Shown here: positions 1 through 64,000 of the stretch, one piece after another | Position numbering within the stretch: position 1 is the first letter of the stretch | Layout: each line of letters begins with the position of its first letter | Assembly (NCBI RefSeq): GCF_013004105.1 | Contig: NZ_CP053085.1 | Location: 124,001-188,000 of the forward strand | DNA length: 64,000 nt | DNA from: Gemmatimonas groenlandica | GTDB taxonomy: Bacteria; Gemmatimonadota; Gemmatimonadetes; Gemmatimonadales; Gemmatimonadaceae | Reading direction: 5' to 3' | Notes under the pieces: model-generated | What the model was told of the DNA's origin: nothing | Databases searched by the model: none | What the model saw: only the letters and a program-made list of their open reading frames with translations | Program-made: the position numbers and the translations under genes

Positions 1-197
1 CAGAGCAATCGCAGCGTGCCCACACCGCGCACCAGATCGGCGCTGGTCGTGAGCGTCTCGATGCCGAAGCGCTCGCGCCCGTCGGCGGCGAGCCTGGTGG
101 GGGGCGCGGTGAAGCCCAGAGCCTGGGCGATCGGACGCAGCGACTCGCGAGAGTCGGCCTGCGCAAGCAGTTGGGCGGCGGCGCGGAGTGTGAGCAC
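1..197 (-). CDS. N-terminal fragment of an unrecognised protein, cut by the window edge
   Basis: Read on the minus strand from a GTG at 197, the frame stays open to the window edge and most codons end in G or C, as in real genes here. The visible 65 residues are rich in Ala, Leu and Arg and contain 'LRPIAQALGF', with no motif that I can assign. The frame is also open upstream of 197, so the GTG is only the first plausible start. The plus-strand frame over the same bases gives an Arg/Ser-rich product typical of a shadow frame. Function unknown; the rest of the gene lies left of the window. Confidence 0.45.
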   Translation of the reverse strand, partial: MLTLRAAAQLLAQADSRESLRPIAQALGFTAPPTRLAADGRERFGIETLTTSADLVRGVGTLRLL

Positions 198-370
198 GCC
201 GCCACAGTGGGAGCAGTCCCGCGAACGTGTGTCACCCGAAGTGCGCAGGCGGTGCTTTCACAGCGCACGGCGGTATGGACTATCTTACAATGGGCCTCTG
301 CCGCGCTCCCGGCCTGCCGTACAGCCTAGAGTTTGTCGCGGCGCTCTTCCTCCTCATCGCACGTTCTCCC

Positions 371-1216
371 ATGCCCGTTTGCTGGCTCAACGGATCCTTC
401 GTCGCCGAACAGGACGCGCAGGTGTCCATCTTCGATCGCGGTCTGCTGTTCGGCGACGGCGTGTACGAAGTCGCGGCCGTGTTGAATGGCACACTGCTCG
501 ATGCCGACCGGCACCTCGTTCGGCTGGGCCGCTCGCTGGCCGCGATCGGCATCCCGAATACGCAGCCGGCCGCGGCGTGGCTGGGCGTGATGCAGCAGCT
601 CGCCACCGACAACGGGGTCCGCGAAGGATTGGTTTATCTGCAGGTCACGCGCGGCGTGGCCGAGCGGGATTTTCCGTTCCCGGCGCACGTGACGCCAACC
701 ATGTTCGCGTACGCGCGACCGAAGCTGCTACGCGCCGATCCGAATGCGTCGGGCGTGCGTCTGCTCACGGTGCCGGACATGCGCTGGAACCGGTGTGACA
801 TCAAGAGCACCAGTATGCTGGCGCAAGTGCTCGCCAAGCAGGCCGCGCGCGCCGGTGGGGCCTTCGAAGCGATGATGCACGAAGACGGACTTGTGACCGA
901 AGGCGGCTCGAGTAACCTGTGGATCGTGAACGACGGCGTCGTGCAGACGCGTCCGCTCTCGAGCGATATTCTCGCCGGCATCACGCGCGATGTCGTGCTC
1001 GAACTCGCCCACGCCGCGGGCGTGCCGGTGCGCGAGCGGGCATTCACCGTGGCGCAGGCGAAGGCGGCCGACGAGTGCTTCATGAGTAGCGCCACGAGCT
1101 TCATTCTGCCGGTCACGACGATCGACCACGATGCCGTGCGCGCCGGCGCTCCTGGCGCCATCACGCAGCGGTTGCGCGCGGCCTACCTCGAACGCGCCGA
1201 CCGGCTCACGCAGTAG
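371..1216 (+). CDS. dat: D-amino-acid (D-alanine) aminotransferase, PLP fold type IV
   Basis: 281 residues, the usual length for class IV aminotransferases, which interconvert D-alanine and D-glutamate for peptidoglycan or act on branched-chain amino acids. The N-terminus has 'DRGLLFGDGVYE', typical of the family. Lys145 in 'CDIKSTSML' fits the PLP-binding lysine, and 'VTEGGSSNLW' supplies the conserved Glu and phosphate-binding segment. The start is the ATG at 371; an upstream extension to 227 lacks family similarity. The D-amino-acid role is favoured over IlvE by 'CDIKS' and length, but substrate is inferred. It stands alone, convergent with the next gene. Confidence 0.85.
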   Translation: MPVCWLNGSFVAEQDAQVSIFDRGLLFGDGVYEVAAVLNGTLLDADRHLVRLGRSLAAIGIPNTQPAAAWLGVMQQLATDNGVREGLVYLQVTRGVAERDFPFPAHVTPTMFAYARPKLLRADPNASGVRLLTVPDMRWNRCDIKSTSMLAQVLAKQAARAGGAFEAMMHEDGLVTEGGSSNLWIVNDGVVQTRPLSSDILAGITRDVVLELAHAAGVPVRERAFTVAQAKAADECFMSSATSFILPVTTIDHDAVRAGAPGAITQRLRAAYLERADRLTQ

Positions 1217-1244
1217 CGCGCGACCGCACCAGTGCGCGACCGCT

Positions 1245-2471
1245 TTACTGCGACACGTAGCCGCGGTCTTTCCAGCGCACGTTGTTGCCGCGCGCGATCG
1301 CGCTCACGCAGATCGCCAGCACGATGGCCCCGCCCAGCGGCGCGAGCAGCGCGCGGCGCATCGGGTCCCCGTTGATCCGGTTCGCGGCGGCGAATGACGT
1401 GAGCACCGCCGCGCTGCTCGCGCCGCTCCAGAGCAGCAGGGCAGTGCTCGCGGTGCCGCCCGTGGCCATCGCGAGCACACACCACGTGAGCGTCACGAAC
1501 GGCATCAGCACACCCAGTGGAAACGACAGCAGGAAGAGCGGGTAGAGCCGCTGCCCCACCGCACCCCACCACATCGCGTGTCGGCCACCCGCGTACATGT
1601 TCTTGCCCCAGCCCTTCATGAGACTGGCCAGGCCATCGTACATGCGCGTGCTCAGCTGACGAATGCCAAGCGCCAGCGACACCCGATCGCCACGCGCTTG
1701 AATCGCCTGCGCCATCATCACGTCTTCGGCCACGAATCCACGTACTGGCTCGTGGCCGCCGATCGCGTCATACACGCGTCGCGACAGCATGAAGCACTGC
1801 CCGTTGGCGACGACATCGCGCCGATCGGTCGCCCGCTCCATGGCTTCCGCCCCACCGTACCGCGTGAGAATGAGCGTGAACACCGACGGCTGCACCGCGC
1901 GCTCCCACACGGTGCCCATCTCCTGGTGTCCCGCTACCGATAGCAATTCGGCGTCGCGGCGCTCGCGCATGCGCACCATGCGTCCCACCAGCTCGGGAGC
2001 GTGACGCGTATCGGCGTCGGTGAAGAGCAAAAGCGATCCGGTGGCGTAGGCCGCGCCCGACTGACAGGCCCACTGCTTTCCGAACCAGCCGGCGGGAAGA
2101 TCGGGGGCGTTCACGATCTTCACTCTGGAGTCGTCGGCCGCCGCCTCGCGCGCGAGCACGCCGGTGCCATCCGTGGAGTGATCGTCGACCACGATGAGCT
2201 CGAGGTCGGGCCAGGTCGACGCGCGAATGCTGCGGATGCAGGCCGCGATATGGACCGCCTCGTTGCGCGCGGGGAGCACGATGCTGACCCGCGGCGTCGG
2301 TGCGGCGGTGAGTGCCTGCACGTCGATGTCGTCGAGGCTTGGGGTCGTGCGGAGGCGGGCCGCGAGCACGAACGGAGCGGCCACCCAGGGCGTGGCGGCG
2401 ATGGCCACCGCTGCGGCGCCCAGCAGCGAGATCGGCGACAGACCCGGGAGAAAGCTCAGCATGATCCGCAT
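1245..2471 (-). CDS. membrane-anchored family 2 glycosyltransferase (HpnB/CrtQ-like)
   Basis: About 408 residues. An N-terminal membrane segment is followed by a GT-A domain with 'VSIVLPARNE', the 'VVDDHSTDGT' nucleotide-binding Asp pair and 'LLFTDADTRH' (DxD). The C-terminal third holds several hydrophobic helices and ends 'NNVRWKDRGY', an ending seen in hopanoid- and carotenoid-associated GT2 enzymes. It probably moves a sugar onto a lipid at the cytoplasmic membrane; the lipid is not deducible. ATG 2471 was chosen; an in-frame GTG at 2507 adds 12 unremarkable residues. It is divergent from the LD-carboxypeptidase gene, so the 100-base gap should hold both promoters. Confidence 0.78.
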   Translation of the reverse strand: MRIMLSFLPGLSPISLLGAAAVAIAATPWVAAPFVLAARLRTTPSLDDIDVQALTAAPTPRVSIVLPARNEAVHIAACIRSIRASTWPDLELIVVDDHSTDGTGVLAREAAADDSRVKIVNAPDLPAGWFGKQWACQSGAAYATGSLLLFTDADTRHAPELVGRMVRMRERRDAELLSVAGHQEMGTVWERAVQPSVFTLILTRYGGAEAMERATDRRDVVANGQCFMLSRRVYDAIGGHEPVRGFVAEDVMMAQAIQARGDRVSLALGIRQLSTRMYDGLASLMKGWGKNMYAGGRHAMWWGAVGQRLYPLFLLSFPLGVLMPFVTLTWCVLAMATGGTASTALLLWSGASSAAVLTSFAAANRINGDPMRRALLAPLGGAIVLAICVSAIARGNNVRWKDRGYVSQ

Positions 2472-2572
2472 AAGCTGGCGGTCCGGCTCGGTAAACGGCA
2501 CCGCCACCCGTGCATCGTGACGAGTCGGGGCAATTCCGTTGCTCCCCCGAGTCAGGACCGATACGTTCCGAC

Positions 2573-3556
2573 ATGGTCGCGGCTGCTGGTACTTTCGATC
2601 TTCCCGAGGGCGATCCTCGCGACGCGCACCACGCGCGCTCCCTGCGAGTGCCGCCGCCGCTGACTGCCGGCGCCCGGATCGCGATGATCTCCCCCTCCGG
2701 TCCGTTGCAGGGACCCCACGAGCTCGAACGCGCAGTCGCCACGGCCGAATCGCTGGGATGGGAGGTTCAGGTCGGTCAACACGCGCTGCTTCGCACCGGC
2801 TATTTCGCCGGTGACGATGCCCAGCGTGGCGACGATCTCCTCGACGCGCTGCAGGACGACCGTATCGACGGGATCTGGTGCCTTCGGGGCGGCTACGGCG
2901 CCGCGCGGCTGCTTCCGCGCTTGTCCGCGGAGCTGTTGCAGCGTCACCCGAAGGCGTTGATCGGCTATTCCGACATCACCGCGCTCCACGCCGCGTGGCA
3001 ACGCGCCGGCCTCGTGAGTTATCACGGTCCCACCGCGCGCGCGCCCCTTTCGGCGTTCTCGCGCGATTCGCTCGTGCGTGCGCTGCAGAACGGCACCGAC
3101 AGTTGCGGCGAGGCGCCCGATGCGCGCATGGTGCATGGTGGTCGCGCGACCGGACGACTGGTCGGCGGTAATCTCGCGCTCGTGTCATCGCTCTGCGGGA
3201 CGCCGTGGGCGATCGATTGTCGTGACGCGATCGTCGTGCTGGAGGATATCGGTGAGGCCACCTATCGACTTGATCGCATGCTCACGCAGCTGCGGCTGGC
3301 CGGCGCGTTCGAGGGCTGTGTCGGCGTGGCGTTCGGACACTGCACCGATTGTCCCGATACCACCGAGGATGGCACGCGGACGGTCGACGCGATCGTGACC
3401 GAGCTGGCCGACGCGTTACAGGTCCCGACGCTGCAGGGCATTCCGGTTGGACATATTTCCGACCAGTGGACGGTGCCGTTCGGCGCGATTGCCACGTTGG
3501 ATGCCGACGCGCGAACGCTGTCCGTTCTCACTGCCACTGTTACGCGCTTTCACTGA
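2573..3556 (+). CDS. ldcA: LD-carboxypeptidase, peptidase family S66
   Basis: 327 residues. S66 enzymes remove the terminal D-Ala from tetrapeptide muropeptides during cell-wall recycling. The Ser-Glu-His triad is visible: Ser133 in 'GYSDIT', Glu224 in 'VLEDIGEATYR' and His256 in 'FGHCTDC'. The N-terminus 'GARIAMISPSGP' and 'CLRGGYGAARLLP' (about residue 105) are family signatures. ATG 2573 is chosen over the in-frame ATG 2510 because conserved sequence starts about 30 residues later and the extra residues look like leader. Only 20 bases separate it from the rhodanese gene, so co-transcription is likely. Confidence 0.88.
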   Translation: MVAAAGTFDLPEGDPRDAHHARSLRVPPPLTAGARIAMISPSGPLQGPHELERAVATAESLGWEVQVGQHALLRTGYFAGDDAQRGDDLLDALQDDRIDGIWCLRGGYGAARLLPRLSAELLQRHPKALIGYSDITALHAAWQRAGLVSYHGPTARAPLSAFSRDSLVRALQNGTDSCGEAPDARMVHGGRATGRLVGGNLALVSSLCGTPWAIDCRDAIVVLEDIGEATYRLDRMLTQLRLAGAFEGCVGVAFGHCTDCPDTTEDGTRTVDAIVTELADALQVPTLQGIPVGHISDQWTVPFGAIATLDADARTLSVLTATVTRFH

Positions 3557-3576
3557 CTCACCAGACGAGCACGCAT

Positions 3577-3933
3577 ATGAAGACCGCACAGCAACTCATC
3601 GCCGAAGCGAAGGCGAGCATCTCGGAAGTCACCGCGCGCGAAGTGCAGGACCGTCTCGCCGCCGGTGAACCGGTCGTGCTCATCGACATTCGCGAACAGA
3701 ACGAGTGGAACCTCGGGCACGCGGCGCCGGCGCAGTACATCGGGCGCGGTGTGCTCGAGAGCCAGATCGAATCGCGCGTGCCCCGTGACGCGCAGGTCGT
3801 GCTCATGTGCGCCAGCGGCAATCGCTCGGCGCTCTCGGCCCGCACGTTGCACGAGATGGGCTATACGAACGTGGCGTCGCTGGCCGGTGGATTCCGTGAT
3901 TGGGTCGCCTCCGGTGGCGCGGTGGCCGACTGA
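3577..3933 (+). CDS. single-domain rhodanese-like protein
   Basis: 118 residues, one rhodanese domain. Residues 15-40 hold 'VLIDIREQNEWNLGHA', and the active-site loop 'MCASGNRSA' places the persulfide-forming cysteine at Cys78. Such proteins move sulfane sulfur between partners in the cytoplasm; the physiological acceptor cannot be told from sequence. No signal peptide. The start is the ATG at 3577. Its 3' end overlaps the reading frame of the Nudix gene, suggesting translational coupling. Confidence 0.88.
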   Translation: MKTAQQLIAEAKASISEVTAREVQDRLAAGEPVVLIDIREQNEWNLGHAAPAQYIGRGVLESQIESRVPRDAQVVLMCASGNRSALSARTLHEMGYTNVASLAGGFRDWVASGGAVAD

Positions 3934-4550
3934 GCGACTCAGCGCGCGACCAACTCTTGCAGCGCGCACTGCAGCACGCCGACGTATCACGGCTCGCGAG
4001 GCGACTGGCGAGCCGTGTCCCGGTCGATGCGTCACCGGTGGCCGAGTCACGGCTCGCCGCGGTGTCCGCCGTATTGCGCGTGGTCGATGATGAGCCCGAG
4101 CTGTTGTTCATCAAACGCGCGGAGCTGGAGCGCGATCCGTGGAGCGGACACATGGCGTTCCCGGGAGGCCGTCTCGAACCCGGTGACGCTTCTCTCGAAG
4201 TCACCGCCGTCCGCGAAACGCAGGAAGAGCTCGCGCTCGATCTCACCCTGGGACGTATGCTCGGGCGCCTCGATGATCTGGCGCCACGCAATCGATCGCT
4301 GCCGCCGATCATCGTCAGGCCCTTTGTGGCCATCGTCGAGCCCGACGTAACGCTTACGCCCAGCGAAGAAGTCGCGGCCACCTTCTGGGTCCCGCTGTCG
4401 CGACTGCAGCATGACAGCTCGAAGGCCGAATACGTCGTGGAGATCAATGGCAATCGCGCCACGTTTCCGGCGTTTCGCGTGGAGCAGCACATCGTGTGGG
4501 GACTGACGGAACGCATCGTCCGCCAGCTCCTCGCCCTCGTCGGTCCGTAG
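3900..4550 (+). CDS. Nudix hydrolase, CoA pyrophosphatase-like
   Basis: Up to 216 residues. The Nudix box 'GGRLEPGDASLEVTAVRETQ' continues as 'EELAL' and gives the Mg-binding Glu residues; 'PWSGHMAFPGG' just before it is the pattern typical of NudL/YeaB CoA pyrophosphatases, which cleave CoA to phosphopantetheine and 3',5'-ADP. Substrate is therefore inferred. Start is uncertain: no ATG exists in the first 150 bases, so candidates are TTG 3900 (inside the rhodanese gene) or CTG 3930, which overlaps the rhodanese stop. Either implies reinitiation after the rhodanese gene. Confidence 0.83.
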   Translation: MGRLRWRGGRLSDSARDQLLQRALQHADVSRLARRLASRVPVDASPVAESRLAAVSAVLRVVDDEPELLFIKRAELERDPWSGHMAFPGGRLEPGDASLEVTAVRETQEELALDLTLGRMLGRLDDLAPRNRSLPPIIVRPFVAIVEPDVTLTPSEEVAATFWVPLSRLQHDSSKAEYVVEINGNRATFPAFRVEQHIVWGLTERIVRQLLALVGP

Positions 4551-4599
4551 TACCAGCAGCAGCACCACCAGTGCACTTCTCCGTACCACACTCGAGGGC

Positions 4600-6393
4600 A
4601 TGACGTTGCCGACGTGTTTCGCGCTTCTCCGTTCCGCTCGTCCAGCGGCCACGATGGCCATTCTTCTCACGGGGAGCATGGCCGCCGGCTGCATGCGCCC
4701 GTCGGCCACGTCCGTCGCGCCGATGTCGGGGAAGCGCGTCGAGAGCGACCGCGGCATGGTAGCCGCTTCGCATCCCGATGCGGCTGCCGCCGGTGCGGCC
4801 ATCCTCGCGCAAGGCGGCAACGCCGTCGACGCGTTTGCGGCGACGGCTTTCGCGCTCTCCGTGACCGACGTCTCGCAGACGGGACTCGGCGGTGGTGGCG
4901 CGATGACCTTCTTCAATGCGAAGACCAACACGGTCGAGCATCTGTCGTTCTATCCGCGGGCGGGGGAAGACGCAGCATGGGCACGCGCTGATACCTCGCG
5001 CGGCCGTCGTCCGGGACGCGCCGCCGCCACCCCCGGCATGGTTGGCGGCGTGCTCGACGCGCATACCAGGTGGGGCAAGCTCACGCGCGCGCAGGTGATG
5101 GCGCCGGCCATCGCCTTGGCGCGCGACGGATTCATCGTGTCGCCGTTGCTGGCGCGTACTATCGTGTCGTCACGTGACAAGCTGATGGCCGATTCTCTGG
5201 CGGCCGCGCGGTTCATGCCGCGTGGCGAGGCGCTGCGGCCCGGTGACCGGCTCATCCAGCCGGAACTCGCGGCCACCCTGCAACGCATCGCAAGTGACGG
5301 CGCCACGGTGTTCTACAACGGGGGGATCGCGGAGCGACTGTCGGCGAAGGTCAAGGCGCAGGGTGGCCTGATCACCGTGCGCGACATGAATACGTATTTC
5401 GTCACGTCGATGCGGCCGCTCTGCACGATGTGGCGTGGATACACACTGCTGGGCGCGCCGCCGCCGATGGGTGGCGCGTCGGTGCTCGAGATGCTGCAGA
5501 TGGCCGATGCCTCGGGCGTCGCCGATGCCGGATCGTTCACCGAGAACGGCGCGGCGGTCGCGAAGCTCGCCGACATCATGCGCATCGGAAACGCCGACGC
5601 GGGTGACTATCGCGGCGATCCGGCGGCGCAGCGCGTACCCGCCCACGGCGTCGTGCATCCCGGCTTTGCGCGGCAGCGCGCGGGACTCGTTGGCGGTGCG
5701 CTGCCCGACACGGCTGTCGCGGGGAATCCGTGGGCCTTCGATACGCTCGCGTCGCCGGGAAACTGCGGAAAGTTCAATCCGTATCCAGCGTCAGCGGTAT
5801 TGCGCACCGGTTCCGGCAACAACGCGCCGCGCGACACCACAACGGTCGAGGAAGGTCAGAGCTTCACGTCACACCTCGCCGTGGTGGACGGCGACGGCAG
5901 TGCAGTGTCGGCCACGACCACCGTTGGCGTGCTCTTTGGCTCGGGCGTGTACACCGACGGGTTCTTCCTGAACTCGGCGGGCAACAACTTTGATGCGGCG
6001 ACGCGTGGCACCAATCGCTATGCGAACTCCACGATGTCACCCACGCTCATTCTCGACGGCGACAAGGTGCGTCTCGTCGTCGGTGCCGCCGGCTCGCAGT
6101 ACATTCAGCCGGCGATTACGCAGGTCACGATTCGCATGCTCGCGTTCGGCGAGGATCCGGCCGTTGCGCTGTCGGCGCCGCGCATCCACGCCAGCGAAAA
6201 CACGAAGGAAGTCGAAGTCGAGCCGGGCTTCGCGACCAGCGTGTATCAGGCGCTCGTGACGCGTGGATATGCACCGTCGAGCCGGGTGCGCGACATCAGC
6301 TTCGGCGGTGTGCACGCGGTGTTCGTGCGCAAAGACGGCAAGCGGATCGGCGTGGCCGACCCGCGACGCGACGGAACCGCCGCGGGCTGGTAA
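4600..6393 (+). CDS. ggt: gamma-glutamyltranspeptidase, predicted lipoprotein
   Basis: 597 residues, the usual proenzyme size. Ggt hydrolyses or transfers the gamma-glutamyl group of glutathione outside the cytoplasmic membrane and matures by autocleavage into two subunits. The N-terminus has a hydrophobic stretch and lipobox 'SMAAGC' with Cys31, so it is probably lipid-anchored. 'ASHPDAAAAG', 'GGNAVDAFAA' and 'QTGLGGGG' mark the large subunit. The predicted cleavage site and nucleophile is Thr423 in 'SFTSHLAVVDGDG' (Ser replaces the second Thr of the usual TTH). A second ATG at 4654 is possible but would shorten the signal. Ends just before hairpin 6414-6438. Confidence 0.88.
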   Translation: MTLPTCFALLRSARPAATMAILLTGSMAAGCMRPSATSVAPMSGKRVESDRGMVAASHPDAAAAGAAILAQGGNAVDAFAATAFALSVTDVSQTGLGGGGAMTFFNAKTNTVEHLSFYPRAGEDAAWARADTSRGRRPGRAAATPGMVGGVLDAHTRWGKLTRAQVMAPAIALARDGFIVSPLLARTIVSSRDKLMADSLAAARFMPRGEALRPGDRLIQPELAATLQRIASDGATVFYNGGIAERLSAKVKAQGGLITVRDMNTYFVTSMRPLCTMWRGYTLLGAPPPMGGASVLEMLQMADASGVADAGSFTENGAAVAKLADIMRIGNADAGDYRGDPAAQRVPAHGVVHPGFARQRAGLVGGALPDTAVAGNPWAFDTLASPGNCGKFNPYPASAVLRTGSGNNAPRDTTTVEEGQSFTSHLAVVDGDGSAVSATTTVGVLFGSGVYTDGFFLNSAGNNFDAATRGTNRYANSTMSPTLILDGDKVRLVVGAAGSQYIQPAITQVTIRMLAFGEDPAVALSAPRIHASENTKEVEVEPGFATSVYQALVTRGYAPSSRVRDISFGGVHAVFVRKDGKRIGVADPRRDGTAAGW

Positions 6394-6413
6394 TCGGTCT
6401 CACGCTCGAGCAT

Positions 6414-6438
6414 CCGGGCCACGAACTACGTGGCCCGG
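6414..6438. terminator. hairpin between convergent genes
   Basis: A perfect 10-bp stem (CCGGGCCACG, loop AACTA) lies between ggt and the convergent LuxR-type gene, whose stop codon is in the loop. There is no T-run on either side, so it is a candidate bidirectional terminator or 3' stabilising hairpin. Confidence 0.55.
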
Positions 6439-9400
6439 TGCAGTCCCTGGTCCCGAGCGAGGTCGCCCAGCGCCGTACGATCACGCACGTCGAGCTTGTC
6501 GAAGATGTTGGCGAGATGCGTGCCTGCCGTTCGCGCGGTGATGCCGAGCCGGGCGCCGATTTCCTTGTTGCTGAGCCGCTGCGCGACGAGCCGTACAATG
6601 TCGAATTCACGTGGCGTGAGTGTGGCCAGTCGAGAGCTGTGCTGGTCGCTGGCCACCTTTCCGCCGAGTGACCGCAGCACCGTCCGCGCTTCCTCTGCCG
6701 CCGGCCGGGCACCAAGGCGTTCGAGCATCTGCAGCGCTTCCTGAGCTTCGTGTTTGGCGTCGGTCAGGGCGCCCGAGAGCTGCAACGCACGGGCGAGTCG
6801 CAGGCGCGTGCGCGCGGCGTCGTACGGATACGGCACCGCTTCCAGTGTGGCCACCGCGCGCTGCAGCAACAGAATCGCGTCGGCCGTTCGCTCTTCACGC
6901 AGGGCATACGCGCCGTCGATGACCAGCACCCACGCGGCGCCGATAGGGTGCGCGAGATGTGTCGCGTCGTGCTCGAGCCGGCGGCGCACCGCACGCAACG
7001 TGACGTCGTCTCCGACCGCCAGCGCCGCCTCGGCCAACGTCGGCAGAAGTCGATACACCGCCCACGCGATATAGCCGGTACGATCCGCGATGGCGATAGC
7101 CGTCTGTCCGAGGGCGAGTGCCTGCGCGTGCTCGCCGACCGAGCTGAGGTAGGATGTGCGCGCGACGCATGCGGGCAGTACGCCATGCACCTCGAATGGA
7201 CGCTCGAGGTCGAGATCGGCCGCCCCGGACACCTCCCATGCGTCATCGATGAGCCGCTTGGCCGTCGCGAAGTCACCACGCTGCAAATACACGCCGCTCA
7301 CCCAGTAGAGCAGGCGCGCGAGCAGCGTCGTCTGATCGAGCGCGCGCGCCATCGCGATGGCACGCTCGCCGTCCATGATGGCGCGATCCCACTCACCGGT
7401 GCCCGCGCGGTATTCGATCACGATCTCCATGGTGCGCAGTTCGAGCAGCGGCGAGTTCAGCTCGGCGGCCAGTCGCGTCGCCTCTCTGAGATGCGTCTCG
7501 AGTGCACTGATGTGCGCGGTCAGCGCGGCCAGCACCGCCGCCGACCAATGCGCCGACCACGCCAGATTGCGCTCGCCGCTCTGCTCGGCCAGCGCCACGG
7601 CGCTCCGCGCGTGCGCCCACGCCCGATGCGCCGGCCCGGACCAGAGATGCACCATCAGCAGCATACGGTGCGCGCGGGCCAGCAATGGCACCTGTCCAAG
7701 TCGTTCGGCGATCTCGACCGCCAGCGTGATTTCCCGTTTCGCGTCCTCGGGTAGGGCGAGCGCCTGCTGACAGTCGCCCTTCGCCAAGCGGATACGTGCC
7801 ACCAAGACCTCGGTCGGCGCGATGTCGCCGACGCTCGCGTTGGCGTGTGCGAGCGCCACGTCGAAGTGGCGGATGGCCTCTTCGCGACGGCCAAGTCCCT
7901 GCTGCGCGAGGCCACGTCGACGCTCCGCGACCGCCACGCCGAGCAGGTCGCCACGGGTCTCGGCCATCGCCGACGCGCGTGCGCACATCGCGATCGCCTC
8001 GTGGTATTCGCCGAGCCGGCGATACAAGCGTGCCAGCTCGTCGAGGAGCAACGGGACCTCGGCGACGTATTCATCGAGCAGATGCTCATCGATGCGATCG
8101 AGGGCGGCCCGCAGCATGACCGCGGCTTCGCGACGCGCGAGTCGATCGAGCGCCTGTCGTCCGGCTTTGAGCAACCAGCTCACCGAGCGCGCCGTCTCCA
8201 CCCGCGAGTCCGCCTTGCGCCAGTGCGCGGCGATTGCCTCAGCCTCACGGTCGGCGCGATGTCCCGCGACCGACTCGATCGCGGCCGCGATGCTGGCGTG
8301 CAGCTCCCGTTCACGCGCGAGCCCCACGTGCGCGACCAGCGTTTGTCGCATCATCGGATGCGCCAAGTCGTACGTCACGGCTGCACCGTCAGCCTGCTCG
8401 GTCACGATGCCTTCGCCGCGCAGCTCAAGCAGCGCAATTCGGAGTGCCTCTTCCGACAATCCGCTCGTGGTGCGGACGACATCGTGCGCGGCGGTCGTGC
8501 CGATCACCGCGATCACATCGCCCACCAGCCGGGCGTTCGCGCTCAGGCGGTCCAGTCGGGCGAGCAGCACCTCGCGCACGGATGGCGGTAGCAGAAGCTG
8601 GTCGACGTGCCAGCCCACCCACACGCCGCCCTGCTCGCGCAGTTCTCCGCGGGATACCAACTCGCGGAGGGTTTGATCGACAAAGAACGGATTGCCGCGC
8701 GTCGTGTCCTGCAAGAGTGTGGCGAACGGCGCCACGGCCTCGCGCTCCACGTGAAACGCGGTCGAGAGCAACGACGCGACGTCGTCGCGTGAAAGGGGGG
8801 CCAGCCGAAGGTCGGTCACGACGCGAACAGTGCGGAGCGAGCGCAACGCCAGGCGCAGCTCCTCGTTGAGCGGACGATCCGACTCGTTCCAGCTCGCCAC
8901 CACCAGCACGCGTTCCTTGCCGAGCTGCCGGCTCACGAAGTGCAAGAGCTCGATCGACGAACTGTCGGCCCACTGCAGATTCTCCAGGCACAGCATCAAA
9001 GGCTGTCGATCAGAGAGGCGGCCAAGCAGTTGCAGAATGCTGGTGTGCAGCCGTAGGCGCTGTTCCGCCAGCGTGACGCCGTCGGTGAGACGGAGTTGCG
9101 CGAGATCCGCCTCGCTCACCAATCGGGGCGTAAGGGCCGAGAGCAAGCGTCGGTCGCCGCGTGTGAGGCGCGTGAGCGCGGCGGCGTCGAGCGTCGCGAA
9201 TAACGGCTCGAGGGCGTCGCCGAACACGGCGTACGGGATGGCCGTCTCCAGCGGATACGCGCGGCCGGTCACTACCTGCCATCCGCCCGCGGCGGCGGAT
9301 GCCGCGGTCTCTTCCACGAGCCGCGTTTTGCCGACACCACCATCGCCGCTCAGGAGCACTAGCTGCGCACGGCCGCGAGCGACTTCCGCGCGTGCGGTTC

Positions 9401-9464
9401 CGAACACGTCGAGCTCGGCGCTTCGTCCGGTAAACGGGAGTTTTGATGGCGAGGCGGCATGCAT
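6426..9464 (-). CDS. large LuxR-family regulator with AAA ATPase and helical-repeat domains
   Basis: 1012 residues. Order: AAA/STAND-type ATPase (residues 10-330) with Walker A 'SGDGGVGKT' at 39-47 and a Walker B-like 'LMLCLENLQWAD'; a long TPR-like helical region (about 400-930, rich in Ala/Leu/Arg repeats); and a C-terminal LuxR helix-turn-helix (about 948-1010) with 'LTPREFDIVRLVAQRLSNKEI'-type sequence ending in '...LARDQGLHRAT'. MalT/LAL-type proteins like this bind an inducer and ATP, then activate promoters. ATG 9464 overlaps the stop of the Omp85-like gene as TGATG, so the two are translationally coupled. Inducer and targets unknown. Confidence 0.85.
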   Translation of the reverse strand: MHAASPSKLPFTGRSAELDVFGTARAEVARGRAQLVLLSGDGGVGKTRLVEETAASAAAGGWQVVTGRAYPLETAIPYAVFGDALEPLFATLDAAALTRLTRGDRRLLSALTPRLVSEADLAQLRLTDGVTLAEQRLRLHTSILQLLGRLSDRQPLMLCLENLQWADSSSIELLHFVSRQLGKERVLVVASWNESDRPLNEELRLALRSLRTVRVVTDLRLAPLSRDDVASLLSTAFHVEREAVAPFATLLQDTTRGNPFFVDQTLRELVSRGELREQGGVWVGWHVDQLLLPPSVREVLLARLDRLSANARLVGDVIAVIGTTAAHDVVRTTSGLSEEALRIALLELRGEGIVTEQADGAAVTYDLAHPMMRQTLVAHVGLARERELHASIAAAIESVAGHRADREAEAIAAHWRKADSRVETARSVSWLLKAGRQALDRLARREAAVMLRAALDRIDEHLLDEYVAEVPLLLDELARLYRRLGEYHEAIAMCARASAMAETRGDLLGVAVAERRRGLAQQGLGRREEAIRHFDVALAHANASVGDIAPTEVLVARIRLAKGDCQQALALPEDAKREITLAVEIAERLGQVPLLARAHRMLLMVHLWSGPAHRAWAHARSAVALAEQSGERNLAWSAHWSAAVLAALTAHISALETHLREATRLAAELNSPLLELRTMEIVIEYRAGTGEWDRAIMDGERAIAMARALDQTTLLARLLYWVSGVYLQRGDFATAKRLIDDAWEVSGAADLDLERPFEVHGVLPACVARTSYLSSVGEHAQALALGQTAIAIADRTGYIAWAVYRLLPTLAEAALAVGDDVTLRAVRRRLEHDATHLAHPIGAAWVLVIDGAYALREERTADAILLLQRAVATLEAVPYPYDAARTRLRLARALQLSGALTDAKHEAQEALQMLERLGARPAAEEARTVLRSLGGKVASDQHSSRLATLTPREFDIVRLVAQRLSNKEIGARLGITARTAGTHLANIFDKLDVRDRTALGDLARDQGLHRAT

Positions 9465-10633
9465 CAGAAGGCCTGGTTGAATCCGATGTACAACCCACTG
9501 GAGCTGTCGCGGCCGAGACCATAGTCGAGGCGCACGGCGGTGCGTTGCTGCGGGTCGATCTGCACGCGAACACCGCCACCGTACGTGGGAAGGAGGCGGG
9601 CATCGGTCAGCGCGTCCCACTTGCTCGCGACGGTGCCCGCGCCCGCGAAGGCGACGAGACCAAGGCGATGCACGAGTGGTGTGCGGTACTCGACCTGGGC
9701 GGCAGCCATTCGCTGGTCGCGGTACCGTCCACGCGAGTAGCCGCGCATGATGTCGCCGCCGCCCACGAGGGCTAGCTGATCGAACGGCGCGTCGCCGGTC
9801 ACGCCCAGCACCAGCAGCTGCGCGGCCACGACGTGTGTACCAGTGAGCGTACGATAGTGGCGTGCATCGAGGCGCACGCGGTCGTACTGAAAGGGCGAAC
9901 CGAGGTCGTCATCGTTGTGCGTGTAGGTGACGTGGGCAAAGGTCCCCCGTCGGGGTGCGAACAGATTGTCGCGTGAATCGAGCAAGGCGCCGACCGACAA
10001 CTCGACCAGTCGTCCACCGTCGCTTCCGGTCAGCGTGCCTCGACGGAGCACCCCGATCGTGTCCGCGGTGATCGATTGATCCAGCAGGCGAATACCACCA
10101 GTCGCATACCAGCTCCCGCGAACGCGCTGCTGAATGCCGGCGATCGCCTCGATCCCCTTCGGCGTAAAGATCTCCTTGTCGCCCTCCGCCGTGGCATCGC
10201 CAATTCCATAGAACGGCAGCGGGAACTTCTGCCACGCCACCAGGGCGTTCAGGCGACGGGCATTCTGACGGGACCAATGCTCGCCCTCGACCGAAATACG
10301 CGTCTGTGACTTCGTGCTGCGAAGCGCCGTGGCAATCAGCGAGGCGGGGCGGGCGTGGTCCTGCGCCGGCGCGTCGAAGACGGCGAGCACCGTGGCGCCG
10401 TATTGGAGTCCGGTTTCGGGCGCCGATCCGAGCGCCGGAAGCGGCTGAATGCGCCGTCGACCCACGGTCGAGTCGGAGACAGACTGCGCCCGCGTACTGG
10501 TCGGCGCTCCTGCCAGGCTCAGGACCACGCCAAGCGCCACGCCAAGCGCCTCGCCGAAGGAGATCGAACGGATGACGGAGCGCGCAACACGGAGGGACGA
10601 ACAGCGAAGAACAGAGCGATTGCCGGCGGTCAT
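9464..10633 (-). CDS. Omp85/BamA-TamA family outer-membrane beta-barrel protein
   Basis: 389 residues. A long N-region precedes a signal peptide (about residues 30-50, ending 'TSTRAQS'). The rest is beta-barrel-like, alternating polar and hydrophobic residues and ending in Phe ('GFNQAF'), the outer-membrane targeting signature. 'GGGDIMRGYSRGRYRDQ' matches the Arg-Gly-Tyr loop of Omp85 surface antigens. There is little room for POTRA domains, so it resembles short 'patatin-associated' barrels rather than full BamA. It is upstream of, and coupled to, the LuxR-type gene. Possible role in protein or lipid placement in the outer membrane; substrate unknown. Confidence 0.8.
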   Translation of the reverse strand: MTAGNRSVLRCSSLRVARSVIRSISFGEALGVALGVVLSLAGAPTSTRAQSVSDSTVGRRRIQPLPALGSAPETGLQYGATVLAVFDAPAQDHARPASLIATALRSTKSQTRISVEGEHWSRQNARRLNALVAWQKFPLPFYGIGDATAEGDKEIFTPKGIEAIAGIQQRVRGSWYATGGIRLLDQSITADTIGVLRRGTLTGSDGGRLVELSVGALLDSRDNLFAPRRGTFAHVTYTHNDDDLGSPFQYDRVRLDARHYRTLTGTHVVAAQLLVLGVTGDAPFDQLALVGGGDIMRGYSRGRYRDQRMAAAQVEYRTPLVHRLGLVAFAGAGTVASKWDALTDARLLPTYGGGVRVQIDPQQRTAVRLDYGLGRDSSSGLYIGFNQAF

Positions 10634-10780
10634 AAGAGACTCGGTCAGGGGGCGGGGGGTCGTGACCGGTACAGGGTGCGCTTACGCCGTCGGGAAAAGG
10701 ATACGTCGTCTGACGTACTCGGGCGAACCGGTGGCTACGTCAAATCGGCGCCGCTTGGTCAGTTCGACTTGTTTTGAAAA

Positions 10781-10794
10781 TTAGTTGACCCTAA
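10781..10794. promoter_or_regulatory. candidate MntR/DtxR operator upstream of mntH
   Basis: TTAG-TTGACC-CTAA, a TTAG/CTAA dyad 9 bases before the mntH start, agrees at 10 of 14 positions with the core of the classic DtxR box. A DtxR/MntR gene lies two genes downstream, so manganese- or iron-dependent repression is a reasonable inference. The flanks are AT-rich, unlike the rest of the region. Confidence 0.4.
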
Positions 10795-10803
10795 ATTGAA
10801 GAT

Positions 10804-12198
10804 ATGGCTGCTGCGAATACTGAACCGACCGACACTCCCGATCCCGTCTCTGGCGCCAACGCGCCTCCTGCACATGAGCCCGGCTGGCGTCGGGCGCGAC
10901 TCGCGCCATCGCTGGCCGAGGTGCATCGCTCCGTCGACGTGAACGGCGCGACCTGGTTCCGGAAAATGCTGGCGTTCGCTGGCCCGGGCTATTTGGTCGC
11001 GGTTGGTTACATGGATCCGGGCAACTGGGCGACCGATCTGGCTGGTGGCTCTCGGTTCGGCTACACCCTGCTGTCGGTGATCCTGCTGTCGAACCTGATG
11101 GCGGTGCTGCTGCAAGGCCTCGCCTCGAAGCTGGGCATCGTCACTGGACGCGATCTCGCGCAGGCGTGTCGCGATCACTATTCGCCTCCCGTCGCGTTCG
11201 CGCTGTGGGTGCTGTGCGAGATCGCCATTGCCGCCTGCGATCTTGCCGAGGTGATCGGCACCGCCATCGCGCTCAATCTGCTGTTCGGCATCACCCTGCC
11301 GGTTGGCATTGCGATCACTGCCGTCGACGTGTTGATCGTGTTGTATCTGCAGAACAAGGGCTTCCGCATGCTCGAGGCGCTCGTGATCGCCCTGATAGCG
11401 GTCGTGGGCGGGTGCTTCCTGTTCGAACTGTTTATCTCGAAGCCGGACATGGGCGCTGTGGCGCGGGGATTCATCCCGACCACGCAGATCTTCACGAATC
11501 CGGAGATGCTGTACATCGCGATCGGCATCCTCGGTGCGACGGTGATGCCGCACAATCTGTATCTGCACTCCTCGATCGTGCAGACGCGAAAGTACGAGGA
11601 GACCGCGGCCGGGAAGCGCGAGGCGGTACGCTTCGCCTTCCTCGACTCCACCATTGCACTCAGCTTTGCCTTGTTCATCAATGCGGCGATCCTGATCGTG
11701 GCGGCGGCGACGTTCCACACCAGCGGGAATACCGAAGTCGCCGAAATTCAGGACGCCTACAAGCTGCTCACGCCGCTGTTGGGTGTGGCCGGCGCGAGCG
11801 CCGTGTTCGCCCTCGCCCTGCTGGCCTCAGGACAGAATTCCACGCTCACGGGCACGCTCGCCGGCCAGATCGTCATGGAAGGATTTCTCAACCTTCGCAT
11901 TCGTCCTTGGCTTCGCCGATTGATCACACGGGCGATCGCCATCGTGCCAGCGGCGATCGTGGCGGTACTTTATGGGGAGAGCGGAACCGCCAAGTTGCTG
12001 ATTCTGAGTCAGGTGATCCTCTCGCTTCAGCTGTCCTTTGCGGTGTTCCCGCTGGTGCGGTTCACCTCCGACCGCGAGAAGATGGGTGAGTTCGTGAACT
12101 CGATCGCCCTGCGCCTCGCGGCGTATGTGGTCGCCGGCATCATCGCCTCGCTCAATCTCTGGCTGCTCTTCCAAACCATTCGCGGGTGGATCGCCTGA
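10804..12198 (+). CDS. mntH: Nramp-family divalent metal (Mn/Fe) transporter
   Basis: 464 residues, about 11 membrane helices after a 50-residue Pro/Ala-rich cytoplasmic tail. The metal-site motifs are present: '[10 protein letters not shown]' in helix 1 and '[11 protein letters not shown]' in helix 6. It imports Mn(II) or Fe(II) with protons across the inner membrane. The long hydrophilic N-tail is slightly unusual. The stop codon overlaps the start of the stress-protein gene (TGATG), and the next gene but one encodes a MntR-like repressor, supporting a manganese role. Confidence 0.93.
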
Positions 12199-12650
12199 TG
12201 TACCGTCGCATTCTCGTGCCACTCGAGCACTCCGCGTACGACCAGGTCATTCTCGCCCACGTGCGGAAGCTGGCCCAGCTCTGCTCGTCATCGCTCGTAC
12301 TGATTCATGTCGCCGACGGCTGGGCGGCACGAAACCAGCTGTCGCTCAAGCTGCGCGAATCGGAAGAGATGCGGCTCGACCGCGAATACATCGAATCCTG
12401 CTGCGCTTCGCTGCGTGGTGATGGCTTCGAAACCGAGTCCATCCTCGCCGGTGGCGATCCGGCGGGCGAGATCGTGGCGGCCGCGGAGCGCGAGGCGTGC
12501 GACCTGATTGCGATGGCGACGCACGGTCACAAGGGCATACAGGACGTGATCTACGGCACGACGGCCAATAGCGTGCGGCACCGGACGATGGTGCCGGTTC
12601 TGATGGTGAGAGGCCCTGTTGGGGGTCCCGTTCGTGTCGCCTCCCGCTGA
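12198..12650 (+). CDS. universal stress protein, UspA family
   Basis: 150 residues, one Usp domain. It starts '[12 protein letters not shown]' and has the ATP-binding signature near the C-terminus, 'MATHGHKGIQDVIYGTTANSV' in outline (G-2x-G-9x-G-S/T type). UspA proteins are cytoplasmic nucleotide-binding stress factors. ATG 12198 overlaps the mntH stop; a GTG four codons earlier is less likely. Position between mntH and mntR suggests a link to metal or oxidative stress, which is inference. Confidence 0.88.
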   Translation: MYRRILVPLEHSAYDQVILAHVRKLAQLCSSSLVLIHVADGWAARNQLSLKLRESEEMRLDREYIESCCASLRGDGFETESILAGGDPAGEIVAAAEREACDLIAMATHGHKGIQDVIYGTTANSVRHRTMVPVLMVRGPVGGPVRVASR

Positions 12651-12659
12651 TCTTTGAGC

Positions 12660-13472
12660 ATGAGCGCGCGTGACGATGTTTCTCCAGCGAGCGGTTCGCC
12701 TCCGGCGCTGACCGAGCCGGTCGAGGACTATCTCAAGGCCATCTACGAACTCGAGAGCCGGTTCGGCGCGGCCGCCACGAGTGACGTGGCGAACGCGCTC
12801 GACGTGGCTCCAGCGTCGGTGACCGGAATGGTGCGTCGGCTGGCCACGCAGGGCTACCTCGATCACGTGCCGTATCGTGGCGTGCAGCTGACCGCGCGCG
12901 GTCGTCAGGCGGCGCTGCGCACGATCCGCCGTCATCGCATTCTCGAGTCGTATCTCACCGGCGTGCTGGGCTATCCGTGGGATCGCGTGCACGACGAAGC
13001 CGAGCGTCTCGAGCACGCGGCCTCCGACGATCTGATCGAGCGCATGGCGGCCGCGCTCGGCCATCCCACGGCTGATCCGCACGGGGCGCCGATCCCCACC
13101 GTCGATGGTATCGTCGCGGAGCAGCCGCATCGCACGCTCGCCGAGCTGCCGGTCGGTGAGACAGCGCGCATGCTGCGCGTGAGCGACAAGAATCCGTCGC
13201 TGTTGCGCTATCTCGCGGAAATCGCATTGCAGCCGGGCGCCGAGGTCACGATGGTCTCTCGTGCCCCCTTTGATGGGCCGCTCACGTTGCGGATTGGGAA
13301 AAACGAGCCGGTGGTGGGACCCAATCTGGCCGCTCAGGTATTGGTGGAAGCGATGCCCTCGACTGGTCCACGCTCCTCTGATGCTGCAGGCTCCACTGGC
13401 TCGCTTCCGTCCACCACACCCGCAGCCGCCGCTGCTCCCAAGCCGAAAGGGCGAAAGTCGACGGCTCGTTGA
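12660..13472 (+). CDS. mntR: DtxR/MntR-family metal-dependent transcriptional repressor
   Basis: 270 residues. N-terminal winged helix (about 15-75: 'VEDYLKAIYELE', 'VANALDVAPASVTGMVRRL'), then a dimerisation domain with metal ligands ('HRILESYL', 'HDEAERLEHAASDDLIERM', 'HPTADPHGAPIP'), and a FeoA/SH3-like domain (about 155-225). The tail after residue 230 is low-complexity Ala/Pro/Ser/Lys. The three-domain plan is that of DtxR/IdeR; mntR is preferred because it lies in the mntH operon. ATG 12660 is used; a TTG two codons upstream is possible. The next gene begins 4 bases downstream. Confidence 0.85.
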   Translation: MSARDDVSPASGSPPALTEPVEDYLKAIYELESRFGAAATSDVANALDVAPASVTGMVRRLATQGYLDHVPYRGVQLTARGRQAALRTIRRHRILESYLTGVLGYPWDRVHDEAERLEHAASDDLIERMAAALGHPTADPHGAPIPTVDGIVAEQPHRTLAELPVGETARMLRVSDKNPSLLRYLAEIALQPGAEVTMVSRAPFDGPLTLRIGKNEPVVGPNLAAQVLVEAMPSTGPRSSDAAGSTGSLPSTTPAAAAAPKPKGRKSTAR

Positions 13473-13476
13473 GCGC

Positions 13477-14334
13477 GTGCTGGTGAAGGCGTTCCTCTCG
13501 CTAGTCGTGGCGATCGCGTTGGGCTTGGCCAGCGCCGCGCCCCTCGCTGCGCAACGTTCCGCGCAACGCTCCGCGCCACGCGGTATCGCCATCGACGCAC
13601 GCATGGCCGAGGATCTCGGCCTCGCCGTCGGCGCACAGGTCAGAATTTCGGCCAAGCCCGGTGAACCGGGAGATAGCGCGACGATCGCGGCGATCTACGA
13701 ACGAAAGGCCGATCCGGCCGAAGTCGCACGGCGCGAATACCGCGTGCGGCTGCACCTCGATCAGCTGCAGCAGCTCATGGAGCTCGACGATCGGGTCGAT
13801 CGCTTTGCCGTCGGTACGCGCGATGGAAAGTCCGTCGACTCCGCCTTGGCGCGCATCAACCACGTGGCGTTCGGATTCCGCGCGCACAAGTCGCGTGACG
13901 TGGCCGTGCAGAGCTCGCGCACCTTTCGCGTGGTCGAACGCTTTCATACCGCCATTGGCATCATCACCGTCGTGGCCAGCGCCGTGTTCCTCCTCTGTCT
14001 GCTGCTGCTGAGCGTCGAGGAGCGCCGACGGGATATCGCGGCCCTGCGCCTGATGGGAATTTCCCGCGCCACTGTGGTACGTGCCATCGTAATCGAAGCC
14101 GCCATCGTGTCACTGATCGGCAGCGTGCTCGGCGCCGGCGTCGGCTGGATCGCCTCGCTGCTCGTGAACGCGCATTTTCAGCAGCTCTATCGCACGCCGC
14201 TGGTGTTCGCGCTGCTCACGCCGCAGATCTTTGCCTTCGCCACCGGCCTCTCGCTCATTCTGGGCATCGGTTCGGGTGCGGCGGCCGGCTGGCGACTGGT
14301 GAAGTCGTCGCCGCTGTCGCTCATGGGGCGCTGA
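13477..14334 (+). CDS. FtsX/MacB-type ABC transporter permease (short)
   Basis: About 285 residues. A signal-like first helix (1-23) is followed by a periplasmic domain and three C-terminal membrane helices (about 155-280) that form the FtsX permease core, with 'EERRRDIAALRLMGIS', the usual cytoplasmic coupling region. Such permeases work with LolD/MacB ATPases to move lipids, lipoproteins or peptides from the inner membrane rather than across it. The start is GTG 13477 (or 13483); no ATG is suitable. It lies 4 bases after mntR and 3 before the second permease. Confidence 0.8.
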   Translation: MLVKAFLSLVVAIALGLASAAPLAAQRSAQRSAPRGIAIDARMAEDLGLAVGAQVRISAKPGEPGDSATIAAIYERKADPAEVARREYRVRLHLDQLQQLMELDDRVDRFAVGTRDGKSVDSALARINHVAFGFRAHKSRDVAVQSSRTFRVVERFHTAIGIITVVASAVFLLCLLLLSVEERRRDIAALRLMGISRATVVRAIVIEAAIVSLIGSVLGAGVGWIASLLVNAHFQQLYRTPLVFALLTPQIFAFATGLSLILGIGSGAAAGWRLVKSSPLSLMGR

Positions 14335-14337
14335 GCG

Positions 14338-15552
14338 ATGCGCTTCATGATGGCTTGGGCCACCCTGCGTCGACACCCGGCCCGCACCACGCTGGCGATG
14401 CTGGGCATCGCCGTCGCTGCCGCGCTGCTGCTCGACATGGTGATGTTGGCCACCGGCATGAGCGAGTCATTCCGCTCGCTGCTGCTCACGCGCGGCTATC
14501 AGCTGCGGGTGTCGCCCAAGGGTACGTTACCCTTCGATAGCGAGGCCACCATCGATGGTGCCGGGGCCATCGTGCGCGCGTTGCGGGCGAATCCTGATAT
14601 CAAGGCGGTCAGTCCAACGCTTGGCGCGACGCTGACCATTGACGACAGCGGCATCCCCTCGGCATTTACGCTGGGGCTCGAGCGCGAGGTGCAAGGCGAC
14701 TACACCGTCGAAGCCGGTACCGATATCACGCGCGCCGATTCCACGTCGGCCGCTTCGCTTCCTCGCATCGTCGTGAGTCAGACGTTTCTCACGCGCGCGG
14801 GACGCGTCGTGGGTGATACCATCACCATCTCGTCGGGACTGGACGCGCAGCTGCGGACCGCAGCCAGATCCAGTCGCGTGGTGATTGGCGGCATGGGGCG
14901 CTTCATCTACGTACCCGGTGAGACACCGGTCATTGCACTCGATCTGGCGCTGCTGCGCGAACTGCTCGGGCCGAGCTTTCGAGATCGCATGTCGCTCGCC
15001 ATGGCCGAGTCGCGCCGCGGCGACTCGACGTCGGTGGAGGCCGTTCGGGCCTGGATTGCCACGACGCAGCCGCGCGTGACCGCCATCTCCACCGAGACCG
15101 CCATTCGCCAGGTGGAAGAGCGACTGTCCTATTTCCGGCAGTTGGCCTTCGTGCTTGGCGCCATCAGTCTCGGCATCGGCTTCCTGTTGGTGGCGACGCT
15201 GGTCACGTTGTCGGTGAATGAACGTCGCGGCGAGATCGCTGTCCTGCGCGCCATCGGGACACAGCGCGTCGGCGTGCTGCAGCAGGTCTTTCTGGAAGGT
15301 TTACTGCTGACCAGTGCCGGCATCATTGGCGGACTCGCGTTGGGATTGGTCACCGCCGAATGGTTGAACGGCATCCTGCGCGACTTCCCGGGCTTGCCGT
15401 CGGCATTCGACTTCTTCGTCTGGAGTTCCGACGCCGGGTGGCGTGCGTTGGTGCTGCTGCTGACATCCGGAACACTCGCCGGACTGCTGCCCGCGTGGCG
15501 CGCCGCCTCCATCCCCATCGCTCGCGCGCTGCGCGAGGAAGCCATTGGTTAA
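14338..15552 (+). CDS. FtsX/MacB-type ABC transporter permease
   Basis: 404 residues with the full MacB-like plan: cytoplasmic 'MAWATLRRHPARTTLAMLG', helix 1, a periplasmic core domain (about 45-260), then three helices (about 275-400) with 'NERRGEIAVLRAIGTQ' at the ATPase-coupling loop. It pairs with the shorter permease and the overlapping ATPase gene to make a LolCDE/AttEFG-like complex. Substrate unknown; the lipocalin-type protein downstream points to a lipid. Confidence 0.88.
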   Translation: MRFMMAWATLRRHPARTTLAMLGIAVAAALLLDMVMLATGMSESFRSLLLTRGYQLRVSPKGTLPFDSEATIDGAGAIVRALRANPDIKAVSPTLGATLTIDDSGIPSAFTLGLEREVQGDYTVEAGTDITRADSTSAASLPRIVVSQTFLTRAGRVVGDTITISSGLDAQLRTAARSSRVVIGGMGRFIYVPGETPVIALDLALLRELLGPSFRDRMSLAMAESRRGDSTSVEAVRAWIATTQPRVTAISTETAIRQVEERLSYFRQLAFVLGAISLGIGFLLVATLVTLSVNERRGEIAVLRAIGTQRVGVLQQVFLEGLLLTSAGIIGGLALGLVTAEWLNGILRDFPGLPSAFDFFVWSSDAGWRALVLLLTSGTLAGLLPAWRAASIPIARALREEAIG

Positions 15553-16294
15553 CGTGTCTGAACATCGGGCCGACAGCACCGCCGGCACGTCGGACGTGCC
15601 GGTGATCGCCTGCGAGCAGGTTGTACGTAGCTATCCCATGGGCGGCGCCACCGTCCAGGCAGTCCGCGGCATCGATCTGACGATCCGGCGCGGTGAGTTC
15701 GCGGCGATCACGGGGCCATCGGGATGCGGGAAGAGCACACTGCTGCATCTACTTGGCGCGGTGGACATTCCCACCACGGGTCGTGTGCTGGTGAACGGGC
15801 GCGACACGGCGTCGTTGTCTGATCGGGAGGCCACGGAGTTCCGGCTGCGACAGATCGGGTTCGTGTTTCAGCGCTTCTATCTCATGCCGACGCTGTCGGC
15901 ATCGGAGAACGTAGAGTTGCCCCTCGCTGAAGCGGGCATGGACAAGCGCGCGCGCAAGGCACGGGCACGTGAGCTACTGGGGTACGTCGGTCTTGGCGAT
16001 CGGCTCGATCACCGACCCACGCAATTGTCGGGCGGCGAGCAACAGCGAGTCGCCATTGCGAGGGCGTTGTCGAACGAGCCGGCGCTGCTGCTGGCCGATG
16101 AGCCGACGGGCGAACTCGACGCCGACACCGGTGTGCGATTGCTGGAGTTGTTCGGGCAGCTGCACCGCGATGGTCGCACATTGGTGTTCGTGACGCACGA
16201 TGCCGTGGTGGCGCAGGCCGCGCAACGCGTGATCCGATTGCACGATGGTCGTGTCGCCTCCGACACTGCGGTGCATGCGCGGAGCGGTGCGTGA
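15545..16294 (+). CDS. ABC transporter ATPase, LolD/MacB type
   Basis: 249 residues. Walker A 'GPSGCGKST', Q-loop region 'IGFVFQRFYLMPTLSA', signature 'LSGGEQQRVAIARAL', Walker B 'ALLLADEPTGELD' and the H-loop 'VFVTHD' are all intact. Energises the two preceding permeases. TTG 15545 is preferred because GAGGAA lies 4 bases upstream; GTG 15554 is the alternative. The gene overlaps the permease stop and ends in a GTGA overlap with the next gene, so all four ABC-related genes are coupled. Confidence 0.92.
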   Translation: MVNVSEHRADSTAGTSDVPVIACEQVVRSYPMGGATVQAVRGIDLTIRRGEFAAITGPSGCGKSTLLHLLGAVDIPTTGRVLVNGRDTASLSDREATEFRLRQIGFVFQRFYLMPTLSASENVELPLAEAGMDKRARKARARELLGYVGLGDRLDHRPTQLSGGEQQRVAIARALSNEPALLLADEPTGELDADTGVRLLELFGQLHRDGRTLVFVTHDAVVAQAAQRVIRLHDGRVASDTAVHARSGA

Positions 16295-17817
16295 GCGGGA
16301 GCGCCGGGGCGATCCGCTTGGCGATGGCGCAGCTGCTGGCGTGGCGATCGGTGTCGTCACGGCCGCTCCGTGCGTTGTTGCTGTGTGGTGGATTTGGCGT
16401 CGGCGTGGGTGTGATGATCGTGCTGTTGGCGGTCGGTGAAGCGATGGTGCGACAGGCCAGTCAGGAGCGGCTGGTTGGCGGCGGCACGATCACCGTGCTG
16501 CCCGAGGGCATCGACATCGAGGTGCTCACCACCGGTGGTCTGGGCGGCCTGTTTTTCTCGGTGCCCAACGCGCGCTTCGTGCATCGGCAAGTGCTCAGCG
16601 CGCCGCGCCTTGGTGACGTGGTCAGCGTAGCGGCGCCACAGCTCGAAGGTAAGCTTTTGTATGTCACCACGAGCGATGGCATCGAGCATCCCGTGCGGGC
16701 GAGCGGCGAGATCCCATCGGCCACGCGCGCGCTGGGCGCCTTGCCTTTGGTGGCGGCGGGTGCGTGGGAAGACGATGACGGGGATCGCCGGTGGATGACC
16801 CCGACACCGGCGGAACTGCGTCACGATATCGATCATTTTCACGTGCCGACGCCAGGCATGGCGAACCGCAATTCGTGGGGCGAGTGGCACTACTTCAACG
16901 TGATCTCTCCCGACGCAAACCGGTGGGCATTCATCTCGTTCATCGTGGGCGGTGATGTCACCGGCGACGAGTGGGGAGGGCAGGTGCTCGTGACGTTGCA
17001 CGAGCGCGGCCGTGCGCCACGCCGGTTCAGTCGCACGATCGCGAAGGAGCGCGTGCGCTTCTCCACTCGCGATGCGAATCTCACGATCGGCAACGACAGC
17101 GTGCGCGTGCTGCCTGACGGACGGTACGCGGTGCGGGCTGACGTGCTTGAAGAAGGCAGCGGCACGCCGCTCACGCTCGATCTGGTGTTGTCGCCCGCGC
17201 CGCGTGTCGACTTTCCGGGGGCCACGCTGGTGAGTGGTGACTTTACGTCGGGGTACGCTGTGCCGGCGCTACGCGCCGATGCCTCGGGCTCCCTGTGCGT
17301 GTCGCGCGTGTGCGAGCAGTTCGACGGCGCGCAGGCGTACCACGATCACAACTGGGGTGGGTGGCGCGGCGTCACGTGGGAGTGGGGCTCGGCCCGAGCC
17401 GGCGAGTACACGCTGCTGTACGGTCGCGTCACGCCCGAAGACTCAGCGGGCGGCACCGCACCGCTGTTTGTCTATGTCACCGACGCGCAGGGATTTCTCG
17501 CGCTCTTCCGACCGCGCGTGATTCGCTACGACGATGCGCGCGACGTGCGGACGGCGAAGGGCGTGCTCAGGGTGCCGGCCACCGCGGAACTGCTCGACGT
17601 GCGCGGGACCGACACGCTGCGACTGCTGCTGACCGTGGATGACGCGGTGGCGACGGATACACGGATCGGACTGGTGGAACGGGGCGACAGTGACGCGGCG
17701 CGCGCACTCCGCCGACCGTGGTTTGTGCAGATGGCCGGAGAGGCACGGCTCGAAGGCCGTGTCCGCGGTCGCGTACTCAGCGGCCGCGGACGTGGCTTCT
17801 TCGAAACGTATCGGTAG
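16291..17817 (+). CDS. AttH/CrtC-type lipocalin protein with permease-like N-terminus
   Basis: 508 residues. Residues 1-130 resemble the first helix and start of the periplasmic domain of a MacB permease ('SSRPLRALLLCGGFGVGVGVMI' in outline, helix about 25-47). Residues about 140-500 resemble the CrtC/AttH two-lipocalin family: 'WGEWHYFNV', 'FISFIVGGDV', 'AYHDHNWGGW' and 'WEWGSARAGEYTLLYGRV'. CrtC enzymes hydrate carotenoids; AttH relatives travel with AttEFG ABC transporters and their role is unsettled. The lipocalin domain should lie in the periplasm, tethered by one helix. GTG start inside the ATPase stop. The fusion is unusual. Confidence 0.72.
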   Translation: MSGSAGAIRLAMAQLLAWRSVSSRPLRALLLCGGFGVGVGVMIVLLAVGEAMVRQASQERLVGGGTITVLPEGIDIEVLTTGGLGGLFFSVPNARFVHRQVLSAPRLGDVVSVAAPQLEGKLLYVTTSDGIEHPVRASGEIPSATRALGALPLVAAGAWEDDDGDRRWMTPTPAELRHDIDHFHVPTPGMANRNSWGEWHYFNVISPDANRWAFISFIVGGDVTGDEWGGQVLVTLHERGRAPRRFSRTIAKERVRFSTRDANLTIGNDSVRVLPDGRYAVRADVLEEGSGTPLTLDLVLSPAPRVDFPGATLVSGDFTSGYAVPALRADASGSLCVSRVCEQFDGAQAYHDHNWGGWRGVTWEWGSARAGEYTLLYGRVTPEDSAGGTAPLFVYVTDAQGFLALFRPRVIRYDDARDVRTAKGVLRVPATAELLDVRGTDTLRLLLTVDDAVATDTRIGLVERGDSDAARALRRPWFVQMAGEARLEGRVRGRVLSGRGRGFFETYR

Positions 17818-17829
17818 TGCGCGGCTGGG

Positions 17830-18333
17830 TCAGTTCACGCGCGAGGCGACGAGCTTGCGCGTTTCGTTCGACAGGCGCTTGTCCCGGAGCAGTACGCGCA
17901 ACCGCGACGCATCGGCGCGTGCCTGCAGTCGCTGCTTGGCGTCGACGTTGAGCCACATGGCATCCAGCAACGCCTTGGCTTCCGTGTCGACGTCACCGGC
18001 CGTCGAGGCGTCGGCGGCCAGACGTTCGAGCACCATGGCGGCCTCTCGATTGTACGACTGTGCGTACAACACGTGGGCGAGTCCGAACGACGCTTCGGCC
18101 GGGAGCTTGCCTTCGTCGCGGTCGATCGCCGCGGCCGTCACGAATTCACGGCGGGCGATATCGAACTCTCCGTTGGCGAGCGCGAGACGCGCACGCGCAA
18201 TATGTTCGGGGCTGGAGACAATCGGTTCGGCCACGACGGCCGCGCGCGTGGCGGCAGCGGACGACGGGGCACTGGGGAGCGTAATCGTGGAAGCCTGCAG
18301 GGCAGTCATGGCAACGAGCGCGAGCTGAAACAT
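17830..18333 (-). CDS. secreted helical-repeat protein of unknown function
   Basis: 167 residues. ATG 18333 follows a strong AGGAGGAG ribosome site, which settles the start. A signal peptide ('MFQLALVAMTALQAS') is followed by a linker and a TPR-like helical region from about residue 42 ('ARARLALANGEFDIARREF', 'EASFGLAHVLYAQSYNREA'). Probably a periplasmic scaffold. Convergent with the AttH-like gene, 12 bases away. Substrate or partner unknown. Confidence 0.72.
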   Translation of the reverse strand: MFQLALVAMTALQASTITLPSAPSSAAATRAAVVAEPIVSSPEHIARARLALANGEFDIARREFVTAAAIDRDEGKLPAEASFGLAHVLYAQSYNREAAMVLERLAADASTAGDVDTEAKALLDAMWLNVDAKQRLQARADASRLRVLLRDKRLSNETRKLVASRVN

Positions 18334-18485
18334 GGCGACTCCTCCTGGAGTGATGGTTCGAACAGCGGGTGTTACCATGTCCGATACGTCAAACGCCCTT
18401 CGCGGTGTCGGTTGCGGGACCGGAGGCCATGGCGTGGGCCCAACGGCACGTGGGGCATGCCTGTGAGTCGCGCTGGAGGGCGCCG

Positions 18486-19295
18486 GTGAGCGCGCGGCTG
18501 CGGCTGGGTACGCAAGGCTGGAATTATCCGGCGTGGGTCGGGCCCTTCTATCCGGAGGGCACCCGCGCGGTCGATTTTCTGCGCACGTTTACGCGCGCCT
18601 TCGACGCGGTAGAGATTGACTCCACCTTCTACGCCATCCCTCCGGCCAGCACTGTCCGCGGCTGGGCGTCGCGCACGCCCCCCGAGTTCACGTTCACGTG
18701 CAAGCTGCCGCAGGAAATCACGCACGAACGACGCTTTGTCGGTGCGGCCGACGTGCTGCAGGCGTTTACCGATCGCATGCGCGAGTTGGGACCGCGCCTC
18801 GGTCCCATCCTGATACAATGCGGCCCCGACTTCTCGCCAGCGGAAGTCGATGCCTTCGCCGCCTTTCTGCCGTTGCTGCCCTCCGACCTCCGTTTCGCCG
18901 TGGAATTCAGGCAGGCGGCCTGGATCCGCAAGCGAACGTTGGCGATGCTCGAACGCCACGGCGTCGCGCTCGCGCTGAGCGACGGCCGATGGATTCCCCG
19001 CGAGTGGCTGCTGAAGCTCTGCGAACAGCCGACGGCGGATTTCGCCTATCTGCGCTGGATGGGACCGGATCGGAGCATCGTCGACTACTCACGCCTTCAG
19101 GTGGACCGCGGTGCCGAGCTCGACGCGTGGAGTCGCATGATCCCTGCGCTGCAGTCGCAGGTGCGAGAGGTCTACGGGTTCGTGAACAACCACTTTGCCG
19201 GACACGGCCCCGCCTCAGTGCGGATGCTGCAGGAACGGCTCGGTCTTCCGACGGTGGACCCGCGTTCGATCGGGGATCAGCCGTCGCTGTTCTGA
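18486..19295 (+). CDS. DUF72 (YecE-like) protein
   Basis: 269 residues, a TIM-barrel-like family with no established reaction. Family motifs are clear: 'LGTQGWNYPAWVGPFYP', 'EIDSTFYAIP', 'KLPQEITHERR', 'FAVEFRQAAW', 'YLRWMGP' and 'VYGFVNNHFAGHGPAS'. The GTG at 18486 follows GGAGG at good spacing and starts where the family does; an ATG at 18429 would add 19 weakly supported residues. It precedes glgB by 31 bases. Metal-dependent nuclease-like roles have been proposed for related proteins, but none is shown here. Confidence 0.85.
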   Translation: MSARLRLGTQGWNYPAWVGPFYPEGTRAVDFLRTFTRAFDAVEIDSTFYAIPPASTVRGWASRTPPEFTFTCKLPQEITHERRFVGAADVLQAFTDRMRELGPRLGPILIQCGPDFSPAEVDAFAAFLPLLPSDLRFAVEFRQAAWIRKRTLAMLERHGVALALSDGRWIPREWLLKLCEQPTADFAYLRWMGPDRSIVDYSRLQVDRGAELDAWSRMIPALQSQVREVYGFVNNHFAGHGPASVRMLQERLGLPTVDPRSIGDQPSLF

Positions 19296-19326
19296 CGCGA
19301 TCCTCCTCGGGGGATATACTTCACGC

Positions 19327-22128
19327 ATGACTGTGCCCACTGCATCAGCCGACGCCGCGCTCCGGCTCGTTCGAGGCGAATCCGCGCTCCCGCACGACCT
19401 GCTGGGTGCGCATCCGATCACCCGTGACGGTGTGGACGGGGTCGTGATTCGCGCCTTCCAACCCAACGCGGCATCCATCGCCGTGGTGCTCGGCGAGCAG
19501 CGCTGGCCGATGGAGCGCAACGAGCATGGATTGTTCGCGGTCTTCCTGAGCGATCGCACCACCCCCATGTCGTATCGCCTCGAGATCACCTTCGGCGATG
19601 GCCGTGTGGTGTTGCGCGACGACCCGTACCGCTTTCTCCCCACGCTCGGCGAGATGGACCTCCATCTCTTCAACGAGGGACGCCACCTGCGATTGTGGGA
19701 GAAGCTTGGTGCCCACGTCCGCGAGATCGACGGCGTGGCCGGCACATCGTTCGCGGTCTGGGCGCCGAATGCCACACGCGTCTCGGTGATCGGCGCGTTC
19801 AACGGATGGGATGGACGCGCACATCAGATGCGACTGCTCGGCGCCAGCGGCGTGTTCGAGCTGTTCGTGCCCGGTATCGGCGCCGAAGCGATGTACAAGT
19901 TCGAGATCCGGTCGCCTGGCGGTGCGCTGCGCGTCAAGACCGATCCGTATGCATTCAAGATGGAGCCCGGCCCCGGGCACGCATCCATCGTGCAGGCCCG
20001 CGGCACGTACGACTGGAGGGACGGCGCTTGGCTGGCTCAGCGCGCCGACGCCGATCCACTACGCGAGCCGATGCTCGTGTACGAAGTCCATCTCGGCTCC
20101 TGGATGCGTGGTGAACACAATCGCCTGCTCACCTATCGCGAGCTCGCCCCGCGTCTGGCCGAGCATGTGAAGCGCATGGGTTTCACACACGTCGAATTGC
20201 TGCCAGTACTCGAGCATCCGTTCGGCGGTTCGTGGGGCTATCAGGTGGGCGGCTATTTCGCCCCGACGTCGCGGCACGGCACGCCCGATGATTTCCGTGC
20301 CTTCGTGGACACGATGCACGAGGCGGGTATCGGCGTGCTGCTGGATTGGGTGCCGGCGCATTTCCCGAAGGACGATTGGGCCCTGCGCCGCTTCGATGGC
20401 ACGGCCTGCTACGAACACGAAGATCCGCGACTCGGCGATCACCCCGAGTGGGGAACGCACATTTTCAATTATGCGCGCTATGAAGTGCGCAACTTCCTGC
20501 TCGCGAACGCGCTGTACTGGATCGAGGAGTTCCATATCGACGGTCTCCGCGTCGATGCGGTGGCCTCGATGATCTACCTCGACTACGGCCGCGAAGCCGG
20601 CCAGTGGCTCCGCAATCGATTCGGCGGACGTGAGAATCTCGAAGCCGTATCGTTCCTCAAGCAGCTGAATCATGCCGTGCACTCGCTGCATCCGGGCGTG
20701 ATCACGGTGGCCGAGGAGAGCACGTCGTGGCCGAAGGTCACGCACCCGATCAGCGAGGGCGGGCTTGGCTTCACGCTGAAGTGGAACATGGGGTGGATGC
20801 ACGATACCCTCGACTACTTCAAGGTCGATCCGTTCTTCCGCAAGGGCGCGCACGACAAGCTGACGTTTGCGATGATGTACGAGTACAGCGAACGGTTCAT
20901 GAATCCGCTGTCGCACGATGAAGTCGTGCATCTCAAGCAGTCGTTGATCGAGAAGATGCCCGGCGATCTCTGGCAGCGCTTCGCGAATCTGCGGGCGCTG
21001 ATCGGCTACTCGATCACGCGACCCGGCAAATCGCTGTTCTTCATGGGTACCGAGCTGGGCTCGCACCACGAGTGGAATCACGATATCAGTCTCGAATGGC
21101 ATCTGATGGGCGATGCCAGACGTCAGGGGCTGATGGCGTTCATGGAATCGCTCGGCGCCCTGTACCGCCAGCATTCGTGCTTCTGGCGCCGAGACCACGA
21201 ACCCTCGGGCTTCGGCTGGATCGACGTCTCCGACAAGGAGCAGTCAGTGCTGTCGTATGCCCGGTACGATGGGTCGTCGCACGCGATGGTGGTGCTCAAC
21301 CTCACGCCGGTGCCGCGTGACGCGTATCGCCTCGGTGCGCCAGCCATGGGCACGTACCACGTGGTACTCAACTCCGATGCGACGGCATTCGGCGGTAGCG
21401 GGTACGCGGGAGCCGACACGGCGGAGGCGGAGCTCGTGCCGTATCACGGATTCCCGCAGTCGCTCACGGTGTCGTTGCCGCCGCTGAGCATGCTGGTGCT
21501 GCTGCCGGCCGAGCAGCCGGAAGCACGCGCGGTGGTCGATGTCGTCTCTACTCTGCCGGATTCCGGCGCATCGCGTTCCAAGAAGGCGCCGCTGGTGAAG
21601 GAGCCGAAGGCGCCGAAGATGCCGAAGCCCCTCAAGGCGCCGAAGCCGGAGAAAGCGCCCAAGCCAGCGAAGGAGTCCAAGCCAGCCAAGGAGCCCAAGC
21701 CAGCCAAGGAGCCGAAGGCAGCCAAGGAGCCGAAGGCATCGAAGGATTCGAAGCCAGCGAAGGCTCTGAAGGCCGCCAAGGAGCCGAAGCCAGCGAAGGC
21801 TCTGAAGCCAGCCAAGGAGCCGAAGGCAGCGAAGGATTCGAAGCCAGCGAAGGAGCCGAAGGCGGCTAAGGCAGCGAAGGAGCCGAAGCGCGAGAAGCCG
21901 GTGAAGGCGTCGAAGCCGGTGAAGGCCGTGACGGGAGCGAAGGCGCCGAAGCCTGTCTCGAAGCCGGATCTCAAGCCGGCGTCGAAGCCGGCGGCAAAGC
22001 CCACGGTGAAGTCGCCCGCATCGACCGCGGCCGTGCGCAAAGGCAGTCGGCCGGCTCCGCGTGCGGTGCGCCCCACGAAGTCGCCGCCGCCGCCCACGAC
22101 GCCGACGAACGAATCAAACGAATCATGA
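19327..22128 (+). CDS. glgB: 1,4-alpha-glucan (glycogen) branching enzyme with long basic C-terminal tail
   Basis: 933 residues; the first 750 make a complete GlgB. N1 and CBM48 domains (about 20-230), catalytic barrel with nucleophile Asp410 in 'DGLRVDAVAS', acid/base Glu463 in 'VAEESTSW' and 'PLSHDEVVH', then the C-terminal beta domain ending near 735. It makes alpha-1,6 branches in glycogen. Residues 752-933 are a tail of KEPK/KPAK-type repeats rich in Lys, Pro and Ala, absent from ordinary GlgB. ATG 19327 is chosen; the reading frame is open to 19195 without similarity. Overlaps surf1 as ATGA. Confidence 0.93.
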   Translation: MTVPTASADAALRLVRGESALPHDLLGAHPITRDGVDGVVIRAFQPNAASIAVVLGEQRWPMERNEHGLFAVFLSDRTTPMSYRLEITFGDGRVVLRDDPYRFLPTLGEMDLHLFNEGRHLRLWEKLGAHVREIDGVAGTSFAVWAPNATRVSVIGAFNGWDGRAHQMRLLGASGVFELFVPGIGAEAMYKFEIRSPGGALRVKTDPYAFKMEPGPGHASIVQARGTYDWRDGAWLAQRADADPLREPMLVYEVHLGSWMRGEHNRLLTYRELAPRLAEHVKRMGFTHVELLPVLEHPFGGSWGYQVGGYFAPTSRHGTPDDFRAFVDTMHEAGIGVLLDWVPAHFPKDDWALRRFDGTACYEHEDPRLGDHPEWGTHIFNYARYEVRNFLLANALYWIEEFHIDGLRVDAVASMIYLDYGREAGQWLRNRFGGRENLEAVSFLKQLNHAVHSLHPGVITVAEESTSWPKVTHPISEGGLGFTLKWNMGWMHDTLDYFKVDPFFRKGAHDKLTFAMMYEYSERFMNPLSHDEVVHLKQSLIEKMPGDLWQRFANLRALIGYSITRPGKSLFFMGTELGSHHEWNHDISLEWHLMGDARRQGLMAFMESLGALYRQHSCFWRRDHEPSGFGWIDVSDKEQSVLSYARYDGSSHAMVVLNLTPVPRDAYRLGAPAMGTYHVVLNSDATAFGGSGYAGADTAEAELVPYHGFPQSLTVSLPPLSMLVLLPAEQPEARAVVDVVSTLPDSGASRSKKAPLVKEPKAPKMPKPLKAPKPEKAPKPAKESKPAKEPKPAKEPKAAKEPKASKDSKPAKALKAAKEPKPAKALKPAKEPKAAKDSKPAKEPKAAKAAKEPKREKPVKASKPVKAVTGAKAPKPVSKPDLKPASKPAAKPTVKSPASTAAVRKGSRPAPRAVRPTKSPPPPTTPTNESNES
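21580..21905 (+). repeat. degenerate short tandem repeats coding the GlgB tail
   Basis: Roughly 12-18-base units built on AAGGAGCCGAAGGC and AAGCCAGCGAAGG recur about twenty times in frame, coding KEPKAA/KPAKEP-like peptides. The units are imperfect, so the tract probably grew by slippage or unequal exchange and then drifted. Confidence 0.85.
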
Positions 22129-22934
22129 GTCGTCGCAGCACAAAGACGTTGGTGTTCGGCGTGCTCACGGTGTTGGCCGCTGCCGTGTGCATTCGACTGG
22201 GTATCTGGCAGCTCGACCGGCTCGCACATCGGCGTGCGCAGAATGCGATCGTGCTGGCGCGCGGCACGATGCCGGTGGTCAGTGTGTCCACGCTGCAGCG
22301 CGTCGACACGACCGAGTCACATTGGCGCCGTGTGCACCTTCGAGGCGTCGCGGATTACGCCGGCGAAGTGGTGCACGCCACGCGGTCGCAGGCAGGCTCG
22401 CCCGGCGTGCATCTGCTTACGCCGGTGCGACCGGTCGACGGTGCGTGGGGCGATACCGCGGTGCTCGTGCTGCGTGGTTTCGTGTATTCCCCCGACGGAC
22501 GAACGTTCGATCGCGAGAAGGCGCGGGAGTCCGACACGCTCGATCTCGACGCGCTCGTGATCTCCTTCCCTGCGCACAAGCCCGGCATGGTGCAGATGCA
22601 GACGGCGACGCGCGCTGTTCGCCTGCTTGACCGCGACACGATCGCCGCGCTCACCGGTCATCCCCTGGCGCCGTTTCTGTTGCTGGCGCTTGGCGACACG
22701 GCCATGTACGACATCGCGAAAGCCGCCCGCGTGCCGCCGCCGTCGCCGTCCGAAGGACCGCATCAGTCGTACGCCGTGCAGTGGTTCGGGTTCGCCCTGG
22801 TGTTTCTCGTGGGCTTCGTGGCGTTTACCTGGGGGCCGGCGCGCGGTAGAGCGGACGGGGCGTCTGAAAACGATGCGAACCGCGATATGGGCGGCCTGGG
22901 GAATGCCCAGAACGAAAAAGTTGCGCGACCGTGA
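22125..22934 (+). CDS. SURF1 family protein (cytochrome oxidase assembly)
   Basis: 269 residues. One helix at each end, as in SURF1: N-terminal 'FGVLTVLAAAVCIRLGIWQL' with the signature 'GIWQLDR', a periplasmic domain including 'HLLTPVRP' and 'VLVLRGFVYSPDG', and the C-terminal helix after 'GPHQSYAVQWFGFAL'. SURF1 helps haem a insertion and assembly of haem-copper oxidases; no oxidase genes are in the window. The ATGA overlap with glgB is odd functionally and may just reflect genome compaction. A 40-residue polar tail follows the last helix. Confidence 0.85.
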   Translation: MSRRSTKTLVFGVLTVLAAAVCIRLGIWQLDRLAHRRAQNAIVLARGTMPVVSVSTLQRVDTTESHWRRVHLRGVADYAGEVVHATRSQAGSPGVHLLTPVRPVDGAWGDTAVLVLRGFVYSPDGRTFDREKARESDTLDLDALVISFPAHKPGMVQMQTATRAVRLLDRDTIAALTGHPLAPFLLLALGDTAMYDIAKAARVPPPSPSEGPHQSYAVQWFGFALVFLVGFVAFTWGPARGRADGASENDANRDMGGLGNAQNEKVARP

Positions 22935-23249
22935 ATCGACTAAACGAGCTCGACTGTACGCCGATCGCCACGATTGCTGTAGAGGGAGCGCGACAGTATG
23001 CCGTGCGTGTGACGATTCGGGCCATCCGGATGCACGAATATGGACGACCGGTGCCGTCACGCCACCGGCACGACTGATACGCTGCTGGCTCTCAACGCCG
23101 TTACGAGAAGCCCGCCTGATACGCCAGTGGTCCTGCATCGTCAGAGCGGCAATATCACAAAGGTGCTCTAGAACCTGAGCGGGCACAGCCGTTGCTTCCT
23201 CTTCGTCTGCGCCGGACATGCTGTCCGGCCTTCACGAACTGGAGACACG
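22935..23249. other. intergenic region, no gene seen
   Basis: 315 bases between surf1 and the next plus-strand gene. Open frames here are short and poorly biased. The only clear structure is the palindrome at 23211-23229. It presumably carries the surf1 3' end and the promoter of the downstream gene. Confidence 0.5.
23211..23229. repeat. 8-bp inverted repeat upstream of secreted-protein gene
   Basis: GCCGGACA-TGC-TGTCCGGC, perfect, 20 bases before the ATG at 23250. Could be an operator, or an mRNA hairpin near the ribosome site; no T-run follows. Confidence 0.5.
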
Positions 23250-24107
23250 ATGCACGCGATGCGGCGTACGCGGGGCTGGACGAAGGGAAGCGCGGTACTG
23301 GCCGTTGCCGGAGCGGCCCTGTTGCTCGGCGCGCAGCCGGTCGCCGCGCAGTCTGGCGCCTGTGAAACGGCCACCTCGGCCAGCCGCATCGGGACCCAGG
23401 TCGCGCTCAGCGCCCTCGCCACCGGCCTCGAATACCAGTCGATGACGCGCGGCGCCGCGTGGCGGATGGCCGACGAGCGCGCGCCGATGGCGATCGTGGC
23501 CGATCCGAGTTCGCATCTCCACGCCCTCGGTTCGTATCACCTGGCGCGCACGGCGGTGCACGCCACATGCGCCGATCGGGCCAGCCGGGTGCAGGCCGCA
23601 TGGAAGAGCGCCGGCGTGGCGATGGCGATCGGCACCGTAAAGGAAGTGGCCGACGGCTACTACAACGGCTTCAGCGCAGTCGATCTGGGCGTGGACGCGA
23701 TGGGCGCCGGCTACGCGGTGGCGCAGGCGTACCTCCCCGTGCTCGAGAAGATCACTCCGTCGTTCTCGGTGGCGCCACGCGCATTCCTGAACACGCGTGG
23801 CCCGCGTGGCGCGCTGGTGGACTATTCGAACCAGACCGTCTGGCTGTCGGCCAACGTCCACGATCTGCTGCCGTCTACCGCGGCGAAGGCGTGGCCGTCG
23901 CCGGTTCGCCTGTCGGTCGGACGTCGCGCCTTCGGTGGCACCACGCCGAGCGAGTATGTAGTCGGTCTCGATCTCGACGCGGCACGCTTGCCGGGCAACA
24001 ACCCGGCCTGGGTGCACGTGAAGAACTTTCTGCACTCGGTACGCCTGCCGGGCCCGGCGCTCGTCATGAGCGGCAACGGCACGAAGAGCTTCGGGCTGTA
24101 CTGGTAA
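23250..24107 (+). CDS. secreted protein of unknown function, possibly DUF2279-like
   Basis: 285 residues with a clear signal peptide ('VLAVAGAALLLGAQPVAAQS', cut about residue 34). The middle has 'HALGSYHLART', 'KEVADGYYNGFSAVDLGVDAMG' in outline, resembling small periplasmic YfiM/DUF2279 proteins in which His and Glu/Asp positions are kept; this match is from memory and moderate. Two Cys residues (near 38 and 107) could pair. ATG 23250 is close behind GGAG. Ends before hairpin 24131-24155. Confidence 0.65.
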   Translation: MHAMRRTRGWTKGSAVLAVAGAALLLGAQPVAAQSGACETATSASRIGTQVALSALATGLEYQSMTRGAAWRMADERAPMAIVADPSSHLHALGSYHLARTAVHATCADRASRVQAAWKSAGVAMAIGTVKEVADGYYNGFSAVDLGVDAMGAGYAVAQAYLPVLEKITPSFSVAPRAFLNTRGPRGALVDYSNQTVWLSANVHDLLPSTAAKAWPSPVRLSVGRRAFGGTTPSEYVVGLDLDAARLPGNNPAWVHVKNFLHSVRLPGPALVMSGNGTKSFGLYW

Positions 24108-24130
24108 CCACTCGCACCAGCGATTCAGCG

Positions 24131-24155
24131 GCGCCGCGGCATCACGCCGCGGCGC
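24131..24155. terminator. hairpin between convergent genes
   Basis: Perfect 10-bp stem GCGCCGCGGC-ATCAC-GCCGCGGCGC placed between the secreted-protein gene and the convergent aminotransferase gene, overlapping the latter's last codons. No T-run; likely a shared 3' structure for both transcripts, including the long polysaccharide operon. Confidence 0.6.
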
Positions 24156-25314
24156 TTCTCGTCTGGGGGATTCCGACTCCGGCGCATGATCGCACGATGT
24201 CGATCACGCGATCCTGTTGTGCGACCGTGAGCGAGGAGCCACTCGGCAGGCAGAGTCCTGTCGCGAAGAGCGCATCGGACACGTGGCCGCCGATCACGCG
24301 ACAGCCCGCGAACACCGGCTGCTGATGCATCGGCTTCCATACAGGCCGCGCTTCGATCTGCTGCGCCTCGAGGGCCAGCCGCACCGTCTCGAAATCGGCC
24401 CCAAAGCGCGCGGCGTCGATCGTGAGCGTGGTGAGCCACCGCGTGGAGCGCATGCCGCTGCGGCCGTACGTGGCCTCGGGCATGAGCGCGATGCCTGGCA
24501 ACGCACCGATACTCACGCGGTAGCGGTCGAAGACGGCCCGTCGAGCGGCAACGCGTGCGTCGAGCTGTTCGAGCTGTCCGCGACCGATACCGGCCAACAC
24601 GTTGCTGAGCCGATAGTTGTAGCCTACGTGACGGTGCTCGTAGTGCGGCACCGGCTCGCGTGCCTGCGTGGCCAGCGCGCGCACACGTTGCGCCACATGG
24701 GCATGCGGTGTGACCAGCATACCACCGCCCGACGTCGTGATGATCTTGTTGCCGTTGAACGAGTAGAAGCCGACATCGCCGAACGTGCCGGCGGCGCGAC
24801 CGTCATACGTCGCACCGAGCGCTTCGGCCGCATCCTCGATCAGTAGCACGCTGTGGGCGGCGCAGGCGTCGGCAATCGGCCGCACGTCGGCGCACTGCCC
24901 GTACAGATGCACCAGCACCACCGCGCGTGGAAGCGCATTGCGTCGTGCCGCGTCCTGCAACGCCTCCACCAACAGCGCAGGGTCCATATTCCACGAGCTG
25001 GCGTCCGCATCGACAAACACCGGCACCGCGCCGACGTAGCGCACGGGGAACACCGATGCGGCAAAGGTCAGCGAGCTGACCCACACTTCATCACCGGCGC
25101 CGATGCCGAGCGCTTCGAGCGCGAGATGTAGCGCCGCCGTGCCGGAACTGAGGGCTACGCCATGCGCGGCGCCGGTATACGCGCAGAGCTCCTGCTCGAA
25201 CGCATCCACGTGCGGACCGAGTGGCGCGATCCAGTTCGTCCGGAACGCCTCGAGCACCAATTGTTCTTCGCGCTCGCCGAGATGCGGCGGCGAGAGATAG
25301 ATGCGTTCATGCAT
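24142..25314 (-). CDS. DegT/DnrJ/EryC1 sugar aminotransferase, PglE-like
   Basis: About 390 residues, PLP fold type I. 'LSSGTAALHLAL', 'EDAAEALGATYDG' and 'FNGNKIITTSGGG' (PLP-binding Lys) are the family hallmarks. These enzymes transfer an amino group to C4 (or C3) of a nucleotide 4-keto sugar. Followed on the operon map by PglD- and PglC-like genes, it probably makes a UDP-4-amino-4,6-dideoxy-HexNAc, as in bacillosamine synthesis. ATG 25314 is used; GTG 25323 is possible. Last gene of the operon. Confidence 0.88.
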   Translation of the reverse strand: MHERIYLSPPHLGEREEQLVLEAFRTNWIAPLGPHVDAFEQELCAYTGAAHGVALSSGTAALHLALEALGIGAGDEVWVSSLTFAASVFPVRYVGAVPVFVDADASSWNMDPALLVEALQDAARRNALPRAVVLVHLYGQCADVRPIADACAAHSVLLIEDAAEALGATYDGRAAGTFGDVGFYSFNGNKIITTSGGGMLVTPHAHVAQRVRALATQAREPVPHYEHRHVGYNYRLSNVLAGIGRGQLEQLDARVAARRAVFDRYRVSIGALPGIALMPEATYGRSGMRSTRWLTTLTIDAARFGADFETVRLALEAQQIEARPVWKPMHQQPVFAGCRVIGGHVSDALFATGLCLPSGSSLTVAQQDRVIDIVRSCAGVGIPQTRSAAA

Positions 25315-25978
25315 GCTTGTCACGATGCCAGCCCTGTGGGCGTTCTTTGATCGTCTTGGCCGGAACGCCGACCGCGGTCACATTCGCCGGCAGGTCGCGG
25401 CACACCACCGCGCCCGAGCCGACGATACTCCACTCACCAATCGAAACACCCTGGATCACCTGACTGCCGGTGCCCACGTCGGTCCCTTCGCCCACCCTGA
25501 CGTTTCCACTGATGTTCACGCCAGGCGCGAGGGTGGCGTAGTCGCACAGCACATCGTCATGTGAGACCGTACAGCCGATTCCGACGGTCACGAACGCACC
25601 CACCCGAATGTCCACGGTGAACACGGCCCCCGCGCCGACGACGGTGCCCTCGCCGAGTGAGACGCGCCGTCCCATCACGACCGACGGATGCACGATGGTC
25701 GGGAACGTCGTGAGTGGACTTCGCACGCGCTGCACCAGTCGATGCTTCAGAGCGGGGTTGCCCACGGCGACCACGACTGCCACCGGCGTCGTGCGCGCAC
25801 GCACCCACTCGCTACTCCCGATAATGGGCAAGTCTCCAGAGATCGTGCCGTGAAGCGCGATATCGTCGGAAAGAAATCCGCGTACCGACCAGCGTGATTC
25901 GCACGCATTGATGTCTTCCAGTATCTGTGCGACTTCACGACCGAGGCCGCCGGCGCCGTAGATCACGATCTCGTTCAT
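25307..25978 (-). CDS. NeuD/PglD-family sugar O/N-acetyltransferase
   Basis: 223 residues. A Rossmann-like N-terminal domain ('IVIYGAGGLGREVAQIL') is followed by a left-handed beta-helix of hexapeptide repeats from about residue 95 ('GEGTVVGAGAVFTVDIRVGA', 'GVNISGNVRVGEGTDVG'). 'CTVSHDDVL' carries the catalytic His. PglD acetylates UDP-4-amino sugars with acetyl-CoA. Its start overlaps the PglC-like stop (ATGA) and its end overlaps the aminotransferase start, fitting a shared pathway. Confidence 0.88.
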   Translation of the reverse strand: MNEIVIYGAGGLGREVAQILEDINACESRWSVRGFLSDDIALHGTISGDLPIIGSSEWVRARTTPVAVVVAVGNPALKHRLVQRVRSPLTTFPTIVHPSVVMGRRVSLGEGTVVGAGAVFTVDIRVGAFVTVGIGCTVSHDDVLCDYATLAPGVNISGNVRVGEGTDVGTGSQVIQGVSIGEWSIVGSGAVVCRDLPANVTAVGVPAKTIKERPQGWHRDKHA

Positions 25979-26571
25979 CGCGCCTTCCCCTCGAAGGTCG
26001 CCATCGTGGCTTCTCCCTTGGCGCTCACGCCCGTACGCCGCAGCACCGTCGTGAATGTGCGCATGAGAATCTGCAGGTCGAGCGTGAGCGACTGATGCTC
26101 GACATACCACACGTCGAGGCGGAATCGCTCTTCCCACGAGACCGCGTTGCGTCCATGCACCTGCGCCCATCCGGTCACGCCCGGGCGTGACTCGTGACGA
26201 CGGGCCTGCTCGGGGGTATAGCGATCGAGATACTCCATCAGCAGCGGACGTGGGCCAACCAAGGACATGTCACCACGTAGCACGTTCCACAGTTCCGGCA
26301 CTTCATCGAGACTCGTAGAGCGCAGCAGCTTCCCGAATGGCGTGAGACGATCCGCATCCGGCAACGGACGACCGTCGCGGCCGACCGCATCGCGCATCGT
26401 GCGGAACTTGACCATCGTGAACGGACGGCCGTGCAGCCCCGGGCGCCGTTGGCGGAACAACACCGGAGTGCCCAGGTTCACGCGCACCGCGAGCGCCACG
26501 ATCAGCAGCAGCGGCGAGGCGATGAGCAGTACCGACGCGGCGATGACGATGTCGAGCGTGCGCTTGATCAT
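25975..26571 (-). CDS. initiating sugar-phosphate transferase, PglC type
   Basis: 198 residues, the short monotopic class of polyprenyl-phosphate phosphoglycosyl transferases. One re-entrant N-terminal helix ('TLDIVIAASVLLIASPLLLI') then the conserved block: 'FRQRRPGLHGRPFTMVKFRT', 'DELPELWNVL'-like 'DEVPELWNVLRGDMSLVGPR' and 'RPGVTGWAQVHGRN'. It loads the first sugar-1-phosphate onto undecaprenyl phosphate. Start ATG overlaps the upstream glycosyltransferase stop (TGATG). Confidence 0.92.
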   Translation of the reverse strand: MIKRTLDIVIAASVLLIASPLLLIVALAVRVNLGTPVLFRQRRPGLHGRPFTMVKFRTMRDAVGRDGRPLPDADRLTPFGKLLRSTSLDEVPELWNVLRGDMSLVGPRPLLMEYLDRYTPEQARRHESRPGVTGWAQVHGRNAVSWEERFRLDVWYVEHQSLTLDLQILMRTFTTVLRRTGVSAKGEATMATFEGKAR

Positions 26572-29012
26572 CACGCCGCCCGTCCGTGAACTTCTGCGCT
26601 TGGCTCCGCCGCGCCCGATCGATCGACATCCAGGGCGATACCACGCAGTGCGGCCTCGTACAACTGGTCGTGGAGCGTCAGGACGTGTGTCAGCGCCGCC
26701 TCCCGCTCGATCCACTCAGCGGCACGGTCAGCGCGCGCGCGCGCGTCCGATGGCTGTCGCAGCAGATCGGCCAGCGCGTCCGCCAGTTCGGCGACATGAC
26801 CGGTGCGATAGCTCCTGCCACGTCCCTGTGCCACGAGATCACGCGATCCGCGGGCGTCGGACGTAATCACCGGTACGCGCATTGCCATGGCCTCGAGCAG
26901 GCAGCGTGGGAGGCCTTCGCGCTGAGACGGCAGCAGCAGCGCATCCGTGCTGGCCACGACGGCGGCCACATCGCGACAATGGCCCAGGAAGCGCACGTGC
27001 TCCGATACACCACGTGCGACGGCAAGGGACTCAATCGTGGCGCGACGCGGGCCGTCGCCGAGAAACAGTATCGTCGGCATCGTCGTCGCCCGTTTGGCGA
27101 GCAATGCGAGCGCTTCGATCACGTCCGCTTGACGCTTGTTGCGGTTGAACTCCGCCACGACGGCAACGAGCGACTGGCCTTCGCTGAAACCGAGCGTATG
27201 CCGCATGGTACGCCGATCGACGGCCGACGCGGCACGATAATGCCGGGTGTCAACGCCGATACCGGGGTGCTGCACAATCCGGTCGTTCGGCGCCAGACGA
27301 TCGCGCGTCGCCAGCGCGAAGTCGTCGGCATTTATGACTACCAGATAGTCGGTCCAGGCGGCCGCCCGACGCTCGACCACTCGGAACAGCACGTTGCGCA
27401 ACCGACTCGCGCCCGGATACGCGTGAAAGCCGTGCGCCGTGTAGATCACCTTCGTGGACGGTGCGCGATCGCGCAGTGCGAAACGCGTGATCCACGCCGC
27501 GATCGGCGTATGCACATGCACGAGATCGTATGCGCCATCGGCCACGATGGCGCGCACCTGTCGTGGCGCGCCCCAGATCGCACACAGCGTACGCCACGCA
27601 TGCCCTGCGCCGCCCACGCGACGCTGCCATGAGGCGTCGAAGAGGCGATCGTATCGGGCAGCGAGTCCGGGGTGCGACGTGGCGCCCGCCGCCAGTGCGT
27701 CCACCTGCCATCCGCGCGCACGGAAGTGATCGGCGAAGGGCAATAGGAACGCATCCAGCGTCGTGCTGATGGTGGTCACCACCAGCACGCGTGGTGCGCG
27801 CTTGGCGGGCGATGCACCGTGCCACTGCACCGATACCGCGCCGGCGCTCGTCGAGGCCCACAGGCGTGCATACGCCGTGCACTCGAGGGGGGCCGTGTAG
27901 TGCGCGTGGATGCGTGCCGTCGCCAGTCGCCCGCGCTCCGCGCGCTCCTCCCCGTGGTTTACGAGACGGAACGCCGCCTCAGCCAACGCGATGACATCTC
28001 CGACTGCGGCGACGTCTCCACTCTGACCAACGAGTTGCGCCGCGTCGCCCACGTCGGTGACAACACAGGGCACGCCGCAGCTCATCGCCTCGGCCACGGC
28101 ATTGGGGCTCCCTTCACTGCGCGACGTAAGCATCACGATGTCGCACGCGTTGTAAACGGCGGGCATGTCGCGGCGTTCGCCACAGCGTACCACGCGACCG
28201 GCCAGGGCTGGCACCTCGGAGACCCGCTGCGCCATCGCCGCGTCGAGCGCCGATGGCTGTGCTGCGCTGCCCGCTTCGGTGCCCGTGCCGACCAACAGGA
28301 AGTGGACTGACGAGTTTCGCACCGCGAGATACGCGGCCACGCGAAGAAAGGTGTCGTGGTCCTTGAGCGGATCTACTCGTGCAGCCATACCGATGACGAC
28401 GGCGTTCGCCGGCAATCCAAGCGACACGCGCGTGGCGGCTCTGCTCGCCGTATCCGGCTTGAAGCGCTCGGCATCGACACCGTTGGGAATCACGACCGTG
28501 CGCGCTGCAGCATATCCGAGCGCTTCGTGTTGCCGCGCCGCGCGAGACGAGTTGTAGATCACCGCTTTCGGGTGACTCGAAAATCGCGCCATGAGCTGAA
28601 TGAGCCAACGGAGCTTTCGTGGCTCTGCGTCCCACGCATCAAGCGCGTGCCGCACGTTCCAGAGCACCGGCCACCGCTCGTGACTTGTCATCGAGAGCAA
28701 CGAGGCGGCAAGGCTCGCGTGGTACATCCATCCCTGAACCACATCAGCCCGTACGTCGCGCGCGATCGACCGCAGGTCGTGCAACGCCTGCCACGAGGCG
28801 TGTCCGCGCGCGAGCCCGAGTGCCCAGACGCGTACGCCCATCGCCTCCAGTTCGTCCGCTCTGGTGCCACGTGTCGTCAGCGACACCACGGCGTGACGCG
28901 ACGGATCCTCCGCGCCGCGAATGACACGGACGAGGCTCGCCTCGGCACCACCGGTACCAAGGCCGGTGATGATATGCAGGAGACGTGGCGACGCGTCGGA
29001 CCGGAGCATCAT
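26571..29012 (-). CDS. tandem fusion of two GT4 glycosyltransferases
   Basis: 813 residues, about twice a normal GT4. Copy 1 (about 8-390) begins 'LLHIITGLGTGGAEASLVRV' and has 'VIPNGVDAERF' and 'SRSEGSPNAVAEAMSCGVP'. Copy 2 (about 405-795) begins 'RVLVVTTISTTLDAFLLPFA' and has 'VHVHTPIAAW', 'ERFNRNKRQ'-like 'EFNRNKRQADVIEAL' and 'SQREGLPRCLLEAMAMRVP'. Each copy keeps the acidic Glu-x7-Glu of retaining GT4 enzymes, so both may be active and add two sugars in sequence. The joint is a short Ala/Pro/Lys linker. I see no frameshift or stop remnant at the joint. Confidence 0.88.
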   Translation of the reverse strand: MMLRSDASPRLLHIITGLGTGGAEASLVRVIRGAEDPSRHAVVSLTTRGTRADELEAMGVRVWALGLARGHASWQALHDLRSIARDVRADVVQGWMYHASLAASLLSMTSHERWPVLWNVRHALDAWDAEPRKLRWLIQLMARFSSHPKAVIYNSSRAARQHEALGYAAARTVVIPNGVDAERFKPDTASRAATRVSLGLPANAVVIGMAARVDPLKDHDTFLRVAAYLAVRNSSVHFLLVGTGTEAGSAAQPSALDAAMAQRVSEVPALAGRVVRCGERRDMPAVYNACDIVMLTSRSEGSPNAVAEAMSCGVPCVVTDVGDAAQLVGQSGDVAAVGDVIALAEAAFRLVNHGEERAERGRLATARIHAHYTAPLECTAYARLWASTSAGAVSVQWHGASPAKRAPRVLVVTTISTTLDAFLLPFADHFRARGWQVDALAAGATSHPGLAARYDRLFDASWQRRVGGAGHAWRTLCAIWGAPRQVRAIVADGAYDLVHVHTPIAAWITRFALRDRAPSTKVIYTAHGFHAYPGASRLRNVLFRVVERRAAAWTDYLVVINADDFALATRDRLAPNDRIVQHPGIGVDTRHYRAASAVDRRTMRHTLGFSEGQSLVAVVAEFNRNKRQADVIEALALLAKRATTMPTILFLGDGPRRATIESLAVARGVSEHVRFLGHCRDVAAVVASTDALLLPSQREGLPRCLLEAMAMRVPVITSDARGSRDLVAQGRGRSYRTGHVAELADALADLLRQPSDARARADRAAEWIEREAALTHVLTLHDQLYEAALRGIALDVDRSGAAEPSAEVHGRAA

Positions 29013-29017
29013 GCCGG

Positions 29018-30127
29018 TCAGGCCGCGCGCGACGTATCGTCAGAACGGGTCTTGGACATCATCCGCCATGGACGGCGGAGATCGCCCGCGGCCTCGGCGG
29101 CCAGCGACTCCATCTCCGCCGACAGCGCCGGGTTCAGCACGGCAAGACGCCGACGCCACTCACCGGCCACCACCAGCGCCAGCAGGAGCGTGGTCGACAC
29201 GATCGCCGCGAATAGCGCCTTCAGGACGAGTCGCCGGCTATCGGGGAGCGCCGGTCGGACCGGAGCCTCGACCACCGTGATCACCGGCAGATTGCGGCTC
29301 TCCTCGAGGCGTGCTTGCTCCAGGCCCTGCGCGAGTCCGGACACCACCTGCTGACGCAGGCTTACTTCGCGGCGAAGCCGATCTTCCTGCAACACCAGCT
29401 GTGGAGCACCGCTGAAGACGCGATTGCTGCGCAGGAAGTCCTCGAGACGGTCTTCGGCCACACGCAATTCACCTCGCGCCATCGACAGCCGTGCGTCGGT
29501 GAACACGCGTTCCTGCGACGCCTGCGCTTGCTGCGCCAGCACATTCAGGCGATTCAACTCTTCGAGGGCCCGTGCCGCGACCTGGCGTGCCAGTTCAGGG
29601 TCGTCGAGTCGAACCGCCAGTCGCACCAGACCAGTTTTGATCCCCACGCTCGCGCTGACCATCGTACGCAACTGGCGCAGGGCGAGTTCGGCGCGGCGTG
29701 CCGTATCGGCCACGCCCGGCACCAAGTGTACGGCGAGATCGACTGGGTTGCCGCTCGCGGCGGTGTAGCGGCTGGTCAGCAGCTGTCGCATCATCCCGTC
29801 GCCACGCAACACGTCGGCGTAGAAGTCGGGCGACTGTCCCGCCTGCGCGTTGGGCACGTTCACGCCGAACTGCGCCGCCAGTCCCGCCAAGCGCGAGATG
29901 CCCCCTCCCGGCGACTGCGCGACGAACGTGGCTTGCGAGACCCATTGGCGGTCGGCCAGCAGTCCGACGCCGACAACGATAGCAGCCACAATGATTGGCA
30001 CGACGAGCAGCAGCCGTCGCTTGCGCAGTGCCAGTCGCAGCACGTCGAGAGCCGTCAACGTGGTGTGCGGTGACGGGGGCAGGATGCCGCCCGTGACCAC
30101 GGCGGAAGAAATCGGTGTCGGTGTCAT
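29018..30127 (-). CDS. Wzz-type polysaccharide chain-length determinant
   Basis: 369 residues. Two membrane helices flank a long periplasmic, largely helical domain: helix 1 about 35-57 ('LLLVVPIIVAAIVVGVGLL') and helix 2 about 310-332 ('LKALFAAIVSTTLLLALVVA'). The middle (170-280) is coiled-coil rich. A Pro-rich segment precedes helix 2 ('VEAPVRPALPDS'). There is no C-terminal tyrosine-kinase domain, so it is the Wzz or split-Wzc form. ATGA overlap with the upstream GT gene. Confidence 0.82.
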   Translation of the reverse strand: MTPTPISSAVVTGGILPPSPHTTLTALDVLRLALRKRRLLLVVPIIVAAIVVGVGLLADRQWVSQATFVAQSPGGGISRLAGLAAQFGVNVPNAQAGQSPDFYADVLRGDGMMRQLLTSRYTAASGNPVDLAVHLVPGVADTARRAELALRQLRTMVSASVGIKTGLVRLAVRLDDPELARQVAARALEELNRLNVLAQQAQASQERVFTDARLSMARGELRVAEDRLEDFLRSNRVFSGAPQLVLQEDRLRREVSLRQQVVSGLAQGLEQARLEESRNLPVITVVEAPVRPALPDSRRLVLKALFAAIVSTTLLLALVVAGEWRRRLAVLNPALSAEMESLAAEAAGDLRRPWRMMSKTRSDDTSRAA

Positions 30128-31314
30128 ACGGTGTTCACCTGAAACAAGGACTGCAGGGCGGCAGCAGTGCGCGATGCCGCTGCCCCGAGACTGAAATTGG
30201 AGACGATGTGGGTGCGATTGTCCTGCGCGAGCGCCGACGAGCGGCGCACGAGCAGTCGAGACAACCCCATGGCGAAGGCGTCCGCGTCACCGACCGGTGC
30301 GACTTCGCCGAGGCCGGAGACGATGTCTGCCGACGCACCACAGTTCGTGACGATGGCCGGTACTCCGCACGACATCGCTTCCGCCACAACATTCGGAAAC
30401 CCCTCGCGACGCGATGTCAACGCGAGGATGTCGAAGGCGGGATAGATCGTGCTGGCGTCCGCCTGACCGCCGACGAAGTGCACGCGACTCGCGATGCCAA
30501 GCGACTCGGCGATGCGCTCGAGCGAATCGACGCGCTCTGGATCCCCATGGCCCACGCAGACGAGGTGACACGGGAGGTCACGCACGCAGGCTACGGCAAA
30601 TGCGCGGAGCAGTAGTTCGTGATCCTTTACCGGATCCAGACGACCGACGTGTCCGACTACGGCCGCGTCCGTCGGAATCGACCAGGTGCGGCGCCAGTGC
30701 TCGCGCGACGGCGCCGACGGCACGAACCGCGTGACATCGATGCCGTTCGGCACGACGACGCCATGCGGTGCGTCGGGCACGACGAGGCGGTAGCTGTCGA
30801 GCCCCGCGCGGCTGTTGGCGATCAGGAGATCCGCGCGCGGCGAGGAGTATTTGGCGAGCGTCCGGACCACACGTGCCTTGAGCTGCGTCGGACGTGCGTC
30901 GTAGTCGCTGGTGCGAAGCCCGAGCACAACGCGGGGGCGCCGCGCTCTTGGCAGACGCGAGACCGCCGCCAGCGCCAGCAGCCATTGGACTTCCAGAAAC
31001 GCGTACACCACCTGCGGCTGGGATGCCGAAAGCCGTCGCGTCAGCGCCGGTATGGCGGTGAGCGCGAGACCGGCGACGCGCGGCATGACATGCAGCGTGA
31101 GCCCGAGAGACTCCGCCATGGGGCGCAGGGCGCCATCTGCCAGGGCCACGAGTTCAACCGTATGACCATCGCGCTGCAGTCCGGCTGCCAGTGCGATGGC
31201 CTGCGTCTCGGCGCCACCGATACCCAGTCCACCCAGCAGCATCATCACCCGCAATTGGGATGGTGCGGCGGATGGATTCCGAGTGACTGCGCGGTCGCTC
31301 ATCGTGGCGTTCAT
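30124..31314 (-). CDS. GT4 glycosyltransferase
   Basis: 396 residues. GT-B fold: 'MMLLGGLGIGGAETQAIALA' at the N-terminus, 'VVPNGIDVTRF' at the domain joint, 'VGHVGRLDPVKDHELLLRAF' opening the nucleotide-sugar domain and 'TSRREGFPNVVAEAMSCGVP' with the acidic pair. Probably adds one sugar to the lipid-linked repeat unit in the cytoplasm. Overlaps the polymerase gene upstream and wzz downstream, each by 4 bases. Donor and acceptor unknown. Confidence 0.9.
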   Translation of the reverse strand: MNATMSDRAVTRNPSAAPSQLRVMMLLGGLGIGGAETQAIALAAGLQRDGHTVELVALADGALRPMAESLGLTLHVMPRVAGLALTAIPALTRRLSASQPQVVYAFLEVQWLLALAAVSRLPRARRPRVVLGLRTSDYDARPTQLKARVVRTLAKYSSPRADLLIANSRAGLDSYRLVVPDAPHGVVVPNGIDVTRFVPSAPSREHWRRTWSIPTDAAVVGHVGRLDPVKDHELLLRAFAVACVRDLPCHLVCVGHGDPERVDSLERIAESLGIASRVHFVGGQADASTIYPAFDILALTSRREGFPNVVAEAMSCGVPAIVTNCGASADIVSGLGEVAPVGDADAFAMGLSRLLVRRSSALAQDNRTHIVSNFSLGAAASRTAAALQSLFQVNTV

Positions 31315-32540
31315 GGCACAGACTCGGGATCGTGCTGATCCGGGAGGGCGGTGATGAGCGCAAGGCCGATCAACACGAAGGTGTCGTCGGCGACGTTATG
31401 CGAGAACAGCCCCCAGAGGGCCACGAAGGTGACGAAGGCTTGCGCCGCGCCGTGGTACACACGGGACGCACGTTGCCGGTGACGCGGCCACGCCAGCAAG
31501 AGCAGCGCAGGCATCAACAGCGCCCCAAGCACACCGTACTCGGCGAGGTGCCGGACATAGATGTTGTGCGTAGACTCGGGTTCGTTCCACTCGACCGTGG
31601 CTCCGGTGCCGTACCCGGTGAGCGGACGATCGCCGAACATATCGAGGGCGTGCATCGCCAGCTGTGAACGCGACGAGGCACTGACATCCGCACTGAATTC
31701 TTCACGCGACCCGATGCCGAGTCGTTGCTTCACGAAGCGCTCGGCGCCACCGCTCAGGTAGCTCAGCTCTCCGCTGGCCATCATCGCGCCCATCACCGAC
31801 GCGACAAGTAGCGTGCTGCCGCCGGACAGCAAGGACAGACGCTTCACGCGCAGCATGCGCGAAGCAAGCAGCACAGCGACGACGATGCCGAAGCAGAGTA
31901 GGGCACCACGCGACAGCGTGAGAAAGACGCCGGCGCCGACGAGCAGCACAAAGGCCTCGCGCAGGCGCGCCGGCACAACCGGGAAGGCCAGCAGCATGCC
32001 GCTCACGAGTGCGGCGCCGGCAATGTTCGGGTTGACGTAGAAGCTGGCCGATCGACCGAGCGCCATACTGAACGTCATCGGGTGCGTGATCTCCCAGACG
32101 TTGATCGCCACCGTAAGCAGGGTGCATACCGCAATGGCGCGGCGCGTGAGCGTCCGCGTTGAGGCATCGGCCATCAGCAGCGAGAATCCCACCAGCAGCA
32201 TGGCTGACAGCGTGCGCGTCTGCGCCTCCTGCAGTGCCACTTCACTGCCCGAAGACCAGAGAAAGGCGAGCATGGCGAAACACGCACTCGCGGCGCTCCA
32301 GATCTTCACGCGCGCGCCGCCAACTCGCGCCGGTTCGAGCAGCAGCGCGGCGCCGGCGCAGGCGAGCACCACCAGCATGAACGCCAGTGGTGGGAGCGGA
32401 AGCGCCCCGGTGTTGAAGGCCCACGTGCTGAAGCCTGAGAACAGAAAGGCAACTGCCACCAACGCACCGACGTGTCGGGCGACACGTGCCAGCTTCGAGG
32501 TGCGGTCGATGACGATCGTGGGAATCATGACGGCGGTCAT
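31311..32540 (-). CDS. O-antigen polymerase/ligase-like membrane protein (Wzy/WaaL)
   Basis: 409 residues, about 10-12 membrane helices. A periplasmic loop around residues 250-310 includes 'RSQLAMHALDMFGDRPLTGYGTG' in outline and 'STHNIYVRHLAEYGVLG', the 'H-N-x-Y-x3-L-x-E-x-G' pattern of O-antigen ligase family proteins. It either polymerises repeat units (Wzy) or attaches the glycan to an acceptor. Next to Wzz and a flippase, Wzy is the better guess. ATG 32540 overlaps the upstream GT stop. Confidence 0.83.
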   Translation of the reverse strand: MTAVMIPTIVIDRTSKLARVARHVGALVAVAFLFSGFSTWAFNTGALPLPPLAFMLVVLACAGAALLLEPARVGGARVKIWSAASACFAMLAFLWSSGSEVALQEAQTRTLSAMLLVGFSLLMADASTRTLTRRAIAVCTLLTVAINVWEITHPMTFSMALGRSASFYVNPNIAGAALVSGMLLAFPVVPARLREAFVLLVGAGVFLTLSRGALLCFGIVVAVLLASRMLRVKRLSLLSGGSTLLVASVMGAMMASGELSYLSGGAERFVKQRLGIGSREEFSADVSASSRSQLAMHALDMFGDRPLTGYGTGATVEWNEPESTHNIYVRHLAEYGVLGALLMPALLLLAWPRHRQRASRVYHGAAQAFVTFVALWGLFSHNVADDTFVLIGLALITALPDQHDPESVP

Positions 32541-33637
32541 GCGGCGCGCCTCCGCGAGGCAACGAACACGTTGTCCCACGCTTGCAGCATACGCGCCGGT
32601 GCGAATCGCTGCGTCGACACGCGCGCCGAGTCACCGAGGCGACTCCGGAGCGCCGGATCATCCAGCACGCGCGTCATGGCACCGGCGAGCGCGACGGCGT
32701 CATCCACCGGCACGAGCAACCCGACGTCATCGTGCTCCAGCAGGTCCGACGGCCCGGAGTCGCAGTCGGTCGCAACACAGGCGCAGCCGCAGGCCATGGC
32801 TTCGAGCAGTACGTTCGGGAAGCCCTCGTAGCGCGATGACAGCACGAACACCGCCGATCCGGCCAGTACCTCGTCCACCGCTGACGTCCGGCCAGGGAGT
32901 GACACCACGGCATCCAGCCCGAGCTCCCGTACCTGCGCTTCCAGCGACGCGCGCAGCGGCCCTTCACCGCTGATCACCAGACGCCACGCCGGGTGTGAGC
33001 GGTGCACGAGTGCAAAGGCACGGAGTAGGTTGTCGAACCCCTTCTGCGGCACCAATCGCCCCACGGCAGCGATCGTCGCAGCACGGTTGCCGGCGGTGAC
33101 CGGCGGCGCGGCGACCTCGCGCAGCGGATTGCCGATCACGTGCACGCGGGAAGCTGAGACGTGCGTCTCCGCCCACGAGCGCACGCGCTCCGTCTGCACG
33201 ACCAAGGCGGTCGCCCCACGATAGGTAAGGCGTCGCAGGGCCGACCACGCGGTGCCGATGTCGTGCCGTCGCGGATCGATGCGCTCTGAGATCACGACGG
33301 GAACGCCAAGCCCACGCGCAGCAAGCAGCGTGCTCACATTGGTGCGGTCGGTGAAGCTCACGATGACATCGAGGACAACGCTGCGCAGGGCACGTCGCAG
33401 TGTGCGCAGTCGCGCGGCGTTAGCGCGGATGGCTCCAATTGGCGACGAGCTCACGCCGGCGATGTCGAGCGCTACGCGCGTGACGCCGTCTGGTACCGCG
33501 TGGAAGTCCTGCCGCCCGTCATCGAACGTGAACAACGTGACGGTGTCGCCGCGCGCCGCCCACGCGGTGCACAGCGACAACATGACGCGCTCGGCGCCAC
33601 CCGATCCAAGCGATGCAATCACGCAGCCGATGCGCAC
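32537..33637 (-). CDS. GT4 glycosyltransferase
   Basis: 366 residues. 'RIGCVIASLGSGGAERVMLS' starts the acceptor domain, 'AAVGRLVPQKGFDNLLRAF' the donor domain, and 'SSRYEGFPNVLLEAMACGC' carries the retaining-GT4 acidic pair. GTG 33637 is chosen because GGAGG lies 5 bases upstream and the family starts there. Overlaps the flippase gene by 19 bases. Donor and acceptor unknown. Confidence 0.88.
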   Translation of the reverse strand: MRIGCVIASLGSGGAERVMLSLCTAWAARGDTVTLFTFDDGRQDFHAVPDGVTRVALDIAGVSSSPIGAIRANAARLRTLRRALRSVVLDVIVSFTDRTNVSTLLAARGLGVPVVISERIDPRRHDIGTAWSALRRLTYRGATALVVQTERVRSWAETHVSASRVHVIGNPLREVAAPPVTAGNRAATIAAVGRLVPQKGFDNLLRAFALVHRSHPAWRLVISGEGPLRASLEAQVRELGLDAVVSLPGRTSAVDEVLAGSAVFVLSSRYEGFPNVLLEAMACGCACVATDCDSGPSDLLEHDDVGLLVPVDDAVALAGAMTRVLDDPALRSRLGDSARVSTQRFAPARMLQAWDNVFVASRRRAA

Positions 33638-35025
33638 GATGCCTCCGCGACACGGGTGAGTGGAGGCTTGGATCCGGGCTGCACCGCGTGGCGCGACTCC
33701 GCTTCCGCTGCGCGCAACCGCCGGTGTGCGACGACGGCGAGATACGCGCACGAGACCGCGTACACGGCGGCGGTGGAGAGCGCGATGCCAGCGACACCGT
33801 ACCGGCGCATGAACACCACGTTCAGGGCGATGTTCACGACAAGATTGATCGCCGAGCCGATGGTCAGTAGACGGTTCGCCTGCAGCGCGGATATCAGTCG
33901 CACATACAGAATGCCGAGCAGATGTCCCGGGACCTGCAGCAAGTACGCTGCCTGAACCCGCGAGACTGTCGCCGTTTCCGCCGCGGAGAAGGCGCCGCGC
34001 TCAAAGAGCAGCTGGACGATCGGTGCCGAGAAGAGCACCAACGCGATCGTCACCGGAATGGTGGTACCGAGCAGCAGCCAACGGAGTCGGCGTTCGAGCT
34101 CACGCAGCGCCGTCCACTCCGCGCGCGCTACCAGCGCCGAGAGATGCGGCAGCAGCGTGGTACTGAGTGCCATCGCCCCGACGGTCATGAGCACGGAGCT
34201 GACCTTGGTGCCGTAGCCGAGCGCCGAGACGCTTCCTACCGGCAGCCACGCGGCCATCGTCTGATCCACCAGCGTGGTGGCGCTCATCAGGATCGCGCCG
34301 GCAACCGCCGGCAGGTATTGCACACGCACGCGGTCAAGCGCGGCGCTCAGCGCGGTGCGCTCGTCGTGGGGAACATGGGACATCGAGACGCCGCGAATCG
34401 AGAGTCCGCGCGACCGCAGCGCCCAGGCGAGCCAGCCGGCCTGCACGAGCGTACCGGCAAGCAGGCCCGCTACCAGCGTCCACACCGTCGGGTCGGGCAC
34501 CAAGACGATACCGACGGCAATGCCAAGCGGCTGTGCAATCGGCGCGAAGGCGCTGGCGCCATATGCTCCCTCGGCGGCCAGCAGGCCGCTCCATGCGGCG
34601 CAAAGGCCTTGCAGCAGGGTGAACGGCGCGAGCACCAGGGCGAGGAGCGGAAGCATGGCGCGCGTTTCGGCGTCGAGGCGCGCGCCGGGGAGCCAGCCGA
34701 GCAGCAGGGACGCGATAGCGGCGACCCCGGAGAGCACGACAAGCCAGCGATAGCTCCGTCGCAGCACGGCGCCGGCGAGCAGCATGGCCGACAAGGTGCC
34801 GCGATGCTCGCGTTGCGCGATGTAAGCGGGCGTGAGCGCCGCCGGCAGCGTGCCAGCGGCGACACTGATGAGAAACGTGGGGATGACCAGTGCAAGCAGA
34901 AACGCATCGAGGGCAGCGCCGTTGCCGAACTGCGCGGCCACGAGACCGTCCTTGAGCAACGCCACGAGCTTCACCGCAGCCGTCAGTCCGCCAACCGCGA
35001 ACGCGGCACGAAGCAGGCCGCGCAT
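33619..35025 (-). CDS. MurJ/MviN-fold lipid-linked oligosaccharide flippase
   Basis: 468 residues with about 13-14 membrane helices. 'KDGLVAAQFGNGAALDAFLLA' near the N-terminus is the MurJ-type helix pair, and 'LLFERGAFSAAETATVSRV' in the second half matches MurJ's 'ERGxF' motif. MurJ flips lipid II; here, inside a polysaccharide operon, it more likely acts as the Wzx equivalent, an inference. ATG 35025 overlaps the asnB stop (TGATG) and follows GAGACGAGG; ATG 35040 is a second option. Confidence 0.83.
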   Translation of the reverse strand: MRGLLRAAFAVGGLTAAVKLVALLKDGLVAAQFGNGAALDAFLLALVIPTFLISVAAGTLPAALTPAYIAQREHRGTLSAMLLAGAVLRRSYRWLVVLSGVAAIASLLLGWLPGARLDAETRAMLPLLALVLAPFTLLQGLCAAWSGLLAAEGAYGASAFAPIAQPLGIAVGIVLVPDPTVWTLVAGLLAGTLVQAGWLAWALRSRGLSIRGVSMSHVPHDERTALSAALDRVRVQYLPAVAGAILMSATTLVDQTMAAWLPVGSVSALGYGTKVSSVLMTVGAMALSTTLLPHLSALVARAEWTALRELERRLRWLLLGTTIPVTIALVLFSAPIVQLLFERGAFSAAETATVSRVQAAYLLQVPGHLLGILYVRLISALQANRLLTIGSAINLVVNIALNVVFMRRYGVAGIALSTAAVYAVSCAYLAVVAHRRLRAAEAESRHAVQPGSKPPLTRVAEASCASAA

Positions 35026-36947
35026 CAGCCTCGTCTCCATGCTTGAAACATCAACAGATGCCACAGCGACGGTGCCCAATTCCGCGTGCCGTCGCGATGC
35101 TCCTTCCACGTTTGCAGCACTGGCTCGGCGCGGAAGATACCGTCGCGTCGCAATGCCTCCGGCGACAATAGATCGTCCGCCCAGTCCCGCAAGGGACCGC
35201 GCAGCCATTCGGCGATTGGCACGCCGAAGCCTTGTTTGGGCCGGTCGATCAGTGCGCGCGGCACGTAGCGGTCCAGCACCTGTCGGACGATCCACTTACC
35301 CTGACCGTCGCGCTGCCAGCAATTCACCGGCAGCTGCCACGCAAACTCGGCCACCCGATGATCGAGCAACGGCGCGCGTGTCTCGAGACTGGCGGCCATC
35401 GCGGCACGGTCGACCTTCACGAGAATGTCATCAGGCATGTAGCTGACCTGATCGCGGAACATCATGTCGGCCAGTAGTCCGCCTCGCCCCGCGTTGAACG
35501 GAGCGCGGATGGCCGTGTCCTGCTCGTCGACGCCGGGCAGCAGCTCCTGCGGATGCCGCCACGCCGACACCAGATGCAGGTAGAAGTCCGGGAACGTGCG
35601 CGTGTCGATCAGCGTGGCCAGCTTGTGCATGCGATCGCCGGTGACACCGCGCGCCACGAGCCCCATTGGGCCGAGCGCGCGATTCCACGTACCGGCGCCC
35701 ACGGAGGTCACCAGCGCGCGCGTTGCCCGACGCATCGAGAGGGGCAGGCGGGTCAGTCGCGGCCAGGCGCGCATCGCCAGCGGGTAGCGTGAATACCCGC
35801 CAAAGAGTTCGTCGCCGCCATCGCCGCTGAGCGCCACCGTGACATGCTCGCGCGCGAGCTTCGAGACGAGCACAGTGGGGATCTGCGACGAGTCGGCAAA
35901 CGGCTCGTTGTAAATCGATGGGAGTCGCGGAATCACATCGAGCGCGTCCTGCGCCGTCACGAACATGGTCGTGTGTTCGGTGCCGAGGTGACGCGCTACC
36001 GCTTCGGCGTGCGGCGCCTCGTCGAACGCCGACTCGCGAAATCCGATGGTGAAGGTGCGCACCGGCCGCGCACTCTGCGCCTGCATCAGCGCCACGATCA
36101 AGGACGAATCGATGCCGCCGGAGAGAAACGCGCCGAGGGGAACATCCGCGACCATCTGGTCAGCCACGGCGCCACGCAACAGCGTGTCGAGATGCTCCAC
36201 GCGATCCGCGTCACTTCCGGCCAACGGGGTCGCCAGTCCGGCCAAGGCGGTGTCGCGCACCGTCCAATAGCGCGTCTGCTGTGCGCTGCCGTATACCGGC
36301 TGCGAAAAGGTGGCGATCGTGCCTGGCTCGAGTTTGACGACATCGCGCAGCATCGACATCGGCGCCGGCACGTAACCGTGACGAAGGTAGGCGGCGAGTG
36401 CGGCCGGCTCGATGTCGCTGGAGACGCCCGGGAGTGTGCGCAGCGCCGACAGTTCCGACGCGAACGCCAGTCCGCCCTGACACCGTCCGATGTAGAGCGG
36501 CTTCTCGCCGAAGCGGTCACGGGCGAGGGCGAGTTGTCCGGCCTCGCGATCCCACAGGGCGATGGCGAACATGCCCACGCATTGGCCGAGTGCGGCTTCG
36601 AACCCGTCGCGCTCGATAAGCGCGAGCAGTACTTCCGTGTCGGAGTGGCCGCGAAAGGTCGCGCCCTGCGCGTGCAGCGTCTCGCGAAGCGCGCGGTAGT
36701 TGTAGATCTCGCCGTTGAACACGAGCCAGAAGCGACCGGAGGTCGACATCATGGGCTGCTGGCCAAGGGGGCTGAGATCGACGATCGACAGGCGGCGATG
36801 ACCGAGTGCGATGCCGCGTGGCGCATCGAGCCACGCGCCGGATGCGTCGGGCCCCCGATGCACCAAGGCATCGGTCATGCGGGTCAGTGCAGCTCGCGCT
36901 GCATCTTCGTCGCACGCGCCCGTCCAGAATCCGGCAATCCCGCACAT
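35025..36947 (-). CDS. asnB: glutamine-hydrolysing asparagine synthetase-like amidotransferase
   Basis: 640 residues. N-terminal Ntn glutaminase domain begins 'MCGIAGFW' with nucleophile Cys2 and continues to about 210 ('RGPDASGAW', 'FNGEIYNYRAL', 'HSDTEVLLALIE'). The synthetase domain has the ATP P-loop 'FLSGGIDSSLI' and 'VALSGDGGDELFGGYSRY'. AsnB makes asparagine from aspartate; copies inside exopolysaccharide clusters often act on sugars or other cell-surface substrates instead. First gene of a ten-gene minus-strand operon, after a leader hairpin (36986-37023). Confidence 0.9.
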   Translation of the reverse strand: MCGIAGFWTGACDEDAARAALTRMTDALVHRGPDASGAWLDAPRGIALGHRRLSIVDLSPLGQQPMMSTSGRFWLVFNGEIYNYRALRETLHAQGATFRGHSDTEVLLALIERDGFEAALGQCVGMFAIALWDREAGQLALARDRFGEKPLYIGRCQGGLAFASELSALRTLPGVSSDIEPAALAAYLRHGYVPAPMSMLRDVVKLEPGTIATFSQPVYGSAQQTRYWTVRDTALAGLATPLAGSDADRVEHLDTLLRGAVADQMVADVPLGAFLSGGIDSSLIVALMQAQSARPVRTFTIGFRESAFDEAPHAEAVARHLGTEHTTMFVTAQDALDVIPRLPSIYNEPFADSSQIPTVLVSKLAREHVTVALSGDGGDELFGGYSRYPLAMRAWPRLTRLPLSMRRATRALVTSVGAGTWNRALGPMGLVARGVTGDRMHKLATLIDTRTFPDFYLHLVSAWRHPQELLPGVDEQDTAIRAPFNAGRGGLLADMMFRDQVSYMPDDILVKVDRAAMAASLETRAPLLDHRVAEFAWQLPVNCWQRDGQGKWIVRQVLDRYVPRALIDRPKQGFGVPIAEWLRGPLRDWADDLLSPEALRRDGIFRAEPVLQTWKEHRDGTRNWAPSLWHLLMFQAWRRG

Positions 36948-36985
36948 GTCAGGTCAGTGACTCGGGTCCTTCGAGTACCTGTGTA

Positions 36986-37023
36986 ACGGAAGAACCTGCC
37001 GTGTGACGGGCAGTTCCTTCCGT
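36986..37023. promoter_or_regulatory. imperfect inverted repeat in the asnB leader
   Basis: Two 15-base arms (ACGGAAGAACCTGCC and GGCAGTTCCTTCCGT) pair at 13 positions around an 8-base loop, about 40 bases before the asnB start. May be a leader hairpin or protein site controlling the polysaccharide operon. Nothing gene-like is seen in 36948-37190. Confidence 0.4.
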
Positions 37024-37190
37024 GTATCGTGCCCGGCGTCGGCCACGTTCTCGGGGGTCAGTGAGAAGACGACTTTACTAACGGTATGTCACGTAAGGAC
37101 TTGCAAAATCTCGTCGCCGACGGCGGTGACGTGTCCCTGCATGGTCATCCCTCCCACTCCCTGTGAGAAAAGCACGGGCTGTGCCAACAC

Positions 37191-37217
37191 AAAACGCCCG
37201 GCCGAGAGGGCCGGGCG
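37191..37217 (-). terminator. rho-independent terminator after ugd
   Basis: A perfect 9-bp GC stem (CGCCCGGCC, loop GAGAG) is followed on the minus strand by TTTTGTGTT, 29 bases beyond the ugd stop. It separates the nucleotide-sugar genes from the asnB operon. Confidence 0.85.
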
Positions 37218-37245
37218 CTGTGCGGAATCGTGCGGAAATGGAGAC

Positions 37246-38550
37246 CTACGGTCGACCGATGCTCGTGTACCGGAAGCCCAGCGCTCGCACATCCTCTGCG
37301 CGATACACGTTGCGAAGGTCCACCAGCACCTTCTGCGTCATGGATGAACCGACGCGATCAAGATCGAGCGCGCGGAACTCGTTCCACTCGGTAATGATCA
37401 CCAGCACGTCGGCACCCACCGCGGCGTCGTACGCATCATCGCACCAGTGGACGCCGGGCAGCAGCGCCTTCGCTTCATGCATCGCGGCCGGATCGTAGGC
37501 CCGCACGATGGCGCCGGCGTCCTGCAGGGCCGGTACGATCGCCAGACTCGGCGCGTCGCGCATGTCGTCGGTGTTCGGTTTGAACGCCACGCCAAGTACG
37601 CCGATCGTCTTGCCGCGCACCGAGCCGCCGCACGCGGCGATCACGCGTGACGCCATCGCGCCCTTTCGCGTGTCGTTCACCTGCACCACGGTCTCCACGA
37701 GCCGCGCCGGCGATCCGTATTCCTGCGCCGTGCGCACCAGCGCGATGGTGTCCTTCGGGAAGCACGAGCCGCCGTACCCTGGACCGGCGTGCAAGAACTT
37801 CTTGCCGATACGACCGTCGAGCCCCATGCCGCGCGCGACATCCTGCACGTTGGCACCGACCTTCTCGCAGAGATCCGCGATCTCGTTGATGAACGTGATC
37901 TTCGTGGCAAGAAACGCGTTGGCGGCGTACTTCGTGAGCTCCGCCGTCTCGAGCGTCGTCATCACGACCGGCGTCTCCATGAGATAGAGCGGACGATACA
38001 GCGCCTGCATTACGGCCCGCGCACGATCGGTCTCGGCCCCGATGACCACGCGATCGGGACGCATGAAATCACCGATCGCCGAGCCTTCGCGCAGGAACTC
38101 GGGATTCGACGCCACGTCGAACTCGGCGGCCGGGTTGGCGCCGCGAATGAGCTCGGCCACCCGGCGGCCGGTACCGACCGGCACCGTGCTCTTCGTGACC
38201 ACGACCGTGTAGCCCTGCAGCGACTTGGCAATCTCGATCGCGGCGGCCTCCACGTAGCGCAGGTCAGCATGTCCGTCACCGCGACGCGAGGGCGTGCCGA
38301 CGGCGATGAACACGGCATCCGCTTCCGACACCGCCTTGGCGAGGTCGGTCGTGAACGACAGACGACCACTCTTGATGCCCTTGGCCACCAGCGCATCGAG
38401 ACCCGGTTCGTAAATCGGGATCTCGCCCTTCAGCAGCCGCTCGATCTTGGCCGCATCGACGTCTACACAGGTCACGTCGGGGCCGAACTCGGCAAAACAG
38501 GCACCGGACACGAGGCCGACATAACCTGTGCCGATCATGGCAATCTTCAT
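37246..38550 (-). CDS. ugd: UDP-glucose 6-dehydrogenase
   Basis: 434 residues, normal length. NAD-binding 'MIGTGYVGLVSGACFAEFG' at the N-terminus, 'KSTVPVGTGRRV', the central 'EIADLCEKVGANVQDVARGMG' in outline, and the catalytic Cys in 'GYGGSCFPKD'. Two-fold NAD-dependent oxidation of UDP-glucose gives UDP-glucuronate, the substrate of the epimerase encoded just upstream (6-base gap). Supplies uronic acid to the adjacent polysaccharide genes. Confidence 0.95.
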   Translation of the reverse strand: MKIAMIGTGYVGLVSGACFAEFGPDVTCVDVDAAKIERLLKGEIPIYEPGLDALVAKGIKSGRLSFTTDLAKAVSEADAVFIAVGTPSRRGDGHADLRYVEAAAIEIAKSLQGYTVVVTKSTVPVGTGRRVAELIRGANPAAEFDVASNPEFLREGSAIGDFMRPDRVVIGAETDRARAVMQALYRPLYLMETPVVMTTLETAELTKYAANAFLATKITFINEIADLCEKVGANVQDVARGMGLDGRIGKKFLHAGPGYGGSCFPKDTIALVRTAQEYGSPARLVETVVQVNDTRKGAMASRVIAACGGSVRGKTIGVLGVAFKPNTDDMRDAPSLAIVPALQDAGAIVRAYDPAAMHEAKALLPGVHWCDDAYDAAVGADVLVIITEWNEFRALDLDRVGSSMTQKVLVDLRNVYRAEDVRALGFRYTSIGRP

Positions 38551-38556
38551 GATACG

Positions 38557-39573
38557 TCAGTCTCCGATCTGGAAGTACTCGCGATACCAGGCGACGAAGT
38601 TCGCCACGCCCGTTTCAATCGGCGTCTTCGGCGCGAAACCGACGTCGCGCACCAGCGCGTCCACGTTCGCATATGTCGCCGGCACGTCGCCGGGCTGCAG
38701 CGGCAGCATGCGCTTCTCCGCCGTGCGGCCCAGCGACTTTTCGATGGTCTCGATGAGATACATCAATTCCACCGGGTTGTTGTTGCCGATGTTGTAGATC
38801 CGGTACGGCGCTTTGCTCGTGGCCGGATCGGGTGCGTCGGAGTTCCACTCCGGGTTCGGCTCGGCGGTGTGATCGCTGGTGCGAATCACCCCTTCCACGA
38901 TGTCGTCGATGTACGTGAAGTCACGCTGCATCTTGCCGTGATTGAACACGTCGATCGGCTTGCCCTCGAGAATGGCCTTGGTAAACAGGAACATGGCCAT
39001 ATCCGGACGGCCCCACGGACCGTACACCGTGAAGAAGCGAAGTCCGGTGGTGGGCAGTCCATACAGATGGCTGTACGTGTGCGCCATCAACTCGTTGGCC
39101 TTCTTCGTGGCGGCATACAGCGACACCGGATGGTCGATGTTCTGATGCACCGAGAAGGGCATGGCGGTGTTGGCGCCATACACGCTCGACGACGACGCGT
39201 AGGTGAGATGCTGCACGCCGGTGTGTCGGCACCCTTCGAGGATGTTGATGAACCCGACGAGGTTGCTCTCGATGTAGGCGTGCGGATTGGTGATCGAGTA
39301 TCGCACGCCGGCCTGCGCCGCCAGGTTGATCACGCGATCGAAGCGCTCTTCGCGAAAGAGACGCTCCACGCCGTCACGATCGGCCAGGTCCATGCGGAAC
39401 AGACGGAATCCCGGCTTGGCTGAGAGTCGCGCGATGCGCGCCTCCTTCAGCGTGGGATCATAGTAGTCGTTGACGTTGTCGAGGCCCACCACTTCATCAC
39501 CGCGGGCGAGCAGCCGCTCGCTGGTATGATAGCCGATGAAGCCCGCGGCTCCGGTCACCAGAATTTTTGCCAT
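38557..39573 (-). CDS. UDP-glucuronate 4-epimerase (extended SDR)
   Basis: 338 residues. NAD site '[20 protein letters not shown]', '[10 protein letters not shown]', catalytic Tyr and Lys in '[11 protein letters not shown]', and '[18 protein letters not shown]', the pattern of LpsL/CapI UDP-glucuronate epimerases. Makes UDP-galacturonate. ATG 39573 is used since the Rossmann strand begins there. In an operon with ugd. Confidence 0.9.
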
Positions 39574-39607
39574 GCGCTGATCGCCATTCGGGAAGAAAGG
39601 TCGGGTG

Positions 39608-40543
39608 CTACGTGTCCGCTGCCGACGATTGAGCGGGGCGGTGCGCCACGGGCGGCCGTTGCAAAAGCAGGACCGCGCCCATGATCGCGACACCACCGAT
39701 CAAGGTACCGGTACCCACCGACTGCCGCAGCAGCACCAGGCCCAGCATCGTCGTCCAGAACGGTTCCACGGTGGATGTGATCGCCGTACGAACGGGACCC
39801 AATACCCGGAGCCCCGCCAAAAACGTGACGAAGGATATGGCTGTCAGCACCCCCTGCAGCGCACTCAACCCGAAGGCGGTGCCATCGGGAATACGAAAGA
39901 GCGTGCCGGTGACGACGGCCCAGGTCGCGAACAGCATCGCCCCTCCCACGGCAATGGCCCGGGACACGTCGATGGCCTCGCGCTGGCGCTGCAACGTGCC
40001 AAGGACGGGGATATAGATGGCATAGACCAGCGCCGCGGTAAGCACTGCCGCGACGCCCAGCGCATTGAGCGACGCCGCACTCGGCGCGCCCACCATGAAG
40101 CCGATGCCGCCCAGCGCCAGCACAAGCGCGGTCACGCGGGTGCGATCGAGACGCTCGATACCGCGCAAGGCCGTGATGACCGCGACCCAGGCCGGGAACG
40201 TGTAGAACAGAAACGACACCGTGGCCGCCGGAAGCCACTGCAGCGCGAGCAGCGCCAGCGTGGCGATCGTCGCTTGACCGCCCCCTGCCACAAGCAGAAT
40301 GCGCGGTGTGAACCAGGGGGCCACGCCGCTGCGCCGGGGAGTCCCGCGCCACCAGCCGTAGGCGACCAGCAGCACGGCGCTCGTGGTGTATCGCCAGGCC
40401 TGTACCGACTCCAGCGCCATGCCGTGGCCGATCGCGATCACGGTGAGCGGGGAGATGCTGCCGAAGCAACAGGCACTCAGCACGACCAGCAGCGTCGCCC
40501 GCAGCAATTGCGCGGACGACGAGGCTTCCTGCTCTGGACTCAC
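39608..40543 (-). CDS. EamA/DMT-family transporter
   Basis: 311 residues, ten predicted membrane helices in two EamA repeats (about 15-145 and 160-295). '[16 protein letters not shown]' and '[17 protein letters not shown]' sit at family positions. Drug/metabolite transporters export amino acids, nucleosides or similar; substrate unknown. Begins with GTG in a GTGA overlap with the mgtE stop. Probably the second gene of an mgtE transcript. Confidence 0.87.
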
Positions 40544-41952
40544 AGCAGCGTGCCGCTGAGAAGCAGGTAGGCGATACTGAAGTAGATGCTGATCGCGGAG
40601 ACGTCGACGAGCGTGGCGACAAGGGGAGCCGAGGCGCTGGCCGGGTCGAAGTTGAAGCGTTTGAGCAGGAACGGAAGCATCGAGCCGGTCAGTGACCCCA
40701 CAAGGACGATGCCGACCAGCGCCAGCCCAACCGTGACGGCAATCATGAACGAGTGCGGCCCGTAGTCGTACAGCCCGAGCGCATTCCAGACGAGAATCCG
40801 TCCAAACGCGATCGCGCCGAGCAGCAAGCCGAGGATGATGCCGGCCGGCAGTTCACGAAGCACCACACGCCACCAGTCGTCCAGGTGCACTTCCCCCAGC
40901 GCCATGGCACGAATGATCAGCGACGTGGCCTGAGAGCCGGAATTGCCGCCAGAGCTCATGACGAGCGGAATGAACTGCGACAGCAGCAGCACGCGACCGA
41001 GTTCGCCCTCGTAGCGTACCATCACGGACGCCGTGAGCATCTCGCTCACAGCCAGCACGGCCAGCCAGCCGCCACGCTTGCGCACGTTCTGCCAGAGGCC
41101 GATCTGCATGTAAGGCTCTTCGAGCGCCTCCATACCACCGAACTTCTGCGCGTCTTCCGTGCCTTCTTCCTGGATGACGTCGATGACGTCGTCGACCGTG
41201 ACCACGCCCAGCAGCCGCTTCTCCGCATCCACGACCGGCAGCGCGACGAGGTCGTAGTTCGACGTAATCTGCGAGACCTCTTCCTGTGAGAGGTCGGGTG
41301 CGACGCTCACGACCTCGCTCCAGGCGAGTTCGCTCAGGGGAGTACCGTCGGGTGACGCCAACAGCTCACGCAGCGACAAGACGCCGCGCAGACGTCCGTT
41401 GCCGTCGATGGTGTAGACCGTGTACATGGCTTCGCGACGGCCGGCCCGCGACATGGCCCGCACCGCGACCAGCGCTTCTTCGGCCGTGAGATTCTCGTCG
41501 ACCGACACAAACTCGGTGGTCATCAGACCGCCGGCCGTGTATGGGTCGTACTCCAACAGCCGCTCGGTCTCGGCTTTCTCCTCGGGCTCGAACTCGGCGA
41601 GGATCTCGTCAGCCGTCTCGTCGTCGAGCTCCTCGAGCGCGTCGGCCCGCTCGTCGGGCGTCATCTCCGACATGATCGAGGCGGCTTCGACGGCCGTCAG
41701 CTCCTCGAGCACCATGGTGCGGAGGCTCTCGTCGAGATACTCGAGGACCTCGCCCGCCCGCTCCTTCGGCAGCGCCGACAGGAACGCGCGCACCATATCC
41801 TCCGGCAGCGCCTCCGCGATGTCGGCGAGGTCGGCCGGGTGCATCTCCTCCGTCTGCGGTCCGATGCTCTCCGGGTGCTCCTCGAGCAACTCGAGAAGAT
41901 CCGGCACGATCAGCGCCGCGAGCGGCCGGTCTTTGTTTGCGTGAGGTGGCAT
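40540..41952 (-). CDS. mgtE: MgtE magnesium transporter
   Basis: 470 residues with the standard plan: N-terminal helical domain (about 10-140, 'EMHPADLADIAEALPEDMVR' in outline), a CBS pair (about 145-265, 'MTTEFVSVDENLTAEEALVA'), and five membrane helices (about 290-465) including 'FIPLVMSSGGNSGSQATSL' and 'ASAPLVATLVDVSAISIYFS', which line the pore. Mg(II)-gated channel of the inner membrane. First gene, coupled to the EamA gene. Confidence 0.95.
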   Translation of the reverse strand: MPPHANKDRPLAALIVPDLLELLEEHPESIGPQTEEMHPADLADIAEALPEDMVRAFLSALPKERAGEVLEYLDESLRTMVLEELTAVEAASIMSEMTPDERADALEELDDETADEILAEFEPEEKAETERLLEYDPYTAGGLMTTEFVSVDENLTAEEALVAVRAMSRAGRREAMYTVYTIDGNGRLRGVLSLRELLASPDGTPLSELAWSEVVSVAPDLSQEEVSQITSNYDLVALPVVDAEKRLLGVVTVDDVIDVIQEEGTEDAQKFGGMEALEEPYMQIGLWQNVRKRGGWLAVLAVSEMLTASVMVRYEGELGRVLLLSQFIPLVMSSGGNSGSQATSLIIRAMALGEVHLDDWWRVVLRELPAGIILGLLLGAIAFGRILVWNALGLYDYGPHSFMIAVTVGLALVGIVLVGSLTGSMLPFLLKRFNFDPASASAPLVATLVDVSAISIYFSIAYLLLSGTLL

Positions 41953-42030
41953 CGGCGAAGGGCGGCGGTCTGGCGGTCAAGTTAGTTGGACGCACCCAGC
42001 GATCAAAGGCACAAGGCGGACCGGCCGTCG

Positions 42031-42270
42031 TTACAAAATGGGCAGGACCCTCGCCTCGACCCGGATACTCCGGACCGACACCCCAGCGGCGTCGAGGGCG
42101 GCGTCCAGCGCCGGACGATCGAGGTCGCCCTCCACTTCCAGCACGGCTCCCTGCATGGTGACTTCGGCGCTCAGCACCCCGGGAACGGCCCCCAGCGCCG
42201 TCCACACCGCGCGCACGGCGTGAACGGCCACGAGGCCGTCGAGCTGCACGTGGATCCGTTGACGTGGCAT
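42031..42270 (-). CDS. small HMA-like domain protein lacking CxxC
   Basis: 79 residues. Its pattern ('VWTALGAVPGVLSAEVTMQG', then 'AALDAAGVSVRSI') is that of the heavy-metal-associated ferredoxin-like fold, but no CxxC metal motif is present and there is no Cys at all. It may be a degenerate copper-chaperone-like or regulatory domain. Starts at ATG 42270, divergent from the dehydrogenase gene. Codon bias supports it as a real gene; function unknown. Confidence 0.6.
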   Translation of the reverse strand: MPRQRIHVQLDGLVAVHAVRAVWTALGAVPGVLSAEVTMQGAVLEVEGDLDRPALDAALDAAGVSVRSIRVEARVLPIL

Positions 42271-42345
42271 CTTTCAATCTCCACGATCAGCCCCGCCACC
42301 TCAACCGGCTGATCGACGGCGCTGTGCCCCTTTACCCGTCTCGCA

Positions 42346-43263
42346 ATGCCTCGCGTCGCCTTTCTCGGACTCGGTGCTATCGGCACTCCGATGGCCCGTC
42401 ACCTTGCACGTCCTGAATTCGATCTGGCCGTGTGGAATCGCACCGGCCCCAAGGCCGAAGCCATGGCGAGCGAGCTCGGGGTGCGTCACGCGCTCACGCC
42501 GGCCGACGCCGCGCGCGAATGCGATGTCGTGATCACCTGTCTGCCGGTGTCGCGCAACGTGGAAGCGCTGCTCGACGGCCCTGACGGCTTGCTGGCCACC
42601 ATGCGGTCGGGTGCCGTGCTCGTGGACTGCACCTCGGGCGACGCGGCCACATCGCGCCGCATGGCCGCGCGGCTCGCCGAACGCGGCATCGGCTTTCTCG
42701 ACGCGCCCGTATCGGGTGGCGTGGTCGGGGCCGAGCAGGGCGCGCTGACCGTCATGGTAGGGGGCGATGCGGCCACGCTCGAGCGTGTACATCCGGTGTT
42801 GGCCTGCTTCGGCAAGCGCATCGTGCATTGCGGCGCGGTCGGCGCCGGGGATGCGCTCAAGGCGGTGAACAACGCCCTGCTCGCGATGCACATCTGGGGT
42901 ACGGCGGAAGGGCTCGTCGCGCTCGAGAAAGCCGGTGTGAAGGCTGAGATCGCCCTCGATGTGATCAACACGTCGAGCGGCCGATCCAACAGCAGCATGA
43001 ACCTCTTCCCGGAGCGCGTGCTCACGCGCGCTTTTCCTCGCACCTTCCGGCTGGCGTTGCTCGACAAGGACGTCGGCATCGCGGCCGACCTCGCCCGTGA
43101 GCACCAGGTGCCGTCACCGCTGCTCCAACTCACCGCCGAACTCTTTCGCATGGCGCACAACGAACTCGGCGAAGAGGCCGATCACGTGGAGGCGGCGAAG
43201 GTCGTCGAGCGGCTCGGTGGCGCGCAGATCGGTGGCGCGCAGATCGGTGGTCGCCAGTCATGA
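42346..43263 (+). CDS. 3-hydroxyisobutyrate dehydrogenase-family beta-hydroxyacid dehydrogenase
   Basis: 305 residues. 'VAFLGLGAIGTPMARHLAR' is the NAD(P) site, 'FLDAPVSGGVVGAEQGALTV' the substrate signature, and Lys172 in 'GDALKAVNNALLA' the catalytic lysine. Candidates are 3-hydroxyisobutyrate, tartronate semialdehyde or glyoxylate/succinic semialdehyde reduction; sequence does not decide. The C-terminus ends in a duplicated 'GGAQI' from a 15-base tandem repeat. Overlaps the next gene as ATGA. Confidence 0.85.
   Translation: MPRVAFLGLGAIGTPMARHLARPEFDLAVWNRTGPKAEAMASELGVRHALTPADAARECDVVITCLPVSRNVEALLDGPDGLLATMRSGAVLVDCTSGDAATSRRMAARLAERGIGFLDAPVSGGVVGAEQGALTVMVGGDAATLERVHPVLACFGKRIVHCGAVGAGDALKAVNNALLAMHIWGTAEGLVALEKAGVKAEIALDVINTSSGRSNSSMNLFPERVLTRAFPRTFRLALLDKDVGIAADLAREHQVPSPLLQLTAELFRMAHNELGEEADHVEAAKVVERLGGAQIGGAQIGGRQS
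43216..43245 (+). repeat. perfect 15-base tandem duplication at the 3' end of the dehydrogenase gene
   Basis: GGTGGCGCGCAGATC occurs twice in tandem, followed by a partial third copy (GGTGG). In frame, so it adds five residues without breaking the gene. Confidence 0.95.
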
Positions 43264-44516
43264 GTACGACCGCCGTGGTCAGTGCCGTCGCGTCGGTGGA
43301 CGCCATCCGCGCGCAATTCCCGGCGCTCGCGCGTCGTGAAGGCGCGCACCCGGTGGCGTTCTTCGACGGACCGGGCGGCACGCAGGTGCCGCGTGTCGTC
43401 GCCGAGGCGATGACCGACTATCTGCTGCATCACAACGCCAATACGCACTGGGTCTATCCCACCAGCGTCGAGACCGATGCGATGCTTGCTGCGGCGCGGG
43501 TGACGCTGGCCGATTTCCTCGGCGCCACGCCCGGGGAGATCTCGTTCGGCGCGAACATGACCACGATCCTGTTTCACGTGGCTCGCGCCATCGGGCGATC
43601 GCTCAAGCCCGGCGACGAAATCATTGTCACCGAGTTGGATCACCATGCGAACGTGGCGCCGTGGCAGGCGCTGGCCAAGGAACGCGGCGCCGTGCTCAAG
43701 TGGCTGCCCCTCGACCTCGAGACGTATCGTCACGAAGTGGGGGCACTCGAGGCGCTGTTGTCGCCGCGTACGAAGGTCGTGGCCATCGGCGCCGCCTCGA
43801 ACATTCTCGGCACGGTGAGTGATGTGGCGGCAATGGTGGCGCTGGCGAAGACGGTCGGTGCGATCACCGTGATCGACGCCGTGCACTACGCCCCGCACGC
43901 GCTGGTCGACGTGAAAGCGATCGGCGCCGATTTCGTGCTGTGCAGTGCGTACAAGTTCTACGGGCCGCATATCGGCATCTGCTATGGACGACATGATGCC
44001 ACTGCCGCGCTTGACGTTCCGCGCCTCGAACCGGCCCCCGATTATGTACCGGAGATTCTCGAGACCGGCACGCAGAATCACGAGGGCATCGTGGGCGCCG
44101 CCGCCGCCGTGGACTTCCTGGCCAGCCTCGCCATCGACGGCACGGCCTCCCGGCGTGAGCGACTCAGCACGGTCATGCACGCGTTGCACGAGCGCGGCGA
44201 TGCGCTGCTGCGCGAACTGTGGGTCGGACTGCATGCCATCGACGGTGTGACCGTGTTCGGGCCGCCGCCGGGCACGGCGCGGACGCCGACCGTCTCCTTT
44301 CACGTGCAGGGACACGAGTCGGAGCAGGTCGCGCGCTTCCTCGCACCGCGCGGCGTGTACGTGTCGAACGGCGATTTCTACGCGGCCACTGTGGCGCGCC
44401 GGCTTGGCCTCGCCCACGAGGGACTCGTGCGCGTAGGGTGCTCCTGCTACAGCACCGCCAGCGAGATCGCGCGGCTGCTCGACGGCGTGCGCGCGCTCGT
44501 GCAGGGAACGGCCTGA
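43260..44516 (+). CDS. cysteine desulfurase-like PLP enzyme (class V aminotransferase)
   Basis: 418 residues. Matches the cysteine-desulfurase-like group: 'FFDGPGGTQVPRVVAEAM', 'NANTHWVYPTSVETD', 'VTELDHHANVAPW' and PLP-binding Lys232 in 'SAYKFYGPH'. 'RVGCSCYSTASEI' near the end aligns with the active-site loop but lacks the usual IscS/SufS pattern, so cysteine desulfurase activity is not assured. Starts inside the dehydrogenase stop and is followed directly by the lipoprotein gene. Confidence 0.82.
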   Translation: MSTTAVVSAVASVDAIRAQFPALARREGAHPVAFFDGPGGTQVPRVVAEAMTDYLLHHNANTHWVYPTSVETDAMLAAARVTLADFLGATPGEISFGANMTTILFHVARAIGRSLKPGDEIIVTELDHHANVAPWQALAKERGAVLKWLPLDLETYRHEVGALEALLSPRTKVVAIGAASNILGTVSDVAAMVALAKTVGAITVIDAVHYAPHALVDVKAIGADFVLCSAYKFYGPHIGICYGRHDATAALDVPRLEPAPDYVPEILETGTQNHEGIVGAAAAVDFLASLAIDGTASRRERLSTVMHALHERGDALLRELWVGLHAIDGVTVFGPPPGTARTPTVSFHVQGHESEQVARFLAPRGVYVSNGDFYAATVARRLGLAHEGLVRVGCSCYSTASEIARLLDGVRALVQGTA

Positions 44517-45782
44517 ATGATGCCGCCCATCCTGCGTGCCCTGTCGCATAGGACAACGTTATGGACATCGCGCCGCGCGCGCGCATTCGTCGCGTGTTCG
44601 GCGGTCGTGGCGGCAGCGCTGGCGGCTGCCTGTAGCGATCGCGCGTCGAGTGGCGAGGCGTTGCCGCCGGCGGAGTTTCTCTTCGCCGCCGGTGACTCCA
44701 CGTACTGGGTGCGCAGCGGCGTCGACGGCATGCGCGTGCGCAGCGCACCGATCCTGCTGACCGAAGTCGATGGCCGGATGTTCGAGATCTTCCTCGGCGA
44801 CGACGGCGCGGAGTATCCCGACGCGTCGTTCGCGAGTGCGCGCCTCTGGTCACGTGAACTGCAGCATCGCGACAGCACGCTGCTGTTCGGCGACTCCACC
44901 GTGATTCACGAACTCGCGGCGTGGCGTCGCGCCCATCCTCGCGATGCCGAGATCGATCCGGCCGACGAAGAGATGCCCGATGATCCGCGCACGGTGGTGA
45001 GCGACGAAATCGAAATCATCGACGTACACGGACCATATATCACCGTCGAACATCTGCTCAACGTCGACATCGACGCCGGGCCGCCGCATCGGCACGAAGG
45101 TCGCCGGATGGTGGTCGACGTGCGCAGTGGCGCGACGGCATCGCTGGAGGTGCTGGTGGGCGCTGACGAGTCGCGACGCGTCACCGCCGCCGCGCAGGCG
45201 TCGCTGGCGCAACTGGTGGACTCGATCCGTACCGCTGGCGCCGCTGGCGATGAACGGGCGTCGGTCGCCACCGAGTCACTCGACGGCTTCCGGTTCGACG
45301 CGACCAGCTTTGGTCTCACCGATATCGGGCGTGATCCCGCCGTGGCATTCATGGTGCCGGGACATGGCACCGACGGCGAAGCACTCGCACTGTATTTGCC
45401 GCCGATCACGGTGAAGGCGCCGGTGTGGTGGAAGTCAGTGCGCGCCACGTTGCCCGAGTGGGCCAAGGACTCGGTGCGGGTCACCTGGGATCGGGCCAAG
45501 TACGAGGTGGCCGCGCGTCCCTCGGCTGACGGCGACGCGCTGGCCCTCGTGCTGATCGGCGGCGCTGGCGGCAAGGCGCACGAATGGCCGATCGCCACGG
45601 TCGCCGCACCGGCGTACCAGCTCATTCCGTTGGACACGCCGCCGATCGACAGTGCCGCGCGTGCCGCGCTGTCGCGCGCCTTCGACATTTCGACGTCGCT
45701 CGACGGCCTCGTGCAGCGCGCCAGCTGGCCGCATCGCGCGATCACCCCGCTGCGAGCCACTTCATTCTCAAGAACCCGATGA
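44517..45782 (+). CDS. predicted lipoprotein, unknown function
   Basis: 421 residues. A twin-Arg-containing N-region, hydrophobic segment and lipobox 'LAAAC' with Cys39 mark a lipoprotein. The rest is a soluble, Asp/Ala-rich domain with no motif I recognise; 'EIEIIDVHGPYITVEHLLNV' and 'GPPHRHEGRRMVVDVRSG' suggest beta structure. ATG 44517 follows the previous stop without a gap (ATG 44520 is also possible), and the stop overlaps the thioesterase start. Probably co-transcribed. Confidence 0.75.
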   Translation: MMPPILRALSHRTTLWTSRRARAFVACSAVVAAALAAACSDRASSGEALPPAEFLFAAGDSTYWVRSGVDGMRVRSAPILLTEVDGRMFEIFLGDDGAEYPDASFASARLWSRELQHRDSTLLFGDSTVIHELAAWRRAHPRDAEIDPADEEMPDDPRTVVSDEIEIIDVHGPYITVEHLLNVDIDAGPPHRHEGRRMVVDVRSGATASLEVLVGADESRRVTAAAQASLAQLVDSIRTAGAAGDERASVATESLDGFRFDATSFGLTDIGRDPAVAFMVPGHGTDGEALALYLPPITVKAPVWWKSVRATLPEWAKDSVRVTWDRAKYEVAARPSADGDALALVLIGGAGGKAHEWPIATVAAPAYQLIPLDTPPIDSAARAALSRAFDISTSLDGLVQRASWPHRAITPLRATSFSRTR

Positions 45783-46285
45783 CCGACTCGTTGCCCGCGC
45801 GTCTTTCGCGCCCGGTGTCCGCTTCGCAGCACGTCACGAGCGAGCTCATCATGCCGCACGATGCAAACATCCTCGGCCACGCGTTCGGTGGTGCCATCAT
45901 GGCGATGGTCGACAAGGCGGCGGCCGTGTCGGCGTTCCGTCACGCGCGTACGGCGTGCGTCACCGCATCGATCGACCGCGTGGATTTTCGTGAGCCGATT
46001 CACGTGGGGGATCTCGTGACCTGTCAGGCGTCGGTGAATTTTGTCGGCACGACATCGATGGAAATCGGCGTGCGCGTAGAGGCTGAAGATCTCATCACCG
46101 GCGCGCGTCGCCATACGAACACCTGCTATCTCACGTTCGTCGCCATTGACCGAAACGGCCGGCCGGTACCGATCGCCCTGGTGCAGCCGGAAGCCGACGA
46201 TCAGTTCCGCCGGTACGACGCCGCGCAGGCCCGTCGGCGTCGCCGGCTCGAAGAACGGCAGGATGAGGCGCGCGCCGATCGCTAG
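45779..46285 (+). CDS. acyl-CoA thioesterase, hotdog fold
   Basis: 168 residues, one hotdog domain of the YciA/BFIT type: 'MPHDANILGHAFGGAIMAMV' with the conserved Asn-His-Gly-like segment, 'ASIDRVDFREPIHVGDLVT' and 'TCYLTFVAID'. Hydrolyses acyl-CoA thioesters in the cytoplasm; chain length unknown. ATG 45779 overlaps the lipoprotein stop. The Arg-rich C-terminus overlaps the start of the MFS gene. Confidence 0.88.
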   Translation: MTDSLPARLSRPVSASQHVTSELIMPHDANILGHAFGGAIMAMVDKAAAVSAFRHARTACVTASIDRVDFREPIHVGDLVTCQASVNFVGTTSMEIGVRVEAEDLITGARRHTNTCYLTFVAIDRNGRPVPIALVQPEADDQFRRYDAAQARRRRRLEERQDEARADR

Positions 46286-47555
46286 CGTGAACCAAGAACC
46301 CATCGACGCGCCGAGTGACACGTACGCGGCGCTCCGCATTCCGAACTTCCGGCGGTATCTGCTGGCGCTGTTCACGCTGACGCTGGGCATCCAGATCCAG
46401 GGTACGGTGGTCGGCTGGCAGATTTACGACCTCACGCACGATCCGCTCGCCCTCGGGATCGTGGGGCTGGCCGAAGCGCTACCGGCGATCAGCATGTCGC
46501 TCTTTGCTGGACATGTGGCCGACAGTCACGATCGCCGTCGCATCGCGTTGTGGGCGTTGTCGCTCCTGGTGATCTGTTCACTCGGGCTTTGGTGGCTGGC
46601 GCATCCGGCACCGATCGGTGATCTGGCGCTTGCTGCGCCCGCGCGCGTGCGTGCGATCTACGCGGTCATCGTGCTCAGCGGCTTGGCCCGTGCCTTTCTG
46701 CAGCCCGCTCGGCAGGCGCTCAGCGCCGAATTGGTGCCGCGCACGTTGTACAGCAATGCAATCACCTGGCGCACCGGCAGCTGGCAGCTGGCGGCCGTCT
46801 TGGGGCCGGCGCTGGGTGGCGGCTTGTACGCGCTTGGCGGTACGACCTTGGGCTACGCGGTCGATGCCGTGCTGATGACCTTTGCGGTCGGTGCGCTGTT
46901 CTCGGTGCGCCATCGTTCGCCGGTTCGCGAGGTGACCGATGAGCCGATCTTGTCCTCCATCACCGGTGGTCTCCGCTTCGTCCTTGGCGAACCGCTGCTA
47001 CTCTCGGCGCTCACGCTCGACCTCTTTTCGGTGCTGTTTGGCGGCGCGATCGCGTTGTTGCCGGTGTTCGCTGCCGAGATTTTGCATACGGGGCCGTCGG
47101 GACTTGGCCTCTTGCGCGCGGCGCCGGCTGTTGGCGCGGTCATCACCAGTATCGCGCTCACGCGCTGGCCACCCTTCGCACATACGGGCCGCAATCTCCT
47201 CATCGCGGTGACGGGTTTCGGGGCGTGCACGATCCTGTTTGGACTCAGTCGCAGTCTCTGGCTGTCGCTGGGCGCGTTGGCGTTGGCCGGTGCGTTCGAC
47301 ATGGTGAGCGTGGTGATTCGCAGCCTGATGCTGCAGATCCGCACGCCGGAAGCGCTGCTCGGTCGCGTGTCGTCGGTGAATCAGATCTTCATTGGCTCAT
47401 CGAACGAAATTGGTTCGTTCGAATCGGGCCTCACCGCGCGTTGGTGGGGCGCGGTCACGGCCGTCGTCGTGGGTGGTGTGGCGACGCTGGTAGTGGTCGC
47501 GACCGTCGCGTGGCGCGTGCCGAGTTTGCGTCGGCTGAAGCAATTGGTGAAGTAA
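46263..47555 (+). CDS. MFS transporter, EntS-like
   Basis: About 430 residues, 11-12 membrane helices. 'LRIPNFRRYLLALFTLTLG' opens helix 1, 'VADSHDRRRIALWALS' is the MFS loop 2-3 motif, and 'QPARQALSAELVPRTLYSNA' is typical of the EntS/MFS_3 exporter group. Substrate unknown (drug or siderophore-like). ATG 46263 within the thioesterase gene is used; GTG 46287 just after that gene is the alternative. Ends 13 bases before palindrome 47569-47676. Confidence 0.85.
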   Translation: MRRAPIASVNQEPIDAPSDTYAALRIPNFRRYLLALFTLTLGIQIQGTVVGWQIYDLTHDPLALGIVGLAEALPAISMSLFAGHVADSHDRRRIALWALSLLVICSLGLWWLAHPAPIGDLALAAPARVRAIYAVIVLSGLARAFLQPARQALSAELVPRTLYSNAITWRTGSWQLAAVLGPALGGGLYALGGTTLGYAVDAVLMTFAVGALFSVRHRSPVREVTDEPILSSITGGLRFVLGEPLLLSALTLDLFSVLFGGAIALLPVFAAEILHTGPSGLGLLRAAPAVGAVITSIALTRWPPFAHTGRNLLIAVTGFGACTILFGLSRSLWLSLGALALAGAFDMVSVVIRSLMLQIRTPEALLGRVSSVNQIFIGSSNEIGSFESGLTARWWGAVTAVVVGGVATLVVVATVAWRVPSLRRLKQLVK

Positions 47556-47568
47556 CACCGACGCTTCC

Positions 47569-47676
47569 TGAACAGATCACGCTGAGTCGCAGAGAGCGCA
47601 GAGCCCGCGGAGAAGAAACCATGTTGATTGTTCTCTGCGGCCTCTGCGCTCTCCGCATCTCTGCGTGATCAGTTCA
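47569..47676. repeat. long imperfect palindrome of the CTCTGCG type, 3' intergenic
   Basis: Two 46-base arms (47569-47614 and 47631-47676) around a 16-base loop pair at most positions. Outer arms: TGAACAGATCACGC against GCGTGATCAGTTCA. Inner arms carry GCAGAGAGCGCAGAG and CTCTGCGCTCTC. It lies between convergent genes and its right end supplies the RNase Z stop codon. A widespread REP/MITE-like family in GC-rich bacteria has similar CTCTGCG sequence. May serve as a bidirectional terminator. Confidence 0.88.
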
Positions 47677-48637
47677 CGATGCCGTTCGCACCTTCTGCCT
47701 CGGTCACCGCCGCCAACTCCTCGGTGAGCGACAACTCGATCTCCGTGCCGTCGCGCGCGATGCTCGAGCGCGGAAACACTGAGCGCGCTTCGCGCTCGAG
47801 TTCGTGCGCGTCGCGCGAGTAGCGGGCCGAGATGTGCGTGAGCACCAGCCGTCGCGCCCCCGCCTTGCGCGCCACCTCGGCGGCTTCGCGCGCCGTGCTG
47901 TGTCCCGTCTCGAGTGCGCGCGCCGCTTCGTCGTCCGCGAACGTCGCCTCGTGAATGAGCAGGTCTGCGTCCTGCGCCGCCGCGATGGTGTTCTCGCACG
48001 GACGCGTGTCACCCGTGATGACGATGCGGCGGCCGCGGCGTCGCTCACCCACGAGCACCGACGGCTCGATGACGCGCCCATCGTCGAGGGTGATCGACTG
48101 GCCCTTGTGAATGCGACCCCAGAGCGGCCCCTCGGGAATTCCCATCTCGCGCGCGAGGTCAGGGTTGAAGCGACCGAGTCGTTCTTCCTCGACGAGCGCG
48201 TAGCCGAGCGACTGGGACGGGCCGTGGGACACCGCGAATGTATCGAGGTGGTAGTCGGGACGTTTGACCGGCTCGCCTGGCTCCAGCTCCGTGATTTCGA
48301 TGGGAAACGTGGTGCGCTCGCCACCTAAGCTGATGCATTGGCGCAACGTTTTACCAGCGCCACGCGGTCCCCACAATCTCAGTGGTTCAGTTCGCCCCTG
48401 CAGTGCCATCGTGCGGATCAGTCCGGTTAGTCCCAGAATGTGATCCGAGTGGACATGGGTGAAGAACAGATCATCGAACGCGAAAGAGATCCCGTAGCGC
48501 ATCATCTGGCGCTGCGTCCCCTCCCCGCAATCGAACATCAAGGTCTCGCCTTCGCGAATGATGGCGAGGGAGCTGACCCCCCGTTCCACGGTGGGGCGGG
48601 AGGCGGCGGTTCCGAGGAAGCGGACAAGCAGCGGCAT
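47669..48637 (-). CDS. rnz: ribonuclease Z
   Basis: 322 residues. Metallo-beta-lactamase fold with 'FTHVHSDHILGLTGLI' (Ser for the usual Gly of HxHGDH), 'VSHGPSQSLGYAL', 'ITGDTRPCENT', 'LIHEATFADDEA' and 'LTHISARYSRD', all tRNase Z motifs. Cuts the 3' trailer of tRNA precursors, needed for tRNAs that lack an encoded CCA, as both tRNAs in this window do. ATG 48637 is chosen by family start. Its last 8 bases lie in the palindrome. Confidence 0.92.
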   Translation of the reverse strand: MPLLVRFLGTAASRPTVERGVSSLAIIREGETLMFDCGEGTQRQMMRYGISFAFDDLFFTHVHSDHILGLTGLIRTMALQGRTEPLRLWGPRGAGKTLRQCISLGGERTTFPIEITELEPGEPVKRPDYHLDTFAVSHGPSQSLGYALVEEERLGRFNPDLAREMGIPEGPLWGRIHKGQSITLDDGRVIEPSVLVGERRRGRRIVITGDTRPCENTIAAAQDADLLIHEATFADDEAARALETGHSTAREAAEVARKAGARRLVLTHISARYSRDAHELEREARSVFPRSSIARDGTEIELSLTEELAAVTEAEGANGIVN

Positions 48638-48872
48638 CGCGGCAATATAGGCGGAAACTCCTGGTCGCCAGTTCAGAATCCGCGGACGAAACGGATGAAC
48701 GCGGCCCCATGCTTGCGTTACATGGGCTTGTTGGCCCGGACCGCTCAAAGCGGCCTGAGGTTTGCAGAAGAGTTAGTGAAGTATCGCCGCGGTATGCTGG
48801 TTCTGTGACGGATGCCCTTCGCCTCGTCCCGGCCCGCCGCACTAATTCAGTACTTCCGGAGCCGGGGGGCGT

Positions 48873-49241
48873 ATGACCGGAAAAAGTCGGCGCGGATTCG
48901 CGTCTATGGATCCCACGCGTCAGCGTGAGATCGCGAGTAAAGGTGGGCGGGCAGCCCATGAGAAGGGGACGGCGCACGAATGGTCGTCCGACGAAGCGCG
49001 GAACGCGGGGCGTAAAGGCGGTGTCACCGTCAGTCGCGATCGTGCCCACATGGCTGCTATCGGCCGTGAGGGTGGAGAGTCGCGTAGTGCGGCGGCCCGT
49101 GAAGCTCGAATGGGCGGACGGAACGCGGAGCGCGAAGTCCCGATGCAGGTCGCCCGCGATGGCGATCGGTCGAGACCAGCGTCGCCGGTAGCAGATCGTG
49201 CACCCGAAATGCCTCGCAGCGACGAGTCGTCGGCACGCTGA
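48873..49241 (+). CDS. KGG-domain general stress protein
   Basis: 122 residues, hydrophilic. Three KGG-type repeats: 'RGFASMDPTRQREIASKGGR', 'SSDEARNAGRKGGVTVSRD' and 'AHMAAIGREGGESRS', as in YciG/Con-10-like stress proteins, which are small and of unclear mechanism. The C-terminal third is disordered. ATG 48873 follows a G-rich ribosome site. Stands alone, with terminator 49303-49332 downstream; probably stress-induced. Confidence 0.82.
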   Translation: MTGKSRRGFASMDPTRQREIASKGGRAAHEKGTAHEWSSDEARNAGRKGGVTVSRDRAHMAAIGREGGESRSAAAREARMGGRNAEREVPMQVARDGDRSRPASPVADRAPEMPRSDESSAR

Positions 49242-49302
49242 TCATCGCGCGTTGACGTCGCACGGGCGAAGGTCATTTTGCCGACGGTGTGACAGTGGTT
49301 CG

Positions 49303-49332
49303 AAAGCCTCCCGGATGATTCCGGGAGGCTTT
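49303..49332. terminator. intrinsic terminator hairpin
   Basis: Perfect 12-bp stem AAAGCCTCCCGG-ATGATT-CCGGGAGGCTTT. The A-rich left and T-rich right ends make it able to stop transcripts in both directions: the KGG gene from the left and the threonine dehydratase gene from the right. Confidence 0.85.
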
Positions 49333-49360
49333 CTCGCGTTCAACGCGTGTTCAAGCGTCA

Positions 49361-49430
49361 TTTCAAGGGGTCAGAGTCGTTGAACCGACGTTCAACGACT
49401 CTGACCCCTTGAAACTCTGACCCCTTGAAA
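49361..49430. repeat. perfect 25-bp palindrome with a third partial copy (AAGGGGTCAGAGTC type)
   Basis: Left arm 49361-49385 (begins TTTCAAGGGGTCAGAG), 4-base loop CGAC, right arm 49390-49414, a perfect inverted repeat. The last 16 bases of the right arm (CTCTGACCCCTTGAAA) are repeated directly at 49415-49430. Similar 'GGGGTCAGAGT' repeats flank REP-mobilising Y1 transposases in other bacteria; no transposase is nearby. It ends 6 bases from the threonine dehydratase stop. Confidence 0.92.
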
Positions 49431-49436
49431 GGGGGA

Positions 49437-50429
49437 TCACGCCGGATACTGATCCAGCTGCGCCTGCAACTTCGCGGGGTCGATGTTCCGCCCGCTTACC
49501 AGCAGCACGATCGGCCCCTTCGTAACCGCGATTTTCCCGTGACGCAACGCCGCCACGGTCACCGCACCAGCCCCTTCCACCGCCATGCCCGTCATGCGGT
49601 GCAGCCAAGCGATCGTCTCGCCCAGCTGCGCTTCCGACACGAGCGCCATCTCATCGGCACAATACTGCCCGATGTGCAGCGCCTCGGCGTCGATCTGCCC
49701 GGCCAGTCCATCCGCCAGCGTGGGGGTGACCACGGTGTCGACCACGTGACCGGCGGCGAGACTCTGCGCCATGGCCGATGTCTCCACGCTCTGCGCCCCG
49801 ACAATGCGCACCGCCGGCGCCAACTCGCGCAGCACCGCGCCCATACCGCCCAGGAGTCCACCGCCGCCGGTGCAGATCACGACGGTGTGCATATCGGGCA
49901 CCTGCTCCAATAGCTCCAAGCCGACCGTGCCTTGTCCGGCCAGCAAATCGAGGCCGAGGCATGGATTAATGAACCGAATGCCCTCGCGGGCCGCGTGAGC
50001 CTTCGCCACGATCATGGCCGCGTCGTAGTCGGCCGCTTCGTCGTTCACGATCGTGCCGAGTGCGCGAATGCCGTCCTTTTTCACTTGCGGCGCGTTGATC
50101 GGCACATAGAGCGTCGCGCGCGTATTGAACGCCTTCGCGGCGTAGGCCACACCCAGCCCGTGGTTGCCGGCGCTCGATGCCACCACACCCTTGGCCCTTT
50201 CGTCGTCCGACAGCCCCGCCAACACGTTGTAGGCGCCGCGCACCTTGAACGAGCCGGTAGGATTTTCGAGTTCCAGCTTGAAGAGCACCTCCACGCCGAA
50301 CGCCTCGGACAGTACATCGGAGCGAATCACGCGGCTGGGTGCAAGCACGGGGCGCAAGCGTTCGGCGGCAGTGCGCACCGCGGCGATGGCAGGGATGATG
50401 CTCGGATCGGGGGCAGGACGTGTCGTCAT
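49437..50429 (-). CDS. threonine/serine dehydratase family PLP enzyme
   Basis: 330 residues, fold type II. PLP Lys62 in 'NPTGSFKVRGA', 'SSAGNHGLGVAYAAK' and the Gly loop 'CTGGGGLLGGM'. It has no ACT regulatory domain, so it resembles catabolic TdcB-type threonine dehydratase or serine racemase; the substrate (Thr, Ser or hydroxy-amino acid) is not settled. Two bases of context: it lies 27 bases after the photolyase gene on the same strand. Confidence 0.87.
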   Translation of the reverse strand: MTTRPAPDPSIIPAIAAVRTAAERLRPVLAPSRVIRSDVLSEAFGVEVLFKLELENPTGSFKVRGAYNVLAGLSDDERAKGVVASSAGNHGLGVAYAAKAFNTRATLYVPINAPQVKKDGIRALGTIVNDEAADYDAAMIVAKAHAAREGIRFINPCLGLDLLAGQGTVGLELLEQVPDMHTVVICTGGGGLLGGMGAVLRELAPAVRIVGAQSVETSAMAQSLAAGHVVDTVVTPTLADGLAGQIDAEALHIGQYCADEMALVSEAQLGETIAWLHRMTGMAVEGAGAVTVAALRHGKIAVTKGPIVLLVSGRNIDPAKLQAQLDQYPA

Positions 50430-50456
50430 GCCACCACAATAGCACGCACGCGAACC

Positions 50457-51974
50457 CTAAAGCAGCACCCCGTCTTCCGGAGACCGGGACGATTCGCCGC
50501 GCGAGCCGACGCGCCGGATGTAGCCCGCCACGTCGAATTTGAGCTTCGCCCGTGACGTGACCATGGGCCGAATGCCACCCCAAATTGGCTTGTTCCCCCA
50601 CGGCCGATCCCAGAGTCCCAGGCACCACATGATGCCGCCTACGCTGTTCGGGTCGCGGCCGTCGAGCGCGTATTTGTCGTTCAAGAGATACAGCCAGGAG
50701 CGCGCCTGTTCGTAATCTTCCGTCCAGAGCAGCACCGTCTTGCCCCAGAGCATGCGCGGATAGTTGTGGATGATGCCCTGCTCCACGAGTTCCCGCTGCG
50801 CCGCATTCCAGAGCGCGTCGTGCGTCTGCGCCGACTCCAGCGTCTCGAGGTCGTACAGTACGGGTCGCGCGTCGCGAACGTGCTCCGCCATGGTTTTCTG
50901 GATCCACGCCGGCAGGGCCTCGAGTCGATCGAAGTTTCGCGTGCGAATGCACCAGTTGAACGCGAGTTCGCGCCACGTCGTGACTTGCTGCACAAACGCG
51001 TCGAGGCTCTCCGGCGACGCTCCAGTCGCGCGGGCCTCGCGCACTACACGCGCCGACGCGATCTGTCCGAAGTGCAGATACGGCGAGAGTCGCGATGTGC
51101 CGTCATGCACGCCGGCTTCATTGCGACGGTCGGCGTACGGCGCGAGTTCACGTGACACGAATGTGGACAGACGGTCGGCCGCTGCCACGCTGCCGCCAAT
51201 CAACGGCACGGCGGGCACCGTGTGATCGATATCGCACGCTGCGACGGCCGCGGCGATGTCGACATCGCTCATCGTCGCGATCGGCAAGAGCGACAAACCA
51301 TGCTCACCAACGGTGGCGCGGAGCGACGCGCGCAACGCCTCGGTGACCGGCACCCGCGGCAGCGCGTCGGCCACCGGCTCGATGCTGTGATCGAGCAGCT
51401 TGGCGATCTTCGGACGAATCGTGCGCGCCGCGTACTCCGGCTTTTCGAAGGCGCCGCTGGGCACGGTGCACACACCGTCGATGGCGAGCACGCGACAGTT
51501 CACGCGCTCAGCGAAACGCTCCACGCGCTCGCGAATGCCCGCCGTGGGAAACAGGTCGGTGATCACCACGTAGGCGCGCGCGGCCAGGCGGTCGACGACG
51601 CGCCGATCATCGTTGCGTGATGGACGCAGTACGAACTGGTAGTACAGCCCGCGCGACTCGGCGTCGCGCGCCGTATCACGCGCGCCCTGCAAAATGAACG
51701 TGTGATGCCGGTCGGCCGCGTACGGATAGCTCGGGTCGAGCCCCTGATGAATCACCAGCGGGCGATTCACGCGATCGGCCGTGCGGATAGCCGCGCGCAG
51801 TGCCCAGTTCTCGTCGAGGCGGTGCGATGACTGCATCCAGTACAGCACGTACTCGCCATCAGGGTTGTACGTCTTCCCGTTCACGTCGACCGTGCGCGCC
51901 ACCAGCTGGTCGCGGACGTAGTCGGCAGCGAGAGCGTGCGGAGTGGAGGCAGAGCGGATCACTGGTGTAGTCAT
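50457..51974 (-). CDS. phr: class II deoxyribodipyrimidine photolyase
   Basis: 505 residues. Repairs UV pyrimidine dimers with FADH and light. Class II signatures: 'YVLYWMQSSHRLDENWAL' near residue 45, 'VTTWRELAFNWC', and the FAD-binding C-terminal run 'DPNSVGGIMWCLGLWDRPWG'. ATG 51974 is preferred; a GTG/ATG frame extends to 52040. The class is scattered in bacteria. Its promoter should lie in 51975-52080, back to back with the tRNA promoter. Confidence 0.92.
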   Translation of the reverse strand: MTTPVIRSASTPHALAADYVRDQLVARTVDVNGKTYNPDGEYVLYWMQSSHRLDENWALRAAIRTADRVNRPLVIHQGLDPSYPYAADRHHTFILQGARDTARDAESRGLYYQFVLRPSRNDDRRVVDRLAARAYVVITDLFPTAGIRERVERFAERVNCRVLAIDGVCTVPSGAFEKPEYAARTIRPKIAKLLDHSIEPVADALPRVPVTEALRASLRATVGEHGLSLLPIATMSDVDIAAAVAACDIDHTVPAVPLIGGSVAAADRLSTFVSRELAPYADRRNEAGVHDGTSRLSPYLHFGQIASARVVREARATGASPESLDAFVQQVTTWRELAFNWCIRTRNFDRLEALPAWIQKTMAEHVRDARPVLYDLETLESAQTHDALWNAAQRELVEQGIIHNYPRMLWGKTVLLWTEDYEQARSWLYLLNDKYALDGRDPNSVGGIMWCLGLWDRPWGNKPIWGGIRPMVTSRAKLKFDVAGYIRRVGSRGESSRSPEDGVLL

Positions 51975-52043
51975 AGAGAGTCCGGAACGCGCGACGCCGA
52001 CGGAAAGTGCCTTCGGAACGGGCCCAAACCGACGTGTCACCGC

Positions 52044-52071
52044 TTGACACCCGTGCTTCGGCCGCTACCTT
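52044..52071 (+). promoter_or_regulatory. candidate sigma-70 promoter upstream of tRNA-Ala
   Basis: TTGACA (52044-52049, perfect -35), 16-base spacer, TACCTT (52066-52071) as a weak -10. Predicted start near 52079, 75 bases before the tRNA. Confidence 0.5.
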
Positions 52072-52088
52072 CCGCTTGTTACCCGATC

Positions 52089-52120
52089 GGCCCCGCGCCA
52101 ACAGGAGCGGGGCCATTTTT
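52089..52120 (+). terminator. terminator-like hairpin between promoter and tRNA-Ala
   Basis: GGCCCCGC (52089-52096), 10-base loop, GCGGGGCC (52107-52114), then ATTTTT. It has intrinsic-terminator form on the plus strand but no plus-strand gene ends here. It may end a very short RNA or attenuate the tRNA transcript. Flanking GTTAC and GTAAC (52078-52082, 52127-52131) could extend the stem. Confidence 0.6.
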
Positions 52121-52152
52121 GTCCGAGTAACCGCCGTGAGTTTCACGGTCCC

Positions 52153-52225
52153 GGGGCTGTAGCTCAGCTGGGAGAGCGCTGCATTCGCATTGCAGAGGTC
52201 AGGGGTTCGAGCCCCCTCAGCTCCA
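52153..52225 (+). tRNA. tRNA-Ala (anticodon CGC)
   Basis: 73 bases folding as a cloverleaf. Acceptor GGGGCTG/CAGCTCC includes the G3-U70 pair that specifies alanine; D arm GCTC/GAGC; anticodon stem CTGCA/TGCAG with loop TTCGCAT (anticodon CGC, codon GCG); T arm GGGGTTCGAGCCCC. Discriminator A at 52225. CCA is not encoded, so it depends on RNase Z and CCA transferase. Confidence 0.97.
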
Positions 52226-52373
52226 CTTGGTGTAGGAAAACGAGACCGTTCCGTGACGGTTTCGGCGCTGGTGTGACGCGGGAACCTTCTGCATCGTCCA
52301 GTGTACAGACAGTGAAGCCCGCCGCCGTTCGGTAGGACGGAGAGTTCCAATGACGGTGCGCGTGGCAGTTTTC

Positions 52374-52417
52374 GAACCCCTGGGGCCTGCAAAGGCTGCC
52401 AGGGGTTCTTTGCTTTT
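52374..52417 (+). terminator. rho-independent terminator
   Basis: GAACCCCTGG (52374-52383) pairs with CCAGGGGTTC (52399-52408), followed by TTTGCTTTT. It can end the tRNA-Ala transcript. The rest of 52226-52440 holds only a short hairpin (52242-52263) and no gene. Confidence 0.82.
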
Positions 52418-52440
52418 ATGACAGCGAAGCTCCCGACCCC

Positions 52441-53757
52441 TTACTTCGCTGTCAGCGCCGCAACGTCGGCGCGAAACGCCGCCATGCTCTCCGAGATGAA
52501 CCGGCTCTCCTCTTCCTCGACTTTCCCCGCGTAGTCGCTCATCGCCGTGAACCCGAGATTGCCGATGAAGCGCATGATCGCGCTCTCGCGCACCGTGACG
52601 TCGAACTCGCGGGTGAGCAGCGTCTGACCCTCGGGGCCCATGCGGAAGCCAAGGGTGAACAGCACGCCTTTGCCCTCGAAGGGGCGGCGCAGCGGCGACC
52701 GCAGCAGACGCTCTGTAATCAGGGGGAGATGCCACTCGGGGTCCTTGGTGAAGTGCATGGCCCAGCCCCGCTCGCGGGCCGTCTTCGTGTGCACGAACTC
52801 GCCCTGCATGTTGGTCACGCCGACCGTGAAGAACGAAATCTTGGCCAGCGCGTCCACGTGGATCTGCAGCGTGTCGGGCATGCGACGCGCCGAGCCGAGA
52901 AGGGGCTGCAGTTGGCCGTCGTGCGAGCGGAAGCGCACGGTCAGCAGCTGGTTTCGCGCCTCGGCATCGAACCAGTCCGACCCGCTGCGGTCGGTCAGGC
53001 GATACCGGTAGCGGGCCGGCTCGACGTATTTGGAGATGTACTTGGCGAAGGCGGGGAAGCCGCGCTTGAGCCGGTCTCCGCTCACGGTGATCTGCAGCGT
53101 GACCAGCGTGGAGCCATCACCCTGCGGCGCCGTCGCGATCGAGTCGATCGTGAGCAGTCGGCCCAACGCAGCCGTCGTACGGGGGAGTGCCGCGTGGTAG
53201 TCGGCCCGAACTGCCGCGGCCGACCGCTCTGACGATAGGAACAGCGCGCGAAAAATGTCGTCGGCCCGATTGGGTGGCATGGCGCCGACGGCATGGTCCA
53301 CGCGCGTGCGCCACGCCCAATCACTTTCGCCGAGCTGTTCGAGCTCGATCAGGTGCCGTGAGTCGCCGGTCCTGACCGGCATTGGCACGCCAGGCCGCGC
53401 CGTGAACACATACTGCGCGCCGCTCAGCCCGGCTTGAATCTCGAGATCGAGATCTGCCCCCGCACGGGTGGTCCGCATCGACGTCCAGAGGGAGGTGTCG
53501 CTCCCCAGCTTCGACGGTGCAAACGCGTAGCGCGCAATGCGCATACGCGCGGCCGAGAACTTGGGATTCCGCGCGACGTTCGTGAAGCGCGCTTCGATCG
53601 CCGCCGCGAGGGCGTCCGCGTTCGCCTTGGCGGAGGCGATGTCAGGTCCGTAGGCCAACGCCGCCGCCCGGCAGCCGCCCAACAGCAGGACAGTGGCCCC
53701 GGCGGTCACCAAGAGCGTGGCAAGGCGTTGAGCCGTTGTTCGCGGAAGTTGTCGCAT
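52441..53757 (-). CDS. predicted lipoprotein, unknown function
   Basis: 438 residues. Signal with lipobox 'LLGGC' (Cys29). The body alternates helix and beta segments; features include 'ALAAAIEARFTNVARNPKFS', 'HLIELEQLGESDWAWRTRVD' and 'FTLGFRMGPEGQTLLTREFD'. I recognise no family. Likely outer-membrane or periplasmic. ATG 53757 is used because it begins the signal; the frame stays open far upstream, opposite glnS, but that part is a shadow. Convergent side faces the tRNA-Ala terminator. Confidence 0.75.
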   Translation of the reverse strand: MRQLPRTTAQRLATLLVTAGATVLLLGGCRAAALAYGPDIASAKANADALAAAIEARFTNVARNPKFSAARMRIARYAFAPSKLGSDTSLWTSMRTTRAGADLDLEIQAGLSGAQYVFTARPGVPMPVRTGDSRHLIELEQLGESDWAWRTRVDHAVGAMPPNRADDIFRALFLSSERSAAAVRADYHAALPRTTAALGRLLTIDSIATAPQGDGSTLVTLQITVSGDRLKRGFPAFAKYISKYVEPARYRYRLTDRSGSDWFDAEARNQLLTVRFRSHDGQLQPLLGSARRMPDTLQIHVDALAKISFFTVGVTNMQGEFVHTKTARERGWAMHFTKDPEWHLPLITERLLRSPLRRPFEGKGVLFTLGFRMGPEGQTLLTREFDVTVRESAIMRFIGNLGFTAMSDYAGKVEEEESRFISESMAAFRADVAALTAK

Positions 53758-53889
53758 GGGATTCCAGTACACCGTAGAACACTCAAGTGACATACCCCGC
53801 TCGGCAAGCGCCCGCCTGCGATTACTTTTCGTGATTCGCATCTCGTGATTCGGTTCGCCTATTGAACGCTGCACCTCTCGGTATCCGCC

Positions 53890-55605
53890 GTGTCTGACTC
53901 CGCACCCGAAGCCGGTTCTGAATCCACGTCCGCCCCGCGCCGCGATTTCATTCGCGAAATGGTGGCCGACGACGTCGCCAACGGTCATTTCGGCCGTGGC
54001 CCCGCTACGCGTTTCCCGCCCGAGCCCAACGGCTTCCTGCACATGGGACACGCCAAGTCGATCTGCCTGAACTTCGGCATCGCCAAGGAGTTCGGCGGCA
54101 CCTGCAATCTGCGTTTCGACGACACGAACCCGGCCACCGAAGACGTGCGGTACGTGGAAGCGATTCAGCGCGACGTGCAGTGGCTGGGGTTCGAGTGGGA
54201 CGGGCTGTACTACGCGTCGGACTACTTCGAGCAGCTGTACGACATCGCCGAATCGCTGGTGCTGAAGGGCAAGGCGTACGTCGATTCGCAGAACGAAGAA
54301 GAGATTCGCGCGGGGCGCGGCACCGTGACCACGGCTGGCACGCCGGGGCCGTATCGCGATCGCACGGTCCAGGAGAATCTCGACCTGCTGCGTCGCATGC
54401 GCGCCGGCGAGTTCGCCGATGGCACGCACGTGCTGCGCGCCAAGATCGATCTCGCGCACGTCAACATGATCATGCGTGATCCGCTGCTGCTGCGCATCCG
54501 GCACGCGCATCATTATCGTCGCGGCAACGACTGGTGCATCTACCCGCTGTATGACTTTGCGCATGGCCTGAGTGACGCGATCGAAGGCATCACGCGCTCG
54601 TTGTGCACGCTCGAATTCAAGGACAGTCGCGAGATCTACGACTGGCTGGTGAAGGAGGCGGGTTTCGAAAATCCGCCCACGCAGATCGAGTTCGCACGGC
54701 TCGAGCTGGATTACACCATTCTCAGCAAGCGCAAGCTGCTGCGCCTGGTGAACGAAGGGCACGTGACGGGATGGGATGATCCGCGCATGCCCACCCTCGC
54801 CGGTCTGCGCCGTCGTGGCGTGCGCCCGGAAGCCATTCGCGAGTTCTGCGAAACGATCGGTGTCGCGCGTAAAGATGCACGCGTGGAAATCGCGGCCTTC
54901 GAGCATGCTGTGCGCAACGACCTGAACATGGAAGTGCCGCGCGTGTTGTGCGTGCTCAATCCGCTCAAGGTCGTGCTCACGAACTATCCCGAGGGTCAGG
55001 TCGAGGATCTCGACGCGCCGAGCTTCCCGCACGATGTGCCGAAGACGGGTTCGCGCAGCATGCCCTTCTCACGCGAACTGTATGTCGATCGCGACGACTT
55101 CATGGAAGATCCGCCGAAAAAGTTCTATCGCCTCGCGCCGGGCAAGGAAGTGCGGTTGCGCTTCGGCTATCTCATTACCTGCAACGAGGTCGTGAAGAAC
55201 GACGCGGGCGACGTGATCGAGCTACGGTGCACGTACGATCCCGCCACGCGCAGCGGGCAGGCGCCGGATGGCCGGAAGGTGCAGGGCACGATCCATTGGG
55301 TGAGCGCAGCGCAGGCGTTGTCGTGCGAAGTGCGCGTGTACGATCGCCTGTTCTCGCAGCCCGATCCCGACGCCGTGCCCGAGGGGCAGGATTTCATTTC
55401 AGCGCTCAACCCACATTCGCTGGTGGTGATCCCCGACGCCAAGATCGAGCCCAGCGTGGCCAACGATCCCATCGGGTCGCGGTATCAGTTCGAGCGCACC
55501 GGTTACTTCATGAGTGACGTCGAGAGCAGCACGCCGGAGAAGCTGGTGTTCAACCGGATCGTGGGGATGCGGGACAGCTGGGCGAAGGAAGTGAAGAAAG
55601 GCTGA
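53890..55605 (+). CDS. glnS: glutaminyl-tRNA synthetase
   Basis: 571 residues, class I aminoacyl-tRNA synthetase. 'EPNGFLHMGHAKSICLNFG' in outline holds the HIGH motif (HMGH), 'RFDDTNPATEDVRYVEAI' follows, and 'ILSKRKLLRLV' (Lys280) is the KMSKS equivalent. The C-terminal anticodon-binding beta-barrels are complete, ending with '...MRDSWAKEVKKG'. Direct GlnRS means charging of tRNA-Gln without the amidotransferase route; a tRNA-Gln gene lies 1.7 kb downstream. Terminator at 55621-55656. Confidence 0.97.
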   Translation: MSDSAPEAGSESTSAPRRDFIREMVADDVANGHFGRGPATRFPPEPNGFLHMGHAKSICLNFGIAKEFGGTCNLRFDDTNPATEDVRYVEAIQRDVQWLGFEWDGLYYASDYFEQLYDIAESLVLKGKAYVDSQNEEEIRAGRGTVTTAGTPGPYRDRTVQENLDLLRRMRAGEFADGTHVLRAKIDLAHVNMIMRDPLLLRIRHAHHYRRGNDWCIYPLYDFAHGLSDAIEGITRSLCTLEFKDSREIYDWLVKEAGFENPPTQIEFARLELDYTILSKRKLLRLVNEGHVTGWDDPRMPTLAGLRRRGVRPEAIREFCETIGVARKDARVEIAAFEHAVRNDLNMEVPRVLCVLNPLKVVLTNYPEGQVEDLDAPSFPHDVPKTGSRSMPFSRELYVDRDDFMEDPPKKFYRLAPGKEVRLRFGYLITCNEVVKNDAGDVIELRCTYDPATRSGQAPDGRKVQGTIHWVSAAQALSCEVRVYDRLFSQPDPDAVPEGQDFISALNPHSLVVIPDAKIEPSVANDPIGSRYQFERTGYFMSDVESSTPEKLVFNRIVGMRDSWAKEVKKG

Positions 55606-55620
55606 TTGGCCGGACAGGCA

Positions 55621-55656
55621 AAGCGGACTGTGGCTTTGTTAAGGCACAGTCCGCTT
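55621..55656 (+). terminator. hairpin after glnS
   Basis: Perfect 12-bp stem AAGCGGACTGTG / CACAGTCCGCTT with a 12-base loop, 15 bases past the glnS stop. Followed by AGTTATGTCT, only weakly T-rich. Confidence 0.72.
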
Positions 55657-55692
55657 AGTTATGTCTCCCCGACGCACCAATGGTAAAGGTCG

Positions 55693-55714
55693 GTTGCCAA
55701 TCCCGTTTGGCAAC
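55693..55714. promoter_or_regulatory. inverted repeat upstream of the PEP-CTERM gene
   Basis: GTTGCCAA-TCCCGT-TTGGCAAC, a perfect 8-bp dyad 130 bases before the gene, in an unusually AT-rich stretch (55657-55760). A likely operator or part of a promoter region. Confidence 0.5.
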
Positions 55715-55841
55715 ACATCTGGTAAAACAATACAGGACAAAGCTTTATATGCATCGAATAGTCGAGGTCGCCACTGGCATCTCAATTGCCTTACCTGGAG
55801 AGCAGAAACGCAGTCATCTTCTCCCTTCCGGTCCCGCTCCA

Positions 55842-56495
55842 ATGCGCGCTCTTCTCGCCATCGCTGTTGCCGCCACGCTTGTCTCGTCGCCGGCGCAGGC
55901 CCAGTACTCGACCTACACCGATCGGGCGTCGTACGAAGCGCAGCTAGGCACGATGGTCATCGACGACTATTCGAACCCGAACTATGCGTTCCTTCAGTCG
56001 AATTTGGCGATGAGCGCCGTGCTCGGCGAGACGCGTTACACGTCGACGGCTTTCCAGAACTGGAACCTGGTCCCGAATGGATACTATTGCGCGGGGTGCA
56101 ACGGCTCATTCCGAATGGACTTTCGGAATACGACGGTGTCGAGCGGTGGCCTCGGCGTGTACGGCGTCGGCTTCGACTTCTTCAACGAAGAGTCTCTCCC
56201 GTATTCCGCGTACATCACGTTCGGCGACGGCACGACCACGAATCTCCAACTGGCGAGCGCGTCGAATGCCGATCGGGGCTTCTTCGGCGTGACCTCAGAA
56301 AAACTGGTCGCCACGGTGGACATCGGACTCGCAAACGGCGGGACGACGCAGGAGGGTAGCTATGGTCAGGACAACCTTACGATCGGCGCGATGGGTAGCT
56401 CAACGGTGGTCCCGGAGCCGAGCACGGTAGTGTTGCTCGCGGCGGGACTCGCTGGGCTGGGGTTCGCGGGGCGCGCACGTCGTCAGCGCGTCTGA
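55842..56495 (+). CDS. PEP-CTERM sorted secreted protein
   Basis: 217 residues. Signal peptide to about residue 21 ('LLAIAVAATLVSSPAQAQ'), a beta-rich body with one CxxC ('YCAGCNG'), and a C-terminal sorting signal from about 190: 'VPEPSTVVLLAAGLAGLGFA' then basic 'RARRQRV'. Exosortase cuts at the PEP motif. No exosortase is in this window. The body has the 'MDFRNTTVSSGGLGVYGVGF' type seen in many such proteins. ATG 55842 begins the signal; the frame is open to 55680. Confidence 0.88.
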   Translation: MRALLAIAVAATLVSSPAQAQYSTYTDRASYEAQLGTMVIDDYSNPNYAFLQSNLAMSAVLGETRYTSTAFQNWNLVPNGYYCAGCNGSFRMDFRNTTVSSGGLGVYGVGFDFFNEESLPYSAYITFGDGTTTNLQLASASNADRGFFGVTSEKLVATVDIGLANGGTTQEGSYGQDNLTIGAMGSSTVVPEPSTVVLLAAGLAGLGFAGRARRQRV

Positions 56496-56581
56496 TTTGC
56501 GCCATCGCGCGCGCACGATGCGCAGCGTGTGATGAGTTCCGAGCAGGAAGACGGCGTGAAGCGAATTAGTCATGCATGCGT

Positions 56582-56613
56582 AACGGGGGTGACGGAGTTC
56601 CGTCGCCCCCGTT
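56582..56613 (+). terminator. strong hairpin between PEP-CTERM and Uma2-like genes
   Basis: 15-bp stem AACGGGGGTGACGGA / TCCGTCGCCCCCGTT with one G-T pair and a 2-base loop. No T-run. It also argues against the earlier in-frame start of the next gene. Confidence 0.62.
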
Positions 56614-56675
56614 GCACGTTGTGGCATGAACATGTCGCCGCCGAGTTGCGGAAACCGCCGAGAGCCGAGCAAACT

Positions 56676-57278
56676 ATGGGCATGCCAATCGCGCACGAGC
56701 GTCGCTGGTCGGTTGAGGACGTCTGGGCGTTGCCGGACGATCCTCACCGTCGCTACGAGACCGTGGATGGGGAGCTGCTGGTGAGCCCTATGCCGCGGTT
56801 CGCGCACCAGCGCGCGGTCGCCGAGCTCGGGCTCATGGTCGGCGCGTATGTGAAGCGTCAGGGCGTCGGCGAGATGATGTTCTCGCCCTACGATGTCGTA
56901 CTCGACCCCTATACGCTGATGCAGCCGGACGTGCTCGTGATCGCGCCGGTGGGCCTCGACGTGGTGCGCGGGAAAGTGGCGCCGCCGCCGCCGTATCTCG
57001 CGGTCGAAGTCGTGTCGCCGAGCACGGCGCGGGCCGATCGCCTTCGAAAGCGGCCGCGGTATCAGCGCGCGGCGATCGAGTGTTGGTTGATCGACCTGGA
57101 CTCGCAGCTGATCGAACGGTGGACACCCGACGTAGACCGACCCGAGATCTGCGCCGGCCGACTGTCGTGGCAACCAGCCGGCGCTGGGGAGGCGTTCGAG
57201 CTGGACGTGGGAGCGCTGATGCTCGCGATTCTGGGATCGGACGACACAGACGCCGAGGGCACTACCGTCCAGCCGTGA
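56676..57278 (+). CDS. Uma2-family (DUF820) restriction-endonuclease-like protein
   Basis: 200 residues, PD-(D/E)XK-like fold. 'RRYETVDGELLVSPMPRFAH' and 'MQPDVLVIAPV' then 'YLAVEVVSPSTARADRLRKR' and 'RAAIECWLIDLDSQLIERW' are the family pattern, with Asp, Glu and Lys near residues 85, 108 and 125 as the probable metal site. Function of the family is unproven; it is common and multicopy in some phyla. ATG 56676 (or 56682) is used. Confidence 0.85.
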   Translation: MGMPIAHERRWSVEDVWALPDDPHRRYETVDGELLVSPMPRFAHQRAVAELGLMVGAYVKRQGVGEMMFSPYDVVLDPYTLMQPDVLVIAPVGLDVVRGKVAPPPPYLAVEVVSPSTARADRLRKRPRYQRAAIECWLIDLDSQLIERWTPDVDRPEICAGRLSWQPAGAGEAFELDVGALMLAILGSDDTDAEGTTVQP

Positions 57279-57327
57279 GTCTTCTATATTTGGGGTTCCA
57301 AAGGGTTTCGGCCCGTTGGGTGCCAGC

Positions 57328-57400
57328 TGCCCCTTAGCTCAATTGGCAGAGCGTCTGACTCTGACTCAGAAGGTTCTAGGTTCGATTCCTAGAGGGGCAA
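57328..57400 (+). tRNA. tRNA-Gln (anticodon CTG)
   Basis: 73-base cloverleaf. Acceptor TGCCCCT/AGGGGCA with the T1-A72 pair typical of tRNA-Gln; D arm GCTC/GAGC; anticodon stem TCTGA/TCAGA, loop CTCTGAC (anticodon CTG, codon CAG); T arm CTAGG TTCGATT CCTAG. Discriminator A at 57400; CCA not encoded. A TATATT at 57285-57290 may be its -10. Confidence 0.96.
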
Positions 57401-57414
57401 TAGATAGCAGGCTA

Positions 57415-57450
57415 GGGCCATCCACGACGCGTGTCGGGGGTGGCCCTTTT
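57415..57450 (+). terminator. rho-independent terminator after tRNA-Gln
   Basis: GGGCCATCC pairs with GGGTGGCCC, with an inner CGAC/GTCG stem, followed by TTTT. No gene is visible in 57451-57697 before the protease gene. Confidence 0.82.
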
Positions 57451-57697
57451 GCTGTTCCGCCGTTGATCGACTCCCGTGCCCCAAGTGCCTCACGCCGTGT
57501 CCCCGCGGTGCGCGACCAATCGCCACGATCCCGGCAACATCCACGCACTATCCCGCAATGTGGGTGCTGCGCCGAACGCTCCGGTTCGACCCATCCTGTC
57601 GTTGTTCGCAGCCATTCGGACGAAGCCTGTCGTCGACGTCGTGTCGTCGTGACGCCGTGCGATGGTGCCGTTCACACGACGACTCGGAGCATCACCC

Positions 57698-59272
57698 ATG
57701 CACATCACTCCTACGCGGCTCGGACGCACCGCGGGACCCTCTGCTCACGGACGCGCCAGCGTTCGCCGCCGGTTCGCGCTGGCGGCCGTGCTGCTGGCCG
57801 TCATCGGCTGCCAGGATCAACAGCTTCCCACGGCCGCCGAGCCGGTCGGCCCCAGCCGCATCATCAACGGGTCGACGGTCTCGGTCGCGGACTTCTCGAC
57901 CACGTGGCCCTTTGTGGTCGGTCTACGGATGTACGATGAGATCGGGAACTACGGGACCTGTACGGCCTCCGTTCTGGCCCAGCGATGGGTGGTCACGGCC
58001 GCGCACTGCGTGATTGGCCTCCCGGCCAGCCGGGCCTTTGTGCTGGTGGGCGATCGGGATATTAGTAGCAGCGCCTCCCGCACGATCGCCGTTACCCGGA
58101 TCCTGTCGCACCCGCGCTTCAACATGAACACGCTCGTCAACGATGTGGCGCTGTTGGAGTTGAACGACGACGCCAACGTGACACCGGCGCGCCTCCCCGA
58201 CGCGGACGTCGTTGCCGGCGAGACCGTTCGCGCGGCAGGATTCGGAGTGACCGAAAGCGGTTCCACGTCCGATGAGCTACGCGCGACCAGCCTGACCGTC
58301 GGCGGGAGCGACTTCAGCTTGCTGCTCACCGCCACGCATTTCTGGGCCAGTGCGCCACAGTCCGGCACATGCCAGGGAGACAGCGGTGGGCCGGCCATCA
58401 ACGCTGCGGGCGACATTGTCGGACTGACCAGTTTCGGATTTATCCCCTGCGGTATTGGTTCGGGGCACACGTCGGTGTTCCGCCTGCGGCAATGGATCTC
58501 GGAGTCCATCTGGGGAGTCCCCGATCGCGAGGCACCCGAGAGTGTAGGCTTCCTGACGGTGAATCCCGATGTCGTGGTGGTAGGGGCCACGACGCTCGTG
58601 ACGGCGTCGGCGACCGACGAGAATACGGGTAACAGTGTTGTCGCGCGCCTCGAAGCGCGTCTTGATGAAGGCGGCTCGTGGATGAACATGACGCCACAGG
58701 ATGGCGCGTTCGACACTGCACGCGAAACGGCGACCGCGGTGCTCACGGTGTCGACCATCGGCTCACACACGGTGTGCGTGCCGGCCACGGATGCCGCGGG
58801 CAACACCAACCTGCCCGAATGTCACGAGCTGGTGGCGTATGAGCCGAGAGGCGGCATCATCGCCGGCAACGGCAAAGTTCGCACGTCATACGTGTATGAT
58901 GGCATTCGGTACGACGACGAAGTCGAGCTGCACTTCACGGCGGACTACCGGCCGGGAGCAACGGTGCCGAGCGGAAAGACTACCCTGCGCGTCAGTGAGG
59001 TGGGTGCTCGCAGACGTGTTTTCACACTGGAGAGCACGTCGCACAGCTATCTGATTTTCTCCGGGCCTGATGCAGCCGAATACCAAGGCGAGGGCATCGT
59101 CAAGATTGGGGAGTCCTCGTTGCCGATGAAATTCCGTATTTGGATCTCGGCGATCGATCAGACCGTGCGCCTGCGCTTGTGGCAGACTCCTGAGTATGCC
59201 TGGTACGAGGTGGTGTCGCCGGCGCCCATGCTCAGCGGCAAGGTGGTCGTGAAGCCGGCAGCCGGCCGCTAG
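57698..59272 (+). CDS. trypsin-like serine protease lipoprotein (S1 family)
   Basis: 524 residues. Lipobox 'AVIGC' (Cys38), then mature trypsin fold starting 'RIINGSTVSVADF'. Triad: His103 in 'VVTAAHC', Asp149 in 'NDVALLEL' and Ser229 in 'CQGDSGGP'. After the protease (to about 285) come an Ig-like segment and a C-terminal beta domain of unknown type. Extracellular or periplasmic. ATG 57698 with GGAG 9 bases upstream. 'RIING' resembles zymogen activation sites, so the pro-segment after Cys38 may be removed. Confidence 0.88.
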   Translation: MHITPTRLGRTAGPSAHGRASVRRRFALAAVLLAVIGCQDQQLPTAAEPVGPSRIINGSTVSVADFSTTWPFVVGLRMYDEIGNYGTCTASVLAQRWVVTAAHCVIGLPASRAFVLVGDRDISSSASRTIAVTRILSHPRFNMNTLVNDVALLELNDDANVTPARLPDADVVAGETVRAAGFGVTESGSTSDELRATSLTVGGSDFSLLLTATHFWASAPQSGTCQGDSGGPAINAAGDIVGLTSFGFIPCGIGSGHTSVFRLRQWISESIWGVPDREAPESVGFLTVNPDVVVVGATTLVTASATDENTGNSVVARLEARLDEGGSWMNMTPQDGAFDTARETATAVLTVSTIGSHTVCVPATDAAGNTNLPECHELVAYEPRGGIIAGNGKVRTSYVYDGIRYDDEVELHFTADYRPGATVPSGKTTLRVSEVGARRRVFTLESTSHSYLIFSGPDAAEYQGEGIVKIGESSLPMKFRIWISAIDQTVRLRLWQTPEYAWYEVVSPAPMLSGKVVVKPAAGR

Positions 59273-59310
59273 CCGCTTCTGCACGCGGTAGCGCGGGTGA
59301 TGCTGAACGG

Positions 59311-59346
59311 ACGGGGCACCGGCGAGCACGTTCGCCGGTGCCCCGT
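59311..59346 (+). terminator. hairpin after the protease gene
   Basis: Perfect 15-bp stem ACGGGGCACCGGCGA / TCGCCGGTGCCCCGT with a 6-base loop. No T-run; still the likely transcript end. Confidence 0.65.
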
Positions 59347-59834
59347 CGGCGCCGTCGCCTTTCAGATCGCGCCCGTTGGCCACCAGACTGGCGGCGCGAG
59401 GAGTCCGTTCGCGCGCCTTTCCTGCGGTAATCGCTCGCCGCAGCGGGGCCGATCGCCGAGTCGTCCAGCGCCTCCCCGTTGCGTCCGCTACCTTTCCAGA
59501 GTCCGAGGGATACGGTGGTCACCCGCGAGTGGGCGCTGACCAATCGTTCCTCCCACAGATCGTGCAGGAACCGGTAGCGGCGCGCGATGCAGCGCCGTTC
59601 GGGGAGAGGTGCGCGTTTTGCCCCTCCTCGCTCATCTCGAGATCCAGATCGCTTTGCACGGCGGGTGAACACGACCCCGCCTTTCGGTCCTCCTGAGAGA
59701 GGAGCCAGCCACGCCCCGGCGGAGGCTTGCATGCGACTGGACCTGCACTGAGCAAGACGCCGACTCGATTGTTGCCGAGCGCATGGCCGCCTTCTGCGGC
59801 TCGTCTTTCGGTACCTCGAGAAGGACATCCGATC
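59347..59834. other. intergenic region before the kai operon
   Basis: About 490 bases with no convincing gene. A six-codon ORF (59730-59750, ATG behind GGAGG) precedes kaiC and could be a leader peptide. The region should hold the promoter of the kaiC operon; I cannot name one with confidence. Adjacent frames lack normal codon bias. Confidence 0.45.
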
Positions 59835-61601
59835 GTGACCATCACTCCGACGTTGGCTTCGCCCAAGATTCTCACCGGCATCCGGGGGTTCGACGAAATC
59901 ACCCGAGGCGGTCTTCCGCGCGGTCGGACGACGCTGATCATGGGAGGAGCGGGCAGCGGCAAGACGGTGTTCGCCCTACAGTCGCTGGTAAACGGCGTGC
60001 GCGAGTCGAACGAATCGGCAATCTTCGTCGCGTTCGAGGAAAGCGTCGCCCAGATCATCAGCAACGCGTCGGCGTTTGGCTGGGACCTGCCGCGACTCGC
60101 CAGGAAACGGCTGCAGTTCTTCGACGCGCGCCTCTCGCCGGAGATCGTGAAGACGGGTGAGTTCGACCTCATCGGCATGCTCGCCATCCTCGAATCGATC
60201 GCGCAAAAAAGCAACGCGCAGCGGATCGTCTTCGACGGCTTGGACGTGCTCCTCGGTCTGCTCGACGATCCCGTGGCCGCGCGCCGCGAGATCTATCGCA
60301 TACGCGATTGGCTCGCCCGTACCGGTCTCACGGGCATCATCACGCAGAAGGCGCGCCCCGCGGCCGTCGATCACAGTGACAGCGATCTGCAGTTCATTGT
60401 CGATTGCGTGGTCATCGTCCGACATCAGGTGGTCGAAGGTTCGGCCTTCCGCAATCTTCGGGTGATGAAGTATCGCGGCTCGGGATTCGCTGGTGACGAA
60501 TTTCCGATTACGCTCACGACCGCCGGGCTTCAACTCACCAATCGTGGTCCGGTCGAGCTCCGCTACGACGTGTCCGACGAGCGGGTGTCCACGGGCTTGC
60601 CGCGACTCGATCACATGTTGCGTGGCGGCTATCACCGCGGCAGCAACATCCTGATCTCGGGGGCGCCCGGAACGGCCAAGTCCACGCTAGCCGGACTGTT
60701 CACGGCGGCCGCCTGTGAACGCGGCGAGCGGACGATGTATGTGAGCTTCGACGAGGGGGCAGCGCAGATCGTACGCAACTTGCAGTCCGTAGCGATTCAG
60801 TTGACGCCGTATCTGCGCTCCGGGCTGCTCAAGATGTACTCCACCCGCACACGCGGACCGAATGTCGAAGATCAGTTCGGTGAGCTTCGCGCCATGGTGC
60901 GGCTGCACAATCCGCGCTGTCTGGTCATCGATCCGTTGTCGGCGCTTTCCAGCAAGCTCGCGCACATCGCGTCCGCCGATGCCGCGCAACAGTTTCTCGA
61001 CTTTCTCAAGGTTGAGGGGATCACCGTCGTCAACACGTCGTTACTCGACGGGGTCAACACCGATGAAGCCACCGCGACCGGGATCTCCACGCTCGCCGAT
61101 ACATGGATTCACATGTCGTATCTGGTCCAGGACGGTGAACGCAATCGCGCCTTGACCATCGTGAAGTCTCGCGGCACGGGCCATTCGAACCAGGTGCGAG
61201 AACTCACCCTCACGGATAACGGGGTCACGCTGACCGACGTCTTCGTGGCGCACGGCAAGGTGTTGATGGGCGTCGCGCGCTGGCAGTGGGAACAGGAAGG
61301 CATTGCCGCAAGACAGCGCAACGAAGTCGCGTCGGAGCTCAAGCGGCTGCAGTTGCAGCTGAAACAGGCAGAAGCGGCGGCTCGCTTGCAGGTGGTGCAA
61401 ACGGAGATGGAAGCACGAAGCGCGGAGATCGCACTGTTGGCGCGCACGATGGGCGAGGCGTCCGACCTGCTCGATACGGACCGCACCGCCCTGCTCGAGA
61501 TGCGACATGCCGACGCCGAGGCGATGGTCACGGGGCCTCGCGCACGACCGGCAACGGGGCCGACCGCTCGGCGCAAGTCCATCAGCCGCAAGGCGCCGTA
61601 G
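59835..61601 (+). CDS. kaiC: KaiC-family double-ATPase
   Basis: 588 residues, two RecA-type domains. CI (about 5-235): Walker A 'GGAGSGKT', Glu68-Glu69 in 'VAFEESVAQI'. CII (about 245-480): Walker A 'GAPGTAKST', Asp306-Glu307 in 'SFDEGAAQI', so the first catalytic Glu is Asp. The site equivalent to cyanobacterial T426/S431/T432 reads 'TATGIST' (413-419), with Ser418-Thr419 kept. Residues about 485-550 form a predicted coiled coil beyond the usual KaiC end. GTG 59835 is chosen (AAGGA 10 bases upstream). Functions as a clock-like or stress ATPase/autokinase in other bacteria; here inferred. Confidence 0.9.
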   Translation: MTITPTLASPKILTGIRGFDEITRGGLPRGRTTLIMGGAGSGKTVFALQSLVNGVRESNESAIFVAFEESVAQIISNASAFGWDLPRLARKRLQFFDARLSPEIVKTGEFDLIGMLAILESIAQKSNAQRIVFDGLDVLLGLLDDPVAARREIYRIRDWLARTGLTGIITQKARPAAVDHSDSDLQFIVDCVVIVRHQVVEGSAFRNLRVMKYRGSGFAGDEFPITLTTAGLQLTNRGPVELRYDVSDERVSTGLPRLDHMLRGGYHRGSNILISGAPGTAKSTLAGLFTAAACERGERTMYVSFDEGAAQIVRNLQSVAIQLTPYLRSGLLKMYSTRTRGPNVEDQFGELRAMVRLHNPRCLVIDPLSALSSKLAHIASADAAQQFLDFLKVEGITVVNTSLLDGVNTDEATATGISTLADTWIHMSYLVQDGERNRALTIVKSRGTGHSNQVRELTLTDNGVTLTDVFVAHGKVLMGVARWQWEQEGIAARQRNEVASELKRLQLQLKQAEAAARLQVVQTEMEARSAEIALLARTMGEASDLLDTDRTALLEMRHADAEAMVTGPRARPATGPTARRKSISRKAP

Positions 61602-61602
61602 C

Positions 61603-61908
61603 ATGCCGAGAATCAGTGCTAAGTCCGCCTTGATGCGGCTCCGACTGTACATCGCTGGCAGCGCGCCGAACTCCGTGCGGGCCGTGGTCAACGCGAGGGC
61701 GATCTGCGAGCAGCACTTCCCCAGCGCGTATGAACTCGAGGTGGTGGATCTGCTCGACTCTCCCGAGCGGGCCTTGGCCGACGGCATTATCGTCACGCCG
61801 ACGTTGCTGAAGTTGGCACCACGACCAACGCAACGCATCATCGGCAACCTCAGTGACACCGAACAGGTCCTGATGGCCCTCGTCGGCACCGATCGGCGCC
61901 ATGAATAA
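61603..61908 (+). CDS. kaiB: KaiB homologue
   Basis: 101 residues. 'LRLYIAGSAPNSVRAVVNAR' and 'YELEVVDLLDSPERALADGI' then 'VTPTLLKLAPRPTQRIIGNL' and 'SDTEQVLMAL' follow cyanobacterial KaiB closely, including the fold-switching region. Binds KaiC in cyanobacteria. ATG 61603 lies one base after the kaiC stop, and its end overlaps the kinase gene by 8 bases. Confidence 0.9.
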   Translation: MPRISAKSALMRLRLYIAGSAPNSVRAVVNARAICEQHFPSAYELEVVDLLDSPERALADGIIVTPTLLKLAPRPTQRIIGNLSDTEQVLMALVGTDRRHE

Positions 61909-63619
61909 CGGACGCACGCTCAGGCGCCGGCTCGCCGAGGCCGATGCGACGATCGCCGCTCTCGTTTCCGGCGAGATCGACGCCGTGGTCGACAGTCGCA
62001 GTCGCTCGCCAGTGCTGCTCGCGATGGCGCAACAGGCGCTGCGGGAGAGCGAGGCCCGGTACCGCAGCATCGTCGAGACATCGAACGAGGGGATCTTCAC
62101 GGTGGCGCTGGACGCCACGCTGACGTTCGCCAACCGACGAATCGCGGACCTGCTCGGATATACGCCCGCTGACTTGATTGGACGATCGTTACTCGAGCTG
62201 CTGCCGGCGCACGCGTACGAACGCGCCATGCTGCGTATCAGTAGTCTGGATCACGATGTCGATGGGGCGAGCGAAGTCACCATCCTCAAGAAGGACGGCA
62301 CCGAGCTGCATGTCGAGTTGAAGTCCAGCGTCGTGCGGGATGAGCACGGGAAACATGTTGGCATGCTGGCCATGATGACAGATCGGACCCGAAGGCGGCA
62401 GGCCGAAGAGGCGTTGCGCAAGATCGAAGCACAATTGATCGTCAGCGATCGCATGGCGTCGGTCGGCACGCTGGCTGCGGGGGTGGCGCACGAGATCAAC
62501 AACCCGCTGGCTGCGGTGACGGCAAACTTGGCGTTCATCGCGGAGCACTGCCGTTGCGGTGGTGCGCTCTCGCCGACTGCCGATGGCTGCGAGGTCAGTG
62601 GGCAGCCCAGTATGCAGGATGCGATCAAGGATGCCCGCGAGGCGGCTGAACGCGTGCGGATCATCGTGCGTGACCTGATGATCTTCTCTCGCGCGCGGCC
62701 GGACGAGCTGATCGGAGCGGTCGACGTGCATCGTGTCTTGGATTCGACGGTTCGTATGGCATGGAACGAAATCCGGCACCGCGCGCAGCTCGTCCGCAAC
62801 TATGGTTCGGTGCCACTGGTCAGCGCCAGCGAGGCTCGACTCGGTCAAGTGATGCTCAACTTGCTGGTCAACGCGGCGCAGGCGCTTCCCGAAGGACACG
62901 CGGAACACCATGCGATCAGCCTCTCGACGTGGTTTGACCGTGACCGGCAGCGGGTCATGGTCGAAATACGTGACACCGGCGTTGGGATCTCGCCGGAACA
63001 CATCAACCGTATCTTCGACCCCTTTTTCACCACCAAAGACGTCGGCCTCGGCACCGGTCTGGGACTCGCCATTTGCCAGCGGATCGTCACCGATCTCGAT
63101 GGCGAGTTGACCGTACGAAGCGAGCTGGGGACGGGAACGACGTTCTCCGTTTCCCTGCCGATCGCAACGATGCCGTCGGTCGTTAAACCGCTTCCCGTTC
63201 CGGCCAACGAACGCGGGGCTCGCGCGCGCATCCTGATTGTCGACGACGAGGAGCTCATCGTGCGCAGCCTAGTGCGAACGCTCGGGGGAGAGCACGACGT
63301 CGTTGGCGTGACCGCCGCACGAGAGGCGCTGGCGTTGCTCGAAGCAGGCGATCGGTTCGACGTCATTCTCTGCGACATCATGATGCCCGAGATGACGGGG
63401 GTCGACCTGTACGGTGAGCTGATGCGCATGGCGCCAGACCAGGCGCATCGCATGATGTTTCTGACGGGGGGCGCGTTCACGCCCAGCACGCAAGCGTTTC
63501 TCGCGGAATCGAGCAACCTGCAGCTCGAGAAGCCGTACGCGCCAATCCAGCTTCGTGACGCCGTGCAACTCGTGCTTCGCGATGGACGCTCGCCTGCGAA
63601 TCCGTCGCCCGAGTGCTAG
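61901..63619 (+). CDS. PAS-histidine kinase-receiver hybrid protein
   Basis: 572 residues. Short N-terminal helix with 'LVSGEIDAVVD', PAS domain (about 51-165, 'NEGIFTVALDATLTFANRRI'), HisKA with His197 in 'GVAHEINNPLA', HATPase (N box 'LLVNAAQAL', 'DTGVGIS', 'GLGTGLGL') and a C-terminal receiver (about 445-560) with Asp492 in 'LCDIMMPEMTG' and Lys in 'LEKPYAP'. No membrane helix, so it is cytoplasmic. Overlap with kaiB argues that it is the output or input partner of KaiB/KaiC. No cognate response regulator is adjacent. Confidence 0.92.
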   Translation: MNNGRTLRRRLAEADATIAALVSGEIDAVVDSRSRSPVLLAMAQQALRESEARYRSIVETSNEGIFTVALDATLTFANRRIADLLGYTPADLIGRSLLELLPAHAYERAMLRISSLDHDVDGASEVTILKKDGTELHVELKSSVVRDEHGKHVGMLAMMTDRTRRRQAEEALRKIEAQLIVSDRMASVGTLAAGVAHEINNPLAAVTANLAFIAEHCRCGGALSPTADGCEVSGQPSMQDAIKDAREAAERVRIIVRDLMIFSRARPDELIGAVDVHRVLDSTVRMAWNEIRHRAQLVRNYGSVPLVSASEARLGQVMLNLLVNAAQALPEGHAEHHAISLSTWFDRDRQRVMVEIRDTGVGISPEHINRIFDPFFTTKDVGLGTGLGLAICQRIVTDLDGELTVRSELGTGTTFSVSLPIATMPSVVKPLPVPANERGARARILIVDDEELIVRSLVRTLGGEHDVVGVTAAREALALLEAGDRFDVILCDIMMPEMTGVDLYGELMRMAPDQAHRMMFLTGGAFTPSTQAFLAESSNLQLEKPYAPIQLRDAVQLVLRDGRSPANPSPEC

Positions 63620-63903
63620 TTCGACTCCGCCGGTGGAGGGACAACGCCGGCCGCCGCCACATCCGGATACACCCACGGATAGCGCGCCTCGCGCCCCGCG
63701 CGCAGTAACGACGCCAGCTGCACGTCTCCCCGACACACCGACGGTCCCCACCGCTTGACCCGTCCGGGATCGCCCATCTCCCACGAGAGCAATTCGTCGG
63801 TGGTCGGGTCGAATGCCACGAAGTACTGCGTCGGGCTCCGATGGAGCTGCACCACGTCATGATGCCGCAAATCAATCAGCGTGGGATCGAGCAGCGCCGT
63901 CAT
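63616..63903 (-). CDS. small protein of unknown function
   Basis: 95 residues from ATG 63903, which follows GAGAGGG. 'DPTLIDLRHHDVVQLHRSPT' and 'FVAFDPTTDELLSWEMGDPG' look like a genuine protein with a beta-rich fold. The frame is open upstream to the window edge (alternative starts ATG 63918 and GTG 63981, or outside). Convergent with the kinase gene and overlapping its stop codon. Family not recognised. Confidence 0.55.
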   Translation of the reverse strand: MTALLDPTLIDLRHHDVVQLHRSPTQYFVAFDPTTDELLSWEMGDPGRVKRWGPSVCRGDVQLASLLRAGREARYPWVYPDVAAAGVVPPPAESN

Positions 63904-64000
63904 GATCCCTCTCGGCATGACCGGCGTCTTCTCGGCCGGCGCGCGATGGCGACGATCGGCCAACGCCAACTCGCGCTCCACACGCAGCGACTGGATCGCG

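Follow-up and report, generated by a model that had tools for sequence, protein, structure and literature searches.

The kaiC-kaiB-hybrid histidine kinase operon of Gemmatimonas groenlandica and a candidate N-terminal adaptor of KaiA-less Kai loci

How could a KaiC-KaiB pair pass its state on to an output in a bacterium in which neither KaiA nor a SasA-type kinase is found? This question is raised by a locus of Gemmatimonas groenlandica, in which kaiC, kaiB, and a hybrid histidine kinase gene occupy positions 59835–63619 of the 64,000-nucleotide stretch of DNA analysed here (the window). All three genes lie on the plus strand, separated by a 1-bp gap and then an 8-bp overlap. This spacing and the Pfam matches bear out the claim of an earlier note, made from the letters of the window, that the trio forms one compact operon.

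Genes and domains of the locus

The kaiC gene (59835..61601, + strand, stop codon ending at 61601) encodes 588 amino acids, with two RecA-like halves followed by a tail that extends 131 residues beyond the motif HSNQVREL. About 10 nt upstream of its GTG start at 59835, a Shine-Dalgarno-like sequence, GAGAAGGA, was read by eye, and an alternative longer frame begins with TTG at 59727. The 1-bp gap is followed by kaiB (61603..61908, +; 101 amino acids, Pfam KaiB), whose stop is overlapped by the kinase gene with its ATG start (61901..63619, +; 572 amino acids). Scans of the locus revealed a single promoter-like site, which falls within kaiB. On the minus strand, they gave two terminator-like sites; neither kind was in excess over shuffled sequence. 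With the compact, one-strand order of kaiC, kaiB, and a PAS kinase gene, the locus belongs to the kaiC-kaiB-PAS/HK operon class.

KaiC matched Pfam KaiC and NF006799 (470 bits, above the model cut-off), and TIGR02655 below that model's cut-off. Both halves carry a Walker A motif (GGAGSGKT at 37, GAPGTAKS at 276) and paired acidic residues (FEES at 67, FDEG at 305). Based on alignment with S413/S414 of Rhodobacter sphaeroides KaiC, the phosphosite pair is S418-T419 (61086..61091, +), so that the Ser-Thr pair named in the earlier note is indeed kept; the closest solved KaiC structure also comes from R. sphaeroides (8dba). Alignment with the coiled-coil region of the same protein placed a C-terminal helical extension at 61281..61514 (+, approximate limits). 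The tail of 131 residues is alignable with that of R. sphaeroides (114 residues), a system whose coiled-coil extension joins two hexamers; in a close relative with 70% identity (L057), the KaiC tail is absent. A second, distant KaiC (28% identity) was located at C1:4903869, with its own kinase and without a KaiB match.

KaiB matched PF07689 with 78 bits, and the NCBIfam KaiB models below their cut-offs. Its residues P66, P73, and P75 align with the three fold-switch prolines of R. sphaeroides KaiB, named P58, P65, and P67 in a passage of PMC11551320, in line with the earlier claim of a retained fold-switch region. A search for KaiA (PF07688) gave no match in the entire 5.18-Mb genome, while the positive control from S. 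elongatus was matched; the absence of kaiA noted for the window thus extends to the whole genome. In line with the noted absence of sasA, PF07689 matched kaiB alone genome-wide and revealed no second KaiB-like (SasA-type) domain at E 0.001, the kinase included.

According to Pfam, the kinase is organized as PAS (residues 53–161, 62057..62383), HisKA (residues 189–266, 62465..62698, with H197 at 62489–62491), HATPase_c (residues 311–422, 62831..63166), and a Response_reg receiver (residues 444–556, 63230..63568, with D492 at 63374–63376), all on the plus strand.

A conserved module ahead of the PAS domain

The first approximately 50 residues of the kinase (residues 1–50, 61901..62050, +) carry the pattern 'GEIDAVVD...PVLL..AQ' and have no Pfam match. 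They are predicted to fold as helix, hairpin, and helix, and lead into the PAS domain in the kinase model. The module goes unmentioned in the earlier note; its occurrence in unrelated outputs of kai operons lends indirect support to the suggestion made there that the kinase could read the KaiB/KaiC state directly. Foldseek placed kinases and phytochromes among the best 50 of 1835 matches of this model, but aligned ranges were not given, so the result is uninformative on the module. Comparison of profiles detected no relation to KaiB. The likeness of 'GEIDAV' to 'GEFDL' in the CI half of KaiC suggested that the module might mimic a Kai segment, and this candidate was dropped when the profiles of the module and KaiC proved not to match. 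Among the kai loci collected, none showed KaiB or KaiC naturally fused to the module.

A profile of the module was built from 47 seed rows, among them the G. groenlandica kinase, whose E value of 5.3e-22 is thus in-sample; a B2 module profile built without this kinase still matched it at 1.2e-8. In kaiC-kaiB loci of many phyla, profile searches detected the module in 76 of the 83 open reading frames that follow kaiB (68 being seeds), and most such adjacency counts take in seed loci. At 14 of 76 named kaiC-kaiB loci, the module-bearing frame was missing. The outputs encoded downstream of the module comprise hybrid histidine kinases, HWE kinases, GGDEF-EAL and HD domains, and CRP-type regulators. 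For one CRP-type protein, AlphaFold predicted helix-strand-strand-helix with low confidence (pLDDT 62.4, pTM 0.36, five sequences), which lends weak support at most.

Among 395 genomes of the phylum, strong copies occurred in 16 of the 40 with KaiB versus 1 of the 355 others. Of the 11 strong copies that lie elsewhere than in the scanned loci, 7 adjoin a kaiC-kaiB pair. A search of 238 genomes from another order, all of them without KaiB, gave no module match. The gene order, on whose recurrence in relatives the earlier note had made its reading depend, is shared by some members of the phylum and is also kept across phyla, while other Kai loci of the phylum are kaiB-first (KaiB, KaiC, kinases). 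The module was found in 0 of 31 of these, so that Kai systems can evidently dispense with it.

The divergence of the module tracks that of KaiC. Across 29 kinases, the correlation with KaiC distances was r 0.79–0.84 for the module versus 0.28 for the kinase part and 0.32 for PAS; among the nine kinases of the B2 subtype, the value for the kinase (r 0.72) nearly reached that for the module (r 0.78). Loci L084 and L085, which share contigs with L063 and L072, were left out of both the tree and the distance tests, and the tree further omits L070, L093, L105, and L146 as off-type or with split or shortened KaiC frames.

Proposed mechanism and its rivals

Based on these sequence comparisons, we slightly favour the reading that the three genes make up a KaiB-KaiC timer like that of R. 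sphaeroides, working without KaiA and supplied with an output gene of its own, in which the kinase would sense the Kai state via the module. KaiC would autophosphorylate at S418/T419 unaided, and KaiB would switch its fold and then bind KaiC, depending on phosphorylation and nucleotide, which may result in an hourglass-like course set by the ATP/ADP ratio. KaiB or the KaiB-KaiC complex would then be sensed by the helix-hairpin-helix module, which probably runs directly into the N-cap helix of PAS, so that the signal could travel from H197 to D492 and onward to an unlinked phosphotransfer partner. Counting against this reading are the Kai loci that lack the module, the orphan copies with no Kai genes nearby, the similar correlations of kinase and module in the B2 subtype, the lack of a profile match to KaiC or KaiB, and the tailless KaiC of L057. 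More generally, though here we consider the case evenly poised, an adaptor some 50 residues long (helix, GE[IV]DA[VL] hairpin, helix) may be common to KaiA-less Kai timers in bacteria of many phyla and some archaeal records. It would couple the KaiB/KaiC state to interchangeable outputs, be they histidine kinases, transcription factors of the CRP type, or c-di-GMP enzymes, and would play the part that the KaiB-like domain plays in SasA.

The module might instead be an ordinary dimerisation or signal helix ahead of PAS, with the kinase sensing a PAS ligand and acting as input to KaiC or merely beside it. The modelled helices flanking a tiny hairpin and leading into PAS would suit such a role, as do PAS_4 matches in 41 of 45 B1 proteins and the redox input suggested for R. 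sphaeroides, as cited in a passage of PMC5520375. We regard it as unlikely, however, since the module also precedes CRP-type regulators without a PAS match (L087, L099, L105), since it is rare in other kinases (one strong copy in this genome versus 62 kinase-like places), and since its divergence follows KaiC while that of PAS does not. Considerably less probable still is conservation by linkage only, in which the 5' end of a gene translationally coupled to kaiB would have been kept through repeated replacement of the gene downstream. The frame starts 4–8 bp before the end of kaiB in many loci, and being neighbours could by itself make the module diverge in step with KaiC. Some copies, however, have no such overlap: L275, which is a second copy further down its operon; L272, which is divergent; and four orphans with no Kai genes nearby (L205, L268–L270). 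In addition, all 45 proteins compared share an invariant aspartate, which points to constraint at the protein level.

A further reading, compatible with the adaptor, concerns the role rather than the wiring: the locus may be a Kai-like phosphorylation or stress switch without a timing role. The genome-wide lack of a KaiA match is in line with this, and KaiB was found in none of the 20 congeners listed, so that a role in daily life is not general in the genus; the kai genes of Legionella reportedly have a stress role, to judge by the title of a paper. This reading seems doubtful, though less so than the two before, as the residues required for the R. sphaeroides cycle are retained. By sequence alone, a timer and a switch look alike.

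If the preferred reading of a timer sensed through the module is right, the locus would exemplify a natural means of wiring kinases, transcription, or c-di-GMP to a slow timer. The module shared by exchangeable outputs offers one concrete putative binding site, present also in R. sphaeroides, whose KaiB and KaiC have already been purified and solved, and it could serve as a sequence tag for spotting Kai outputs.

Comparison with known Kai systems

Gene order and partner, which the earlier note had singled out for study, have precedents: PMC4794148 already gives a 'kaiC-B-PAS/HK operon' for both R. palustris and R. sphaeroides, and a 2011 paper describes a histidine kinase or GGDEF/EAL gene downstream in almost all non-cyanobacterial kaiC-kaiB clusters. 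What looks new is the N-terminal module of the kinase, an apparently undescribed element of the locus.

Cyanobacterial KaiABC with SasA/RpaA shares KaiB, a two-domain KaiC, and Ser/Thr phosphosites with G. groenlandica, which differs in lacking a KaiA match and, in its kinase, a match to a KaiB-like domain. A passage of PMC5520375 describes non-cyanobacterial SasA homologues without a KaiB-like domain, and on this statement the cyanobacterial output route appears not to be transferable. The kaiC-HK group of Ramlibacter ('RtaNt' kinases, PMC3164672), compared by description only, likewise has a kinase after KaiC, and the N-terminus of this kinase is specific to its family, but there is no kaiB, and that N-terminus is described as receiver/SasA-like. 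The R. palustris operon (PMC4794148), also likened by description, shares the gene order and the PAS kinase partner, and a proto-circadian role is reported there. For KaiBC of R. sphaeroides (pRSKD131A kaiC-kaiB-HWE kinase; 8DBA, 8FWI, 8FWJ; PMC10076222), the gene order is the same, KaiA is not needed, and phosphosites, KaiC tail, and KaiB prolines all align, with KaiC identical at 212 of 567 aligned positions. While its phosphosites are SS instead of ST and its HWE kinase has no receiver match, in contrast to the HisKA hybrid with receiver of G. groenlandica, the R. sphaeroides kinase, like the present one, starts with the module, in its B2 form.

The kaiC-kaiB-kinase operon and its relatives

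Gene calling and Pfam searches assigned KaiC to 59835-61601, KaiB to 61603-61908 and the hybrid kinase to 61901-63619, with the layout claimed in the earlier note and the expected domains. A search of the whole genome, a single 5.18-Mb contig, gave no KaiA match, extending the absence of kaiA noted before, and revealed one occurrence of the KaiB domain. Another stretch (L081, 8780-11762; C1, about 4903780-4906762) encodes a further KaiC of 520 aa, distant from the first (28% identity), and behind it a kinase-like ORF of 489 aa; neither KaiB nor the module described below was matched there.

In the structure-database comparison, the nearest solved KaiC was that of R. sphaeroides (8dba, 362 bits), followed by 8zn5-8zn7 at 266-295 bits and many entries near 257 bits. 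The two proteins are identical at 212 of 567 aligned positions; S418/T419 of the window KaiC, the phosphosite pair, align with S413/S414 of R. sphaeroides, and W424 with W419. According to passages of PMC10076222, R. sphaeroides KaiC autophosphorylates without KaiA, forms a coiled-coil dodecamer and takes the ATP-to-ADP ratio as its cue. The tail following HSNQVREL comprises 131 residues in the window KaiC and 114 in R. sphaeroides. Since this tail is absent from the KaiC of locus L057, which is 70% identical to that of the window, a dodecamer would not be a safe inference for the latter. Fold switching of KaiB is described in a passage of PMC11551320 as limited by isomerisation of certain prolines, and these are present in the window KaiB.

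Among 395 genomes sampled from the phylum, 40 had KaiB. Within its genus, the window's genome was the sole positive, and KaiB was absent from the 20 congeners listed. The stretches surrounding 47 KaiB loci of the phylum were read for gene order, and kaiC preceded kaiB in 16 of them, window included. One further locus (L056) harbored two kaiB genes and a module-bearing kinase (111-2449), with KaiC unmatched within 8.4 kb (best tblastn E 0.36), while all remaining loci had kaiB upstream of kaiC. Altogether, the Kai operons of the phylum are two coexisting lineages.

In the kaiB-first loci (L034-L046, L050, L052-L055, L058, L060-L062, L064-L067, L073-L076), KaiC scored just 225-265 bits against that of the window and the module was absent; most of these loci displayed a PAS kinase downstream or divergent. 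Among named genomes, we used the best 80 loci from a KaiC-profile scan of 578 relatives, and 76 of these loci revealed a KaiB match (absent in L100, L116, L122, and L157). In a Planctomycetota MAG (L140, 6652-8236), kaiC was followed by four consecutive KaiB-like ORFs and a module-bearing kinase. Loci L093 (4941-6716) and L146 (4710-6731) had kaiC split into two ORFs by frame or assembly breaks, and long open frames for kaiB and the output gene despite this split.

A shared module at the start of the output proteins

Listing of the ORFs after kaiB in kaiC-first loci revealed a shared start, corresponding to the first c. 50 residues of the window kinase. It was aligned as two subtypes, B1 (47 rows, including the window) and B2 (21 rows, mostly from tandem-kaiB loci, such kaiB pairs being common in this subtype), and comparison of their profiles showed a relationship (hhalign probability 96.7, E 3.5e-10). 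Neither subtype corresponds to a Pfam family: the best single-member E was 0.0057, and at E 0.5 no family appeared in more than 2 of 47 B1 or 6 of 21 B2 members. The module is likewise undescribed in the literature passages searched, which covered few subscription journals. It was matched in 76 of 83 ORFs after kaiB (16 phylum ORFs and 67 of named loci; exceptions L070, L103, L109, L133, L135, L142, and L151), a count that describes rather than tests, since 68 of the 83 are profile seeds. Nine more named loci gave no ORF under the selection rule, one of which (L149, ending at the contig end) also carries the module; overall, 62 of 76 named kaiC-kaiB loci possess it.

Against the 395 phylum genomes, the B1 profile gave 12 matches at E <=1.9e-14. 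Eleven were seed loci adjoining kaiB, and the twelfth was an orphan large kinase of 1558 aa in G163 (L205, 2387-7063) with no Kai match within 14 kb, in a genome without KaiB. At E 0.01, B1 reached 35 genomes in total, including the B2 loci of G267, G283, G044, and G091; most other weak matches were partial (E 2.5e-4 to 0.01). All five B2 matches at E <=2.1e-25 adjoined kaiB (four seeds; G283 new), and at E 0.001 there were 13 genomes, the other eight being B1 carriers and one weak match (G135). Strong matches thus occurred in 16 of 40 KaiB genomes vs. 1 of 355 others (Fisher p 8e-17, mostly seeds); only 16 candidates per genome were scored, so that misses are possible. By locus, 15 of the 16 kaiC-first loci (seeds in every case; L070 without) and L056 matched the profiles, and the other 30 Kai loci of the phylum did not; in our tally, L070 counts among the 31 loci lacking the module and L056 among the 16 examined alongside them. 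The window's genome had one module match vs. 62 kinase-like places (16 of 83 candidates scored).

The 73 named genomes with scanned loci revealed 11 further copies at E <=1e-8 outside these loci. Seven adjoin a kaiC-kaiB pair, either in other operons (G422, G452, G448 with two copies, G466, and G453) or further down the same operon (G407); three (G436, G420, and G423) had no Kai match within the 6.5-13 kb read, and one (G455:C16) lies at a contig edge. Weaker matches were seen in G429:C197 and G466:C303, and one in G417:C82 was judged spurious. Searching 250 genomes from the order of G404 (a Massilia) with B1 only (E 1e-6) resulted in three matches, all adjoining KaiB (two seeds, G715 new; p 8.6e-5), and none in 238 KaiB-less genomes; 9 of 12 KaiB genomes had no B1 match.

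Co-divergence with KaiC and the candidate partner

Across 29 kinase loci, KaiC and module distances correlated at 0.84 (0.79 after realigning these loci alone), and KaiC and kinase domain at 0.28. For the 21 loci where PAS was found, the values were 0.85 for the module vs. 0.32 for PAS. Thirty-three 57-column windows along the kinase reached at most 0.31; bootstrapping the correlation difference gave a 2.5% bound of 0.32. Nine B2 kinases displayed no clear contrast between module and kinase (0.78 vs. 0.72). Linkage to kaiB could explain part of this co-divergence, but some module copies do not overlap kaiB. As to the partner, the module was absent from the stretches read around three KaiC genes without a KaiB match (L116, L122, and L157) and from a fourth (L100), whose stretch ends right after kaiC, while L056 combines kaiB and module without a nearby KaiC. 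Based on this handful of cases, the candidate partner leans to KaiB or a KaiB-bound complex.

For the window kinase, AlphaFold (mean pLDDT 79.7, pTM 0.43, 16 sequences) predicts a helix at 2-23, short strands at 28-30 and 37-39, and a helix at 41-59 entering PAS (block means 76-87). Residue D27, invariant in 45 B1 proteins, directly precedes the first strand in this model.

Outputs, origin and comparison with known systems

Pfam domains of the 45 B1 proteins were HATPase_c (22), Response_reg (20), GGDEF (18), EAL (18), Crp-type HTH (5), and PAS_4 (41), and those of 24 B2 proteins HATPase_c (17), HisKA (13), Response_reg (11), HWE (3), HisKA_3 (4), HD (1), and sigma-54 activator (1). In L087, L099, and L105, the module precedes a CRP-type HTH, with PAS unmatched. 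Our own classification of the 83 ORFs yielded 45 histidine kinases, 20 c-di-GMP proteins, 5 CRP and 13 unknown. With unknowns left out, the output class changed at least six times across a 78-row KaiC tree, which was built by a quick method and in which 27 of the 75 inner branches are weak; the closest change separates L090 (GGDEF-EAL) from L096 and L091 (kinases, incomplete stretches).

Two MAGs, one acidobacterial and one deltaproteobacterial, encode KaiC proteins with 75% and 73% identity, respectively, to that of the window; in the tree, these three and four gemmatimonad rows form a seven-row group (SH-aLRT 100). Therefore, the cassette probably moved between phyla, though binning errors in the MAGs are possible.

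Our literature search for KaiC in Gemmatimonadetes or Gemmatimonas gave a title on gut microbiota and a passage on KaiC of Defluviicoccus. The novelty that the earlier note saw in the gene order does not hold, since the kaiC-kaiB-kinase class is in print: passages of published papers name 'kaiC-B-PAS/HK' operons for R. sphaeroides and R. palustris (PMC4794148), an HK or GGDEF/EAL gene downstream of almost all non-cyanobacterial kaiC-kaiB clusters (Ramlibacter genome paper, PMC3164672), and, for Bradyrhizobium ORS278, kaiC and kaiB together with genes for a PAS kinase and a regulator of CheY-like type (PMC3899966). R. sphaeroides KD131, one of the B2 cases, harbors kaiC, kaiB and an HWE kinase, and this kinase starts with the module, as does that of the window.

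Follow-up and report, generated by a model that had tools for sequence, protein, structure and literature searches.

The nearest solved relative of the protein described here is the KaiC of R. sphaeroides, which operates without KaiA and has a C-terminal tail that joins two hexamers into a dodecamer (PMC10076222; PDB 8DBA, 8FWI, 8FWJ). Deletion of the coil leaves autophosphorylation and nucleotide exchange approximately unchanged. However, dephosphorylation nearly stops, and the coil is thus needed for the fast rate (PMC10076222). The KaiA independence of this protein has been credited to an extended, exposed A-loop, and Trp419 is a proposed lever that moves the phosphoserine towards catalysis by pressing it into the active site (PMC10076222). 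In the phosphomimetic state the C-terminal residues touch the CII domain of the opposite hexamer.

The KaiC proteins of S. elongatus and T. elongatus share the two-domain fold but carry a short KaiA-binding tail, and the kinase is KaiA-dependent. In the S. elongatus protein, Glu318 of CII activates the acceptor hydroxyl and Glu319 helps to bind a magnesium ion; phosphoryl transfer is lost in E318A, and neither E318A nor E318D is rhythmic in vivo (PMC2777353). A third group, comprising R. palustris KaiC and the KaiC2 proteins, has a longer C-terminus and kaiBC without KaiA, and is described with catalytic Glu-Glu pairs and two serine acceptors (PMC4794148, PMC5520375).

A kaiC-kaiB-hybrid kinase locus in G. 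groenlandica

We analyzed a stretch of 64,000 nucleotides from G. groenlandica (the window), which contains a kaiC gene followed by kaiB and a hybrid kinase gene. The features are:

59835..61601, + strand: kaiC, 588 amino acids, GTG start (matches to PF06745, NF006799 and PDB)
59946..59966, + strand: normal CI Walker A, GAGSGKT
60036..60041, + strand: normal CI catalytic pair Glu68-Glu69, reading A-F-E68-E69
60660..60683, + strand: CII Walker A, GAPGTAKS, with Ala281 (60675-60677) in place of the glycine before the catalytic Lys
60750..60755, + strand: CII pair Asp306-Glu307, reading S-F-D306-E307, with the Asp codon GAC at 60750-60752
61086..61091, + strand: Ser418-Thr419, the putative phospho-acceptor pair, at the positions of S431-T432 and of R. 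sphaeroides S413-S414
61104..61106, + strand: Trp424, at the position of R. sphaeroides Trp419, which has been proposed as a lever in dephosphorylation
61269..61502, + strand: C-terminal helix (residues 479-556), a homologue of the coil through which R. sphaeroides KaiC forms its dodecamer
61503..61598, + strand: basic end, residues 557-588, predicted to be disordered
61603..61908, + strand: kaiB (Pfam KaiB PF07689, E 3.2e-22)
61901..63619, + strand: hybrid kinase, PAS-HisKA-HATPase-receiver (domain search)

The GTG start codon (59835), counted as residue 1 throughout, is preceded on its 5' side by GAAGGA. The product contains two KaiC ATPase domains within one chain, as identified by Pfam KaiC PF06745 (E 3.1e-84, two stretches) and by NCBIfam NF006799, for which the score of 470.5 bits lies above the cut-off of 408. 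The score against the cyanobacterial KaiC model TIGR02655 is below its cut-off (286.9 versus 546.25 bits). By alignment, Asp306-Glu307 corresponds to E318-E319 of S. elongatus and to E302-E303 of R. sphaeroides KaiC. A preliminary description of this DNA had contrasted the Glu68-Glu69 pair of CI with Asp306-Glu307 of CII, and direct reading of the sequence confirms both. Because CII lacks the Glu-Glu pair, we class the protein as a KaiC variant rather than a canonical KaiC.

The start of the hybrid kinase gene overlaps the end of kaiB, which encodes the single KaiB detectable in the genome (one contig, 5.18 Mb). The same description assumed a system without KaiA. Consistent with this, we found no detectable match to KaiA in the genome, and the identical search is positive in S. 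elongatus. The genome also encodes a second, distant KaiC-family protein (L002, G000:C1:4903869-4905290) that is 28% identical, has Glu-Glu in CII and lacks the long tail.

Much of this arrangement, namely the tail and the operon, is already known. The protein resembles R. sphaeroides KaiC in its two KaiC domains, in a helix of similar length that aligns into the coil, in the conserved Trp419 position, in the gene order with an adjacent kaiB and a histidine kinase, and in the lack of KaiA. However, the two proteins are ~37% identical, and in R. sphaeroides KaiC the CII pair is Glu-Glu, the Walker A is normal and the acceptors are Ser-Ser, where the G. groenlandica protein has Asp-Glu, an alanine in the CII Walker A and Ser-Thr acceptors. 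The Ser-Thr pair is shared with the cyanobacterial proteins and sets the protein apart from the KaiC2 group with its two serines.

The CII active site across KaiC relatives

We collected relatives from genome contigs, from about 2000 sampled genomes and from plasmids. Among 138 aligned KaiC proteins, the first residue of the CII pair is Asp in 38 and Asn in two, 96 have Glu-Glu, and single proteins have Lys and Gln; since the survey was picked by similarity to the query, the share of Asp should not be read as an unbiased frequency. In all 40 Asp/Asn proteins, Ala or Ser stands in place of the final Walker A glycine of CII, typically giving GAPGTAK[ST], and this glycine is kept in all 98 others. 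Two of the 40 appear short-tailed only through a cut contig or a cut or shifted reading frame.

In a tree of 72 sequences from which the Walker A and pair columns had been removed, the difference between Asp and Glu requires one change, and the Asp proteins form a group of 35 (SH-aLRT 99). A tree of the CI domain alone again requires one change, with a support of 84; both are quick trees calculated without bootstrap. Within this survey, Asp does not occur outside this one clade. A wide occurrence of Asp among active KaiC proteins, which had been named as an observation that would weaken the idea of an altered CII, was thus not seen. Slower or altered CII chemistry is plausible, given that E318 is catalytic and E318D arrhythmic in S. 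elongatus. In one distant KaiC-like protein, L075, the CII sequence is Phe-Asp-Glu and the Walker A glycine is normal. Beyond the KaiC group covered by the survey, Asp may therefore have had more than one origin.

Residues were counted in the 35 full-length members of the clade using T. elongatus KaiC numbering. K294, D378, K457 and R459 are present in every member, and position 295 is always Thr or Ser. The E318 site is occupied by Asp in 34 members and Asn in one, and the E319 site by Glu in 27 and Ser in eight. Ser431 is found in 34 members (Ala in the other), Thr432 in 30 (two Ala and one Asn among the rest), and position 426 is Thr or Ser in 34. The Glu-Glu pair of CI is kept in 35 of 35. 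The clade has thus retained the nucleotide-binding and acceptor residues, with an altered base and P-loop. Judged on the alignment, the aspartate at position 306 is more than chance, since it is fixed in the clade, and this fixation rules out a random point mutation or a sequencing error. The decay of CII into a dead domain is likewise unsupported in view of the conserved ATP-binding and acceptor residues, although a loss of catalysis alone could still have occurred.

The eight proteins with an Asp-Ser pair form one subclade (L013, L015, L016, L017, L021, L031, L088 and L098; support 99 in the 72-sequence tree). No catalytic glutamate is left in their CII domains. The first acceptor serine is present in all eight.

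In the searchable open-access literature, which is an incomplete set, we found no description of an Asp-type CII clade with the Walker A change, and nothing relevant to KaiC in Gemmatimonadota. A search of the same literature for biochemistry of any member of the clade also found none. Sequences from the clade may already be present in the tree of PMC10076222, with the aspartate unremarked.

The C-terminal helix and a proposed timing mechanism

The C-terminal helix occupies the position where the KaiA-binding tail would be. Given a 39-sequence alignment, from which four rows from plasmid records were left out, AlphaFold2 predicts for the monomer one continuous helix across residues 479-556 (block pLDDT 79-94 to about residue 540), followed by a disordered basic tail at residues 557-588 (pLDDT mostly <50). 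The helix in place of the KaiA-binding tail and the basic end proposed in the preliminary description are thus both borne out by the prediction, but the helix is ~78 rather than ~65 residues long. A phmmer search of PDB returned R. sphaeroides KaiC as the top match (8dba, E 3.7e-107), with an alignment that spans CII, enters the coiled coil and ends at residue 544 of the query (P0001). Foldseek searches with the predicted model also ranked the dodecameric R. sphaeroides structures first. For the two domains alone, VIA-align gives a slightly higher Z to cyanobacterial KaiC; its alignments to 8dba, 8fwi and 8fwj reach into the C-terminal helix.

All 35 full-length members of the Asp clade have the long tail, a known feature already solved in Rhodobacter, and the tree places them apart from the tailed Glu-Glu proteins. 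The position of Trp419 is Trp in 35 of 35 Asp-clade and 14 of 14 tailed Glu-Glu proteins, and Ile in most untailed proteins; Tyr436 of the Trp419 network in R. sphaeroides is replaced by Thr or Ser in the Asp clade. A conserved R-x-A-D-like motif closes most tails just before the variable end (34/35 in the Asp clade, 12/14 in the tailed Glu-Glu proteins). By analogy with the R. sphaeroides C-terminal residues that touch the opposite CII, this motif may be a docking site. Heptad and Fourier hydrophobic periodicity were not significant for most tails. Periodicity does not by itself prove a coiled coil, and we dropped it as a test because the solved R. sphaeroides coil fails it too, and it therefore does not discriminate. 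From the coil-deletion results in R. sphaeroides, the main role expected of the tail would be in dephosphorylation and assembly.

What we propose for catalysis, oligomeric state and output is inferred beyond the sequence and the predicted structure. On balance, we lean towards a KaiA-less timer of KaiC, KaiB and hybrid kinase in which a rebuilt, probably slower Asp-based CII would still phosphorylate and dephosphorylate itself. CI would be an ordinary KaiB-binding ATPase ring, working as in R. sphaeroides KaiC, and by homology the helix following an extended A-loop would pair two hexamers tail to tail. CII would still bind ATP and bear the Ser-Thr acceptor pair, with Asp for Glu as the general base and a P-loop without its last glycine, and self-phosphorylation and dephosphorylation would persist with altered, probably slower chemistry. 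The coil would act mainly on dephosphorylation via Trp424, and KaiB and the hybrid kinase would read the state of KaiC. This proposal draws on R. sphaeroides KaiC as the nearest solved relative, the single origin of the clade-wide aspartate and the linked Walker A change. It also draws on the conserved ATP-binding and acceptor residues, the CI Glu-Glu pair and the tryptophan, on the downstream kaiB (present in most members) and lack of detectable KaiA, and on the effect of the R. sphaeroides coil on dephosphorylation. Counting against it are the arrhythmic E318D mutant of S. elongatus, the eight members without a second glutamate, the Ala or Asn at an acceptor site in a few members, and the lack of significant periodicity in the tail.

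In the main alternative, CII would not transfer phosphoryl groups at all and would be a nucleotide-sensing, structural ring, with timing or energy sensing residing in CI hydrolysis and KaiB binding alone and the coil only holding the assembly together. The clade-fixed Asp base, the lost P-loop glycine and the second glutamate missing from the subclade would all fit, as would the effects of E318A on phosphoryl transfer and of E318D on rhythm (PMC2777353); in R. sphaeroides, moreover, KaiB binding depends on the post-hydrolysis state of CI and only marginally on phosphorylation. However, the acceptor serine is retained in 34 of 35 members, including every Asp-Ser protein, the phosphate-binding residues are invariant, and Asp is itself a possible base. 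We regard a CII of this kind as possible but rather unlikely. Similarly tentative is the wider proposal that the whole clade, with record titles from five phyla, would lack a glutamate-based CII autokinase, CII being Asp-based and either very slow or non-phosphorylating, and that these systems would keep or sense time by means of the coil, KaiB and hydrolysis in CI.

It is improbable, in our estimate, that the aspartate is neutral, with the Walker A and other CII changes compensating so exactly that rates equal those of Glu-type KaiC. The two substitutions are paired without exception, and some short-tailed KaiC proteins have Ala at that P-loop position in CI with intact glutamates, so that Ala is evidently tolerated at this site. 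However, both changes fall on one branch, where shared descent alone predicts the pairing, and the E318D result (PMC2777353) also speaks against neutrality. The earlier suggestion that CII kinase activity is set by the coil itself, or that the coil docks the hybrid kinase, seems very improbable and needs amending, because the R. sphaeroides coil is dispensable for autophosphorylation and nucleotide exchange and is occupied by the opposite hexamer, even though the operons of tailed KaiC proteins often include a histidine kinase gene and the R-x-A-D-like motif is conserved in most tails.

Whether KaiC timers need glutamate-catalyzed phosphorylation in CII is a question for KaiA-less systems. The fixed natural state of the Asp clade is the exact substitution that abolishes rhythm in S. 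elongatus, and it comes with an exceptionless P-loop change and with the acceptor residues retained. With many natural proteins and a subclade without both glutamates, the clade offers a direct test of the need for CII catalysis. If its members do lack a glutamate-based CII autokinase, KaiBC timing or sensing would proceed without the canonical phosphorylation chemistry.

Distribution and genomic context

The gene order of the genus (glnS followed by tRNA-Gln, 57328-57400) breaks off exactly after the tRNA, and the remainder of the window to position 64000 has no match to the 15 kb following the tRNA in two relatives. At E <= 1e-60, the G. groenlandica KaiC has no match in at least 27 further genomes of the genus. 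Together, these observations suggest that the segment after the tRNA was acquired. In a search for an integration-site repeat, the 3' end of tRNA-Gln did not recur within 25 kb.

By record title, members of the Asp clade come from Gemmatimonadota, Myxococcales, Anaerolineae, Armatimonadetes and Proteobacteria, although metagenome-assembled genomes may carry wrong titles; isolates include Falsiroseomonas, Arhodomonas and Rhodovibrio. Four proteins titled Myxococcales (L004, L005, L006 and L010) are ~75% similar to the G. groenlandica KaiC, equal to KaiC of its own family, which suggests either horizontal transfer or mislabelled metagenome bins. In most members kaiB lies 3' of kaiC, often with an adjacent histidine kinase as in R. 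sphaeroides; it was not seen in the short flanks of L026, L102, L103 and L104. A tandem pair of kaiB genes stands beside a Glu-Glu type KaiC in L055, L056, L062, L078, L079, L091 and L101.
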